From a virus, in the IMG/VR virus record IMGVR_UViG_3300032160_000019, positions 1 through 40,658 of that record: DNA of 40,658 nt. One strand, 5' to 3'. Of this stretch, positions 1-40,658 are shown piece after piece. How positions within the stretch are numbered: the first letter of the stretch is position 1; every line of letters begins with the position of its first letter. A program made the translations under genes and the position numbers. A model generated the notes under the pieces. It searched no databases and was not told the origin of the DNA. It worked only from the letters and a program-made list of their open reading frames with translations.

Positions 1-152
1 GTTGAGAGCAGAAAAAGGAACCTTCGATGGGCGCTAGATTCAACCGCCAAGACGTCGTGCTGGGCGCACTTTCGGTGGGGACACCGGTGCCAGAGGATGT
101 TATTGACGAAAGCGTCAATTCTGAGGAACTGCCAAACAATCCTGTTGATTGG
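1..152. repeat. Terminal direct repeat, left copy (circular junction)
   Basis: This segment recurs at 40507-40658 with one difference (A at 127, G at 40633), which changes Glu to Gly in the tail fibre. A terminal overlap of this size is what an assembler leaves on a circular or circularly permuted molecule. The unique genome is therefore about 40506 bp. The single mismatch suggests population variation rather than a true fixed terminal repeat. Confidence 0.9.
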
Positions 153-2090
153 GATGTTTTGCCTCCAGGCACCGCGGGTCAAGTGCTCACCGTGAATGCC
201 GACAAAAGCATCGGCTGGGGTACGGCTGGCGGACTGGGCGCCATCACGGCCAGTTCGCTGCTGGGCAATCCCACGGGCAGCTCGGCCGTTCCCGAGGCCA
301 TCACCCTAGGATCGGGACTCAGCTTCTCCGGAACGACCCTGGTATCGAGCGGTAGTACCAGCCCCGGCGGCACGTCCGGGCAGATCCAGTACGACAACGC
401 CGGCTCCTTTGGCGGGTTCACCATGAGTGGTGACGCCACGCTGGTCACTTCGACCGGAGTCATCACGATCGCGGCGGGCGCCGTCACCTTGGCTAAGCAA
501 GCCAATCTCGCCGCATCCAGTCTCATGGGCAACCCCACTGGATCGAGCGCGGCTCCGTCGGCCATCACGCTGGGCGCTAACCTCAGCTTCTCGGGAACGA
601 CCCTGGTGGCATCGGGCGGTAGCGGCACGCCTGGTGGCACGTCCGGGCAGATCCAGTACGACAACGCCGGCTCCTTTGGCGGGTTCACCATGAGTGGCGA
701 CGCCACGCTGGTCACTTCGACCGGAGTCATCACGATCAGTGCCGGCGCCGTGACCCTCGCCAAGCAGGCGAACTTCGCCGCCAGCTCGCTCATGGGCAAT
801 CCCACGGGCTCATCGGCAGCGCCTTCGGCCATCACCCTAGGAGCTAACCTGAGCTTCTCGGGAACGACGCTGGTGGCCACCGCTGGCGGCGGTATGACCA
901 ACCCGATGACGACGGCCGGCGACACGATTTACGGCGGCTCATCCGGAACGCCGGCGAGACTTGCCGTCGGCACCGCCGGCCAGGTCCTGACGGTCAACTC
1001 CGGCGCGACGGGCACGCAGTGGTCGACAGTATCCGGGACCGGCACCGTCACATCGGTCACCTTGACCGGCGACGGCACGGTACTCAGCTCGACGCCCAGC
1101 ACGGCTGTGACAACCAGCGGCACGCTCACAGCGGCCCTGGCCGCTCAGGCGAAGAACGTCGTGCTGGCGGGCCCGTCGACCGGCTCGAACGCCGCTCCGA
1201 CGTTCCGGGCGATCGCTAATGCCGATCTCCCCGTCGGTGCAATGGCCTATGCGGTCCAGGGCGTGAAGACCGGCGCGTATAGCGCCGTCGCCGGCGATCT
1301 GGTGCCCGTGGACACGACCAGCGGCAACGTCACGATCACGCTGCCGGCGACACCCGCCGATCGGGCCCGGATCGGCGTCAAGCAGGTGGTCCGGGGCGGC
1401 ACGAACACGGTCTCCATCGCAGCGTCCGGTTCCGACGTGTTTAATGTGGCTGGCGGCTCCACGACGCTGACACTGACGTTGGTCCAGCAGGCCGTGCAGC
1501 TCGAATATTCGGCCACGGCCGCAATCTGGTACGCGGTATCGACAGACGTCCCGCTCTCAGGCACCGATGCGCGGTACGCTCAGCTCGCGAACAACCTCAG
1601 CGACATGACGGCCGCCACGGTGCGGACCAACCTGGCCCTCGTCGCGTCGGCCACGACCGATACGACGAACGCAAGCAACATCAGCTCCGGAACGCTGGCG
1701 GTGGCCCAGGGCGGCACGGCCGGCACGACGGCCGCCACGGCACGGGCTAACCTGGGCGTCGCGCAGGGCAACCGGACGTTCGGTTGTTCAGGCACGCCGA
1801 CTATCTCTACCGCCACGCCACCGGTCTACCTGCCTACCGCGGTGACCTGCGCCGGGGTGGTGGCCGCGTGCGGTACGACCCCCTCCGGCTCATCGGCGAC
1901 GATCACGCTCCAGACCGCGCCCGATGGAACCACATGGAGCACGCTCGTCGCGGTCTCGATCGCGGCCGGCTCTTATTCCGGGACCGCAACCTGCACGACG
2001 GCGATCTCGGCGGGCACTTACGTTCGGGGTTACTTCACCGCCGTCAATGGCGTAGCCAACATGACGGCCACTCTCACCATCGCGGGGTAA
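27..2090 (+). CDS. Tail fibre / receptor-binding protein with tandem 89-aa repeats
   Basis: A 687-residue Gly/Ser/Thr/Ala-rich protein of phage tail-fibre type. Residues about 75-290 hold two near-identical 89-aa modules plus partial copies (DNA period 267 bp, for example bases 371 and 638). Each has a GQIQYDNAGSFGGFTMSGDA stretch followed by a GNPTGSS..AITLG..LSFSGTTLV stretch. This module is widespread in phage fibres. Later segments (SGNVTITLPATP, VAQGGTAGTTAATARANLG) are also fibre-like. It starts at the ATG after AAGGA, and the preceding zinc-ribbon gene overlaps it across the circular junction. It opens a run of adhesin-like genes (27-3767). Internal DNA repeats make it prone to recombination and changes in repeat number. 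Function is inferred from composition and family resemblance. Confidence 0.8.
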   Translation: MGARFNRQDVVLGALSVGTPVPEDVIDESVNSEELPNNPVDWDVLPPGTAGQVLTVNADKSIGWGTAGGLGAITASSLLGNPTGSSAVPEAITLGSGLSFSGTTLVSSGSTSPGGTSGQIQYDNAGSFGGFTMSGDATLVTSTGVITIAAGAVTLAKQANLAASSLMGNPTGSSAAPSAITLGANLSFSGTTLVASGGSGTPGGTSGQIQYDNAGSFGGFTMSGDATLVTSTGVITISAGAVTLAKQANFAASSLMGNPTGSSAAPSAITLGANLSFSGTTLVATAGGGMTNPMTTAGDTIYGGSSGTPARLAVGTAGQVLTVNSGATGTQWSTVSGTGTVTSVTLTGDGTVLSSTPSTAVTTSGTLTAALAAQAKNVVLAGPSTGSNAAPTFRAIANADLPVGAMAYAVQGVKTGAYSAVAGDLVPVDTTSGNVTITLPATPADRARIGVKQVVRGGTNTVSIAASGSDVFNVAGGSTTLTLTLVQQAVQLEYSATAAIWYAVSTDVPLSGTDARYAQLANNLSDMTAATVRTNLALVASATTDTTNASNISSGTLAVAQGGTAGTTAATARANLGVAQGNRTFGCSGTPTISTATPPVYLPTAVTCAGVVAACGTTPSGSSATITLQTAPDGTTWSTLVAVSIAAGSYSGTATCTTAISAGTYVRGYFTAVNGVANMTATLTIAG

Positions 2091-2095
2091 AACAG

Positions 2096-2395
2096 ATGGC
2101 ACGAAACGGATTCCAACAAGCCGCCTACTCGGCATTCCTGGCCCAGGTTGCCGGGCAATTTCAGCAGGTCGTCGCCTCGATCAATGCTGTGAACAACACG
2201 ATGACCGCGATCACCGCTGCGCAATCCCAGGTCACCGCGGCGCTGACAACCCCCGATCCATCCTTCGGCACAGCCGACCAGACCGACGTCACCACGCTGA
2301 ACACCTGGCTGTCCCAATGGACCACGGTTCAACCTACAGCGCTCTCGTTCCAGCAAGCGGTCGCGGCTTTCCTTGCCACTCCTCCTCAGGTGTAA
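2096..2395 (+). CDS. Small helical structural protein, function unknown
   Basis: 99 residues, Gln/Ala/Thr-rich and mostly predicted helical (FQQAAYSAFLAQVAGQFQQV). It starts 6 bp after the tail-fibre stop and ends 3 bp before the LamG gene, so it is co-transcribed with the fibre cluster. It has no signal peptide, membrane segment or motif that I recognise. It could be a fibre chaperone or a small virion protein. The tight spacing and absence of a competing frame support it as real. Confidence 0.7.
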   Translation: MARNGFQQAAYSAFLAQVAGQFQQVVASINAVNNTMTAITAAQSQVTAALTTPDPSFGTADQTDVTTLNTWLSQWTTVQPTALSFQQAVAAFLATPPQV

Positions 2396-2398
2396 ACA

Positions 2399-3580
2399 AT
2401 GGCCTGGTACTCATCCTGGACACGGGCCCAGCGGCTGGTGATCACCGTGCCCTCGGGGACGGTGACCGCCCTGAGCTATTTCCCCGTCGTGCTCACGGCG
2501 GCGTCTCTGCCCACGGAGCTGACGAACAACACCTACGGGCGTTCCGACGGCGGCGATCTGGCGTTCGCGGCCGACCTTGGCCTGGGAAACTCCGTATCCT
2601 CGATCGGCTCGCAGATCCCATGCGAAGTTGTGTCAGCAGCATTTGGGGGTAGCCCCTCGGCCGAAATTCATGTCCAGGTGCCCAGTGTTGCGGCCACAGG
2701 CACTCTCACCTACATCTGGGTACTCTACAGCAATTCAGGCCAGACCGCGCAGCCTGCGGCCAGCAGTACGTACGGCAGCCAAAACGTATGGAACGAGAAC
2801 GGGGTACAAAATTATCAGGGTGTATGGCACTTTGGAACGCCGTCGACTCTGAACGTCAACGACAGCACGTCGAACGCCAACATCAGTACCAACCACGGGG
2901 CGACTGCTGGTACTGGCCCGTGGAGTGGCGGTGCTGCGACGATAGGTAATGCCAATTACATCGACGCCGGCAGCAGTAGTTCACTCGCACCGAGTGGCAA
3001 CTTCACGATTTCGGGGTGGGCCAATCAGGTAGCGGCGGGAAGCAATGCTAATGATATCATCGGCCGCGACAATAGCGCTCCTCCCAACCGCGAATACATT
3101 TTACGTCTTACCACGAGTGGTAACGTATACGCCTACGTGTATGACAGCAGTGGCAATTCAACCGGTATTACTGGTGGCAGTGCGATATCCTTCGGAACAT
3201 GGGTCTGCTTGCAAGCTGTTTACACTTATATTGGATCTGGCACCTCTAGCTACACGATTTACGTCAACGGTACTCAGGTAGGTACAAGTTCCATAGCCAT
3301 TGGCCCGCCATCTAACGCCACGGGGTATAACACATGGCTTGGTGCTCGTATGCAGAGTTTCCATGACTATTTCTATGGCTCGATCGATGAGGTTCGTATT
3401 GCCAATGTTGCTCGTAGTGCTAGTTGGGTTGCTAGTGATTACGCGAATCAGTCCGCTCCCGGAACGTTCATAGAACCTCCCAGCGGCCAGGGACCGATAT
3501 CGCTTGTGGGGGCGGCCGGTATCCTCTATTGCGGCATGCCCGTCTGGTCGAGCGGCAACCCGATCTATTTCGCGTTGTGA
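2399..3580 (+). CDS. DUF2341 / LamG-like lectin-fold adhesin (tail or fibre-associated)
   Basis: 393 residues. The N-terminal 130 residues resemble a DUF2341 domain: a YFPVVL strand, RSDGGDLAFA, then VYGVWHF-like NYQGVWHF. The middle and C-terminal part is a concanavalin/LamG-like jellyroll (Laminin_G_3 type), recognised by SGNFTISGWA, the NREYILRL strand and the typical ending YFYGSIDEVRIANVARSASW. Such domains bind carbohydrate and are common on phage fibres and bacterial surface proteins. Between about 2750 and 3470 the DNA is clearly richer in AT than neighbouring genes. That suggests the adhesin was acquired by exchange. Carbohydrate binding is inferred. Confidence 0.8.
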   Translation: MAWYSSWTRAQRLVITVPSGTVTALSYFPVVLTAASLPTELTNNTYGRSDGGDLAFAADLGLGNSVSSIGSQIPCEVVSAAFGGSPSAEIHVQVPSVAATGTLTYIWVLYSNSGQTAQPAASSTYGSQNVWNENGVQNYQGVWHFGTPSTLNVNDSTSNANISTNHGATAGTGPWSGGAATIGNANYIDAGSSSSLAPSGNFTISGWANQVAAGSNANDIIGRDNSAPPNREYILRLTTSGNVYAYVYDSSGNSTGITGGSAISFGTWVCLQAVYTYIGSGTSSYTIYVNGTQVGTSSIAIGPPSNATGYNTWLGARMQSFHDYFYGSIDEVRIANVARSASWVASDYANQSAPGTFIEPPSGQGPISLVGAAGILYCGMPVWSSGNPIYFAL

Positions 3581-3587
3581 GGTCCTG

Positions 3588-3767
3588 ATGCCAGCTCTCT
3601 ACCTCCCCTACGAATATACGTCCGTCCTGATCTCCACCGGCAACGCCAACCCGTTCGGCATCGACCCCGAGCAAACGATCCGGATCTCGGCAGGCAACGT
3701 CAATCCGTTCGGCATCGACCCCGAGCAGACCACGCTGATCACCGTGGGCCTGACAGCAGCAGACTAG
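3588..3767 (+). CDS. 59-aa peptide with an internal duplication
   Basis: The ATG lies 7 bp after the LamG stop. The peptide contains the same motif twice, GNANPFGIDPEQT and GNVNPFGIDPEQT, spaced 20 residues apart, so it is a small two-repeat protein. Its stop codon TAG (3765-3767) lies exactly at the edge of the heptamer repeat that follows. It may be truncated by that element or may simply be a short virion peptide. No function is recognised. Confidence 0.6.
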   Translation: MPALYLPYEYTSVLISTGNANPFGIDPEQTIRISAGNVNPFGIDPEQTTLITVGLTAAD

Positions 3768-3850
3768 AGTGGCGAGTGGCGAGTGGCGAGTGGCGAGTAA
3801 ATCCGCTTCTCCTCACTCGCCACTCTCAACTCGCAACTCGCCACTACTCC
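3768..3850. repeat. Heptamer inverted-repeat element, copy 1 (intergenic)
   Basis: Four GGCGAGT heptamers, an AT-richer loop (AAATCCGCTTCTCCT), then the inverted heptamers ACTCGCC/CTCAACT/CGCAACT. It can fold as a long hairpin. It fills the whole gap between the TAG stop of the 59-aa gene and the ATG at 3852, so it could influence transcription termination or message stability. It is one of 11 copies in this genome. Confidence 0.9.
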
Positions 3851-3851
3851 C

Positions 3852-4697
3852 ATGTCCATCGCACTCGAGCTTGTTCAAGGCACCGCCCGGGACTTCCCCT
3901 TCCAGGTGACTAACCCGGACGGGACCACGCCCACGGGCATCTTTCTCAGCACGGACGTGCTGACAGCCTCGGTTTGGGCAGGGTCGAACGAGGTGCCGTT
4001 GCTGACCCCCACGGCAACCTGGATCTCGGCGGCGAACGCCCAGTACCAGGTGACGCTCCAGAACACCGATAGCGCAGGCCTGGCCTACGGGATTTACTAT
4101 CTCCAGGCATACGCGACCCGGGCCGGAACGCCGTCCAGGACCACGGCCCTGCTACCCCGCGGCACATCCATCGAGATCATCGCGGCCCCGATGGCGGTCG
4201 TTCCCAGGCCGACCTACATCAGCATCGTGGACCTTCGCAAGATCGCACCCTGGATCGACGACCTGCAGGTGCCTGACAGTCACGAAGGATTCGACGACCC
4301 GTGCGCCGACTCGCGCGACTGGCTCGACGAGATGACTCTGCGAAACTACCGGGGCGGCAACGTCTCGCTCCTCGGCTACCACGGGTTCGCCCTGGACGCC
4401 TGGTACACCGGGGGCGGACGGCGGACCAGTCTCACCAACCGCTGGCTCTTTGCTTCACTCGCCGCGAACCAGCTCCTGGTCACCCCCCGGATCAGGAACG
4501 TCTGCGCCTACTACGCCCTCTCCCGAATCTGCGAGAGCATGATCACGAAGGGCGGGATGTACGCGATGCTCGCGGCCCGCTACCGGCTCGAAGCTGAGTC
4601 GCTCCTGGCCAGCACCACCGTCGAGATCGACGTCAACGGCGACGGATTCGGGGAAGTCCCGATCAACTTCTCAAGTACGAACACTCTGTGGGCCTGA
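3852..4697 (+). CDS. Virion protein, probable head-tail connector with N-terminal beta domain
   Basis: 281 residues. Residues 1-115 look like an immunoglobulin/BppU-N-like beta sandwich (DFPFQVTNPDGT, ASVWAGSNEV, YGIYYLQAYATRAG). Residues 120-281 are mainly helical, with a segment typical of small connector or adaptor proteins (LLVTPRIRNVCAYYALSRIC, YAMLAARYRLEAESLL). It sits just upstream of the tail completion and tail tube genes, where head-tail adaptors usually lie. The assignment rests on context and fold-like features, not a firm family match. Alternatives are a baseplate or neck protein. Confidence 0.5.
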   Translation: MSIALELVQGTARDFPFQVTNPDGTTPTGIFLSTDVLTASVWAGSNEVPLLTPTATWISAANAQYQVTLQNTDSAGLAYGIYYLQAYATRAGTPSRTTALLPRGTSIEIIAAPMAVVPRPTYISIVDLRKIAPWIDDLQVPDSHEGFDDPCADSRDWLDEMTLRNYRGGNVSLLGYHGFALDAWYTGGGRRTSLTNRWLFASLAANQLLVTPRIRNVCAYYALSRICESMITKGGMYAMLAARYRLEAESLLASTTVEIDVNGDGFGEVPINFSSTNTLWA

Positions 4698-4892
4698 CCG
4701 GCATTTCCTGAGCATCCAAGCCCGCCCACATCCTGGACATTGAACCTCGTATCCGCCAGCCTTTTTGTTGCCCGCGACTCCGTCGACTCCGCAACGCGTG
4801 CAGTACATCGCCCATTGAATCGGCATCGCGAGGCTCTCGTTCCAGCGACGGCCGGCTTCGATCGATTCCGCGTGAGTATAAGGCTTTCCCAT
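4671..4892 (-). CDS. Small zinc-ribbon protein on the opposite strand (tentative)
   Basis: 73 residues encoded against the flanking late genes, filling the 196-bp gap between 4697 and 4894. It contains CTRC and CPGC knuckles about 19 residues apart (MYCTRCG, QCPGCGRAW), a plausible zinc ribbon. Its ATG (4890-4892) is 1 bp from the plus-strand ATG at 4894, so the two would be divergent. No good ribosome binding site is visible, and its 3' end overlaps the connector gene by 27 bp. Without it the gap is empty. Confidence 0.35.
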   Translation of the reverse strand: MGKPYTHAESIEAGRRWNESLAMPIQWAMYCTRCGVDGVAGNKKAGGYEVQCPGCGRAWMLRKCRSGPQSVRT

Positions 4893-4893
4893 C

Positions 4894-5397
4894 ATGGCCA
4901 GCGTCTGCAAGCTCGACCTCCCGACGTCTCCCCGGGCCGCGGTCTTCCGCGCCATGGAAACTATCGTGCGCGGCAACAGCATCTTTCAACGCATCGTCAA
5001 GCCGGACAGGTTCAGGACATGGGAGGGGCATCCCAGGGACGTCAAGCCATTCAGCTACCAGGAAGCACCGTGCTTGCGATGGACGCCGATGAACACGGGC
5101 GAGGAGTTCAAGACCCCGGACACGATGGCGGGCGACCTGCTCATCAACTGCGAGGTCATCATCGCGGGTTCGTGCTGCGACGACTTGACCAACTTCTGGT
5201 GGATGCTCACCCGCTGTTTCTACCCGGCCGGCGGCGGCGCCCCAAGGCAGGCGATCATCCAGACATTGCAGGCGGCCGGGGCCCGTAGTGGGCTCGTGCT
5301 CTTCAGTCAGCCCGCCTTCGACCCCGGCCCTGACGGCGTGTTCTTCGCCGGCCAGGGGCAGATCAAGATCGAGATTCAATCCCAGCTCAACTCGTAA
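4894..5397 (+). CDS. Probable tail completion/terminator-like protein
   Basis: 167 residues, lying between the connector candidate and the tail tube gene, the usual site of tail terminator genes. Recognisable features are limited: an alpha/beta pattern, VFRAMETIVRGNSIFQRIVKP near the N-terminus, CEVIIAGSCCDDLTNFWWML in the middle, and a C-terminal strand QIKIEIQSQL. The ATG lacks a strong Shine-Dalgarno (AAGG 11 bp upstream). Function is inferred from gene order only. Confidence 0.5.
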   Translation: MASVCKLDLPTSPRAAVFRAMETIVRGNSIFQRIVKPDRFRTWEGHPRDVKPFSYQEAPCLRWTPMNTGEEFKTPDTMAGDLLINCEVIIAGSCCDDLTNFWWMLTRCFYPAGGGAPRQAIIQTLQAAGARSGLVLFSQPAFDPGPDGVFFAGQGQIKIEIQSQLNS

Positions 5398-5409
5398 AGG
5401 ATTCCTGCT

Positions 5410-6429
5410 ATGTCACGTGAGTTTCTTTTCCTGGTGCAGGAGTCCGCCTACAAGACTCCCGTCACCACGCCCGTGGTCTGGCCGACGACCAGCGCCAACG
5501 CATTCTACATCAGGCTCGACGGCGCCAACGTCTTCACCATGCGGCCGCGGCCGGTGATGGTGGCCGTGCCCTACGGCGGCGGCGTGGCGATCGACGCCTT
5601 CCGCGTCTCGGACAAGATCGAGTGCAAGGGCCGGCTGGTCACCAAGCTTTACGCCGGGCCCCTGTCGGCATTTCTGCTGCAGTGGGGCGGGCAGCAGATC
5701 AACACCGGCCAGACATCCCCCTGGACCACGACGGAGCCCGCGGGCGACCTGGCCAGCGTGGCGATCTACCACGCCATCACGCGGTCGGACGGCACGATCA
5801 AGCGGCGGGTCTATCTCGGCTGCAAGGTGGACGGGTGGGACCTCGACGTGAGCGAGGACGGCACGATCGCCACGCTCTCGCTCGACATCTCCGGGAGCAC
5901 CCCGCAGGGCAACCAGTTCGACAGCTCGACCGACCCGACCTCGGTGACGTTCCCGGCTCCCACCGACGCGCAAATGCCCGCGGGTGGCACCACGGGCCCC
6001 TATGTCTTCGTGCACGCCTCGGGCGGGCTGACGATCGGGACGGCCCGGACCCAGTTCCAGAGCTTGAAGCTCAGCAGCAAGAACGTGCTCGCGCGGCGGT
6101 TCTGGGCGAACCGGTTCATCAACCTGATGCGGTTCGTGGGCCGGTCGACAACGCTCGAGGCGCAGAATTTCTACGTGCCAAGTCCCGATGACCGGACGGA
6201 CTATGAGGGCCTGCTCGGTTTCAACACGGGCGCCGGGTACACGGGCAGCACATGCACTCTCGAGCTGAACAACGGAACGCACACGGCGACCTTCAACCTC
6301 GAGACGAATAGCGTGATCACGACGTTCGAGGATCAGCTCCCCTTGAACGACCTCTACACCCAGACCATGACGGTCACCAACCAGTGGGATCCGGCCAACT
6401 CGGCAGACCTGACCATGGCTTTCACGTGA
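5410..6429 (+). CDS. Major tail tube protein
   Basis: 339 residues, beta-rich throughout. The N-terminus SREFLFLVQESAYKTPVTTP matches phage tail-tube proteins, which often begin with a statement of this kind (EsaygTp). The strand pattern GRLVTKLYAGPLSAFLL, DGWDLDVSEDGTIATLSLDI and TNQWDPANSADLTMAFT at the C-terminus also fits. It forms the tube wall around the tape measure protein. An AAGGA ribosome site precedes the ATG. The next genes (glycosyltransferase, morphogenesis, tape measure) fit a siphovirus tail module. It is longer than many tube proteins, so an extra decorating domain is possible. Confidence 0.7.
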   Translation: MSREFLFLVQESAYKTPVTTPVVWPTTSANAFYIRLDGANVFTMRPRPVMVAVPYGGGVAIDAFRVSDKIECKGRLVTKLYAGPLSAFLLQWGGQQINTGQTSPWTTTEPAGDLASVAIYHAITRSDGTIKRRVYLGCKVDGWDLDVSEDGTIATLSLDISGSTPQGNQFDSSTDPTSVTFPAPTDAQMPAGGTTGPYVFVHASGGLTIGTARTQFQSLKLSSKNVLARRFWANRFINLMRFVGRSTTLEAQNFYVPSPDDRTDYEGLLGFNTGAGYTGSTCTLELNNGTHTATFNLETNSVITTFEDQLPLNDLYTQTMTVTNQWDPANSADLTMAFT

Positions 6430-6434
6430 GAACT

Positions 6435-6504
6435 CGAGTGGCGAGTGGCGAGTAAATCAATTCGTCTTCTCTCGCCACTCGCCACTCGCCACTCGCCACT
6501 ATTC
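6435..6504. repeat. Heptamer inverted-repeat element, copy 2
   Basis: GAGTGGCGAGTGGCGAGT, then the loop AAATCAATTCGTCTTCT, then four inverted CTCGCCA heptamers ending in ACTATT. It lies 6 bp after the tail tube stop and just before the ribosome site of the glycosyltransferase gene. A hairpin here could act as a terminator or message stabiliser after the highly expressed tube gene. Confidence 0.9.
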
Positions 6505-6517
6505 AGATGAGGAGAGC

Positions 6518-7315
6518 ATGCGGATCGAAGCGGTCACGGTCTGTCTCCATTATGACGACTTCCTGGAGCAGACCATCCGGGTCAACCAGTCGCTTTTCGA
6601 CGACTGGGTCGTCGTCACGTCGCAGGGCGATGCCGGCACGATCGCGGTCTGCCAGCGGTACGGCGTGCGGATGGCACTCTGCCCGTACTTCCATCGGGGC
6701 GAGTCATTCGCCAAGGCTGCGGCGATCAACATCGGCCTGGCCCATCTCAAGCTCGAGGACTGGGTCGTCCACCTCGACGCTGACACCGCGCTGCCCCGGA
6801 ATGCTCGAAAGCATCTGGCGAACGTGGAACTGGACCCGCAGAATATCTACGGGGTCGACCGGGTAGACTGCCCGTCATTCACCGCCTGGAAGAGTTACCT
6901 GGTCGATCCCGATCCCTACGAGAAACATTACTTCCATCGCGGTCCACGCGACTGGCCGGTCGGCTCCAGGGTCGGGCACTTCGATTATGGGGGCTATGCC
7001 CCGATTGGCTTCTTCCAGCTTTGGAACCGGGCCTCGGGCATCACGCGATACCCCAGTGTGCAAGGCTGGGATGCCGAGCACACCGACATGCTGCACGCCC
7101 TCCAGTGGCCGCGGTCGAAGCGCGTGCTCATCCCGGAGATAACAGCCGTGCACCTCAGCACGGGCGGCAAAGACTGGGGCGTGAACTGGCACGGGCGCAA
7201 GTCGCCGCGATTCGAGGCAGCTCCGGAGGCCGAGCGGCCGAGACCTCGGCCCGAACCGCCACACCCACATCCGCGTCCGCACCCGCATCCCGGACCTGAA
7301 CCTTACAAGCCATGA
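6518..7315 (+). CDS. Family 2-type glycosyltransferase with Pro/His-rich tail
   Basis: 265 residues with a GT-A fold pattern. An N-terminal strand IEAVTVCLHYDDF is followed by FDDWVVVTSQGDAGTIAVC, a region rich in Ala (AKAAAINIGLAHLK), and the nucleotide-sugar/metal-binding DxD motif in WVVHLDADTALP (residues 84-95). A later acceptor-side segment is VQGWDAEHTDMLHAL. The C-terminal 25 residues are a Pro/Arg/His repeat (PHPHPRPHPHPGPEP) that could bind metal or serve as a flexible tether. It lies inside the tail operon and overlaps the next gene by 4 bp (ATGA). It may glycosylate a virion protein or host surface polymer; the substrate is unknown. Confidence 0.75.
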   Translation: MRIEAVTVCLHYDDFLEQTIRVNQSLFDDWVVVTSQGDAGTIAVCQRYGVRMALCPYFHRGESFAKAAAINIGLAHLKLEDWVVHLDADTALPRNARKHLANVELDPQNIYGVDRVDCPSFTAWKSYLVDPDPYEKHYFHRGPRDWPVGSRVGHFDYGGYAPIGFFQLWNRASGITRYPSVQGWDAEHTDMLHALQWPRSKRVLIPEITAVHLSTGGKDWGVNWHGRKSPRFEAAPEAERPRPRPEPPHPHPRPHPHPGPEPYKP

Positions 7316-9033
7316 GCGACGATCGCGAGTCATCCTCCGTCGGCTACCGGCTGCGGATGCGGCCGACTGACCTCTCGACCTATCCTGACCGCATCAAGAT
7401 GATGTGGTTCGAGTGGGTCGTCAAGTACGGCATCGAGGCCAAGCTGCGTGATTTACGGAAGGGGAAGGACAAGGACGGGGCCATTCACCCACTCGCGCCG
7501 CGCACGATCAAATACCGGCGCAGCCAGGTCGGGCCCGTGCACAAGACCGCCCCGCGGGGCATTCCCGCGCTCGACGTTTCGCGCGTCATGTCGCTCCTGA
7601 CCGGGCGGGCCCACAGCAACTCGGCGGAGTTCTACTGGAAGTACGATCCAGTGACGGCGGAGTCGTTCGCCGTGATCCTCCATTTCTGGGCCGACGACCA
7701 GGGCCACGATGTATTCGGTCTCTCCCCCGAGGGAACGGCCTGGGTGACCGCCCAGGCAACGAAGGACTGGAACGCGTGGAAAACCGCGGGCGGCGCTAAC
7801 CGTGCCACAGCCGAGGTCCCAGGGGCCAAGGTCAGCCGGAAACCGGAGTTCCTGAACCCGATCCGCAAGCTCAACATCACCGGCGTCAAGAATCTGAAGG
7901 ACTTCGACGTCGCCGGCGACGAGGAACAGGTCAAGCGGGCGATCCTCGAGGGGACGTCCCCGGGTTTCCGCCGGCTCAACACCTCGTTCGAGCAGTGGAA
8001 GCCGGGCACGGGGCTCGGGCCAGCACCGAAGGGCCCGCGGCAACCGAAGCCGCCGCCGGCTCCGCAACCGAAGCCGCCGCCGGCTCCGCAACCGGCTCCG
8101 CAACCGAAGCCCGCCGTCCAGAGCTGGCAGCCCGGAGACGCACCCATCGATACGACCCTGTCCATCAGCGAGCGGATCAAGCAGGCCGTGCACCTGGATG
8201 AGCGGGTCAAGGCCATTGCCGCGATGCAGGATGTCAGGATCGAAATTCAGCAGCGTTACAAGGTGGCGAGAGACGAGTTCAAGCGATTCCAGGCTGACTT
8301 CAACGAGAAACTGGCGGGCGCGACCACGAAGGCCGAGAAACAGAAGATCAACCATGAACTGACTCGGCTCCGGGCGAAGGAATACGAAATCGGCCGCGAG
8401 ATGGACAAGCACACCGAGGATGTCCGCAACTCGATCCGCAAGCACCTGGACCTGCCGGCGGGGACGGCGGAGATCTCTTGGGACCACGTGCTCGAACCCC
8501 AGCTTATCCCAGGGTCACTGTCGGCGATCGAATCGGCCCGGAACTGGATACAGAGGAAGATCGCCGGCGGCGTTCAGCCTCTTCCCCTCTACTGGAAGCA
8601 GATACCGACGGCGGAAGTGCAACGGGCCTATGCTTCCGCCATGAGCCACTCGATCAACCTATCCGACCATGGCGGACCGAGCACGGTGGTTCACGAATGG
8701 GGCCATCATATCGAGTTCCAGGTGAAGGGAGCCTATCGGCCGATCAAGGAGTTCCTCGATCATCGAGTAGGCAGCGAAGTTCCCGTTCTGCTCAATAGCG
8801 TCATTCCCGGGAACAAGTACGATTCGACCGAAACAGGCAGAGCCGATAAGTTCCTCCCTCTCTTCGGCGAATCAGGTTATTATGTAGGCAAGCGTCATGG
8901 CAATGGTGACACCGAAGTCATGGCAATGGGCTTGCAGAAGCTCTACGATAATCCGCTCGACTTCGCCGCGAAGGACCCGGAATATTTGAAGCTCGTCCTG
9001 GGCATTCTGGATGGGAGTCTGCGCAAGCCATGA
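7312..9033 (+). CDS. Tail morphogenesis-like domain fused to a C-terminal zincin metallopeptidase
   Basis: 573 residues. Residues 1-160 resemble phage virion-morphogenesis (Phage_tail_S / gpG-like) proteins: GAIHPLAPRTIKYRR, ALDVSRVMSLLTGRAHS and a VFGLSPEGTAWV ending that corresponds to the family's typical 'flGLSpedra'. A Pro/Lys-rich linker follows (235-268, DNA repeat of CAACCGAAGCCGCCG), then a coiled coil (about 300-385). The C-terminal domain carries the zinc-protease motif VVHEWGHH: His461, Glu462, His465, with Glu535 in GDTEVMAMG a candidate third ligand. It could process virion proteins during assembly or degrade a host surface or intracellular target. It overlaps its neighbours by 4 bp at both ends. 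The fusion and its substrate are inferred. Confidence 0.7.
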   Translation: MSDDRESSSVGYRLRMRPTDLSTYPDRIKMMWFEWVVKYGIEAKLRDLRKGKDKDGAIHPLAPRTIKYRRSQVGPVHKTAPRGIPALDVSRVMSLLTGRAHSNSAEFYWKYDPVTAESFAVILHFWADDQGHDVFGLSPEGTAWVTAQATKDWNAWKTAGGANRATAEVPGAKVSRKPEFLNPIRKLNITGVKNLKDFDVAGDEEQVKRAILEGTSPGFRRLNTSFEQWKPGTGLGPAPKGPRQPKPPPAPQPKPPPAPQPAPQPKPAVQSWQPGDAPIDTTLSISERIKQAVHLDERVKAIAAMQDVRIEIQQRYKVARDEFKRFQADFNEKLAGATTKAEKQKINHELTRLRAKEYEIGREMDKHTEDVRNSIRKHLDLPAGTAEISWDHVLEPQLIPGSLSAIESARNWIQRKIAGGVQPLPLYWKQIPTAEVQRAYASAMSHSINLSDHGGPSTVVHEWGHHIEFQVKGAYRPIKEFLDHRVGSEVPVLLNSVIPGNKYDSTETGRADKFLPLFGESGYYVGKRHGNGDTEVMAMGLQKLYDNPLDFAAKDPEYLKLVLGILDGSLRKP

Positions 9034-9278
9034 TCCGCGGCACCGTGACTTTTCGATTCGGCGATCCTTACGTCGCGATCCTGCGCGATGAAGGCTGGTC
9101 ATGCGCCGGCCTGGAACCGCTGGTTGGAATCCTGAACAGTCGCTGCGGGCTCGATCGGTATGGCCCCGCGGATGGCGATCCCTTGGCTTCGGCCGTCCGC
9201 GATGCCGCCGAGCTCCTGAGTGGCACCCCCGAAATTCTGACTCCGTCACCATCCGGCCCTTCCGAACGGGTCTACTGA
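9030..9278 (+). CDS. Small protein translationally coupled to the zincin gene
   Basis: 82 residues. It starts in an ATGA overlap with the zincin gene. It has a predicted beta N-terminus (GTVTFRFGDPYVAILRDEGW) and then a helical half (ASAVRDAAELLSGTPEIL). No cysteine ligands or membrane segment are seen. The coupling suggests stoichiometric expression with the metallopeptidase, so it could be an accessory or inhibitor of it. That is speculative. Confidence 0.65.
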   Translation: MIRGTVTFRFGDPYVAILRDEGWSCAGLEPLVGILNSRCGLDRYGPADGDPLASAVRDAAELLSGTPEILTPSPSGPSERVY

Positions 9279-9297
9279 TCACACCTCACGATTCCAA

Positions 9298-9918
9298 ATG
9301 ATGCGTTTCGACCTCGGTGACCTGGGCCGCTTCGCGCTGCGCGTCAAGCGGCTGACCCTGTTCGCCGGCGATCCCAACGACCCCGTGCTCCTGCGCGCCA
9401 TGGCCGACCTGCTCGAATCCTTGGAGCGAATCGTCGAGGCGGGCAACCGCAAGGGCCTGCTCGCTGGGACTGATGCGGCCGGACATCCCGCCCCGCCGCT
9501 CAAGTACCGGCCCAAGGGCGACGTTCGCAAGCTGACCGTTGCCCAGCGACTCGGCCAGCATCCGCGCACGGGCCGCGGCAAATACTACGGGGGCACGGGG
9601 GCGGGCCTGACGTCAACTGACTACCGGCACCTCGACGGCCCGCGGGATGTGCCTCGCCGGCAATTCAGCCGCGCCATCGCCAACGCGGCGACGACCCACG
9701 GTCGGGTCGCCGGCGAGCGACTGGTCTGGTTTGTCGAACTGGCGTGGAAAGACATCGTGAGTCGCAAGGGCTATCACTTCCTCCCTGATCTGTGCAAGGG
9801 AACTAAGACGATCCCAGCTTACGAAATCCGCGGCATCCGCCCGCCCGACGTGACGAAGATGCGGGAAGCCCTTCAGTCGTGGGGCAAGCTCTTGATCCGA
9901 GGTCACTTCGATGCCTGA
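9298..9918 (+). CDS. Virion morphogenesis-like protein, tail assembly
   Basis: 206 residues, with two consecutive ATG codons at 9298 and 9301. It contains DAAGHPAPPLKYRP, a pattern matching DGAIHPLAPRTIKYRR in the N-terminal domain of the zincin fusion gene. It also has a GLTSTDYRHLDGPRDVPR segment comparable to phage tail completion proteins. The two genes may thus be distant paralogues. It overlaps the start of the tape measure gene by 8 bp. It probably acts in tail assembly. Confidence 0.6.
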   Translation: MMRFDLGDLGRFALRVKRLTLFAGDPNDPVLLRAMADLLESLERIVEAGNRKGLLAGTDAAGHPAPPLKYRPKGDVRKLTVAQRLGQHPRTGRGKYYGGTGAGLTSTDYRHLDGPRDVPRRQFSRAIANAATTHGRVAGERLVWFVELAWKDIVSRKGYHFLPDLCKGTKTIPAYEIRGIRPPDVTKMREALQSWGKLLIRGHFDA

Positions 9919-11614
9919 TGGCGAGAGAATCAGAGGCTACCTCGACCTGGGCGACTCCGCGCCCGCGGCCAAGAAGCTGAATGAGGAGATTGAGCGGCTC
10001 ATCGCCGATCTCAAGAAGGTCACCGAGCAATTCAGCGCCGGCAAGATGGCACCGGCCGACTTTGCCGCGGCCAATACCAAACTGCGCGGTGAGATCAGCG
10101 GACTCAACGGCTCGCTCGAGCAGCTCAAACCAGAGGAAAAATCCTCGGGGATGGACAAGCTCACTCGCGGCTTGTTCGGGCTAGAACGCGCCACTTCATC
10201 GATCATCTCCGGCACCGGACTGGGCCGCGCCGCGGGCATCCTGGAAGGCGTGATCGGCATGGTCGGTGGGCCAGCTGGTCTCGGATTTGGAATCGGCCTG
10301 CTCGCGAACACGATCGACAACGTGGCGCCCAAGATCTACGCCGGTTTCCAAAAGATGTGGACCGGAATCGATCCCGAGAAAACCGCCGAGATCAAGAAGC
10401 AGCTCGAGGAAGTCGCCGCTGCTTACAGGACCTTCGTTGAGCAATTAGAAGCAAGGGCCAAACCTGGTTCAGAGGAAGAGCAGGGCTTCATCCAGAGCCG
10501 CCTGGCGCGCATGTTCAACATGAAAACCCTGAAGGGGGCGGGCGGGCTCGAGAATCAGCTTCTGTCCGCGGCTCTGCGGCACGAGGTCTCCGACATGAAG
10601 CGTCAGGAGATCGAGGATCTAGGCAAGCTCCAAACGGAACAATCCCGGCTCGAGGAGGGAATCAAGAGCCAGACCGCCATGGGCATCCGGGGCCGTCCCG
10701 ATCTCATGCGAGCCGACCTGGCGAAAGTCAACGATCAGATCCAGGCGATCGAGCAAACCGCCGCATCGAGGACCCGGGACAAGCTGCTCAAGAACGCGAG
10801 CAACCCCAATACCCCCGAGGGGCAGGAAGCACTCAAGCAGCTCAAGTCTCTGGCCATGAAGCATCCCGAGTGGGGCGGTGACCTCGTCGGGCATATCGAT
10901 CAGATCCTTAACGCCGGGGCGGAAGAGAAGTTCTTCAACAACATCCCTACCCAATCAGCGGGTCTGAGCGACGAAGAGAAACAACTCGCGATGGAGATTG
11001 ACCAGGCCGAGCTGGATCGGGGGCCGGCACGGCGGTCGCGTCGCGAACAACTGGAGAAACGGATTGCCGAGGCGCAGGGATTCAAGGAGGAGGAGGAACC
11101 GCGGTATCGGTCCAGGCACCGTCAGGTCACTGGCCCGCTGCCTCGATCGACGTTCGGCACTCAGTTCACGACCCAGGCCTCGGCCGATGCGGCAAATCTC
11201 GGCGCCGAGATCGATCAGCAGACTATCCCAGGCTTCAAGGGCCAGGATATCCGGGACCGGACGCGCCACGACCAGGAACGCCGCAAGCGGCTTCAGGACA
11301 CGTTCAACAACCGGATGGAAAATCCCAACGTCCGCCGCGGCATGATCGCCAACTCAAAAGACCCGGCGATCACCGCGGAACGCAAATATCAACAAGCAGT
11401 TCAAGACTTGAACGATCTCAAGTCCATGCAAGCCCGGGCGCTGGGAACCCAACAACAGGGACTCGTGACTAACGAAAAAACCCAGCGTACCGTCTCGATG
11501 ATCCAGGCGCAGATTCAGCATGTAACCAATCGCTTGGCGGTACTTGACCGCGAGGCCAACAAGCAGCTCCAGCAGCAGCAGCGGACGATGCAGAACAACG
11601 GAGTTGACCGCTAA
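9911..11614 (+). CDS. Tape measure protein
   Basis: 567 residues, Gln/Lys/Glu-rich and almost wholly helical, with long coiled coils. One hydrophobic stretch at about residues 99-134 (GRAAGILEGVIGMVGGPAGL and GFGIGLLANTI) is typical of tape measure proteins, which set tail length and form part of the DNA channel. It lies between a tail-completion gene and the large hub gene, as expected for a siphovirus. By the usual rule of about 0.15 nm per residue the tail would be near 85 nm. No lytic transglycosylase or peptidase domain is visible in it. Confidence 0.75.
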   Translation: MPDGERIRGYLDLGDSAPAAKKLNEEIERLIADLKKVTEQFSAGKMAPADFAAANTKLRGEISGLNGSLEQLKPEEKSSGMDKLTRGLFGLERATSSIISGTGLGRAAGILEGVIGMVGGPAGLGFGIGLLANTIDNVAPKIYAGFQKMWTGIDPEKTAEIKKQLEEVAAAYRTFVEQLEARAKPGSEEEQGFIQSRLARMFNMKTLKGAGGLENQLLSAALRHEVSDMKRQEIEDLGKLQTEQSRLEEGIKSQTAMGIRGRPDLMRADLAKVNDQIQAIEQTAASRTRDKLLKNASNPNTPEGQEALKQLKSLAMKHPEWGGDLVGHIDQILNAGAEEKFFNNIPTQSAGLSDEEKQLAMEIDQAELDRGPARRSRREQLEKRIAEAQGFKEEEEPRYRSRHRQVTGPLPRSTFGTQFTTQASADAANLGAEIDQQTIPGFKGQDIRDRTRHDQERRKRLQDTFNNRMENPNVRRGMIANSKDPAITAERKYQQAVQDLNDLKSMQARALGTQQQGLVTNEKTQRTVSMIQAQIQHVTNRLAVLDREANKQLQQQQRTMQNNGVDR

Positions 11615-11620
11615 TTCACC

Positions 11621-14191
11621 ATGGCGAACCAGGATTACCTCACGATCGCCGGCTCGCAGATCAACCTCGCGACCTACGACGCCGCTATTGACCGCTGCAC
11701 GCCGTTTGTGCGCGGGGGCATCCCCGAGCTGGGCTTCAGCCGCATCCTCGGCAAGCTGACCGCGCTGCCGGACTCCTGGAGCGGCCAGTCCGTGTCGTGG
11801 TCGAACGGGTCGAGCTATCCCGGAACGACCTACTTCTCGGGCGACGTCGTCGGCTACACCGACCGTTACGAGGCGGAGATCGGCTGGGTTCGCGAATATC
11901 GGGCGATGGGCCTGCGCAACCGGGCCGACTGGATCCCCGTCACGGACAGCAACACCCTGTCAGACACGGCGAGCTTCAACCTCCCGGTCAACGACCCGGC
12001 GTGCATCCTGGCCCGGACCGGCCGGACGATGGGGCAGTGCGTGCTCGATCTTCTAAGCATGAGCCAGAACGTGGCGGCTCTGACCGCTTACGGCATCGGC
12101 GGCTTCTCATCGGCCGGCTCCGGCGGCGAGGTCGCCGTCGTGCTGGGCACGAATTCCGGCGGCTCCTGCCCGGTGAGCACGACGGGGTGGACGATCGTCG
12201 CGCCGGGGAGTGGTTACACCGTCGCGCCAACGCTGGTCGCTGTGGGCGGCGGGGGCACTGGCTGCACGCTGACGGCGGCGGTCGCGAGCGGCCAGATCAC
12301 GTCCATCACGGTCACGGCGGGGGGCAGCGGCTACCTGTATCCGCCGACGATCATCGTCTCGACCCTTCCGGCGGCGACGGTCACCGACCTGGCGGCGCTC
12401 TCCGTGATTCCTCCCTTCCGCGTGGACTTCCCCGGCGAGCGAATTCTCCAGTCGATCGAGAGCACGATTCAAACCTGTCACCCCAATCACTGGCTCTTTG
12501 TGGTCGGCGACACGATCGGCAGTGACGTCGTCGGCACCATCCGGGTCCTCGACCAGCGGTCATTTACATCGAACACGGTGACGCTGGGGGAGAATCCTTC
12601 GACGCCGGAGACGGACGGCACCTATGGCAACCGATGGCTTATGCCCAGCCTGCATCGGGACACGTCCGATTGCTATTCCCAGCTCATCGTCCGGGGCGGC
12701 TTATACACGACCAGCACGACTCTGGCTGTGAAGCAATGGCCGGGCAGCACGTTCACGAGCACGTGGGCACCCAGCGGCTCGGGAGCGATCCCCAACGGGG
12801 GTCTGCTCCCCGACTTCGCCGGCTGGGGCGGCTACACAACGAACGCCGCGGCCGAGGCGGCGTGGTCGCCACAGGATTACACCCAGCTCTCGCTCCAGAC
12901 GGGGCAGGATCAGGGAAGTTGCACATGCTCGAGCACGACGTCGGTCGTCATCACCTCGCAGAACACGGCCCTCACGCTGACGGCCGACCAGCTCGACCAG
13001 ACCGATACCGGGCAGCACGCCCAGATCACGGTATGGGCCGACATCGTCAGTGGCGTCCAGCAGATGTACACGGCCCGGGTGATCGCCAACACCGCGATGA
13101 CGGCGGGCGGAACGAGCACGCTGACACTCGACCGCGCGTTGCCCTCGACCAGTTACAACGCCTACCGAATGTACGCGCTGTCGTTCGCCGGAAACGTCGT
13201 CTGGCGGCGGTACAAGGTCATGAACTCGGCCGTCGCGGCCCAGATGCAGCAGCTTTTTCCGTATCCCTTCGCATTTGTTAATGCGAACAATACCTCTGCT
13301 GTGATGACGCAATCGCCGATGTGCACGGTCCTGTGGTCCGCGAGCGGATCGCCCCCCTACAACCAATCGACTATTGGCGTGACGATCGATCCAGTCGCCG
13401 GCACCATCACGACCGCCTCGCCGACGAGCCTGGTCTACGGCGGCGGAGTAGTGACGCCCCCGACCGACGTCCAGGTCTTCGTGCCGATCGCCCTTGGCGC
13501 CCTTGAGGTGCAGTATCCGACCTCGGGCTACGCGGGCACCCTCTACACGGTGGAAGGCATCTCGCGGACCAAGACGATCACCGTGCGATCCTGGACTGAT
13601 GAATCGCTGACCACGAACATGGCGGCTTATGCCTACGAGCTTTTCACCGCGGCCTGCAACGTCGTGGTCGAGGGCACGATCGGCTACCTGGGCTTGCCCA
13701 CGACATACCTGGCCCCGGGCCAAGCGGTCAGCATCACGGGCAGTTCCTACACGACCGGCTATGAAAGCGTGGCGCTGCCGGTCGCCTCGCTCGACATCCA
13801 GTTCAACCCGGGGCCCGCGGGCACGTCCTACGTCACCACGTTGCATCTGTCGAACCGACAGGCGCGGTTCTCGGCCGACGTCTTTATCCGCCCTGGAGTA
13901 ACCGGTCAGCAGTTCGGCGGCATTGCTTGGGCCGCGGACGCCTTCTCGGGGCTCCAGGACTATCTCCAGACCGCCCTCGGCGGCGGGTTCGCGGGCGAGA
14001 TCAGCGGTCAGATCGGCGAGCTGGGCGGACAAACTACTGGCGCCATGAGCGAGTTCGGGGCAGAGGGATCGAGCCAGGAATCGGATGTCGAGCCGGTTCC
14101 TCTGCAACCCGACCTCCAGGCTCAACCGGCGGCGCCGCAGCCGGAAGTTGTGAGAATGCCGACGCATCCGGAAGCGGGGTTAGGCCATTGA
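11621..14191 (+). CDS. Baseplate hub / tail tip protein
   Basis: 856 residues, the largest protein in the genome, directly downstream of the tape measure gene. It is beta-rich. Residues about 190-250 carry a repeated Gly-rich module (VAPGSGYTVAPTLVAVGGGG, then TVTAGGSGYLYPPTIIV), which recurs in phage tail and surface proteins. A fold-like section at 270-340 (PPFRVDFPGERILQSIES) and TKTITVRSWTDESL resembles tail hub domains. The C-terminus is a Gly-rich helix and a Pro/Gln tail (LQPDLQAQPAAPQPE). It probably forms the tail tip or the hub to which fibres attach. Confidence 0.65.
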   Translation: MANQDYLTIAGSQINLATYDAAIDRCTPFVRGGIPELGFSRILGKLTALPDSWSGQSVSWSNGSSYPGTTYFSGDVVGYTDRYEAEIGWVREYRAMGLRNRADWIPVTDSNTLSDTASFNLPVNDPACILARTGRTMGQCVLDLLSMSQNVAALTAYGIGGFSSAGSGGEVAVVLGTNSGGSCPVSTTGWTIVAPGSGYTVAPTLVAVGGGGTGCTLTAAVASGQITSITVTAGGSGYLYPPTIIVSTLPAATVTDLAALSVIPPFRVDFPGERILQSIESTIQTCHPNHWLFVVGDTIGSDVVGTIRVLDQRSFTSNTVTLGENPSTPETDGTYGNRWLMPSLHRDTSDCYSQLIVRGGLYTTSTTLAVKQWPGSTFTSTWAPSGSGAIPNGGLLPDFAGWGGYTTNAAAEAAWSPQDYTQLSLQTGQDQGSCTCSSTTSVVITSQNTALTLTADQLDQTDTGQHAQITVWADIVSGVQQMYTARVIANTAMTAGGTSTLTLDRALPSTSYNAYRMYALSFAGNVVWRRYKVMNSAVAAQMQQLFPYPFAFVNANNTSAVMTQSPMCTVLWSASGSPPYNQSTIGVTIDPVAGTITTASPTSLVYGGGVVTPPTDVQVFVPIALGALEVQYPTSGYAGTLYTVEGISRTKTITVRSWTDESLTTNMAAYAYELFTAACNVVVEGTIGYLGLPTTYLAPGQAVSITGSSYTTGYESVALPVASLDIQFNPGPAGTSYVTTLHLSNRQARFSADVFIRPGVTGQQFGGIAWAADAFSGLQDYLQTALGGGFAGEISGQIGELGGQTTGAMSEFGAEGSSQESDVEPVPLQPDLQAQPAAPQPEVVRMPTHPEAGLGH

Positions 14192-14580
14192 ACGGTCTCG
14201 TCAATCGTCTCGGTCAGCTCGAAGCCCGCTTCGAGCGGCTCATCCTCCAGTTCCAGGCCCTCTGGAGCCAGGTCCAGGCCCTGGCGACAAAGATCGCGGG
14301 CCTGCAGCAGCAGGCCGGGTCCGGCCAGGGCGGTGGCGGCGGCGTTTGCTTTTCCATGGCCGGCGTGGTGATCGCGGCGGCAACCGGAAGCTTTCCCACG
14401 CTTACTCCAGGTAGTGTCACGGGGCAGACCGTTTACTCACTGATCGGAGGCACTCCGACTGCCGTCTCCACCAACGCGACGGTCTACAACCAGATGCAGG
14501 CCGCCACGGTCGTGACGAAAACCATCATGCTTGGCATGAATCCGGATGGAACCTATAGCGCGATCGCGCAGAGTTGCTGA
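14188..14580 (+). CDS. Tail-tip associated protein with N-terminal coiled coil (TTG start)
   Basis: 130 residues. The best start is TTG 14188 in a TTGA overlap with the hub gene. Residues 1-45 form a heptad coiled coil (LVNRLGQLEARFERLILQFQ), then a short Gly linker, then a beta-rich part (VYSLIGGTPTAVSTNATVYN). This is the usual make-up of small trimeric fibre or tail-tip proteins. Translation is probably coupled to the hub. Confidence 0.6.
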   Translation: MNGLVNRLGQLEARFERLILQFQALWSQVQALATKIAGLQQQAGSGQGGGGGVCFSMAGVVIAAATGSFPTLTPGSVTGQTVYSLIGGTPTAVSTNATVYNQMQAATVVTKTIMLGMNPDGTYSAIAQSC

Positions 14581-14583
14581 GTC

Positions 14584-15312
14584 ATGGCTTGTTTCAACGC
14601 CTGGGATATCGGTGCCTGTGGGTGCACGGTTCCAACATTCGTTGTGACCTGCAAGGGATGCAATTCATTCCTATTCACGTCTGGCAAGTCAATCCAAATC
14701 TGGACTAGTTCCGGGGGAACCCTACTTGCGACGTACACCACAAACGGTTCAGGGCAAGTCAGTATTCCTGCCGGAACCTACTGGATTATCCCAGCAAACG
14801 GGAGGTTCGCCGGCGGGACTTATACGATCAGCGCGGCAACGACAATCACCTTTTCGGCAGCAACCGGCTATGTATGCTGTTCAACGCTCTGGTGGCCATA
14901 TCCCACGACCCTGTACTGGACTGACGGCGACATCGGTCCCCAAGCAATTACAGTCGGGGCGAGTGGAGGCGTATTCACTTATAACCAACATAGTTCAGTC
15001 GGCGGATGCGACAGCAGCCATAGTTGCACTACAAATAGCATTGGTAACCCTTTTTTGAGCTTGGGGATTTCATGTAGCTACATATCAAGAGGTTGGCTAA
15101 CTACACATTTATGCGGTTCGGGAAATCTCTACGATATCAATGGCCCCGTAGGACTTTGCCGTGTTTGCGTTGATACTGCTGGGAGATCGAGTAACACTGG
15201 ATTCACGAGTACCACCGATCCTCCATTTGCGTTTAGCGGAGTGCTATCGACAACAACTGGGTCAGGCGGTCTTGCTGATCCGGTTGGTGGAACGGTTGTG
15301 ATCAGCGAATGA
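14584..15312 (+). CDS. Cysteine-rich tail protein with prealbumin-like domain
   Basis: 242 residues with about 16 cysteines, many in pairs (GACGCTV, CKGCNSF, YVCCSTLWW, CRVCVD). Residues 30-85 resemble a transthyretin/prealbumin-like beta domain (GKSIQIWTSSGGTLLATYTT, GSGQVSIPAGTYWII). The gene is richer in AT than its neighbours, like the LamG gene. Disulphides or metal sites in a distal tail protein would fit receptor binding outside the cell. It ends in an ATGA overlap with the next gene. Confidence 0.6.
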   Translation: MACFNAWDIGACGCTVPTFVVTCKGCNSFLFTSGKSIQIWTSSGGTLLATYTTNGSGQVSIPAGTYWIIPANGRFAGGTYTISAATTITFSAATGYVCCSTLWWPYPTTLYWTDGDIGPQAITVGASGGVFTYNQHSSVGGCDSSHSCTTNSIGNPFLSLGISCSYISRGWLTTHLCGSGNLYDINGPVGLCRVCVDTAGRSSNTGFTSTTDPPFAFSGVLSTTTGSGGLADPVGGTVVISE

Positions 15313-15599
15313 CTTCCGAGTTGCGAGCCACGCTTGAGTTGTGGCTGGTATCCGAAAATCCGATCGAGCGGCGGCATGCGATCAGGCGACTTGCTCAGGG
15401 TGATTTTTCTGCTCCCATCTCCGCCCCGGTTCCCCTGGCCGAGTCCCTCGCCCTGCTCCGCCTTGTGAACACCTGCCAGTACCGCTCCCGGGACGCTGCC
15501 TGCGGCTGCTCAGGCTATCGCTGTGCTCTGCGGACCACATCCCCGATCGTATCTCATCTCGACTGCCTCGACTGCATGCGCCGCTATGGACCAGTCTGA
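15309..15599 (+). CDS. Small cysteine-containing protein, possible metal-binding motif
   Basis: 96 residues with an N-terminal helical part (ELRATLELWLVSENPIERRH) and a C-terminal Cys cluster (CQYRSRDAACGCSGYRC and LDCLDCMRRYG). The spacing is compatible with a zinc or iron-sulphur site. It overlaps the previous gene by ATGA and the next by 14 bp. No function is recognised. Confidence 0.6.
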   Translation: MTSELRATLELWLVSENPIERRHAIRRLAQGDFSAPISAPVPLAESLALLRLVNTCQYRSRDAACGCSGYRCALRTTSPIVSHLDCLDCMRRYGPV

Positions 15600-15846
15600 C
15601 CCCATCACTGATGCCCAGGCCGATCCCGAGGCCGAGGTCGACCCCGAGGACGAGGCCGATATTGGGGACGAGGCGGCGCATATACTGGCGCTGAGCGAGA
15701 TCCTCCCTCTGAGCCAATACCGACTGAACCTGTCCGAGTGGGACAAACCTCCGTCCGACCGGGTGCAGTTCGCGATGGATCAGGCCCTCATTGCCGCCTG
15801 CGAGCGGGTCGCGCGAATCCTGCGAAACGACCTGGCAGAACCATGA
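15586..15846 (+). CDS. Small acidic protein at the end of the late operon
   Basis: 86 residues, Asp/Glu-rich at the N-terminus (DPEAEVDPEDEADIGDEAAH), then a helical half (RVQFAMDQALIAACERVARI). The ATG at 15586 lies inside the previous gene. The stop overlaps the ATG of the next small frame (ATGA). The acidic tail could interact with a basic partner. Function is unknown. Confidence 0.55.
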   Translation: MDQSDPITDAQADPEAEVDPEDEADIGDEAAHILALSEILPLSQYRLNLSEWDKPPSDRVQFAMDQALIAACERVARILRNDLAEP

Positions 15847-15986
15847 AAGTCTGGCGGACCGTGGGGGAATTTCGCCTCGAACAGTGGCGAGTGGCTTGGA
15901 ATAGTGGCGAGTGGCGAGTTGAGAGTGGCGAGCAAGGAGAATTCGATTCTCTCGCCACTCTCAACTCGCCACTCGCCACTATTTGA
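15843..15986 (+). CDS. Small late gene whose C-terminus is encoded by the heptamer element
   Basis: The ATG is coupled (ATGA) to the previous gene. About 14 unique residues (MKVWRTVGEFRLEQ) are followed by residues read from repeat copy 3 (WRVAWNSGEWRVESGEQ, then LATLNSPLATI), and the stop TGA lies just past the element. The natural explanation is an older gene whose 3' part was displaced by insertion of the element. It may be non-functional. Confidence 0.45.
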   Translation: MKVWRTVGEFRLEQWRVAWNSGEWRVESGEQGEFDSLATLNSPLATI

Positions 15987-16001
15987 GCCACTCGCCACTC
16001 T
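15880..16001. repeat. Heptamer inverted-repeat element, copy 3
   Basis: A partial unit, then TAGTGGCGAGTGGCGAGTTGAGAGTGGCGAG, a loop around AATTCGATTCT, inverted heptamers ending in ACTATT, and a further short ACTCGCC pair. It lies at the end of the rightward late operon and supplies coding sequence to the frame at 15843. The element and the hairpin at 16013 separate convergent operons. Confidence 0.9.
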
Positions 16002-16012
16002 CTGCGCGCACA

Positions 16013-16070
16013 AGGGGCCAGGTTGTGCGGTAAGTTGGATCGGCCGGCCTTACCGAACGTCCTGGCCCCT
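16013..16070. terminator. Two-stage hairpin between convergent operons
   Basis: The outer stem is AGGGGCCAGG (16013-16022) with CCTGGCCCCT (16061-16070), 10 bp and perfect. The inner stem is CGGTAAG with CTTACCG, 7 bp and perfect, around a GGCCGGCC palindrome. The structure sits between the end of the plus-strand late operon and the end of the minus-strand integration operon, so a bidirectional terminator is likely. It lacks a long T run, so it could also be a structured RNA or protein site. Confidence 0.55.
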
Positions 16071-16072
16071 GT

Positions 16073-16297
16073 TCAGTTCGTGGCGCCCGCGCCCGCCGTT
16101 ACCTTTGTTGAGCCCGCGCGCTTCGCACCCTTCCGGGCGGTGGAAGAGCGCTGAGTCGCCGCGGGCTTGGCGGCGGCAGCGCCCTGGCGGAGCTCCGTCA
16201 TCGCGGAGTCGATACTCGCCGCGAACTGCTGCGCGGTCAGTCCGATGCAGTTGGCGAGGTACTCTCCGCGCGCCTGCCAGGTGTTCTTACTCGGCAT
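16073..16297 (-). CDS. Small basic protein, end of integration operon
   Basis: 74 residues: a helical N-terminal half (WQARGEYLANCIGLTAQQFA) and a basic Ala/Lys/Ser/Thr-rich tail (RSSTARKGAKRAGSTKV) that may bind nucleic acid. It has a strong ribosome site (GAGGAGG) 6 bp upstream. Repeat copy 4 lies between it and the next gene upstream. It is the last gene of the leftward operon. Function is unknown. Confidence 0.6.
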   Translation of the reverse strand: MPSKNTWQARGEYLANCIGLTAQQFAASIDSAMTELRQGAAAAKPAATQRSSTARKGAKRAGSTKVTAGAGATN

Positions 16298-16316
16298 GAA
16301 TCCTCCTCGGTCACGG

Positions 16317-16380
16317 GAATAGTTGCGAGTTGCGAGTTGCGAGTTGCGAGTGAATCTTCTCCCCTTCTCTCGCCACTATT
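16317..16380. repeat. Heptamer inverted-repeat element, copy 4
   Basis: Reading on the plus strand: ATAGTTGCGAGTTGCGAGTTGCGAG (GTTGCGA variant), the loop TGAATCTTCTCCCCTTCT, then CTCGCCACTATT. Its right edge supplies the stop codon TAG of the minus-strand gene at 16376. It spans the gap between two minus-strand genes. Confidence 0.9.
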
Positions 16381-16582
16381 CACTGTTATCGACCAACTTG
16401 GATCTTTTGTCGAGACCGTTCCAGCGCCGGATGGTCATCCGCAGCCGTTCTTTCAGCTCCTCGACCGCGGCGTAGACCTGCTCGCGCTCGCGGGGCGAGT
16501 ACGCGGGGCTCTCGACCTCGATCAGGGCGATGGCATCGAGGGCGACCCAGGCGGCATGAGCGCGGGCGTCGGCTCGGGTCAT
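16376..16582 (-). CDS. Small helical protein
   Basis: 68 residues, nearly all helical (AAWVALDAIALIEVESPAYS, EQVYAAVEELKERLRMTIRR). The start is in an ATGA overlap with the upstream gene at 16579. The last sense codons (GTGAA) run into TAG, which is the first part of the heptamer element. The gene may have been shortened by that insertion. Function is unknown. Confidence 0.6.
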   Translation of the reverse strand: MTRADARAHAAWVALDAIALIEVESPAYSPREREQVYAAVEELKERLRMTIRRWNGLDKRSKLVDNSE

Positions 16583-16836
16583 GAAGTGGTTTCCTCCACC
16601 AGCACGACTTTTGCGTCCCTGCCCGATCCCTCGAATCGGATCGGCACCGGAACGAACCCCAGCCCGAGGACACCCTCGCCCCGCCGCGACTCCTCCTGGA
16701 CCCATGCCAGGGTCGAGCATTTCGTCGCATGCTGGAGGTCTACAATCGCCATGCGGGGTCGGCGCGGCGCGTTATTGAAGATCTCCCAGTGCTGACCCAG
16801 GTATCCCACGGAATTCGCGAGTACGTACCAGCTCAT
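16579..16836 (-). CDS. Small conserved-looking phage protein
   Basis: 85 residues, alpha/beta: WYVLANSVGYLGQHWEIFNN, then RMAIVDLQHATKCSTLAWVQ, and a C-terminal hairpin (LGLGFVPVPIRFEG, KVVLVEETTS). It is coupled by 4-bp overlaps to the genes on both sides, so it belongs to a tight operon with the integrase. No family is recognised. Confidence 0.6.
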   Translation of the reverse strand: MSWYVLANSVGYLGQHWEIFNNAPRRPRMAIVDLQHATKCSTLAWVQEESRRGEGVLGLGFVPVPIRFEGSGRDAKVVLVEETTS

Positions 16837-17390
16837 GGCGCGGCTCCGATCTTCTGTCGATGTCGATGGCGCAACCGCAGCCGGGTCGCTCCTATTTGCT
16901 TGGCGCGGCACGGCCCGAATACCCGCGCGACCGCGAGCTCGTAGCGAACGATCCAGCGCTTGATGGGCGTCCGTGGCTCAGTAGTGGCGAGTGGCGAGTG
17001 GCGAGTGGCGAGTGAAGACGATTCGATTTTCTCGCCACTCCGGGCACCCGAAGGGTCGCGCAACTCGCAACTATTGGAGCAACTCGCCACTCGCAACTCG
17101 CAACTGTTCGAAGCTTTCCCGTGCGGGTGCAGGCAGCGAGTGTAAAACCGCGCGCTGGCCTCGGGCGGCAGCTTCCCCGCGGCGATCAGCTTGTCACGGA
17201 TTTCGATCAGCCGCGCGGTCCCTCCGCGCACGCCGTGCTCGCGCAGCCGCTGCACGCTGACGCGCTGGCCGAGGGCCAGCAGCTCCAGCGCGGCGGCCAG
17301 GACCTGGGCCCGCTGGGCCGAGCGCGGCAGGTGCGCGTGTTTGGGCACGCATTCGAAAGTGGTGAGCGAACCAAAAAGGTCCGAAGACAT
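16833..17390 (-). CDS. Winged-helix/KfrA-like DNA-binding protein with an in-frame heptamer insertion
   Basis: 185 residues. Residues 25-75 look like a helix-turn-helix (QRVSVQRLREHGVRGG, TARLIEIRDKLIAAG), similar in style to KfrA N-termini. Residues about 94-140 are translated from repeat copy 5 (SCELRVASCSNSCELR, SLATRHSPLATT). The native sequence then resumes (KRWIVRYELAVARVFGPCRA). The stop still forms an ATGA overlap with the next gene, so the frame is intact across the insertion. It starts 9 bp after the integrase stop with ribosome site AGGGGAA. It may regulate integration. Whether the inserted segment is tolerated or disabling cannot be judged here. Confidence 0.65.
   Translation of the reverse strand: MSSDLFGSLTTFECVPKHAHLPRSAQRAQVLAAALELLALGQRVSVQRLREHGVRGGTARLIEIRDKLIAAGKLPPEASARFYTRCLHPHGKASNSCELRVASCSNSCELRDPSGARSGEKIESSSLATRHSPLATTEPRTPIKRWIVRYELAVARVFGPCRAKQIGATRLRLRHRHRQKIGAAP
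16982..17108. repeat. Heptamer element, copy 5, inside a gene
   Basis: Four GTGGCGA units, the loop GAAGACGATTCGATTTT, an inverted unit, an interrupting CCGGGCACCCGAAGGGTCG segment, then several inverted CAACTCG/CACTCGC units. It lies wholly within the coding frame 16833-17390 and keeps it open. Confidence 0.9.
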
Positions 17391-17399
17391 GGCTTCCCC

Positions 17400-18368
17400 T
17401 CATGGGAAATGAACCTTCGCCGCGGTATCCCGTAGGACCGCGGGCAGCTCGTGCCGATAGGCGAGCTGGGTTCTGAGGTTCGAGTGCCGGAGGATGCGTT
17501 GCAGGGCGAGCTCGCCGATCCCCCACCCCTCGGCGAGGCTGGCGAAGGTGTGCCTGAAACTCTGGAACGTCAGCCCCGGCACCCCGGCCCGGAGTCCCAG
17601 GGCCTTCACCTGGTCGAGCGATTTCTCCCCGACCGGCCCCTCGAGCCAGGGACCGCGGCGGCGGACCCCGGGGAAGAGCCAGGTAGATCCACACCTGGGG
17701 ATCCAGTCCGCGAGCACCGCGGCCAGGGGCGCCGCGATCGGGATGCGAGCGGCCGAGGCGTGGGTCTTGAGCGACCGCCGGCCGTTGGTCCGGATGTCGA
17801 TCACGCCGTGCTCGAGATCCACGTCGGCCACGGCCAGGCCGAGCAGCTCCTTCCTGCGGGCCCCGGTGAACGCGAAGGCGTAGACGACCGCCCGCAGCCT
17901 GGCAGCTCGCCAGCCGCCCACCCCGCCCGCGTACTCCCGCATACTCCCGCATACTCCCGCGTACAAAGGACGGCTTTGCCCACTCCCCACTCCCCAGATC
18001 CCATCTCCCATCTCCCCATCGGCCAGGGCGAGCACGCGGGCAATCTCCCCGGCCGAGTGCACCGGCGGGTCGAGCTCCTCGACATCCCAGTCGACCCACT
18101 GGCGCGGTGACCGGAAGTCGAACGGGCTGCGCTGCAGATAGCCGGCCCCGATCGCGTAGGTGCAGGCGGCCCGCAACGACCGCAGGTAGGACTCCACCGT
18201 CGCCGGCCGGCGGCCCGGATGGGCGGCGATCCAGGCAGCGACCGACGACGGTGTCAGATCTGCCGGACGACGGCAAAGACCCCCGAACTCGCGCAGGACC
18301 TGCTCCATCTTGCGATAGGTGGCAATCCGCCGCATCGGCGGACGGTACAGGGCCAGGACCTCAGACAT
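17400..18368 (-). CDS. int: Tyrosine recombinase, phage integrase
   Basis: 322 residues from the ATG at 18368, chosen for its GGGGAGA ribosome site; an upstream ATG at 18398 is possible. The N-terminal core-binding domain is at about 1-100. Catalytic landmarks are Arg in FTGARRKELLGL, Lys in RRSLKTHASA, FQSFRHTFASL, His in LRHSNLRTQ, and Tyr in LAYRHE. In the HxxR box the first His is Gln (QSFR). About 30 residues between the N-terminal part and the first catalytic Arg are encoded by simple repeats (GDGIWGVGSGQ through MREYAGGV), an in-frame expansion. It lies beside a tRNA-Arg 3'-half that is the likely attP. It should catalyse integration at tRNA-Arg. Confidence 0.85.
   Translation of the reverse strand: MSEVLALYRPPMRRIATYRKMEQVLREFGGLCRRPADLTPSSVAAWIAAHPGRRPATVESYLRSLRAACTYAIGAGYLQRSPFDFRSPRQWVDWDVEELDPPVHSAGEIARVLALADGEMGDGIWGVGSGQSRPLYAGVCGSMREYAGGVGGWRAARLRAVVYAFAFTGARRKELLGLAVADVDLEHGVIDIRTNGRRSLKTHASAARIPIAAPLAAVLADWIPRCGSTWLFPGVRRRGPWLEGPVGEKSLDQVKALGLRAGVPGLTFQSFRHTFASLAEGWGIGELALQRILRHSNLRTQLAYRHELPAVLRDTAAKVHFP
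17924..18019. repeat. Simple-repeat insertion inside the integrase gene
   Basis: It consists of 3.4 copies of a 10-bp unit (GTACTCCCGC/ATACTCCCGC, 17931-17964), a short spacer, then CACTCCCC pairs and ATCTCCC pairs. The frame is preserved. It falls where tyrosine recombinases normally have a short linker before the first catalytic Arg. Confidence 0.75.
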
Positions 18369-18422
18369 AAACTCTCCCCATGTGTAGCTTTTCGGCATCG
18401 CAAGGTGCTCCAGAAGGGGGGA

Positions 18423-18438
18423 ACCCCGCTTGCGGGGT
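18423..18438. other. Perfect 7-bp hairpin upstream of the integrase
   Basis: ACCCCGC, TT loop, GCGGGGT. It lies between the integrase start and the att candidate. It could be a terminator-like structure in the integrase leader or an arm-site feature. No T run follows on either strand. Confidence 0.4.
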
Positions 18439-18506
18439 CGGTCCTCCTGGAAGCTCTACGAACCGAATCGCCCAGATTGCCTGCATGTACCCAATTAACC
18501 ACATCA

Positions 18507-18551
18507 CTCCGGAGCCGAAGGTTGAGGGTTCGAATCCCCCCGGGCATACCT
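18507..18551 (+). other. attP: Candidate attP: 3' half of tRNA-Arg(CCG)
   Basis: The sequence fits tRNA positions 33-73 exactly in spacing: anticodon loop T-CCG-GA, stem GCCGA, variable AGGTT, T-stem GAGGG, T-loop TTCGAAT, CCCCC, acceptor CGGGCAT, then A. No matching 5' half (D-arm or ATGCCCG acceptor strand) lies upstream, so it is not a working tRNA gene. Phages that integrate into tRNA genes carry just such a 3' half next to int, which starts 139 bp away. There is one T-stem mismatch (A50:C64). Confidence 0.7.
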
Positions 18552-18553
18552 CA

Positions 18554-18622
18554 GAGCAGTCAGCGATCAGCTCGGGAGCGATCAGCGGACAGCAATTCCT
18601 GACTGCTGACTGCTGACTGCTC
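18554..18622. repeat. Second heptamer inverted repeat (CTGACTG family)
   Basis: GAGCAGTCAGC (18554-18564) pairs with GCTGACTGCTC (18612-18622). The right arm contains three tandem TGACTGC heptamers, and the loop contains GATCAGC variants. The design is the same as the GTGGCGA element (heptamer arms, inverted) but the sequence differs. It lies directly beside the attP candidate. From 18623 to 18763 I see only a small hairpin (GCGGCC/GGCCGC, 18705-18721). Confidence 0.75.
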
Positions 18623-18763
18623 TCGATCTGACTCTTGGACGCAAGATCGCGGCGTCACACGTCTGTGCATGTGGTCTATCCTCGTGTACAGTAAGTGTGG
18701 TAACGCGGCCTTCCTGGCCGCTCGTGGGTTGTCCGGCAAAGACTCAGGCCCACGGGCGGTTTC

Positions 18764-19117
18764 TTATTTCGGGGCGCCCTTGCGCTTCGGCTTGGGGGCG
18801 TCGGCCGTGGCCTCATATCGCTCGCACGTCTTTTCCAGCGCAGCGACGGCTTTCTCGTACTTGGCGACAACAGGGTCCTTGGAGGCCTGGCCGTTGCCGG
18901 CGGCGGGCTCGGCCCCGAGGACCAGCCGGTCGAACCCCAGGAGCGGATAGCGGCTGACGCCCGTCTCCAGCTCGTCGAGGAGCTTGTCCAGCTCCTTGCG
19001 TGCCTTGTTCTGCCGTTGCTTGCACATCGATAGCGTGTAGCCAGCCTCGGAGGTCTCGGTCTCCTGGCGGCGCAGCTCCTCACGGGCGGCGCGGATTTCA
19101 TCGATCAAGTTGCTCAT
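18764..19117 (-). CDS. Coiled-coil protein, end of the early leftward operon
   Basis: 117 residues, helical, with a coiled coil at about 1-60 (LIDEIRAAREELRRQETETS, KARKELDKLLDELETG), a short loop, another helix (VVAKYEKAVAALEKTCERYE) and a Lys/Pro-rich C-terminus (PKPKRKGAPK). A good ribosome site (AGGAGAA) lies 6 bp before the ATG. It is the last gene of the replication operon. It may be a DNA-associated or scaffold-like accessory protein. No family is recognised. Confidence 0.65.
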   Translation of the reverse strand: MSNLIDEIRAAREELRRQETETSEAGYTLSMCKQRQNKARKELDKLLDELETGVSRYPLLGFDRLVLGAEPAAGNGQASKDPVVAKYEKAVAALEKTCERYEATADAPKPKRKGAPK

Positions 19118-19283
19118 GACGCTTCTCCTGGAACGAAAATGCAATCGAGAACTCGGGGTTTCGACATTTCGGGCACGGGGCGATGACCCAGGCATACTTG
19201 TGCCCGCACCGCGTGCAGGTGCGGCGGTAGCGAGGATCATCAGCGGCCGGCGGTTCAGCCCTCGCCCGTTTCCGGTCGCTCAT
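19098..19283 (-). CDS. Small zinc-ribbon protein
   Basis: 61 residues. CTRC (RRTCTRCGHKYAWV) and CPKC (APCPKCRNPEF) form a single zinc ribbon, preceded by a basic N-terminus (SDRKRARAE). The ATG at 19283 has GAAAGG upstream, and the 3' end overlaps the next gene by 20 bp. It may bind DNA, or contact RNA polymerase or the replisome, as small phage zinc ribbons often do. Confidence 0.6.
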   Translation of the reverse strand: MSDRKRARAEPPAADDPRYRRTCTRCGHKYAWVIAPCPKCRNPEFSIAFSFQEKRHEQLDR

Positions 19284-19308
19284 CAAGCGCCTTTCTCATT
19301 TCTGGGAA

Positions 19309-19501
19309 CCCCCCCCCCCCATGCGCTATGCGAATTGGCGAACAACGCGCACCTAAAAGGGGGGTTAGCTCGCGTTATTCGCATCGTTGTTCGCAAAACG
19401 CATTAGGACACCTACATGTCATAAGTGCCATTCTCAGAACGGCTTGACCTCGATTTCCGGCGCGTTGTTCGCATAATTCGCATTACTAGCAGGGGGGGGG
19501 G
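19309..19501. repeat. Long inverted repeat with poly-C/poly-G ends at the 3' end of the replication gene
   Basis: The left arm (19309-19350) is twelve C, then ATGCGCTATGCGAATTGG and CGAACAACGCGC. The right arm (19460-19501) is its near reverse complement, GCGCGTTGTTCGCATAATTC, ending in ten G. A third, partial copy of the right-arm motif lies at 19371-19402. The right arm is coding: it specifies the last residues of the DUF3987 protein (PPPASNANYANNAP). Iteron-like repeats next to a replication gene could mark an origin, or the structure could be a terminator or a mobile inverted repeat. Confidence 0.6.
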
Positions 19502-21251
19502 TGTCTACATACCACATGGATGCAGCCGGCCCACCCTTTTCTGGCTTGCGCGACTCTCTCCGGATCAGCCCTGAACGGACCATACGGCGGAGCAAAATAT
19601 TGAGGCCGTCAGCGTCCTTGTGATTGCCGAAGACCTGCCGCTGGATCTTGCTCTGACTGAGTCCCGCATCACTCGCTTGCTCGAGTGCGGCAAGCAGCCG
19701 CTCGGCGTCCGGATCGCCCAGCCGCTCGCCGAAGATGAAGTCGATCGACCGGACTGAATATGCCCATAGCTCGTGGGCTGCCTTGAGATGCACGATCTCG
19801 ATCATCTTGGTCAGGTCGGCCGCGGCATAGATTCCGGCTAGCCGCATGACCTGGGCCGGACCGCGAGCCAGGATGGCACCCAAGAGACCCGGCCGGCGCT
19901 TGCGCAGGACGCCGAGCTGCTCCTCCCAGAACTCCTGGGCCGTCGCCGACCGGCCCATCGGCGTGTCATCCCAGTGGCTAATGCCTTCCAGCGCATCCTT
20001 GAGCTGGTCGATCTTGGCGTCCATCCGGCGCCAGGGGAAAAAGACCTGGCGCTTGATCTCCTTGGATGTCTTGGTGCAGATCCAGATGAAGCGGTTCCCC
20101 AGCCCGTTGGCGATGTCATTCAGGCTGAGGTTGCTGTGGAGGTCGTCATGCGTGACATGGGCATTCACCGAGACGTGGGCCCCTGTCGCGCGGACCGGGT
20201 TCTTCTTGGAAAGGGCCGCAAGGCGGTCGGTCTCCCACGCCTGCCGCAGGACCATGCCCAGCGTCTCACTGTCGCGCTGGAAGATCGCCAGGAGCCGGGT
20301 GAATTCCGACTCGTGCATGAAAAGGCGCTTGTCGGGAACGCCGCGCAGGAACGAACCCGTGCGGGTCGTCTCCTCGTCGGCGACTTGCTCGATCAGGGCG
20401 GGTCCGGAATTGATGCCGAAGGCGATCCGGTTTTCCCAGGTGGGATCGACCTCGGTCAGGATGCGGCGGGGATAGCCCCAGCTCGTCCCCTTGCGGCCGT
20501 CGGCCGTGTTGCCGACCAGGCACAGGAAGATATTCAGGCGGTGCGTGTCGGCCTCATGGAACCAGTGGGGATGACTGCCGACCATGGAGCCGAACCCGAC
20601 CAGGAGCTGGAAGAGGATCGCGGCCGAGCTGGCCTCGGTGTAGGGCTCGATCTCGCGGACGATCTGGCCCATAACCCCGTGAAACGCCGCTTCCCCGGGC
20701 GGTGCGGGGAAGTCGCGAATGCCGTCGCTCTCTTCCGGTTCCTGGCCCTCGCAAAGACTCGACAGACGGTTGATCGTCCGCTCCAGCGCTTCACCCGCGG
20801 TGAAGAGCTGGGAATAGACGGCCCGGTTGTGGTCGTTGCTGATCTGGATCGACTGCCGGGAGATCGACTTTTGACGGACCACCTTGGCGTGATAAATGCA
20901 ATTCGCGGCATGGGGCGCGGCGGTCGTGACCGCACATAAAAAGTCATCTCCGCCCGTGGCCTGGAATTGATCTCGTCGAATCAGCTCTTCCGCCACGCTG
21001 ATCGGGTCGACGGGGTCGCCACGCTCATAGATGGCCGTCATGGAGCGGAAATAAATCTGGTGAACGTCGCGATAAAAGTCATCCGCCGAGACGTGCTGAA
21101 GGACTTCCGGGAATTTCTCGTTGTCGATCAACAATCCGGATAGCAACCAGCGTTCGGCCTCGAGGTTGTGGGGAGGAAGCTCGTGAGCAAGAGCCGCCAC
21201 GGTTGCCTGGCCATTGCCGTTGCCGTTTTCTCTCCCATTTCCCTCGCTCAT
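19434..21251 (-). CDS. DnaB N-terminal domain fused to DUF3987-type ATPase (primase-helicase-like replication protein)
   Basis: 605 residues from the ATG at 21251, in an ATGA overlap with the upstream gene. Residues 26-165 match the DnaB helicase N-terminal domain (PHNLEAERWLLSGLLID, VHQIYFRSMTAIYERGDPVD, TTAAPHAANCIYHAKVV). Residues 185-560 are a DUF3987-type P-loop region with Walker-A-like GNTADGRKGTS (about 247-257), DKRLFMHESEF and a conserved GLGNRFIWICTKTS. The C-terminus has a winged-helix-like part (AGLSQSKIQRQVF, LRRMVRSGLIRRES). It is probably the phage replicative ATPase. It is the central gene of the leftward early operon. The last residues are encoded by an inverted repeat arm. 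Confidence 0.75.
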   Translation of the reverse strand: MSEGNGRENGNGNGQATVAALAHELPPHNLEAERWLLSGLLIDNEKFPEVLQHVSADDFYRDVHQIYFRSMTAIYERGDPVDPISVAEELIRRDQFQATGGDDFLCAVTTAAPHAANCIYHAKVVRQKSISRQSIQISNDHNRAVYSQLFTAGEALERTINRLSSLCEGQEPEESDGIRDFPAPPGEAAFHGVMGQIVREIEPYTEASSAAILFQLLVGFGSMVGSHPHWFHEADTHRLNIFLCLVGNTADGRKGTSWGYPRRILTEVDPTWENRIAFGINSGPALIEQVADEETTRTGSFLRGVPDKRLFMHESEFTRLLAIFQRDSETLGMVLRQAWETDRLAALSKKNPVRATGAHVSVNAHVTHDDLHSNLSLNDIANGLGNRFIWICTKTSKEIKRQVFFPWRRMDAKIDQLKDALEGISHWDDTPMGRSATAQEFWEEQLGVLRKRRPGLLGAILARGPAQVMRLAGIYAAADLTKMIEIVHLKAAHELWAYSVRSIDFIFGERLGDPDAERLLAALEQASDAGLSQSKIQRQVFGNHKDADGLNILLRRMVRSGLIRRESRKPEKGGPAASMWYVDTPPPASNANYANNAPEIEVKPF

Positions 21252-21523
21252 CGGCGGTCCCCCTTCCCTGCGGCGCCGGCCGGCAGCGTCAGCTTCGCCA
21301 GCATGTAGCACGGGTAGTCGTCCCCGGCCTGGTAGCTTCTGATCAGGATGCCCAGCGCAACCATCTCCGTGAACACCTCCCGGTAGAGCGGCCACGGATA
21401 CCAGCCCAGTCGCCCCTCGTATCTCGCGGTGAATACACCCATCCAGCGTGGATGCTGCTGCCATACCGACTCGATCAGCAGCCGGATTCCGCGCCGGCAC
21501 ATGGGACAAGTGCAGGCAGTCAT
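21248..21523 (-). CDS. Small cysteine-containing protein upstream of the replication gene
   Basis: 91 residues. The N-terminus has CTCPMC (ACTCPMCRRGIRLLIESV), and then a winged-helix-like segment (YREVFTEMVALGILIRSYQ). A strong ribosome site (GGAAGGAGG) is present. It overlaps the next gene by ATGA, so it is translationally coupled to the DUF3987 gene and may be its partner or a loader. The zinc site is incomplete unless shared with a partner. Confidence 0.6.
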   Translation of the reverse strand: MTACTCPMCRRGIRLLIESVWQQHPRWMGVFTARYEGRLGWYPWPLYREVFTEMVALGILIRSYQAGDDYPCYMLAKLTLPAGAAGKGDRR

Positions 21524-21927
21524 CACGCACCTCCTTCCGCAAGGGTCCACACGGTCACGTCGCGGCAGGGAAGCTGGGCCCCGATCCCGTAGTGGGTCGG
21601 CGCGGTGGAACTGCACACCCGGCCGGCGGCCTCGAGCATCTCCAGCGCCGACAGCAAATCGCAGGCTGGCGCGTGCGACAGCCCCGGCAAGCGACGCAAG
21701 TCGGCCAGGTCGGCAGGCCGGCGGAGGATGCCCAGCATGTGCAGGCAGAGGTCCGGATAGACCCCGCGGCCGCCCCAGGGCGGGGGATAATCGCGTGGAA
21801 CAGTTGCGAGTTGCGAGTTGCGAGTTGCGAGTGAATCCGGGGGGAGGCCATGTCCCTGGCCGTGTTCGCTTTTCTCGCCACTCGCCACTCGCCACTCGCC
21901 ACTATTGGAGCCACTATTGCTCTTCAT
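21523..21927 (-). CDS. Winged-helix-like protein with heptamer element inserted near its N-terminus
   Basis: 134 residues. The ATG at 21927 still overlaps the upstream stop (ATGA), yet residues about 5-44 are translated from repeat copy 6 (GSNSGEWRVASGEKSE, SLATRNSQLATV). The native part resumes with YPPPWGGRGVYPDLCLHMLG and continues as a small helical/winged-helix domain (GLSHAPACDLLSALEMLEAA, GRVCSS). The insertion sits directly after the start codon region and keeps the frame. Confidence 0.6.
   Translation of the reverse strand: MKSNSGSNSGEWRVASGEKSEHGQGHGLPPDSLATRNSQLATVPRDYPPPWGGRGVYPDLCLHMLGILRRPADLADLRRLPGLSHAPACDLLSALEMLEAAGRVCSSTAPTHYGIGAQLPCRDVTVWTLAEGGA
21801..21919. repeat. Heptamer element, copy 6, inside a gene
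   Basis: Reading on the plus strand: CAGTTGCGAGTTGCGAG with four GTTGCGA units, an unusually long loop that contains GGGGGGAGGCC, then inverted ACTCGCC units ending in ACTATTGGAGCCACTATT. It lies within the frame 21523-21927. Confidence 0.9.
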
Positions 21928-22193
21928 CGCGCCACCCCCTCGCCCGAGGCGAACCGGACCTCGTCGGTCCACGCGGGCCAGTCTGCGGCGTCGACCGCGC
22001 AGCCGATCACCGTGCTGTCGGAAAGCCACACGGCGCAGGGGCCGGTCGGCAGCGGCAGCTCAATTTCGTCGCCCGCCCGGCTTGCTTTGAGCGGCGCGAT
22101 TGGATAAGATGTGAATAAGTGATCCCTGGTGCGTTTATTAAAACACGGACCGGGCACTGCGACCATATGGTCGCGTAAGTTAGGCGAGTTCAT
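21924..22193 (-). CDS. Small beta-rich protein, early operon
   Basis: 89 residues, mostly beta (AGDEIELPLPTGPCAVWLSD, STVIGCAVDAADWPAW). It has a GGAAGG ribosome site 7 bp before the ATG. It overlaps the next gene by ATGA. It is the first gene after the terminator at 22284. No family is recognised. Confidence 0.55.
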   Translation of the reverse strand: MNSPNLRDHMVAVPGPCFNKRTRDHLFTSYPIAPLKASRAGDEIELPLPTGPCAVWLSDSTVIGCAVDAADWPAWTDEVRFASGEGVAR

Positions 22194-22283
22194 CGCACCT
22201 TCCTGATTGTTGGGCCTGCTCTGAAGCGTCCGGCAAGACTCTTCTTCAGAACGGGCTGACCGACCGACTGCCACCTCCCAAGT

Positions 22284-22324
22284 CAAAAAGCCGGCGCCGC
22301 CGGGTGATGTCGGCGGCGCCGGCT
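22284..22324 (-). terminator. Rho-independent terminator, leftward
   Basis: A perfect 13-bp stem, AGCCGGCGCCGCC with GGCGGCGCCGGCT, around a 10-base loop. On the minus strand it is followed by TTTTT. It lies between two groups of leftward genes and probably attenuates the early transcript before the replication genes. Between 22194 and 22351 there is otherwise only the leader of the next gene. Confidence 0.8.
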
Positions 22325-22351
22325 ACAATCTAACGGCACTTCTCGATACGT

Positions 22352-22804
22352 TCAAGATGTTGGTCTGACCACCTTGCCGTTCCCGCCCCGGGGTTCACAC
22401 CGCGCCCAGTCCTGGTTCTCGAGATCAAGGGCACGAGCGAGAAGTCGCCTGCGTCCTCTCTCGAACGATGCGGTCACGTGGGCCACGCGCTCGGCGTGGA
22501 AGCGGTCCCTGCGGGCTTGCTCGGTTTCGACTGCAGTGGCGAGTGGCGAGTGGCGAGTGGCGAGTGAATCCATTGAATCCATCTTCCCGATGTCGGACAA
22601 AAGGTCCCGACATCGGGGGCAGACTTCACCCGACCCGACCAATCCACAGTGAATGCAGCGGGTGGGCTGGCGCATGTCATCACAACCAGGTTGCCTCCCT
22701 CGCTCGGCGACGGGCAGGCATGCACAGCGGCCGCAGACCGAGCTGGGGGCGTCGTGGGGAACGGTATCCCCGCAATGACGGCACCGGCGATACGTCGCAT
22801 TCAT
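22352..22804 (-). CDS. Double zinc-ribbon protein with a half heptamer insertion
   Basis: 150 residues. Two zinc-ribbon units lie in the first 75 residues: CRHC...CGRC (RRCRHCGDTV, SSVCGRCACL) and CIHC...CPRC (TRCIHCGLVG, GEVCPRCRDLL). Residues about 82-92 (SLATRHSPLATAV) are translated from repeat copy 7. A basic helical C-terminus follows (RFHAERVAHVTASFERGRRR). It overlaps the gene upstream by ATGA. It could be a nucleic-acid-binding early regulator. Confidence 0.6.
   Translation of the reverse strand: MNATYRRCRHCGDTVPHDAPSSVCGRCACLPVAERGRQPGCDDMRQPTRCIHCGLVGSGEVCPRCRDLLSDIGKMDSMDSLATRHSPLATAVETEQARRDRFHAERVAHVTASFERGRRRLLARALDLENQDWARCEPRGGNGKVVRPTS
22534..22570. repeat. Heptamer element, copy 7 (half element), inside a gene
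   Basis: Three GTGGCGA units followed by GTGAATC, with no inverted arm nearby. It is a half-element that lies in frame in 22352-22804 (peptide SLATRHSPLAT on the minus strand). Confidence 0.85.
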
Positions 22805-23277
22805 CGCGCACCTCCCGCGGCCCGCTCGAGGACCTTGAGGTGGCGCCGCAGGGTCGCGGCGGTCTCCGGGTGCGACTCCTGGAGCCAGTCGGCGATCCCG
22901 CCGATAGCCCCGACCGAGACGCCGGCCCACGGGCGACGATAGCCGCGCCGTCCAGAACCGTTGCGGGAAAGCATGGCCTCGTCGCGGTCGATGAACGTCG
23001 CGGGGTCGCGGGCGCCCAGAAAGCAAGCCTGCTTGGCCAGCTCGTCGATGCGGTCCGCAAGCCATCGGCTGCGCTCGTCGTCGAGCAGCGCCGCCTGGCG
23101 GGCCTTCTCGGCGAGCCAATCGGCGAAGGGTAGGTCCTGGGGGAGGAAGCTCTCGAGGTTGACGGCGACGATCGACTCGAGGTCGGTGGCCGTGGGCTGG
23201 TAGTCGGCCGGCGGCTCGTCGGCCAGGTCGAAGTCTTCGGGCACGATTGACGTGGTCACGGGGCATGGTAGAGTCAT
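22801..23277 (-). CDS. Helical early protein, function unknown
   Basis: 158 residues. It has an acidic N-terminus (IVPEDFDLADEPPADY), then long helices (FADWLAEKARQAALLDDERS, RWLADRIDELAKQACF) and a C-terminal helical segment (HPETAATLRRHLKVLERA). An AGGAG lies 11 bp upstream of the ATG. The stem-loop at 23310 is in its leader. Coupled by ATGA to the double zinc-ribbon gene. Confidence 0.6.
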   Translation of the reverse strand: MTLPCPVTTSIVPEDFDLADEPPADYQPTATDLESIVAVNLESFLPQDLPFADWLAEKARQAALLDDERSRWLADRIDELAKQACFLGARDPATFIDRDEAMLSRNGSGRRGYRRPWAGVSVGAIGGIADWLQESHPETAATLRRHLKVLERAAGGAR

Positions 23278-23309
23278 AGGTGATGCTCCTGGGAATGGGG
23301 CTCATGTGG

Positions 23310-23345
23310 GGGCCGTCAGGTGTTCCAGACCTGGCGGCCCTTTTT
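23310..23345 (+). terminator. Hairpin followed by T5 on the plus strand
   Basis: GGGCCGTCAGGT with ACCTGGCGGCCC (one G-U pair), loop GTTCCAG, then TTTTT. The orientation is rightward, although neighbouring genes read leftward. It would stop antisense transcripts, or it is a leader structure for the gene at 23277 when read leftward. Confidence 0.6.
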
Positions 23346-23386
23346 CGTGCGATGGCCGGAATGCCCGGCCTCGAGGTAAGTACGGG

Positions 23387-23704
23387 TCAGTCTTGGGGAG
23401 CGGCCGCCGTGTGGCCGCTACGCATCATCTGCGCCTTGGCGATCCAACGGTCGAGGCTCACCTCGCGGTCCGTCTTCGCCTGGCGGGCCTGCGGGGTCGA
23501 GGCGTACGGATGATCCGCCAGCCAGCGCGTCAGCTCGACGATGTGCCGGTCGGCCTCGGTAGCGTCGTTCACAGGGATGTCCCATCCCTGATTCATGGTC
23601 ACCAGCGCGTGAGCGATGGTCCAGCAGCGCTGGGCGTCGTGGAACTGTCCGTCGGTGCGCATCTCGCCGCAATGAGAGCAGGTCAGGGTCGTGGTCGCGT
23701 TCAT
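23387..23704 (-). CDS. Early protein with an N-terminal zinc knuckle
   Basis: 105 residues. TLTCSHCGEMRTDG holds one CxxC and HDAQRCW a further Cys, a possible zinc site. The rest is helical (EADRHIVELTRWLADH, REVSLDRWIAKAQMM). The ribosome site GAGGAGA lies 8 bp upstream. It is the second gene read from the early leftward promoter. Function is unknown. Confidence 0.6.
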   Translation of the reverse strand: MNATTTLTCSHCGEMRTDGQFHDAQRCWTIAHALVTMNQGWDIPVNDATEADRHIVELTRWLADHPYASTPQARQAKTDREVSLDRWIAKAQMMRSGHTAAAPQD

Positions 23705-23759
23705 CTCAGGTCTCCTCTCAGGGTTGGGAAAGCGGCCCCGTCCCCGGGGCCCGGTTGGG

Positions 23760-23948
23760 TCAGGAATTGCGGATGTCGGCGTTGCGGTCGAGCACCCGCT
23801 TGTGCTCGGCCAGGTCCTCGGCCTGCTGCTTGAGCGTCATCCGGCACTTGTTCGCGAGGCCGGGAAAGACCTGCTCGTGCTCAAAACGAATCGCCTGACG
23901 CTCTTCACGAGTGAGCGTCAACGGGTGGCATTTGAAAGCAGCGGTCAT
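23760..23948 (-). CDS. First gene of the early leftward operon, small helical protein
   Basis: 62 residues, charged and helical (TREERQAIRFEHEQVF, LKQQAEDLAEHKRVL), with two Cys. GAGGAGAC precedes the ATG. It is the gene closest to the promoter at 24016-24044, the position of early phage regulators or anti-host proteins. No family is recognised. Confidence 0.6.
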   Translation of the reverse strand: MTAAFKCHPLTLTREERQAIRFEHEQVFPGLANKCRMTLKQQAEDLAEHKRVLDRNADIRNS

Positions 23949-24015
23949 CAGTGTCTCCTCTCGGGTTGACGGCCCTTTTCGTTGCGCGGGTCAGACGATC
24001 CGGCCCGATATTGGT

Positions 24016-24044
24016 ATCTTAGTCTCTCAGTCACTCAGAGTCAA
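24016..24044 (-). promoter_or_regulatory. Strong sigma70-like leftward early promoter
   Basis: On the minus strand: -35 TTGACT, a spacer of exactly 17 bp, -10 TAAGAT. The start would lie about 60 bp before the first leftward gene. The spacer holds repeated CTGAGTGACTGAGAG sequence that could be an operator. It faces the rightward gene at 24150, so the region is a divergent control region. Confidence 0.65.
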
Positions 24045-24058
24045 GTGGAAAATGCAAC

Positions 24059-24087
24059 TTGCCTTCTAGTGTCCAGGATACTACCAT
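24059..24087 (+). promoter_or_regulatory. Possible rightward early promoter (weak)
   Basis: TTGCCT, a 17-bp spacer, TACCAT, upstream of the ribbon-helix-helix gene at 24150. It matches the consensus at 4 of 6 positions in each box. It would be back-to-back with the leftward promoter, so the two could be controlled together. Confidence 0.35.
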
Positions 24088-24149
24088 TGCACTATGGAGC
24101 GGGCCATCGTGGCACCGTAGAATTTTAGCCTGGGTGACTGGAGATCATT

Positions 24150-24380
24150 ATGACTACTGGACTTGTGGACCCTCCTCTGATGACGAAGAGGAACGACGTG
24201 TCTGTCAAAATGGACGCAGAGGTGATTGCCGAGGCCAAGATGGTCGCGGCAAGTCGCAACGTGACCCTGGCCGAGTACCTCACCGAACTGGTGCGCGACC
24301 TGGTGCACCAGGACCTCGAGGACGAGATGACCCGCCGGGTTCCCCGTTCCAAGCGGAAGCCGAAAGGCGGCGACTCATGA
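24150..24380 (+). CDS. Ribbon-helix-helix-type DNA-binding protein, first gene of rightward early operon
   Basis: 76 residues. The core DVSVKMDAEVIAEAKMVAAS followed by NVTLAEYLTELVRDLV has the strand-helix-helix pattern of CopG/Arc-like proteins and of plasmid antitoxins. Ribosome site GGAG precedes ATG 24150; ATG 24180 is an alternative. It faces the leftward early operon across 200 bp, so it is the best candidate here for a lysogeny or early repressor, but it could also be a toxin-less antitoxin. It overlaps the next gene by ATGA. Confidence 0.6.
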   Translation: MTTGLVDPPLMTKRNDVSVKMDAEVIAEAKMVAASRNVTLAEYLTELVRDLVHQDLEDEMTRRVPRSKRKPKGGDS

Positions 24381-24607
24381 TGAACACTCCCGAGGGCCGC
24401 AGGTTCGCTATGGACATGACCTGGGCGCCGGGGCGGGCGGAACTGAAAATCGACGGGCGTACGGCCTGCGGCTGCGGCTGCGGCAAGCCGGCGCGAGTCG
24501 AGTTCTCTCTGTGCGGCCACACGGTCGCAATCATCAGTCCGGCCGCGGTGGATGCGGCGATCGAGACGCTGCAGAAGGCAAGGCGGAAATTGTGGGGTGA
24601 GCCATGA
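24377..24607 (+). CDS. Small cysteine-rich early protein
   Basis: 76 residues with CGCGCG followed by a later Cys-His (FSLCGHTVA), spaced so that a zinc site is possible. The C-terminal helix is AVDAAIETLQKARRKLWG. ATGA overlaps at both ends make it part of a tight operon with its neighbours. Function is unknown. Confidence 0.6.
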   Translation: MMNTPEGRRFAMDMTWAPGRAELKIDGRTACGCGCGKPARVEFSLCGHTVAIISPAAVDAAIETLQKARRKLWGEP

Positions 24608-24789
24608 GCGAGGAGGCTTTCATCGACCTGGTGCGCCGGCTGCGAGTGGCGCAACGGCACTGGTTCACGTACAAGGACGTGGAATCGCTCCGGCGGGCCA
24701 AACAACTCGAGCGCGAGGTCGATCGCTGGCTCGAGCGCGAAGGCGGCCCGCGGGCCGCGCCGTGGCTGTTCGATCAGAAGAACGTCTAA
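24604..24789 (+). CDS. Small helical early protein
   Basis: 61 residues, charged and helical (FIDLVRRLRVAQRHWFTYKD, SLRRAKQLEREVDRWLER). Coupled to the previous gene by ATGA. No motif is seen. Confidence 0.55.
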   Translation: MSEEAFIDLVRRLRVAQRHWFTYKDVESLRRAKQLEREVDRWLEREGGPRAAPWLFDQKNV

Positions 24790-24790
24790 C

Positions 24791-24826
24791 CACGGAAAGC
24801 ACGGAAGGACACGGAAAACGGAAACC
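24791..24826. repeat. CACGGAA tandem repeat, intergenic
   Basis: CACGGAAAG, CACGGAAGGA, CACGGAAAA, CGGAAAC in tandem (9-10-bp spacing) fill the gap between 24789 and 24831. This is a third simple repeat family, which I associate with planctomycete intergenic DNA. The last unit may double as the ribosome site region of the gene at 24831. Confidence 0.65.
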
Positions 24827-24830
24827 ATCA

Positions 24831-25124
24831 ATGAGCATTGAAAAGAGTTTGGGTTCGTGCTGTTGTTGCGGTGATACGCGGAAAGTGCGGAACATCGTCA
24901 TGCTGCCGCGCGTGGCGCCGGTACCAGGCACCGGCTGGGGATGCGTGGTCTGCGGCCTGCCGAACGATGGCGCGGTATTCGCGGCGTGTGATCGTTGTGT
25001 GCACGCCGAGGCCCGACCCCGCGAGGTGGTCTTCGGGTTCGCATCCGATAGGGCGCGGGTGCCGATCGAATCGCTGTCAGCCGAACCATTCGAGCATCGA
25101 CAGGGTTACCACGAGGATGACTAA
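24831..25124 (+). CDS. Conserved phage zinc-ribbon protein
   Basis: 97 residues. Cysteine pairs are CCCCG (GSCCCCGDTRKVRN), CVVCG (GWGCVVCGLP) and CDRC (AACDRCVHA). The middle motif VMLPRVAPVPGTGWGCVVCG matches a small zinc-binding family that is very common in phage genomes and has unknown function. It probably holds one or two zinc ions. The stop overlaps the next start (TAATG). Confidence 0.7.
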   Translation: MSIEKSLGSCCCCGDTRKVRNIVMLPRVAPVPGTGWGCVVCGLPNDGAVFAACDRCVHAEARPREVVFGFASDRARVPIESLSAEPFEHRQGYHEDD

Positions 25125-25426
25125 TGTCCCGCTCCGGACCGCGCACTCCGACGATCGAGGCCCGCATCCTGGCCGCGCTGCGGATCGAGCGCCGCCGGGG
25201 CGGCGGCCCGCTGACCGTCGCCGAGCTGCACAACCGGCCGGGGCTGACCGGGCGGCGGTCGCCGGAGATCGCCGAGGCGTGCGAGCGGCTGGTCGACCGC
25301 GGCGACGTGGTGCCGGGGTGGCGGCGAGTGCGATTCGTCGGCGCGTGCTGGACCTACCGGCTGACGGGCGAGCTCGAACCCTCATGTCCGCCCGAGCGGA
25401 CGCCGATATCCATCGCGAGGGAGTGA
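25124..25426 (+). CDS. Winged-helix-like DNA-binding protein
   Basis: 100 residues. A helix-turn-helix arrangement lies at residues 12-62 (IEARILAALRIERRRG, LTVAELHNRPGLTGRRSPEI, AEACERLVDRGDVV), followed by a wing-like hairpin (GWRRVRFVGACWTYRL). It resembles DNA-dependent regulators that decide between alternatives at a site. Its place in the rightward early operon fits a regulatory role. No specific family name is claimed. Confidence 0.55.
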   Translation: MSRSGPRTPTIEARILAALRIERRRGGGPLTVAELHNRPGLTGRRSPEIAEACERLVDRGDVVPGWRRVRFVGACWTYRLTGELEPSCPPERTPISIARE

Positions 25427-25458
25427 GTGAGCCCCGACCACCGCGAGGGAGTGAGCCC

Positions 25459-25719
25459 GTGTCCAAGTCCTACAGTCTGCCAGGTCCCAAGACCGTCCGC
25501 CTTTCCGTGCCCATACCCGTGGGCGACCACGCCAGGTTGTGCGGCCTCGCCGCGCTCCGCCAGGTCGACCGCGCGAGTCTCGCGGCGCGGTTCATCCACA
25601 TCGGCTTGCGTGGTGTCGTGTTGAAAGGTCCCGAGAACAGGGACTCGGAGACCGATGAGACGGTAGAATCGGAGCCGACTCTCGCGGCTGGGCAAAATGG
25701 CCGGCTGCCGCGCGCCTGA
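25459..25719 (+). CDS. Small DNA-binding-like protein (GTG start)
   Basis: 86 residues from GTG 25459, which has GAGGGAG upstream. An ATG at 25384 would add 25 residues and overlap the previous gene. The core KTVRLSVPIPVGDHARLCGL and LRQVDRASLAARFIHIGLRG resembles ribbon-helix-helix proteins. The sequence before it has a direct repeat CGCGAGGGAGTGAG (25416 and 25442). The C-terminus is acidic. Confidence 0.5.
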   Translation: MSKSYSLPGPKTVRLSVPIPVGDHARLCGLAALRQVDRASLAARFIHIGLRGVVLKGPENRDSETDETVESEPTLAAGQNGRLPRA

Positions 25720-25764
25720 GAGGGGCTCCTTACTTCGAAGCAGGGGAGGGCAGGGGGGGGGACC

Positions 25765-25995
25765 GTGGATATCCAACCAGGCACCCTGGTGCGCGACGCC
25801 GACGGCTACTATGCCGTCGTGCTGGCGGCCTATGCCAACGGCGACCTCGAGCTGTTTATTTCCAATGGAGTGAGGACCCTCGCGGGCGCTCACACAGTCA
25901 CGCCCCTGGGCCTGAGGGCCGGCGACCCGGCGGACCCGCCGGCCTCGTTCGCCGAGATCCTCGACCCGAGGAGGTGGTTGGGACGGCAACCATGA
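25765..25995 (+). CDS. Small beta-rich early protein (GTG start)
   Basis: 76 residues. The N-terminus looks like a small SH3/Tudor-like barrel (PGTLVRDADGYYAVVLAAYA, NGDLELFI). GTG 25765 follows a very G-rich ribosome region (GGGGAGGG..GGGGGGGG). The C-terminus is a short helix (FAEILDPRRWLG). It overlaps the next gene by ATGA. Confidence 0.55.
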   Translation: MDIQPGTLVRDADGYYAVVLAAYANGDLELFISNGVRTLAGAHTVTPLGLRAGDPADPPASFAEILDPRRWLGRQP

Positions 25996-26231
25996 TTTTC
26001 ATCCTCGAGCTGGTCTGTGGGGACGGGCACTGTCTCGAGTCCATCGCATGGGACGACGAGACGCACACAGAGATGCACGCGGCGTACGGTCTCGGTCTGC
26101 TGGCGCTGCCCACGCTCCCGGTGTGTAGGATCTGCCACTCGACCTCGACCCTCCTCCGCAACCTGCCGACGACGTTCACCTCGCTCGAGCAAGCGGCCCG
26201 GTCGCGGGAAGGGTGCCAAGTTCTTCAATAG
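25992..26231 (+). CDS. Last gene of the rightward early operon
   Basis: 79 residues. FILELVCGDGHCLESIAWDD near the N-terminus and LPVCRICHSTSTL in the middle give four Cys and a His that could bind zinc. Its stop, TAG 26229-26231, spans the edge of repeat copy 8 (TTCAATAGTGGCG), so the native C-terminus may have been replaced. ATGA overlap with the previous gene. Confidence 0.55.
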   Translation: MIFILELVCGDGHCLESIAWDDETHTEMHAAYGLGLLALPTLPVCRICHSTSTLLRNLPTTFTSLEQAARSREGCQVLQ

Positions 26232-26423
26232 TGGCGTCGCTCGCTGCGCTCGCTAGTGGCGAGTTGAGAGTGGCGAGAGAATCGAATTCTCCTTGCTCGC
26301 CACTCGCCACTCGCCACTCGCCACTATTGGAGCCACTCGCCACTCGCCACTCGCCACTATTGGAGCCACTCGCCACTCGCCACTCGCCACTCGCCACTCG
26401 CAACTATTCCGAGCCACTATTGG
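26230..26423. repeat. Heptamer element, copy 8 (compound)
   Basis: It starts with AGTGGCGTCGCTCGCTGCGC and continues to GCGAGTTGAGAGTGGCGAG, then loop AATCGAATTCTCCTTG, then several blocks of inverted ACTCGCC heptamers separated by TATTGGAGC. The first 59 bp match copy 10 (38562-38620) with one difference. It is the longest array and lies between the rightward operon and the terminators. Confidence 0.9.
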
Positions 26424-26429
26424 CGCGCG

Positions 26430-26462
26430 AAAACCCCCCGGCCAGAACGACTGGACGGGGGG
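26430..26462 (-). terminator. Leftward terminator 1
   Basis: CCCCCCG.CCAG with CTGG.CGGGGGG (one mismatch), loop AACGA. On the minus strand the stem is followed by TTTT. It belongs to a set of three that face leftward transcription from the recombinase/GIY-YIG genes. Confidence 0.65.
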
Positions 26463-26513
26463 AAAAGGCGACTGATCTCCGGTACAGACAGTCTATCGCG
26501 CCTCGGGCCGCGC

Positions 26514-26544
26514 GCAAAAGAGCCCGGAGCAACAAGCCCCGGGC
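26514..26544 (-). terminator. Leftward terminator 2
   Basis: GCCCGG with CCGGGC, loop of 11 bases, followed on the minus strand by TCTTTTG. It shares the flanking sequence GCGCGCAAA with terminator 3. Confidence 0.55.
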
Positions 26545-26599
26545 ATGGAACTCACCGTAGCGCATCCCCACAAAGCATATCGCGCGGCCGCCCCGCGCG

Positions 26600-26631
26600 C
26601 AAAGAAAGACCCGGGAGCACACCTCCCGGGC
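26600..26631 (-). terminator. Leftward terminator 3
   Basis: CCCGGGAG with CTCCCGGG, perfect 8 bp, loop CACAC; the minus strand continues TCTTTCTTTG. It is the first terminator met by transcripts from 27703 leftwards. Confidence 0.65.
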
Positions 26632-26663
26632 TTGGGTTAGCAGTCTCGTCAGCGCCCTTGAGT

Positions 26664-26756
26664 CTACCGCCCGGGGTCGTCCGCACCAAGACGGTCCATG
26701 GCGCGCTCGATATCGCCCTCGGACGGAGTGACCCTTAACCGCGAGCGATATTCCAT
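26664..26756 (-). CDS. 30-aa peptide after the GIY-YIG gene (tentative)
   Basis: An ATG inside the 3' end of the GIY-YIG gene opens a 30-codon frame (EYRSRLRVTPSEGDIERAMD) that stops just before terminator 3. Composition is gene-like but the length is too short for confidence. It may be only the 3' untranslated region. Confidence 0.25.
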   Translation of the reverse strand: MEYRSRLRVTPSEGDIERAMDRLGADDPGR

Positions 26757-27118
26757 GGCGGTCGGTGTATCTGAAGTAGCATGCTCTCGACCGTGGCGAG
26801 CTGGTATTGCGGCAATTCGATGTAGTGCAGCATCACGTCGCCCTGGTCGAGCGCATCCTCGAATCGGCGATGATTCTGAGGCACCAAGGGGGCTAATCGA
26901 TGGGGCATCCAGCGCTGCCGGATGTTGGTTGCCTTGCCAATATACAGCAATCCGCATGCTTCGCTACGAAGAAAATAAACGCCCGACGTGGCTAACGGCA
27001 AATGTTCGGCGAACTTTTCACAGTCCATGCGGACACCGGGCAGACGCTCGATGTCGAGAAGTTCGAGTTCGGCCTTGAGTCGGGATAAAAGCCGACTGAT
27101 TTCATCGCCGTTGACCAT
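26735..27118 (-). CDS. GIY-YIG family endonuclease-like protein
   Basis: 127 residues. The GIY-YIG core is present: GVYFLRSEA, then LLYIGKATNIRQRW with the conserved Arg, then His-Arg (PHRLAPL), and the metal-binding Glu with downstream Asn in ATVESMLLQIHRPPWN. The N-terminal 40 residues are helical (EISRLLSRLKAELELLDIER). It begins 3 bp after the recombinase stop, so the two are co-expressed. It may act in recombination, in exclusion of other phages, or in homing. It is intact by motif. Confidence 0.75.
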   Translation of the reverse strand: MVNGDEISRLLSRLKAELELLDIERLPGVRMDCEKFAEHLPLATSGVYFLRSEACGLLYIGKATNIRQRWMPHRLAPLVPQNHRRFEDALDQGDVMLHYIELPQYQLATVESMLLQIHRPPWNIARG

Positions 27119-27121
27119 CGC

Positions 27122-27703
27122 TCAGTCCTCGAAGAACCCACTGAACCGCCCCGGGGCGAGCTGGGTGTAAAGCACCGTGTGCTCGATCTTGACGTGCCCG
27201 AGGTAATCCTGGATCCGCCGGGTATCCAGGCCCTTGGTCGCGAGGTAATGGCCGCAGGCGTGCCTGAGCATATGCGGGTGAGCGGGAAAGCCAAGATCGG
27301 CCAGTTGGCCGGCGCGGGCTACGATCAGGTGGAACGACCGCTCTCCGAGCTTTCCCCCGTCCTCAGTGGTGAACACGAATCCCTTTCGAGTCTTCGCGCC
27401 GGGAAGTTTCTTCAGCGCGCGGATCTCCGTCTTGGTCAGCTCGTGCATGGCCGGCTTGCCGTGCTTGGCCCGCCTCATCTCGACCGCCGCCTTGTCCAGG
27501 TGGATCTGATCCCAGACCAGGTTCACCACCTCGGTGCAGCGGAGGCCGTGGCGGAACGCCAGGAGGATCATGGTCGAGTCGCGATGAGAACACCGCCCCA
27601 CCTTCTTCGCCGCCGTGATCATTCCCTTGACCTCCTGCTCGGTCAGCCAGTTGCGACCGGCCAGCGTATCGGTCTTCTGCTTGATCGGTGGAGACCCCTT
27701 CAT
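27122..27703 (-). CDS. Short tyrosine recombinase, FimB/FimE-like
   Basis: 193 residues from ATG 27703, which has GGAAAGG 8 bp upstream; an upstream ATG at 27757 is less likely. It is essentially a catalytic domain without a core-binding domain. Arg is in FRHGLRCTEVVNL, Lys in GKPAMHELTKTEIRA, His/Arg in HPHMLRHACGHYL, His in LGHVKIEHTVL, and Tyr in LYTQL. This size and layout resemble FimB/FimE inversion recombinases. It is a second recombinase beside int and may invert or excise a DNA segment or handle another attachment site. It is followed by the GIY-YIG gene. Confidence 0.8.
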   Translation of the reverse strand: MKGSPPIKQKTDTLAGRNWLTEQEVKGMITAAKKVGRCSHRDSTMILLAFRHGLRCTEVVNLVWDQIHLDKAAVEMRRAKHGKPAMHELTKTEIRALKKLPGAKTRKGFVFTTEDGGKLGERSFHLIVARAGQLADLGFPAHPHMLRHACGHYLATKGLDTRRIQDYLGHVKIEHTVLYTQLAPGRFSGFFED

Positions 27704-27786
27704 GACGACCTTTCCGAAAAAGTCCAAACATGTCTGAAAAGGGGAGGCCAGAAACACAGGAAAAACCGCGCTTTTCCGGGGCTAGT

Positions 27787-27812
27787 TTACCAGAAATGAC
27801 TATTTTCGGTAA
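27787..27812. promoter_or_regulatory. Imperfect palindrome with leftward promoter-like boxes
   Basis: TTACCAGAAAT and ATTTTCGGTAA form an 11-bp imperfect inverted repeat with loop GACT. On the minus strand, TTACCG and TAAACT are 17 bp apart and would direct transcription into the recombinase gene, with the palindrome covering both boxes. It could be an operator or a recombinase site. Confidence 0.45.
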
Positions 27813-27843
27813 GGTCCGTTTGACCGGTTTTCCCAGGGTTTAC

Positions 27844-27860
27844 GCGGGTTCGATCCCCTT
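27844..27860 (+). other. tRNA T-arm-like sequence (possible second att site)
   Basis: GCGGGTTCGATCCCC has the T-stem/T-loop form of a tRNA, but neither acceptor end nor anticodon arm is clear around it. It lies near the second recombinase. The rest of 27813-28034 holds no gene that I can support; a TATACT box lies at about 27968. Confidence 0.25.
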
Positions 27861-28034
27861 ATCTCAGCTTGCGCCATTCCCGCCCGAAGCGAATGTCCGC
27901 CGGTTGCCGCCCCCGGATTGCAACTGGATAGGAAAAAGGCTTGTTCTCCTTCGTCTGGCCGATGTCTTATACTCTGGGTGCCTGGTGCCTGGTTTTCCCG
28001 GACTGTGGTGTCACTCAACGGGAGGGAGCGAGCT

Positions 28035-28496
28035 TTGTGGCTCGATCATTCCCCCAACGTCCGAGCCTATCTGGTTGCCGTCGTCCTGGTTGCGGCAACC
28101 GTGGCAACCAAACTCATGGTCCTGGTGCCGCTGGTCGGCGGCGCCCCGATCGTGGTTGGGTTCCTCCTCCCGGTCACGCTCGCGGCCTGGTACGGCGGCA
28201 GGGGCCCGGGCCTGGCCGCGCTGGCCATGGCGGCAGTCGCCGAATCGCTGCTACTGTCGCCGGCGGGCTGGCCTGGCGATCATGCGATCGCCAACATCCT
28301 CCGCATATGCTTCATGATCGGGGAGGGTGTGGTCATCTGCGTCATGGCGGGCCAGCTTCACAAGGAGCGGATGTGCTGCTGGACGGTCGCCGAGCGGCTC
28401 GCCGAGCGGCTGAGGAAGTGGACACCCGCGGAGCGGCTGGACGCCCGGCGGGGCAGAGCGCCGGCGCCTGAAGTGGATGCCCGCGACGAAATCTAA
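28035..28496 (+). CDS. Orphan DUF4118 membrane protein (KdpD-type sensor module)
   Basis: 153 residues from TTG 28035, chosen because GGGAGGGAG lies 6 bp upstream. Four membrane helices at about 10-100 match the DUF4118 domain found in KdpD and many histidine kinases: LVAVVLVAATVATKLMV, GFLLPVTLAAWYGGRGPGLA, ALAMAAVAESLLLSPAGW, ANILRICFMIGEGVVICVM. The C-terminal tail is basic and helical but has no kinase core. In a phage this could be a truncated host sensor, a membrane-acting moron or a superinfection factor. It opens the long rightward transcription unit. Confidence 0.65.
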   Translation: MWLDHSPNVRAYLVAVVLVAATVATKLMVLVPLVGGAPIVVGFLLPVTLAAWYGGRGPGLAALAMAAVAESLLLSPAGWPGDHAIANILRICFMIGEGVVICVMAGQLHKERMCCWTVAERLAERLRKWTPAERLDARRGRAPAPEVDARDEI

Positions 28497-28533
28497 CCGG
28501 GTCGATGCCGACCCACCGACGAAGAGGAAAGCG

Positions 28534-28764
28534 ATGATTGCTCTCAGCATCCCGATCGGTCATGACGCCCACGCACGCGCGAGTGGGCGCCTCGGCTTGT
28601 GGCGCCCGTCTCCTTGCAAGCCCGTGCAGCCGTTCAGCCGGCTGCGCTACCAGCGCGCGGACGGCGAGCCGATGGAAATCCTGGTCTGGCTGCCCGGTCC
28701 GCACCCCGAGGACGCCGCTTGGTGGGAGGATCTGTCGGTCTGGGTGGTCGTCCGATCGGAATAG
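28534..28764 (+). CDS. Small protein before the sigma factor
   Basis: 76 residues. The C-terminal half is beta-rich (QRADGEPMEILVWLPGPHP, SVWVVVRSE). Ribosome site GAGGAAAG is good. Stop TAG 28762-28764 forms part of the fragmentary heptamer copy 9 (GAATAGTTGCGAG). No family is recognised. Confidence 0.55.
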   Translation: MIALSIPIGHDAHARASGRLGLWRPSPCKPVQPFSRLRYQRADGEPMEILVWLPGPHPEDAAWWEDLSVWVVVRSE

Positions 28765-28785
28765 TTGCGAGTGGCGAGTGGCGTT
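28763..28785. repeat. Heptamer element, copy 9 (fragment)
   Basis: AGTTGCGAGTGGCGAGTGGC only, no inverted arm. It starts inside the TAG stop codon of the gene at 28534. Confidence 0.7.
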
Positions 28786-28836
28786 GCGCGTTATCGGGGG
28801 CCTGACCGGCGAAAAGTTCAGGTCCACACTGGGTTT

Positions 28837-28969
28837 ATGCAACGATCCACGGATAAAGACTGATTCACTCGTTGCATCGTGTCGTATTCTAGCTAATTGA
28901 GGGACCGGGCTGATCCCTCGCTGTGATTGCGATGCTGCACGCCGCGCCGGGTTCTCCAACCGGCGCGGT
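28837..28969 (+). promoter_or_regulatory. Structured leader upstream of the sigma factor gene
   Basis: Three inverted repeats follow one another: ATGCAACGA with TCGTTGCAT (28837-28877), GAGGGA with TCCCTC (28899-28919), and CCGCGCCGG.TT with AACCGGCGCGG (28942-28969, loop CTCC). No coding frame of useful length is present. The arrangement suggests an attenuator, an operator region or a small RNA. The last hairpin ends 24 bp before the ATG at 28993. Confidence 0.45.
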
Positions 28970-28992
28970 CTTTGCCACATGACGAGGTGGTC

Positions 28993-29481
28993 ATGTCCCC
29001 CTTGACCAAGTCTGATCAGGATCTCGTCACGGCGGCCCTGCCATCGGCATACTACGTCGCCGCGCGTTACGGCCGGGTTTACGGCCAAGGCCACGACTGG
29101 CGAGGAGCAGTTCAACTGGCCCTCTGTCAGAGGGTGCGAAACTACCGGCCGGAGAAGGGCTCGGTAGCGAAATGGGGGAGAGTCACGGCGCATTATGCTT
29201 GCCGAGGCGTAATCCAGAAGTGGTCGCCCATGCCCGTGGCCCAGATGACCGAGGAGATCGAATCGCGCCTGCCGGACCGCGAGGAAACCGAATTCGAGGA
29301 TCAACAGCAAGGGCTGGATCTTCTCGAGGGGCTGGACGAACGAAAACGCAGAATCCTCTGGCGAGTCTACGTGGACGGCCAGTCGCAGACCGCGGTTGCC
29401 CATGAACTTGGAGTAAGCGGGGCGTGGATCTGGCGTCTTCGCACTCAGGCCCTGGCGCAGTTACGAAAGTCCAGCGCATGA
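28993..29481 (+). CDS. Sigma-70 family RNA polymerase sigma factor
   Basis: 162 residues with the two-domain form of short sigma factors. A region-2-like part is at 20-75 (YYVAARYGRVYGQGHDWRGA, LALCQRVRNYRPEKGSVAKW). A clear region 4 lies at 111-158 (LEGLDERKRRILWRVYVDGQ, then helix-turn-helix QTAVAHELGVSGAWIWRLRT). The start is chosen for GAGGTGG upstream. Placed at the head of the head and tail genes, it probably directs host polymerase to late promoters. Coupled by ATGA to the next gene. Confidence 0.75.
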   Translation: MSPLTKSDQDLVTAALPSAYYVAARYGRVYGQGHDWRGAVQLALCQRVRNYRPEKGSVAKWGRVTAHYACRGVIQKWSPMPVAQMTEEIESRLPDREETEFEDQQQGLDLLEGLDERKRRILWRVYVDGQSQTAVAHELGVSGAWIWRLRTQALAQLRKSSA

Positions 29482-29669
29482 ACATGTCCATCACGATCGG
29501 TGACCTCGTGACCCGTGGTAATGACCCACGCCCTTGGCGGGTCGTCGGGGTCTATCCAGACTTGGGCTTTGCCCGGCTCGAATTCGCGGCCGAGGCCTGG
29601 ATCAAGTCCGCGACCGCGGACCTGGACCAATTGCAACCATACCGCGAACCTGCCCACCAGGTTGCTTGA
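29478..29669 (+). CDS. Small beta-rich protein coupled to the sigma factor
   Basis: 63 residues with a small-barrel pattern (ITIGDLVTRGNDPRPWRVVG, FARLEFAAEAWIKSA). ATGA overlap with the sigma gene and TGATG with the next. Function unknown. Confidence 0.55.
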   Translation: MNMSITIGDLVTRGNDPRPWRVVGVYPDLGFARLEFAAEAWIKSATADLDQLQPYREPAHQVA

Positions 29670-30124
29670 TGCGCCACTCGCCGATCATCGCCTACCTGTG
29701 GGCCGCTGCCAGTTCGGCAACGCTTGTGATTTCGTGGCGGGAAGCCGCGGCCACTGCAATCCAGATCGCGACTTTCGCACTGACGGGGATCGGGGGGGCC
29801 TTGATCCTCCTCTACCAAAAAAAACTCTCGGCGGACCGGGAGGATCGCGATATCTGCAGGGCGGCGGACCTGGCCTATGATTTGACGGCGAAAATGAAGG
29901 CCGACGACATCGCTGAGGCATTGACTCGGTCGGCCCTTCAGGAAGTGCATTCGCGACTTGATTCTGAGATTGCACAGCGCAATCAACTCGCGCAGCGCAA
30001 CGATCAGCTCATCGACCAGATGGCCCACCTCGCCGAGCGGGTCGAAAGAACCCGCTGCGTCTTCCCCACGATCGACGGCTCGGCACGCTGCGCCGGACAG
30101 GAGAAACCCCCATGCACGGTGTAG
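29669..30124 (+). CDS. Membrane protein with C-terminal coiled coil (holin-like by position)
   Basis: 151 residues. Two hydrophobic segments lie at about 7-23 (IAYLWAAASSATLVIS) and 30-49 (AIQIATFALTGIGGALILLY), with a charged helical tail (SRLDSEIAQRNQLAQRNDQL). Small two-helix membrane proteins near terminase genes are often holins, but the long coiled coil is unusual for that. It may instead be a membrane-anchored accessory. It is translated by a TGATG overlap. Confidence 0.5.
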   Translation: MRHSPIIAYLWAAASSATLVISWREAAATAIQIATFALTGIGGALILLYQKKLSADREDRDICRAADLAYDLTAKMKADDIAEALTRSALQEVHSRLDSEIAQRNQLAQRNDQLIDQMAHLAERVERTRCVFPTIDGSARCAGQEKPPCTV

Positions 30125-30231
30125 ACGCGGAAGAGCTGCGGTACGCGATCCTCTGGGGCTTCACGGCGTCGGTCCTGACATGGCTGGTTCTGCAATGGAC
30201 ATTTCCACGCGAGAAGCCGAGATCGAGCTGA
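30112..30231 (+). CDS. 39-aa single-pass membrane peptide, overlapping
   Basis: The ATG lies inside the end of the previous gene, in another frame. The peptide has one hydrophobic helix (YAILWGFTASVLTWLVLQW) and a basic C-terminus (PREKPRSS). With the preceding membrane protein it could form a lysis or inner-membrane pair. It is too small for confidence. Confidence 0.4.
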   Translation: MHGVDAEELRYAILWGFTASVLTWLVLQWTFPREKPRSS

Positions 30232-30368
30232 CCTCCTGCGACTTCACGTTCCGCGGCTGGCCCGATCCTGACGACCCCGAGCCTGACCCCGATCCACCGC
30301 GGCCCGCCCGACCCCAGACCGTGCGGATCGATCTCGAGCAGCACACAGGCTACCTGGAGTCGCCTTGA
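30195..30368 (+). CDS. 57-aa acidic/proline-rich protein
   Basis: ATG 30195 overlaps the 39-aa frame by 37 bp. The sequence has PDPDDPEPDPDPPRPARP and a conserved-looking C-terminus (TVRIDLEQHTGYLES). It ends directly at the terminase small-subunit ATG. Function unknown. Confidence 0.45.
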   Translation: MDISTREAEIELTSCDFTFRGWPDPDDPEPDPDPPRPARPQTVRIDLEQHTGYLESP

Positions 30369-30674
30369 ATGGCCCGGCCGATCAGTGTGAAGCCTGATGA
30401 AACGGTCCTGTGGGATTTGGGCTTTCTGGGTTTTTCCGACCAGCACATCGCGAATGTGATCGGCTGCCATCAGAGCCTGATCTCGCGGAGGACGGACTTC
30501 TCGCGGGTGATTGCGCAGGCACGGGCCGAACGATCGGCGGCGATCGTAGCCCTCTGGCGACGCAGCTCCGCCGGAGCCTTGCGATCCGAGGATCGGGATG
30601 ACCGCCTCGCCGAGATCGTGAAAGCGGCCGAGGAACGGAAGATTCGGCGGTCAAAACCTCGTGACAACGACTGA
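30369..30674 (+). CDS. terS: Probable small terminase subunit (helix-turn-helix)
   Basis: 101 residues. An N-terminal helix-turn-helix lies at residues 18-42 (LGFLGFSDQHIANVIGCHQS, LISRRTDF), followed by a long basic helix (RVIAQARAERSAAIVALWRR). It lies just upstream of the large terminase, the expected place for the DNA-recognition subunit that selects the packaging site. A general HTH regulator is the alternative. Confidence 0.6.
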   Translation: MARPISVKPDETVLWDLGFLGFSDQHIANVIGCHQSLISRRTDFSRVIAQARAERSAAIVALWRRSSAGALRSEDRDDRLAEIVKAAEERKIRRSKPRDND

Positions 30675-30942
30675 CAAGCCTGTGGGGGGGGTAGGGGGGG
30701 GAACCCCAAAGCGAAAAAAAGGAAGCCCCCGAGAGAAGGTGGAAAAGCGCCTTCATGCTGCGCTTGATGGGAACCTTCCAGCTCGCGACATTGGGATATT
30801 AGTCCGGGCATATGTAAGTCTGGCTCTGGTTGATGGCGATGACATGATCGATATCGAATCGATAACGCGGGCAATGGCAGAAGAGGATGCGAAAATCGAC
30901 GCGGAGCGAGCGAATCAGGCTTCTGAGAAAGTGCCGGGATGA
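30661..30942 (+). CDS. Small protein between terminase genes (GTG start)
   Basis: 93 residues. GTG 30661 overlaps the small-subunit gene. A Gly/Lys-rich N-terminus (GGVGGGTPKRKKGSPREK) is encoded by G-runs, then a helical part (VEKRLHAALDGNLPARDIGI) and an acidic C-terminus. It overlaps the start of terL by 56 bp. It may be a second small subunit component. Confidence 0.5.
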   Translation: MTTTDKPVGGVGGGTPKRKKGSPREKVEKRLHAALDGNLPARDIGILVRAYVSLALVDGDDMIDIESITRAMAEEDAKIDAERANQASEKVPG

Positions 30943-32362
30943 CCCCGATCGGTTCAACAGGGTATGGATCAACGACGGCAAGAGCTTCTGGAATCGCCAG
31001 AGAGAGATGTGCGATTCGGTCGTCAAGTACCGCAAGACGATCGTGTACTCAGGCAATATGATCGGCAAGGACTTCTGGATCGGAAGGCTAGTCTGGTGGT
31101 GGTTACTTACGAGACGGGATTCGCTGGTTATGGTTACCGGCCCCTCTCAAACGTCTCTCGGCAGTATTACTTGGAAAGAAATCAGGCAAGCGGCCCCCCG
31201 ATGGATGGGGACGGACAGTCGAGCCGTTTCTGCAAAGCTCTCCCAGGGCGTGAAGACAAGCCCGCAACTTGTGGATCTGGGGCCCGGCTGGCAGGCCATG
31301 GGTCTTTCGACAACGACAGTAGAAAGGTTTAGCGGACATCATAATCCCAACCTTCTGGTGATCATCGATGAAGCGTCAGCACTCGAACCTGAGATACGGG
31401 ACTCGATCCAAAGTCTAGGCTACGAGAGGCTGGTCGCGATCGGCAATCCGATCCGGGCAGATGGCCCATTCATCGAGTGGATCCGCCAGGCCGAGGCCGA
31501 TGCCCGCGACAACGTGCCCGCCCACCTGGCCACGAACGCGATCCGGATCCCGAGCACAGACAGCCCGCACGCAGCACTGGAGAAATCACCGTGGGGGATC
31601 GCCGACAAGACCTTCATCGAGAGCAGCTACAGGGACTATGGTGGCGAGCATAGTTTCTGGTGCAATAGCCACATTCATGCCCTGATTCCCACGGTCTCCG
31701 CTCAGCGACTCATTCCCGATTCGTGGCTCGACTATGCGACCTCGATTCAGAGACAGAACCAGCCCCCGAATCACCCCGTGCATCGCACCCGCCGGATCGC
31801 GATTGACCTGTCCGAGGGTGTAGGACGGGACGAAACCTGCATACTCGTAAGGGATTCACATGGCATCCTCGATATTGACGCCCGGAATTCTTTATCTCTA
31901 CCTGATGCAGCGGAAATCACGGCGAGACTCGCAACTCGCTACGGCATCACCTCCAACCGCATCAGCTACGACGGCGCCGGCATCGGACGGGACTTTCCCC
32001 GGTACCTTGCCAAAGTCGGACTCACCGATTGCATCCGTTACGTGGGGGGTGGGGAACCTGCCGAGGCCAGACGGTTCTTCAACTTGCGAACCGAATCGGC
32101 ATGGTGGCTGCACGACAGGCTCAATCCTGACCGGCACACCGACGACAGATATCCTCTCACATCGAGACAGCCCCCGTTCCACATCCCGGCGCGGGCATGG
32201 TGGGCATTGATGCGCCAGGACCTGGCGGCGCTCACCTATGAGTTGGTGGGGGAGCGTCAAGTGAAGCTCATAAAGAAGGAAGACCTGATGCAAGCGTTGG
32301 GTCGCAGCCCTGATCGCGGCGACGCACTCGTTCAGAGTTTTTCATGGGATCGAACGACATGA
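30887..32362 (+). CDS. terL: Terminase large subunit
   Basis: 491 residues. ATPase motifs: Walker A VYSGNMIGKDF (residues 54-63; Asp where Ser/Thr is usual), Walker B LLVIIDEAS (156-164), and the coupling region ERLVAIGNPI. Nuclease motifs: RIAIDLSEG (Asp307), ISYDGAGIGRDF (Asp362) and GDALVQSF near the C-terminus. It packages DNA into proheads and cuts the concatemer. Length is normal for the family. The DNA is somewhat AT-richer than the neighbours. It ends in an ATGA overlap. Confidence 0.9.
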   Translation: MRKSTRSERIRLLRKCRDDPDRFNRVWINDGKSFWNRQREMCDSVVKYRKTIVYSGNMIGKDFWIGRLVWWWLLTRRDSLVMVTGPSQTSLGSITWKEIRQAAPRWMGTDSRAVSAKLSQGVKTSPQLVDLGPGWQAMGLSTTTVERFSGHHNPNLLVIIDEASALEPEIRDSIQSLGYERLVAIGNPIRADGPFIEWIRQAEADARDNVPAHLATNAIRIPSTDSPHAALEKSPWGIADKTFIESSYRDYGGEHSFWCNSHIHALIPTVSAQRLIPDSWLDYATSIQRQNQPPNHPVHRTRRIAIDLSEGVGRDETCILVRDSHGILDIDARNSLSLPDAAEITARLATRYGITSNRISYDGAGIGRDFPRYLAKVGLTDCIRYVGGGEPAEARRFFNLRTESAWWLHDRLNPDRHTDDRYPLTSRQPPFHIPARAWWALMRQDLAALTYELVGERQVKLIKKEDLMQALGRSPDRGDALVQSFSWDRTT

Positions 32363-32571
32363 GTGAGCCTGAAATTATTCGGACACCGCAACAGATCCTT
32401 GCTGAGTTCGCCGATGAAGCGGCCAGCATCCTGTCCGGAGGGAATGCCCGTTCGGACAAGGACTTGTTGTGGGGCGGCGAGGCTAAGACGAAGTTTCCAC
32501 GCCATCAAAGCGCGGTAACGCGCGGCCGTGGCCATTCGGGTTGGGCTTGCACAGATGGGCGATCTTTATGA
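32359..32571 (+). CDS. Small protein between terminase and the Acb2-like gene
   Basis: 70 residues, acidic helical N-terminus (PQQILAEFADEAASILSGGN) and a polar C-terminus (GRGHSGWACTDGRSL). ATGA overlaps at both ends give a tight terL-to-portal operon. Function unknown. Confidence 0.55.
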   Translation: MSEPEIIRTPQQILAEFADEAASILSGGNARSDKDLLWGGEAKTKFPRHQSAVTRGRGHSGWACTDGRSL

Positions 32572-32822
32572 CCAAGACCAAGCGATCTATCCTCGATCGA
32601 GTGAACCGTGACTTCGTCTTCCGTCCCTGCCCGATCGGAGCCGACCCGGACCGGCATGCTGACCGGGAGCACGTGCGTTCGATCCTGGGTTCCGCGGCAC
32701 TCGACCTTGTACGGATCTGCCCCGAGTCGCGCGAAATGAATCACGCGCTGAACCGACTCGATGAGGCCGTGATGTGGTGTCATGCCGCGATCGACCGGCA
32801 CGGAGTTTCGAGCCCGGAGTGA
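32568..32822 (+). CDS. acb2: Acb2/Tad1-like hairpin protein, probable anti-CBASS nucleotide sponge
   Basis: 84 residues. The signature of this phage family is clear: an N-terminal NRDFVFRPCP strand segment, a central helix (REHVRSILGSAALDLVRIC), then CPESREMNHALNRLDEAV followed by MWCHAAIDRHG. Known Acb2 proteins end in the same way (PDSRE.s.ALTkLEeAvMWANAsIAR). Acb2 hexamers bind cyclic oligonucleotides and so blunt CBASS-type immunity. The assignment is by sequence pattern, not experiment. The place between terL and portal, with 4-bp overlaps, implies late-operon expression unless an internal promoter exists. Confidence 0.8.
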   Translation: MTKTKRSILDRVNRDFVFRPCPIGADPDRHADREHVRSILGSAALDLVRICPESREMNHALNRLDEAVMWCHAAIDRHGVSSPE

Positions 32823-33019
32823 TGCGGAGATATCTAACACATCCCGTCGACGGTGACGGCTGGACTGAATGGATAGAACCTGATCAAACACTCTACCGGC
32901 TTCGCTGTTGCGATTGCCGACTAGTGCACGATATCCAATTCCGCATCGATGAAGGCAAGGTCCAGTTCCGGGCACGACGTAATGTTCGTAGGACGGCAGC
33001 TAGCAGGCGAAATCGATGA
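32822..33019 (+). CDS. Conserved small phage protein (CCDC motif)
   Basis: 65 residues of a family common in phages: YRLRCCDCRLVHDIQFR, then KVQFRARRNVRRTAASRR. One CCDC cluster and a His may bind zinc, and the C-terminus is strongly basic. Start by TGATG overlap with acb2. Function of the family is unknown. Confidence 0.65.
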   Translation: MRRYLTHPVDGDGWTEWIEPDQTLYRLRCCDCRLVHDIQFRIDEGKVQFRARRNVRRTAASRRNR

Positions 33020-33231
33020 CCATAATCCGCGGCAAATGGCACGAGATCACGCCCGGCGAACCCCCGGGCGCCTATCCGCACGTCACGGACGGAACTCCGT
33101 GTTGGTGCCGACCCATCGTGCAGGGCTCGGTGATCATCCACCGGCCGTGGGTCGTGTGCGGGGTCGAGGTCTGGGAGACGCTGCTGGCGAGCGATGTATT
33201 CCCCTGCGATTGGAACGCCAACCGGGTGTGA
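33016..33231 (+). CDS. Small protein upstream of portal
   Basis: 71 residues with Trp/Cys-rich sequence (GTPCWCRPIVQGSVIIHR, PWVVCGVEVWETL). Coupled by ATGA to the previous gene. No family recognised. Confidence 0.5.
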   Translation: MTIIRGKWHEITPGEPPGAYPHVTDGTPCWCRPIVQGSVIIHRPWVVCGVEVWETLLASDVFPCDWNANRV

Positions 33232-33240
33232 GAAGCGGTG

Positions 33241-33369
33241 ATGACGCCGTGGAAAAGCTCCGAGCCGGACGCAGGTCGCAACGGGCCGAGCCTGGCTTCA
33301 ATGGGGCCACAGCGTCATCACCGCGGACGATCTGATCATATCGCGGCGCGCGTAGCAAGCGACGTCTGA
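33241..33369 (+). CDS. 42-aa frame upstream of portal (tentative)
   Basis: The ATG opens 42 codons (TPWKSSEPDAGRNGPSL, RHHRGRSDHIAARVASDV). It fills the gap to the portal gene, but composition and length give only weak support. Confidence 0.25.
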   Translation: MTPWKSSEPDAGRNGPSLASMGPQRHHRGRSDHIAARVASDV

Positions 33370-33379
33370 AAGAAGCAAC

Positions 33380-34999
33380 ATGGCCGATACCGACCCACGT
33401 TTATTCCCCGCCCTCCCCAATGTCGGAGGCTCCTTCTCCAGCGATGATCGAGCGTGGATAATCCGGGAGGTCGAGGCCGGCCTGCGCAACCACCGTCCGC
33501 GCCTGGCGAGCGCGATCGAGAACCAAGCGTTCTACGATTTGGAGTCCGACCGCTATCAGCCGCGGCGCGAAGCTGAGACTGAGTTTGATTTCGCCGGCCG
33601 TCCTCGTCGTCAGTCTGGATTTGTTCAGCAGGCCGTGGACCGACTCTGCGAACACACCTACAATCCAGGCCCTCAGAGGACTGTCGTTGGCGATGGCCTT
33701 GCTGATTCTCTGCTTGCCCAGGTCTACGAAACCAACCACATCGACTGTGTGATGCAGCATGCCGAGGCGCAAGCGACCTTGAACGACGTCTGCGCCGTGC
33801 AAATCAAGTGCACGAACGACCCCGACAAGCCCGTCGATCTTCAGCTCTGGGGCGGCGACGAGTTCACGGTCTTCACCGACCCGGAAGACCCCCGGCAGGC
33901 GTTCGCGGTCGTCACGATCGACAGGTACAACCAGCGGACGCGGTACAAGCTGTGGTTCGAGGACGAGGTGCGGACCTACCTCACCGACCAGTACAGCGCG
34001 GACAAGACCGCCGGGGCGCGGGTGGCGATCCAGGCCAGGACCGAGGAGCGAAACACGTATGGGTGCATCCCGTTCGCGTTCCTCCACTACCGGGCCCCGG
34101 TGCGCCAGTTCTGGACTCCAGGTCCGGGGACGTTCCTGCGGAAAGCGGAGCTCCGGATCAATGACCGTCTCAGCGAGCTGGACGAGCTCATCAGCAAGTA
34201 CGGCCGTCCTATCGGGGTCTTTAGAAATGTCAGTCCCACCTTTACTCCGGAGATCGGGCCCGGCCGGTTCATGCGACTCTGTCGCGGCGGGACGGGCTAC
34301 ACCGGGGAAGGCTACGCCGATGGAGGGGAGCCCTCGGCCGAATATCTGCAAGCTCAGCTCGCGATCGAGAGCATCTGGGTCGACCTCGAGAAGTACATGA
34401 AGCAGGTCGCGACGGCGGTCAATTTGCCGTACAGCGCCCTCGAGCTCCAGTACGACGACGCTCCCTCAGGGATCAGCCTGATCATCAAGTCCGCGCCCTT
34501 GCTCACGCGGGCCCGCCAGCGGCGCCCTATCTACCAACTCGCCGAGCTAAGCCTGGCCCGCAAGGTCCTGACCGCGTGCGGTAACCACTACGGCCACGCC
34601 GACCTGCTCGAGCAGGCGAAGCAGCTCCAGCTCCTGCTGGCCTGGGCCGAGCCCCGCATCCCGATCCCGGGCCCCGACCGTGACCAGTCGGACGAGTGGG
34701 AGATGCAGGTGGGGATCAAGAGCCGGATCAACGTGTGTATGGAGCGCTATGGGCTCAACCACGACCAGGCCGTCCAGCGGCTCAAGGAGGTTGCCGAGGA
34801 TGAGGAAACCGCCAAGGCGGTCCTCCCGCAGGAGCTGACCCCACCGGCGAGCGAGACGATGCCCAGCGAAGAGCAGGACGCGCGGAACGCGGAGCGAATG
34901 CAGCAGCAGGCGGATACCACCGAGGGCGCCGAGAGCGGGTACGAGAACAATGATAACAGCGTCACGGGCCCAGCGACGACCACGATGGGGGCGGACTGA
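33380..34999 (+). CDS. Portal protein (SPP1 gp6-like)
   Basis: 539 residues. Central beta/helix features of portals are present (CIPFAFLHYRAPVRQFWTPG, LRKAELRINDRLSELDELIS, IESIWVDLEKYMKQVATAVN). The C-terminus is acidic and Gln-rich. It follows terL closely and precedes the scaffold and capsid genes, the standard head module order. It forms the dodecameric vertex through which DNA enters. TGATG overlap with the next gene. Confidence 0.85.
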   Translation: MADTDPRLFPALPNVGGSFSSDDRAWIIREVEAGLRNHRPRLASAIENQAFYDLESDRYQPRREAETEFDFAGRPRRQSGFVQQAVDRLCEHTYNPGPQRTVVGDGLADSLLAQVYETNHIDCVMQHAEAQATLNDVCAVQIKCTNDPDKPVDLQLWGGDEFTVFTDPEDPRQAFAVVTIDRYNQRTRYKLWFEDEVRTYLTDQYSADKTAGARVAIQARTEERNTYGCIPFAFLHYRAPVRQFWTPGPGTFLRKAELRINDRLSELDELISKYGRPIGVFRNVSPTFTPEIGPGRFMRLCRGGTGYTGEGYADGGEPSAEYLQAQLAIESIWVDLEKYMKQVATAVNLPYSALELQYDDAPSGISLIIKSAPLLTRARQRRPIYQLAELSLARKVLTACGNHYGHADLLEQAKQLQLLLAWAEPRIPIPGPDRDQSDEWEMQVGIKSRINVCMERYGLNHDQAVQRLKEVAEDEETAKAVLPQELTPPASETMPSEEQDARNAERMQQQADTTEGAESGYENNDNSVTGPATTTMGAD

Positions 35000-35199
35000 T
35001 GAACGCTGACCGTATTCGCGCCGCGATCCTCGCCCATCGGCGACTTGCGCGCGTCTACCGCTTCCCCGAGCGTGCGCCGGAGTGGCCCGAGATCATTGCC
35101 GACCTGGTGGACGCGGAGACGTATTTCCAGAGCCTCGAATATCTGACCGCCGACGAGACCCTGGATTACCGCCGTGTTCAGGCGGCATTGAAGAAGTAA
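34999..35199 (+). CDS. Small helical protein after portal
   Basis: 66 residues: MNADRIRAAILAHRRLARVY, then an acidic region (IIADLVDAETYFQSLEYL). Coupled to portal by TGATG. Possible head accessory; unknown. Confidence 0.55.
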   Translation: MNADRIRAAILAHRRLARVYRFPERAPEWPEIIADLVDAETYFQSLEYLTADETLDYRRVQAALKK

Positions 35200-35204
35200 C
35201 GATC

Positions 35205-35723
35205 ATGGGACACTGGGTCACACTCGACGACGATCAACACGTCTACATCTCCGATAGCGGCAAGGTCCTGGCCACGCGCGGCGCGATAAGCTCGAGCGGC
35301 GGCGGCAAGGATCGTGGCAAGGTGATGGCGGCGCGGAGCAAGGCGGCGATTGGCAAGGCAACGGCGAAGACTACCCGCGCCATCGAGCACGCCAAGGCGG
35401 CGGGGCCGAGTTCGGATACGGTGGATCGGCAATTTAAGCTGCACCAAAAGCAAGGCTGGGGTAGCTACAAAGACGTGGGAGAAGAACGGAAAGACGCAGC
35501 AACCCACGCATCAATAGTCCACGCAAAGGCAGTTGAGAATATCGCGAAATGGAAAAAAGAGGGGGCGCCAGCAGGCACGGCAGCGGCTCTTGCAAAGGCC
35601 GAGGATCAAGCAGAAAAGGCCCTGGCAAAAGCCAAGGCCCTGGGGGCTCTCAAAGGCGCGCGGGCGAAGCATTACGCCACACTAAAGGCTGTGAAGCTCA
35701 TGCAACGATCAGTTCAACGATAG
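35205..35723 (+). CDS. Ala/Lys-rich helical head-region protein
   Basis: 172 residues. A short beta N-terminus, GHWVTLDDDQHVYIS, of a kind seen in phage head-region proteins, is followed by a long Ala/Lys-rich helical part (AAIGKATAKTTRAIEHAKA, EDQAEKALAKAKALGALKGA). It could be a minor head or DNA-associated protein. Its last 26 bp overlap the convergent minus-strand gene at 35698. Confidence 0.5.
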   Translation: MGHWVTLDDDQHVYISDSGKVLATRGAISSSGGGKDRGKVMAARSKAAIGKATAKTTRAIEHAKAAGPSSDTVDRQFKLHQKQGWGSYKDVGEERKDAATHASIVHAKAVENIAKWKKEGAPAGTAAALAKAEDQAEKALAKAKALGALKGARAKHYATLKAVKLMQRSVQR

Positions 35724-35922
35724 AGTCTCCCGTGCCCGAAGCTCCGAGTTCGTACAAATCGCCTCGCAAGATCGCCTGAACCTGATCACCCATGTGATCG
35801 CGCACGGTGATCGTCTGACCGTTGAATTCGGCTTGATTGTCTGCAACCTCATCGGGGATTGCGACCGTATGGGTGTCGCCCAAAACGTGTGCCTGAAAGC
35901 CTCTGGTGAATGTCGCGTTCAT
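35698..35922 (-). CDS. Partner protein of the ribbon-helix-helix gene
   Basis: 74 residues, beta-rich (FQAHVLGDTHTVAIPDEVA, QTITVRDHMGDQVQAILRGD), with an AAGGAG ribosome site, and in an ATGA overlap with the RHH gene upstream. The pair forms a small leftward island among rightward head genes. No toxin family is recognised. It may be the effector of a moron or toxin-antitoxin-like module. Confidence 0.65.
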   Translation of the reverse strand: MNATFTRGFQAHVLGDTHTVAIPDEVADNQAEFNGQTITVRDHMGDQVQAILRGDLYELGASGTGDSIVELIVA

Positions 35923-36092
35923 CGTCGTTTCTCCTTCGTCTTGGATGTCTCGCTCTCGTGAACTCGTCGCACGCACTCGCGAACGACCGCGGAAATGGGC
36001 AGGGGCTTGGCTTGGGACCAGTGTGTGGCAAGCTCTCGCAGCTTGGCCTCGGTTTCAGCTCCCAGGTAAAGGCTCCTCTGAATCGTCGTCAT
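35919..36092 (-). CDS. Ribbon-helix-helix transcriptional regulator, 57 aa
   Basis: 57 residues: a TIQRSLYLGAETEAKLRELA core followed by THWSQAKPLPISAVVRECVR gives the strand-helix-helix fold of Arc/CopG regulators. The ribosome site GAGGAGGTGA is near ideal. It is followed by the 74-aa gene with an ATGA overlap. A perfect palindrome covers its own -10 region, which is typical of autoregulated RHH antitoxins or repressors. Expressed against the late operon, it is likely active in the prophage state. Confidence 0.75.
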   Translation of the reverse strand: MTTIQRSLYLGAETEAKLRELATHWSQAKPLPISAVVRECVRRVHESETSKTKEKRR

Positions 36093-36112
36093 CACTCACC
36101 TCCTCTACCTAT

Positions 36113-36142
36113 ATAGTACCGCACGGTACTGCTTCCTGACAA
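36113..36142 (-). promoter_or_regulatory. Promoter and 16-bp operator of the RHH operon
   Basis: On the minus strand: -35 TTGTCA, 18-bp spacer, -10 TACTAT. The palindrome AGTACCG-CA-CGGTACT (36115-36130) is perfect, overlaps the -10 box and lies about 25 bp before the RHH start codon. This is a good autoregulation site. Confidence 0.65.
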
Positions 36143-36176
36143 GAGGCACCTGACTTTTTTCTCGGATTGTGCACCC

Positions 36177-36827
36177 ATGCCCGATGAAACTCCAACCCCC
36201 GAGGGTCCCATGCCCGCAGAAACCACAGCCCTGACCGTGCTCGAACGCCAGGTCGAATCCCTGACCGCGCAGCTCCAGAATCTCACCTCGGAGCGCGATG
36301 AATACCGCACCGCCTTGACCGATGTCTCCGCGGATCGCGATAGCTTGAAGACCTCGCCCGAGGCATCGGCCCGGATCGCCGAGCTGGAAGCCTCGATCCG
36401 CGATCGCAACCACTTCGACAAGTTCGCCGAACTGGCGAGCGCGTCCAAGGCCAAGGCTAAGGCCCTCCGCCAGCTCTGGCGCGATGCCAAGGACCGCGGC
36501 TACGAACCCAAGTCCGATGAGATCGACGAGAGGGCCCTTCAGACGGCCGTGGCGCAATTGAAGAGCGAGGTCGACTACGCATTCGACCCCGAGCCGACGG
36601 ACGTCACCAAGGCCGCCCAGGAAGCCGCCAGGACCACCAGCCGGACCAAGTACGGGCTGGATATCGGTAATGCGGGCGAGCCGGCCGGCGGCGGCAGGGC
36701 CAACCGCAATCAGGGTGCCGACGGCACCATCGTCACGCAGGAGATGCGGGCCGATCCCAAGTTTATGCTCGACCCGAAGAACAAGGAAATCATCAGGGAC
36801 GCGGCCATCGGCGGCCGGTTCCGTTAA
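36177..36827 (+). CDS. Capsid scaffold protein
   Basis: 216 residues. A coiled coil lies at 20-80 (LERQVESLTAQLQNLTSERD, SARIAELEASIRDRNHFDKF). A helical region with KAKALRQLWRDAKDRGYE follows, and a flexible Gly/Asn-rich C-terminus (GNAGEPAGGGRANRNQ) ends in a short conserved segment (DAAIGGRFR). This is the typical make-up of scaffolds that sit before the capsid gene. ATG 36177 lacks a good ribosome site; ATG 36210 has GAGGG upstream and is an alternative. Confidence 0.7.
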   Translation: MPDETPTPEGPMPAETTALTVLERQVESLTAQLQNLTSERDEYRTALTDVSADRDSLKTSPEASARIAELEASIRDRNHFDKFAELASASKAKAKALRQLWRDAKDRGYEPKSDEIDERALQTAVAQLKSEVDYAFDPEPTDVTKAAQEAARTTSRTKYGLDIGNAGEPAGGGRANRNQGADGTIVTQEMRADPKFMLDPKNKEIIRDAAIGGRFR

Positions 36828-36838
36828 GAGAGAGACCC

Positions 36839-37039
36839 ATGGCACGACAGATCCAGAATGCCAACGCCGCGGCCGGTCCCGCGGCACGCGCCAACAGCCT
36901 GCAGGGTTATTCCAAGAACCTGTCCACAAACCCAGCCGGCAGCCAGGATAGGGCACGGCCGAACCTGCTGAATCGTGACGCCGAGATCGGCCGCGCCTAT
37001 GACGGCTGCGACGAGAACAAGACCCACGACTGCCCGTGA
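36839..37039 (+). CDS. Small basic protein before the capsid gene
   Basis: 66 residues, Asn/Ala-rich (IQNANAAAGPAARANSLQGY), starting 11 bp after the scaffold stop with GAGAGA upstream. Could be a minor capsid or head-stabilising protein. Unknown. Confidence 0.55.
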   Translation: MARQIQNANAAAGPAARANSLQGYSKNLSTNPAGSQDRARPNLLNRDAEIGRAYDGCDENKTHDCP

Positions 37040-37047
37040 AAGACAAA

Positions 37048-37133
37048 CTGTCCGCAGATGACGCAGATAAACATACAGATTTTTTAATTTAAAATTCATC
37101 TGCCTTTTCATCTGCCTTCTCATCTGCGGACAG
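37048..37133. repeat. CATCTGC-family inverted repeat before the capsid gene
   Basis: CTGTCCGCAGATGA (37048-37061) and TCATCTGCGGACAG (37120-37133) form a perfect 14-bp inverted repeat. The inner DNA is AT-rich and holds two further CATCTGC units 12 bp apart. It could be a terminator or stabiliser placed between scaffold and capsid, and it looks like an inserted intergenic repeat of a fourth family. From 37134 to 37186 there is only the leader with its AGGAGG site. Confidence 0.7.
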
Positions 37134-37186
37134 GCTCCGCCTTCCCCCCGTTCTTTCTCAATTCGTTTTTTCCAGGAGGCCCCTTC

Positions 37187-38563
37187 GTGGCCAACAATTT
37201 CGCTGCATTTTTCGAGACCCTGGTGGCCGGGGCCGATGAGTACAACAAGGCCAAGGTCGGGCGAACCGCGCTGCTTGATGCAGTCTACAAGGACGTCAAG
37301 CCCGAGGCCGCCCGCATCGGCAAGACGGTCGACGTCTATTTCCCCGATGTGGGACCGCTCCAGGCGATCAACAACGGCATCCTGACCGGCACCTCGGTCA
37401 ACCCGAATTACATCCCGTTGGTGTTCCAGACCCGGGCGGGTGCCGCGCTGCAGTTCCAGGACTTCGAGCAATGGCAGACCGCGGTCGACCTCGCTCAGAA
37501 GTTCTTCGACCCGCTCTATAAAAGGGCGCGTGAGTATCTCAACGGCCAGATCGCGGCGCTGATCACGCCCGCCAACTTCAACAGCAACGCTCCGATCGTC
37601 GGCGCTACGCAGGGTGAGGTCGTGGTAAACGACCAGCTCAACGCCTGGGGCGTGCTGGCCGACCAGAAGGTGCCGTTGGAAGACCGCGACAAGCTCCGGC
37701 TCATGGTCCACAACCAGGTCTATCGCAAGATGCTGGGCGACTCGGCTTGGGTGCAGGAAAGCTTGGTCAGCGCAGCGATCGCCTTCGAGGCCCGCCAGCA
37801 GGCCGACGTGGGCCATGCCTTCAACTTCCAGGTCGTCTGGGATCAGCAGATGCCGACCAGCTCGGGAAGCATCATCTACGGCCAGGTGACCGCGACTTAC
37901 AACTCGACCACGATTACCGGCCTGAACACGGCTTTCACGCAGCAACTCACTGCGGGTACGTCCTATCTCACGTTTGGCTGCGACGGCCAGGCCGTGAAGA
38001 CCCAGTACAAGGTCACTGCGATCAATTCCGACACCAGTTTGACGCTCGGTGCCGTGATCGGGTCTGGAACCCTGGCCAGCGGGTCGGTCACGACCACAGC
38101 CCGATCCATCACGAACTTGGCCGGCACGGTGAGCAGTTCGACCACGACCTTGACTGGTACAAACACGCTCTTCCTGACCCAACTGCAGGTCGGTCAGTGG
38201 GTGCACGATTCCGCAGTCAGTACTGCTTCGTCAGCCCCGGTCCAGATCGCCACCATCTCGAGCAACACGGCGGCCACGGTTGTCTCGGCGCCCACCACGG
38301 CGTTCAGCGGCTCGACCCTAACCGTCGACAGTTATACCAACCTGGCCCTGCACGAGTACGCCATCGCGCTGGCCCTGCGGCCGATCGCCACGCCGGACGA
38401 AGCCCGCAACGTCGTCGATGTGTCCTACATCGACCTGATGGGCATCCCCCTCCGCGTCATGGTGTCCTATGTCCATATCTACCAGGCCCTCTTCGTTACA
38501 GTCGACTTCGGTTACGCCCTCGGCGTCATCCGTCCCGACTTCGGCGTGATTATCCAGTCGTAG
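37187..38563 (+). CDS. Major capsid protein (P22-coat/HK97-fold type) with inserted beta domains
   Basis: 458 residues from GTG 37187 (AGGAGG 7 bp upstream). The N-terminal (1-225) and C-terminal (385-458) parts match P22-like coat proteins: PEAARIGKTVDVYFPDVG, then LALHEYAIALALRPI and LFVTVDFGYALGVIRP. Residues about 231-382 are an insertion of two beta modules of the fibre/decoration type (VTATYNSTTITGLNTAFTQQ and GTVSSSTTTLTGTNTLFL...). They would project from the capsid surface. The stop TAG (38561-38563) lies at the edge of repeat copy 10. Confidence 0.8.
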   Translation: MANNFAAFFETLVAGADEYNKAKVGRTALLDAVYKDVKPEAARIGKTVDVYFPDVGPLQAINNGILTGTSVNPNYIPLVFQTRAGAALQFQDFEQWQTAVDLAQKFFDPLYKRAREYLNGQIAALITPANFNSNAPIVGATQGEVVVNDQLNAWGVLADQKVPLEDRDKLRLMVHNQVYRKMLGDSAWVQESLVSAAIAFEARQQADVGHAFNFQVVWDQQMPTSSGSIIYGQVTATYNSTTITGLNTAFTQQLTAGTSYLTFGCDGQAVKTQYKVTAINSDTSLTLGAVIGSGTLASGSVTTTARSITNLAGTVSSSTTTLTGTNTLFLTQLQVGQWVHDSAVSTASSAPVQIATISSNTAATVVSAPTTAFSGSTLTVDSYTNLALHEYAIALALRPIATPDEARNVVDVSYIDLMGIPLRVMVSYVHIYQALFVTVDFGYALGVIRPDFGVIIQS

Positions 38564-38681
38564 TGGCGTCGCTCGCTGCGCTCGCTGGTGGCGAGTTGAG
38601 AGTGGCGAGAGAATCGAATTGTCTTCACTCGCCACTCTCAACTCGCAACTCGCCACTATTTGAGCCACTCGCCACTATTGA
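38562..38681. repeat. Heptamer element, copy 10
   Basis: AGTGGCGTCGCTCGCTGCGC, GAGTTGAGAGTGGCGAG, loop AATCGAATTGTCTTC, then inverted CTCAACT, CGCAACT and ACTCGCC units ending in ACTATT. The first 59 bp equal copy 8 except one base. It lies directly after the capsid gene and would form a strong hairpin at the end of its message. Confidence 0.9.
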
Positions 38682-38704
38682 GCAACTCTGGAGGTATTCC
38701 GACC

Positions 38705-39154
38705 ATGATCGTTTCCGGTACAGTAACAAGCCCTCCCGTTCAGGGCGTGACCGTGCAAGACCCGGCTGACACCAGCCCGCAGACGGGATTCAGCCCGGTT
38801 GGCCTGAATGGAAAGTGGATAGCATGGCCCAGTGACTTTGTCGCCACAGCGGCAAGCGTCACGACGACATCGACGGCCAGCACACCAACCGTGGACTGGT
38901 CGACCGCTGGGGTCTTTCCATTCACCATCACGGCGAACACGGTCTTTTCCTACACCAACGTCCAGATCGGACAGAGCATCACGCTGGTGCTGACTCAATC
39001 CTCGGTGTCGCAAGGAACGGGTACGTTCCCGACGGGGTCGGTCTTCGTCGGCGGTAGCAAGACATTGAGCACGGTAGCGGCTATCGACTCAGTGTCAATT
39101 CTCTGCACGGCGGTTGGCACTTATCTCTGTTCGCTTCTCAAGGCTTATGCTTGA
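38705..39154 (+). CDS. Fibre/decoration-like beta protein
   Basis: 149 residues, beta-rich. The C-terminal part (VDWSTAGVFPFTITANTVFS, QIGQSITLVLTQSSVSQG) is a fibre-type module common in phage tail proteins. A ribosome site GGAGG precedes ATG 38705. It could be a capsid decoration or fibre subunit. TGATG overlap with the glycosyltransferase gene. Confidence 0.6.
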   Translation: MIVSGTVTSPPVQGVTVQDPADTSPQTGFSPVGLNGKWIAWPSDFVATAASVTTTSTASTPTVDWSTAGVFPFTITANTVFSYTNVQIGQSITLVLTQSSVSQGTGTFPTGSVFVGGSKTLSTVAAIDSVSILCTAVGTYLCSLLKAYA

Positions 39155-40038
39155 TGCGACTTTCGATTCTCTTTCCGGTCAAGGACCGGACCAAGTTCTT
39201 GGCCCAGTCAATCGGCTCCGTGCTCGCGTGCCTCCCCGAACTGGAGAGGCACGCGGACTACGAGCTGATTCTGGGCGACAACGCCTCGACCGAGGATGTG
39301 GCCGGCGCTGCGCGCGACGTGTGCCCCTCGATCCGGGTCATCCGCCATGCCGAGGATCTCGGCATATTCGGAAACATGAATGCTTTGATTATGGCCTCTA
39401 CGGGCGACTGGATTCACGTCGTGCATGATGACGATTGGATCTTGCCAGGGTTCTACGCTCGGTTTCTCAAGGCTCTGGAAGAAGTTCCCGAAGCGGGTGT
39501 CGTGTCGATCCTACCACGCATCGTGAATGACGAGACCGGTCAAGAAGCAGCCATGCCGCGGTGGTTTGACCGCACTGGAATCCAGAAGCCAGACGCGATC
39601 CTGGCTCATCTCTACACGGGCACTTCGTTCTCCATAGTCGGGATGCTTGTTGCAAGGCCGGCCTACGACCGCGTGGGTCTCTTCGATCAGTCGATTCCGC
39701 ATTCGGCGGACTGGCAGAAGTGGAAGCAGCTCGCGGCCGCCGTCCCCTGGTTTTACTGCCCGGAATCCCTCTGTCGTTTCCGGTCGCACAAGGAATCGAT
39801 GACGTCGAGGTATCAATCGGCGGGCGACATTCCGAGCGACATCCGCCGGGCCATCGCGATGGATGTGGTGCCAGACCGGCTCCGGGAAATTCACCGCCTG
39901 GCCGTTATGGGCTGGGCATCCTCGATCGCCAATGACGCCAAGATCTATCTGGGTGAAGGAAACATCCCCCTGGCACGAATTTGCTTGACGGAAGCTTTCA
40001 ACATCCTTGCCCTGGTCGATTGTGACGCCCCCGGGTAG
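39154..40038 (+). CDS. Family 2 glycosyltransferase
   Basis: 294 residues from ATG 39154 (TTG 39151 is possible). GT-A features: LSILFPVKDRTKFLAQSIGS at the N-terminus, YELILGDNASTEDVAGAARD, and the metal-binding DxD in IHVVHDDDWILPGFY (residues about 87-101). The rest fits acceptor-binding parts (ESLCRFRSHKESMTSR). It is coupled to the fibre-like gene before it by 1 bp, so a virion protein may be its target. It is a different protein from the transferase at 6518. Confidence 0.8.
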   Translation: MRLSILFPVKDRTKFLAQSIGSVLACLPELERHADYELILGDNASTEDVAGAARDVCPSIRVIRHAEDLGIFGNMNALIMASTGDWIHVVHDDDWILPGFYARFLKALEEVPEAGVVSILPRIVNDETGQEAAMPRWFDRTGIQKPDAILAHLYTGTSFSIVGMLVARPAYDRVGLFDQSIPHSADWQKWKQLAAAVPWFYCPESLCRFRSHKESMTSRYQSAGDIPSDIRRAIAMDVVPDRLREIHRLAVMGWASSIANDAKIYLGEGNIPLARICLTEAFNILALVDCDAPG

Positions 40039-40053
40039 CCCCTCGTCTCCCGC

Positions 40054-40092
40054 ATTCACTCGCCACTCGCCACTCGCCACTCGCCACTATTC
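40054..40092. repeat. Heptamer element, copy 11 (half element)
   Basis: ATTCACTCGCCACTCGCC, four heptamer units in all, ending in ACTATT, with no forward arm. It lies in the gap between the glycosyltransferase and the zinc-ribbon gene. Confidence 0.85.
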
Positions 40093-40102
40093 CACTACCA
40101 TC

Positions 40103-40543
40103 ATGGCTATTCACGTCTGCGACGCCTGCGGAAACGTCTTGCACCTTGTTACGCCGATTGTCGCGGTTTGCCTGCACTGCGAGAGCGTGCGTTCGGTGAA
40201 TGTCCCACCGCCGGTCCCGATCCATGTACATCAATCGCCCCCTCAACCTCCTCCCGCATACCAGGAGACTGATGAGCTTGGATCAGAGACCGAGTGTCGC
40301 GCATGCGGCGGGCTCGAAAAAAAGCTGACTCCGATCATGGCTGTCTGCAGCGCATGCGGGGCTGTCCGCAGTCTGGTTGTGAAGCCGGTGCGCGATCTGG
40401 CGCGCGAGCAAACCGTGAATCGCGAACTCATCATGGTTGAGCAACAACTTCGCACTCGAGGTCTGCCGCGAACCGTGCGTGCCGAACTTATTGAACGACT
40501 GAGGCTGTTGAGAGCAGAAAAAGGAACCTTCGATGGGCGCTAG
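40103..40543 (+). CDS. Tandem zinc-ribbon protein
   Basis: 146 residues. Two copies of one zinc-ribbon unit: CDACGNVLHLVTPIVAVCLHC and CRACGGLEKKLTPIMAVCSAC, each followed by a VRS motif. A Pro-rich linker (VPPPVPIHVHQSPPQPPP) lies between. The C-terminal helix is basic (VNRELIMVEQQLRTRGLPRT). The unit duplication is recognisable in sequence. The last 11 bp overlap the tail-fibre start across the circular junction. Likely a zinc-binding virion or regulatory protein. Confidence 0.65.
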   Translation: MAIHVCDACGNVLHLVTPIVAVCLHCESVRSVNVPPPVPIHVHQSPPQPPPAYQETDELGSETECRACGGLEKKLTPIMAVCSACGAVRSLVVKPVRDLAREQTVNRELIMVEQQLRTRGLPRTVRAELIERLRLLRAEKGTFDGR

Positions 40544-40658
40544 ATTCAACCGCCAAGACGTCGTGCTGGGCGCACTTTCGGTGGGGACACCGGTGCCAGA
40601 GGATGTTATTGACGAAAGCGTCAATTCTGAGGGACTGCCAAACAATCCTGTTGATTGG
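40507..40658. repeat. Terminal direct repeat, right copy
   Basis: Equal to 1-152 except G at 40633 (A at 127). It contains the start of the tail fibre gene again (40533-40658, 42 codons), which is a duplicate of the assembly junction and not a second gene. Confidence 0.9.
40533..40658 (+). CDS. Partial duplicate of the tail fibre start (contig end)
   Basis: 42 codons of the tail fibre gene repeated because of the circular overlap, with one Glu-to-Gly change. It continues at base 27 of the window when the circle is closed. It should not be counted as a separate gene. Confidence 0.85.
   Translation, partial: MGARFNRQDVVLGALSVGTPVPEDVIDESVNSEGLPNNPVDW

What the first reader, a model, noticed from the sequence alone, without database searches (positions are those of the whole stretch)
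32568..32822. Acb2/Tad1-like anti-CBASS gene in the terminase-portal operon
Strong family pattern (SRE...AL.RLDEAVMW..AAI.R). It implies that the host lineage uses cyclic-oligonucleotide immunity and that the phage counters it. Placement within the packaging genes is unusual for an anti-defence gene.
Basis: partly seen in the sequence, partly recalled or inferred. Interest (0 to 1): 0.75.

Follow-up and report, generated by a model that had tools for sequence, protein, structure and literature searches.

The report
Divergent Acb2-type phage sponge gene
A small gene in an uncultured phage encodes a divergent relative of known Acb2 proteins, which soak up bacterial immune signals; it is an optional extra carried in a variable slot between the DNA-packaging genes.

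Summary
The 84-aa ORF at 32568-32822 (+) is real. It belongs to the Acb2/Tad1 hairpin superfamily. Alone it scores 26.8 bits against PF24729 (cut-off 27), but 45 of 46 relatives match that family (best 2.5e-25). The family profile finds the solved "Acb2 homolog 43" (six chains; 7.6e-10) and Tad1 (about 5e-4). AlphaFold2 gives a short N-helix plus a long hairpin (pLDDT 92.5).

Against solved Acb2, the two main cyclic-dinucleotide pocket positions are kept conservatively (Tyr to Phe18, Lys to Arg37). Two others differ (Thr to Asn62, Phe82 to Asp76), as do near-invariant family positions (His to Arg19, Asn to His72). Sequestration of cyclic oligonucleotides is therefore likely but untested; ligand specificity is open.

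The packaging-gene setting is real but not unusual. Related genes sit beside terminase or portal genes in several named phages. In the window's own lineage the TerL-portal interval is a variable slot: acb2 is present in 10 and absent from 10 of 20 loci. Three acb2-bearing loci also carry DNA methyltransferases.

The inference about the host's immunity could not be tested, because the host is unknown.

Verdict: a new member of a known kind, at a cargo site that may hold counter-defence genes.

The parts
32568..32822 (+). acb2-like gene, 84 aa, Acb2/Tad1 hairpin superfamily
   Evidence: PF24729 E=6e-6; phrog_1454 E=3e-11; family alignment A3; orthologues 64-82% and 41-45% identical at the same site; dN/dS 0.11-0.32
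32619..32621 (+). codon of Phe18, at the position of T4 Acb2 Tyr8 / PaMx33-type Tyr11 (cyclic-dinucleotide pocket)
   Evidence: profile alignment; Tyr in 84%, Phe in 9% of the family
32676..32678 (+). codon of Arg37, at the position of T4 Lys23 / PaMx33-type Lys26; invariant basic residue in A3
32727..32735 (+). codons of Ser54-Arg55-Glu56, the SRE start of the second hairpin helix shared with Tad1
32751..32753 (+). codon of Asn62, at the position of T4 Acb2 Thr68 (Thr in 86% of the family)
32793..32795 (+). codon of Asp76, at the position of T4 Acb2 Phe82 (Ala in 95% of the family)
   Evidence: position by extension of the alignment
30369..30674 (+). small DNA-binding protein, possible small terminase subunit (weak)
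   Evidence: phrog_664 E=0.001, phrog_6831 E=0.003; orthologous and upstream of TerL in relatives
30887..32362 (+). terminase large subunit
   Evidence: phrog_2 E=1.9e-20
32344..32571 (+). small ORF, unknown, whose stop overlaps the acb2-like start (ATGA)
   Evidence: orthologue in L121 and L126
32822..33019 (+). small ORF, unknown, ATG overlapping the acb2-like stop (TGATG)
   Evidence: orthologue in L002
33016..33231 (+). small conserved ORF of unknown function (CWC.P...G.VI.HRPW motif)
33380..34999 (+). putative portal protein (by position and size; no profile support)
   Evidence: 90-94% conserved in L121 and L002; no family match

Best explanation
The gene encodes a divergent Acb2-type sponge. 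Its product most likely folds as a short N-terminal helix and a long helical hairpin, assembles as a hexamer like solved Acb2, and binds cyclic oligonucleotides made by a host CBASS-like (or other nucleotide-signalling) defence without cutting them, so that the host's killer effector is not switched on. It is an accessory gene in a variable slot between TerL and the putative portal gene, translationally coupled to its neighbours and so probably made with the packaging genes. Shown: the gene, the family, a confident monomer model, purifying selection, presence/absence at the site. Inferred: hexamer, ligand binding, sequestration, late timing, target system.
For: PF24729 and phrog_1454 matches; 45 of 46 family members match PF24729; the family profile finds PDB 9ptq 'Acb2 homolog 43' (six chains) at 7.6e-10 and Tad1 at about 5e-4. 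Phe18 and Arg37 fall on Tyr8/Tyr11 and Lys23/Lys26; Y8A of T4 Acb2 disrupts cyclic-dinucleotide binding (PMC12657218, PMC12657230). AF2 pLDDT 92.5 with the helix order described for Acb2 (PMC10419184). Foldseek's top PDB match for a typical family member is the T4 Acb2-cGAMP complex, probability 0.98. Accessory behaviour: acb2 in 10 and absent from 10 of 20 TerL-portal intervals. Neighbouring cargo includes a C5 methyltransferase (PF00145 3.7e-42) and D12 adenine methyltransferases (PF02086).
Against: The window protein alone is 0.2 bits under the Pfam cut-off. Its own model found no Acb2 or Tad1 chain among the top 50 PDB matches. Four conserved or pocket positions are changed: Arg19, Asn62, His72, Asp76. 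A sister group at the same site (L122, L123, L144) lacks the aromatic and the basic pocket residue altogether. No member of this clade is known to have been assayed, and the host is unknown.
Confidence: 0.7

Rival explanations
1. A sponge of the same fold whose ligand has shifted: it mainly binds cyclic trinucleotides or another signal (for example an ADP-ribose signal of Thoeris) through the hairpin, and the dinucleotide pocket is degenerate.
For: The changed residues Asn62, Asp65, His72 and Asp76 are spaced so as to lie on one face of the last helix, and two of them sit at T4 positions tied to nucleotide binding (T68, F82; PMC12657230, PMC12657218). The sister group loses the aromatic and basic pocket residues but keeps SRE, Asn62, Glu66, Trp70 and Arg77. 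The part shared with Tad1 is this hairpin.
Against: Phe18 and Arg37 are conservative replacements; an aromatic at 18 and Arg37 are kept throughout the window's own group. No structure with ligand was found for this clade; which residues line the trinucleotide site was not established here.
Confidence: 0.35
2. A protein of the Acb2 fold that no longer binds immune signals and serves packaging or capsid assembly.
For: It is encoded between TerL and the putative portal in all lineage members that have it, and relatives lie near terminase somewhat more often than random placement (8 of 18 against 4.4).
Against: Half of the loci of the lineage lack it at this site and still have TerL and portal, so it is probably dispensable for packaging. 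Relatives in other phages lie beside DNA polymerase, ribonucleotide reductase, RNase H, holin or lysin genes.
Confidence: 0.12
3. A chance ORF or a chance motif match.
For: The single-sequence Pfam score is borderline.
Against: Orthologues at the same site, dN/dS 0.11-0.32, profile score 99.9 bits (that profile includes the window sequence), phrog_1454 E=3e-11.
Confidence: 0.01

Closest known systems
phrog_1454 / PF24729-containing small phage proteins (F.YHPPK..QP.RY..IR...SREKSLA.TKLEEAVMWANAAIAR type), including Gordonia phage Schomber gp23 and Paenibacillus phage Tripp gp59
   Same: Length, helix plan, F16, R37, P52, R55-E56, A60, E66, W70, I75, R77; some members also beside portal or terminase
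   Different: 24-42% identity outside the window's lineage; window has R19 for H, N62 for T, H72 for N, D76 for A, and a 4-residue insertion before the hairpin
Acb2 homolog 43 (PDB 9ptq, six chains)
   Same: Aligned over most of its length with the family profile, E=7.6e-10; SRE-like GRE motif, hairpin
   Different: Remote in sequence; publication and ligand data not found in the library
T4 Acb2 (Vs.4, PDB 7uq2) and Pseudomonas phage Acb2 (p26, PDB 8h2j)
   Same: Helix order; aromatic and basic pocket positions; A-x-T/N-x-L-x-E-A-x-x-W segment in T4
   Different: Very remote (T4 profile hit E=0.45 in the PDB); no SRE motif; T4 has Thr68 and Phe82 where the window has Asn62 and Asp76
Tad1 (PDB 7uav, 8kbe and others)
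   Same: C-terminal hairpin SRE..AL...EA.MW
   Different: Tad1 has an N-terminal beta-sheet (PMC12043709), absent from this 84-aa all-helical protein

Membership tests
Acb2/Tad1 hairpin superfamily (PF24729) | Profile match at the curated cut-off | tested here: inconclusive
   26.8 against 27 bits alone, 27 with frame neighbours; orthologues L126, L122, L144 exceed it, L001, L002 and L128 do not
Acb2/Tad1 hairpin superfamily (PF24729) | Homology through a coherent family | tested here: met
   A3: R37 invariant, 12 near-invariant columns; 45 of 46 members match PF24729
Acb2 | Short N-terminal helix plus two long antiparallel helices, no beta-sheet | tested here: met
   AF2 helices 3-15, 27-50, 55-78, pLDDT 92.5
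Acb2 | Structural similarity to solved Acb2 | tested here: inconclusive
   No Acb2 in top 50 for the window model; T4 Acb2 top match, prob 0.98 but E=0.62, for a typical family member
Acb2 | Aromatic (Tyr8/Tyr11) and basic (Lys23/Lys26) residues of the cyclic-dinucleotide pocket | tested here: met
   Phe18 and Arg37, both conservative replacements
Acb2 | Thr68 and Phe82 of T4 Acb2 | tested here: not met
   Asn62 and Asp76; Phe82 is also not kept in PaMx33-type Acb2 or in the wider family (Ala 95%), so it is not a defining feature of Acb2 as a whole
Acb2 | Homohexamer binding cyclic di- and trinucleotides and blocking CBASS | not testable with these tools
   No multimer prediction or assay available
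Tad1 | N-terminal beta-sheet domain before the hairpin | tested here: not met
   84 aa, all-helical model

The most novel reading that the evidence does not exclude
This clade of Acb2-type sponges has shifted its ligand away from the classic dinucleotide pocket, and sits in a phage slot between TerL and portal where counter-defence genes (sponges, DNA methyltransferases) are exchanged.
Probability: 0.35. Interest if true: 0.55.

Novelty: new member of a known kind. Interest (0 to 1): 0.36.

Why it matters
It extends Acb2-type sponges to an uncultured phage lineage with no close named relative. It also points to a specific genomic slot (TerL-portal) that gains and loses such genes, which could be searched for further counter-defence genes. 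The natural series of pocket changes at one site (aromatic Tyr or Phe, or lost; basic Arg, or Gln) is a ready-made set for testing how ligand choice evolves.

Tried and rejected
L003 from the first relative search is a chance match on the antisense of a capsid-like gene and was dropped. Megablast against named phages gave nothing; the best listed TerL relatives are about 26% identical, so no host could be inferred; no tRNA in the window. The protein search of genome assemblies found no close prophage copy (best 56% over a short segment). The Foldseek search with the window model was uninformative. A simple MAFFT alignment with T4 misplaced the hairpin, and a profile alignment was used instead. 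The idea that the placement is unusual was rejected. The literature library holds few of the primary Acb2 papers; that Lys26 (and Tyr11) of the PaMx33-type protein were tested by mutation is from my own knowledge.

Full report
What is there. The window is a 40,658-base virus record. The ORF at 32568-32822 (+) encodes 84 aa. Its ATG overlaps the stop of the ORF before it (ATGA), and its stop overlaps the ATG of the next (TGATG), so it is probably translationally coupled within the run TerL (30887-32362), 32344-32571, acb2-like, 32822-33019, 33016-33231, putative portal (33380-34999). TerL is supported (phrog_2, 1.9e-20), and a head protein follows at 37187 (phrog_283, 3.6e-17). The portal name has no profile support.

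Family. The single sequence scores 26.8 bits against PF24729 Acb2_Tad1_hairpin (cut-off 27) and 44.3 bits against phrog_1454. A search with a small alignment found 309 relatives in viral contigs, of which the best 80 were fetched, and 24 in genome assemblies. In an alignment of 46 (A3) Arg37 is invariant, and F16, A44, P52, R55, E56, A60, E66, W70, N72, A73, I75 and R77 are near-invariant as columns, although the window itself has His at 72. 45 of 46 members match PF24729. The A3 profile finds PDB 9ptq 'Acb2 homolog 43' (7.6e-10), several Tad1 structures (about 3e-4 to 4e-3) and, weakly, T4 Vs.4 (0.45). T4 Vs.4 and the Gordonia and Paenibacillus phage proteins match PF24729 strongly.

Structure. 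[quoted passage not shown] Foldseek with this model lists no Acb2 or Tad1 among its top 50. As a control, a typical family member (L046) was modelled (pLDDT 90.0); its top two PDB matches are chains of the T4 Acb2-cGAMP complex (probability 0.98 and 0.94, though E is about 0.6). The structural evidence therefore supports the family and is inconclusive for the window protein itself.

Pocket. Profile alignment places T4 Tyr8 on Phe18, T4 Lys23 on Arg37 and T4 Thr68 on Asn62; by extension along the same ungapped segments, PaMx33-type Tyr11 and Lys26 fall on Phe18 and Arg37, and T4 Phe82 on Asp76. The N-terminal parts of these alignments score near zero on their own and rest on equal spacing. Y8A and F82C disable T4 Acb2 (PMC12657218), and T68M is reported to lower binding (PMC12657230). 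So aromatic and basic pocket positions are kept conservatively while Thr68 and Phe82 are not. Phe82 is not a general feature: the PaMx33-type Acb2 has Ala there, as does 95% of the family. Window-specific departures from the family include R19, N62, D65, H72 and D76; the last four share one helix face by their spacing. Three sister loci (L122, L123, L144) have lost both the aromatic and the basic residue yet keep the SRE...N..DEA..W...AI.R core. This makes altered ligand choice plausible; it is not shown.

Setting. L121 (same contig as L001 and L010) and L002 keep the order TerL, acb2-like, portal. Taking the putative portal as a marker, 32 loci of the same lineage were found. In 20 loci, window included, where the TerL-portal interval can be read, acb2 is present in 10 and absent from 10, checked with a sensitive profile; L125 and L143 have identical portals, so about nine absences are independent. 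Most intervals without acb2 are 173-422 bases (two are 1215 and 1790); with it they are 595-2038. A portal tree needs at least 5 changes, but it is poorly resolved, so repeated exchange is suggested, not proven. The same intervals hold a C5 cytosine methyltransferase (L123, PF00145 3.7e-42) and D12 adenine methyltransferases (L124, L144; a possible remnant in L130). Methyltransferases can protect phage DNA against restriction (established knowledge), so the slot looks like a place for counter-defence cargo; that reading is inference.

Wider placement. In named phages relatives lie directly after portal (Gordonia phages Schomber and ScarletRaider), just before the terminase genes (Mycobacterium phage RonRayGun; about 1.2 kb before in Lebo14), after holin or lysin B, or among replication genes. 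Of 18 viral contigs outside this lineage with a detectable TerL, 8 have the gene within 6 kb on the same strand, against 4.4 expected by random placement with strand ignored. Placement among packaging genes is thus recurrent.

Evolution. Against six orthologues dN/dS is 0.11-0.32, against 0.06-0.13 for the portal: a real protein gene under purifying selection, evolving faster than its neighbour.

Limits. Function, oligomer and ligand are inferred. The host is unknown, so the inference about host immunity stands untested. Tad1 relatives also bind Thoeris signals (PMC12043709), so CBASS is the likeliest but not the only target.

Noticed in passing
L123:3534-4409, L124:4826-5995, L144:4506-5657, L130:5745-6008: DNA methyltransferases (C5 and D12 type, one a possible remnant) in the TerL-portal interval of relatives of this phage.
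   Followed up: partly
Paenibacillus and Brevibacillus phage records (H17, H51 and others): Acb2-type family members are annotated as 'phosphomannomutase' in GenBank, which looks like a spreading misannotation.
   Followed up: no
window 32822-33019 and 33016-33231: Two small conserved ORFs of unknown function next to the acb2-like gene, recurring in relatives; a third type (L121:5385-5612, L124:4462-4689, L144:4202-4426) follows acb2 in other loci.
   Followed up: partly
window 37187-38563: The head protein also matches a tail-fibre family over residues 231-293 (phrog_1980, 6.4e-7), suggesting an inserted domain.
   Followed up: no
window 39151-40038: ORF whose sequence looks like a glycosyltransferase (by eye), located among the virion genes.
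   Followed up: no
window 17400-18398 (-) and 19434-21542 (-): Phage integrase (PF00589) and DnaB-like helicase (PF00772): the phage is probably temperate.
   Followed up: no
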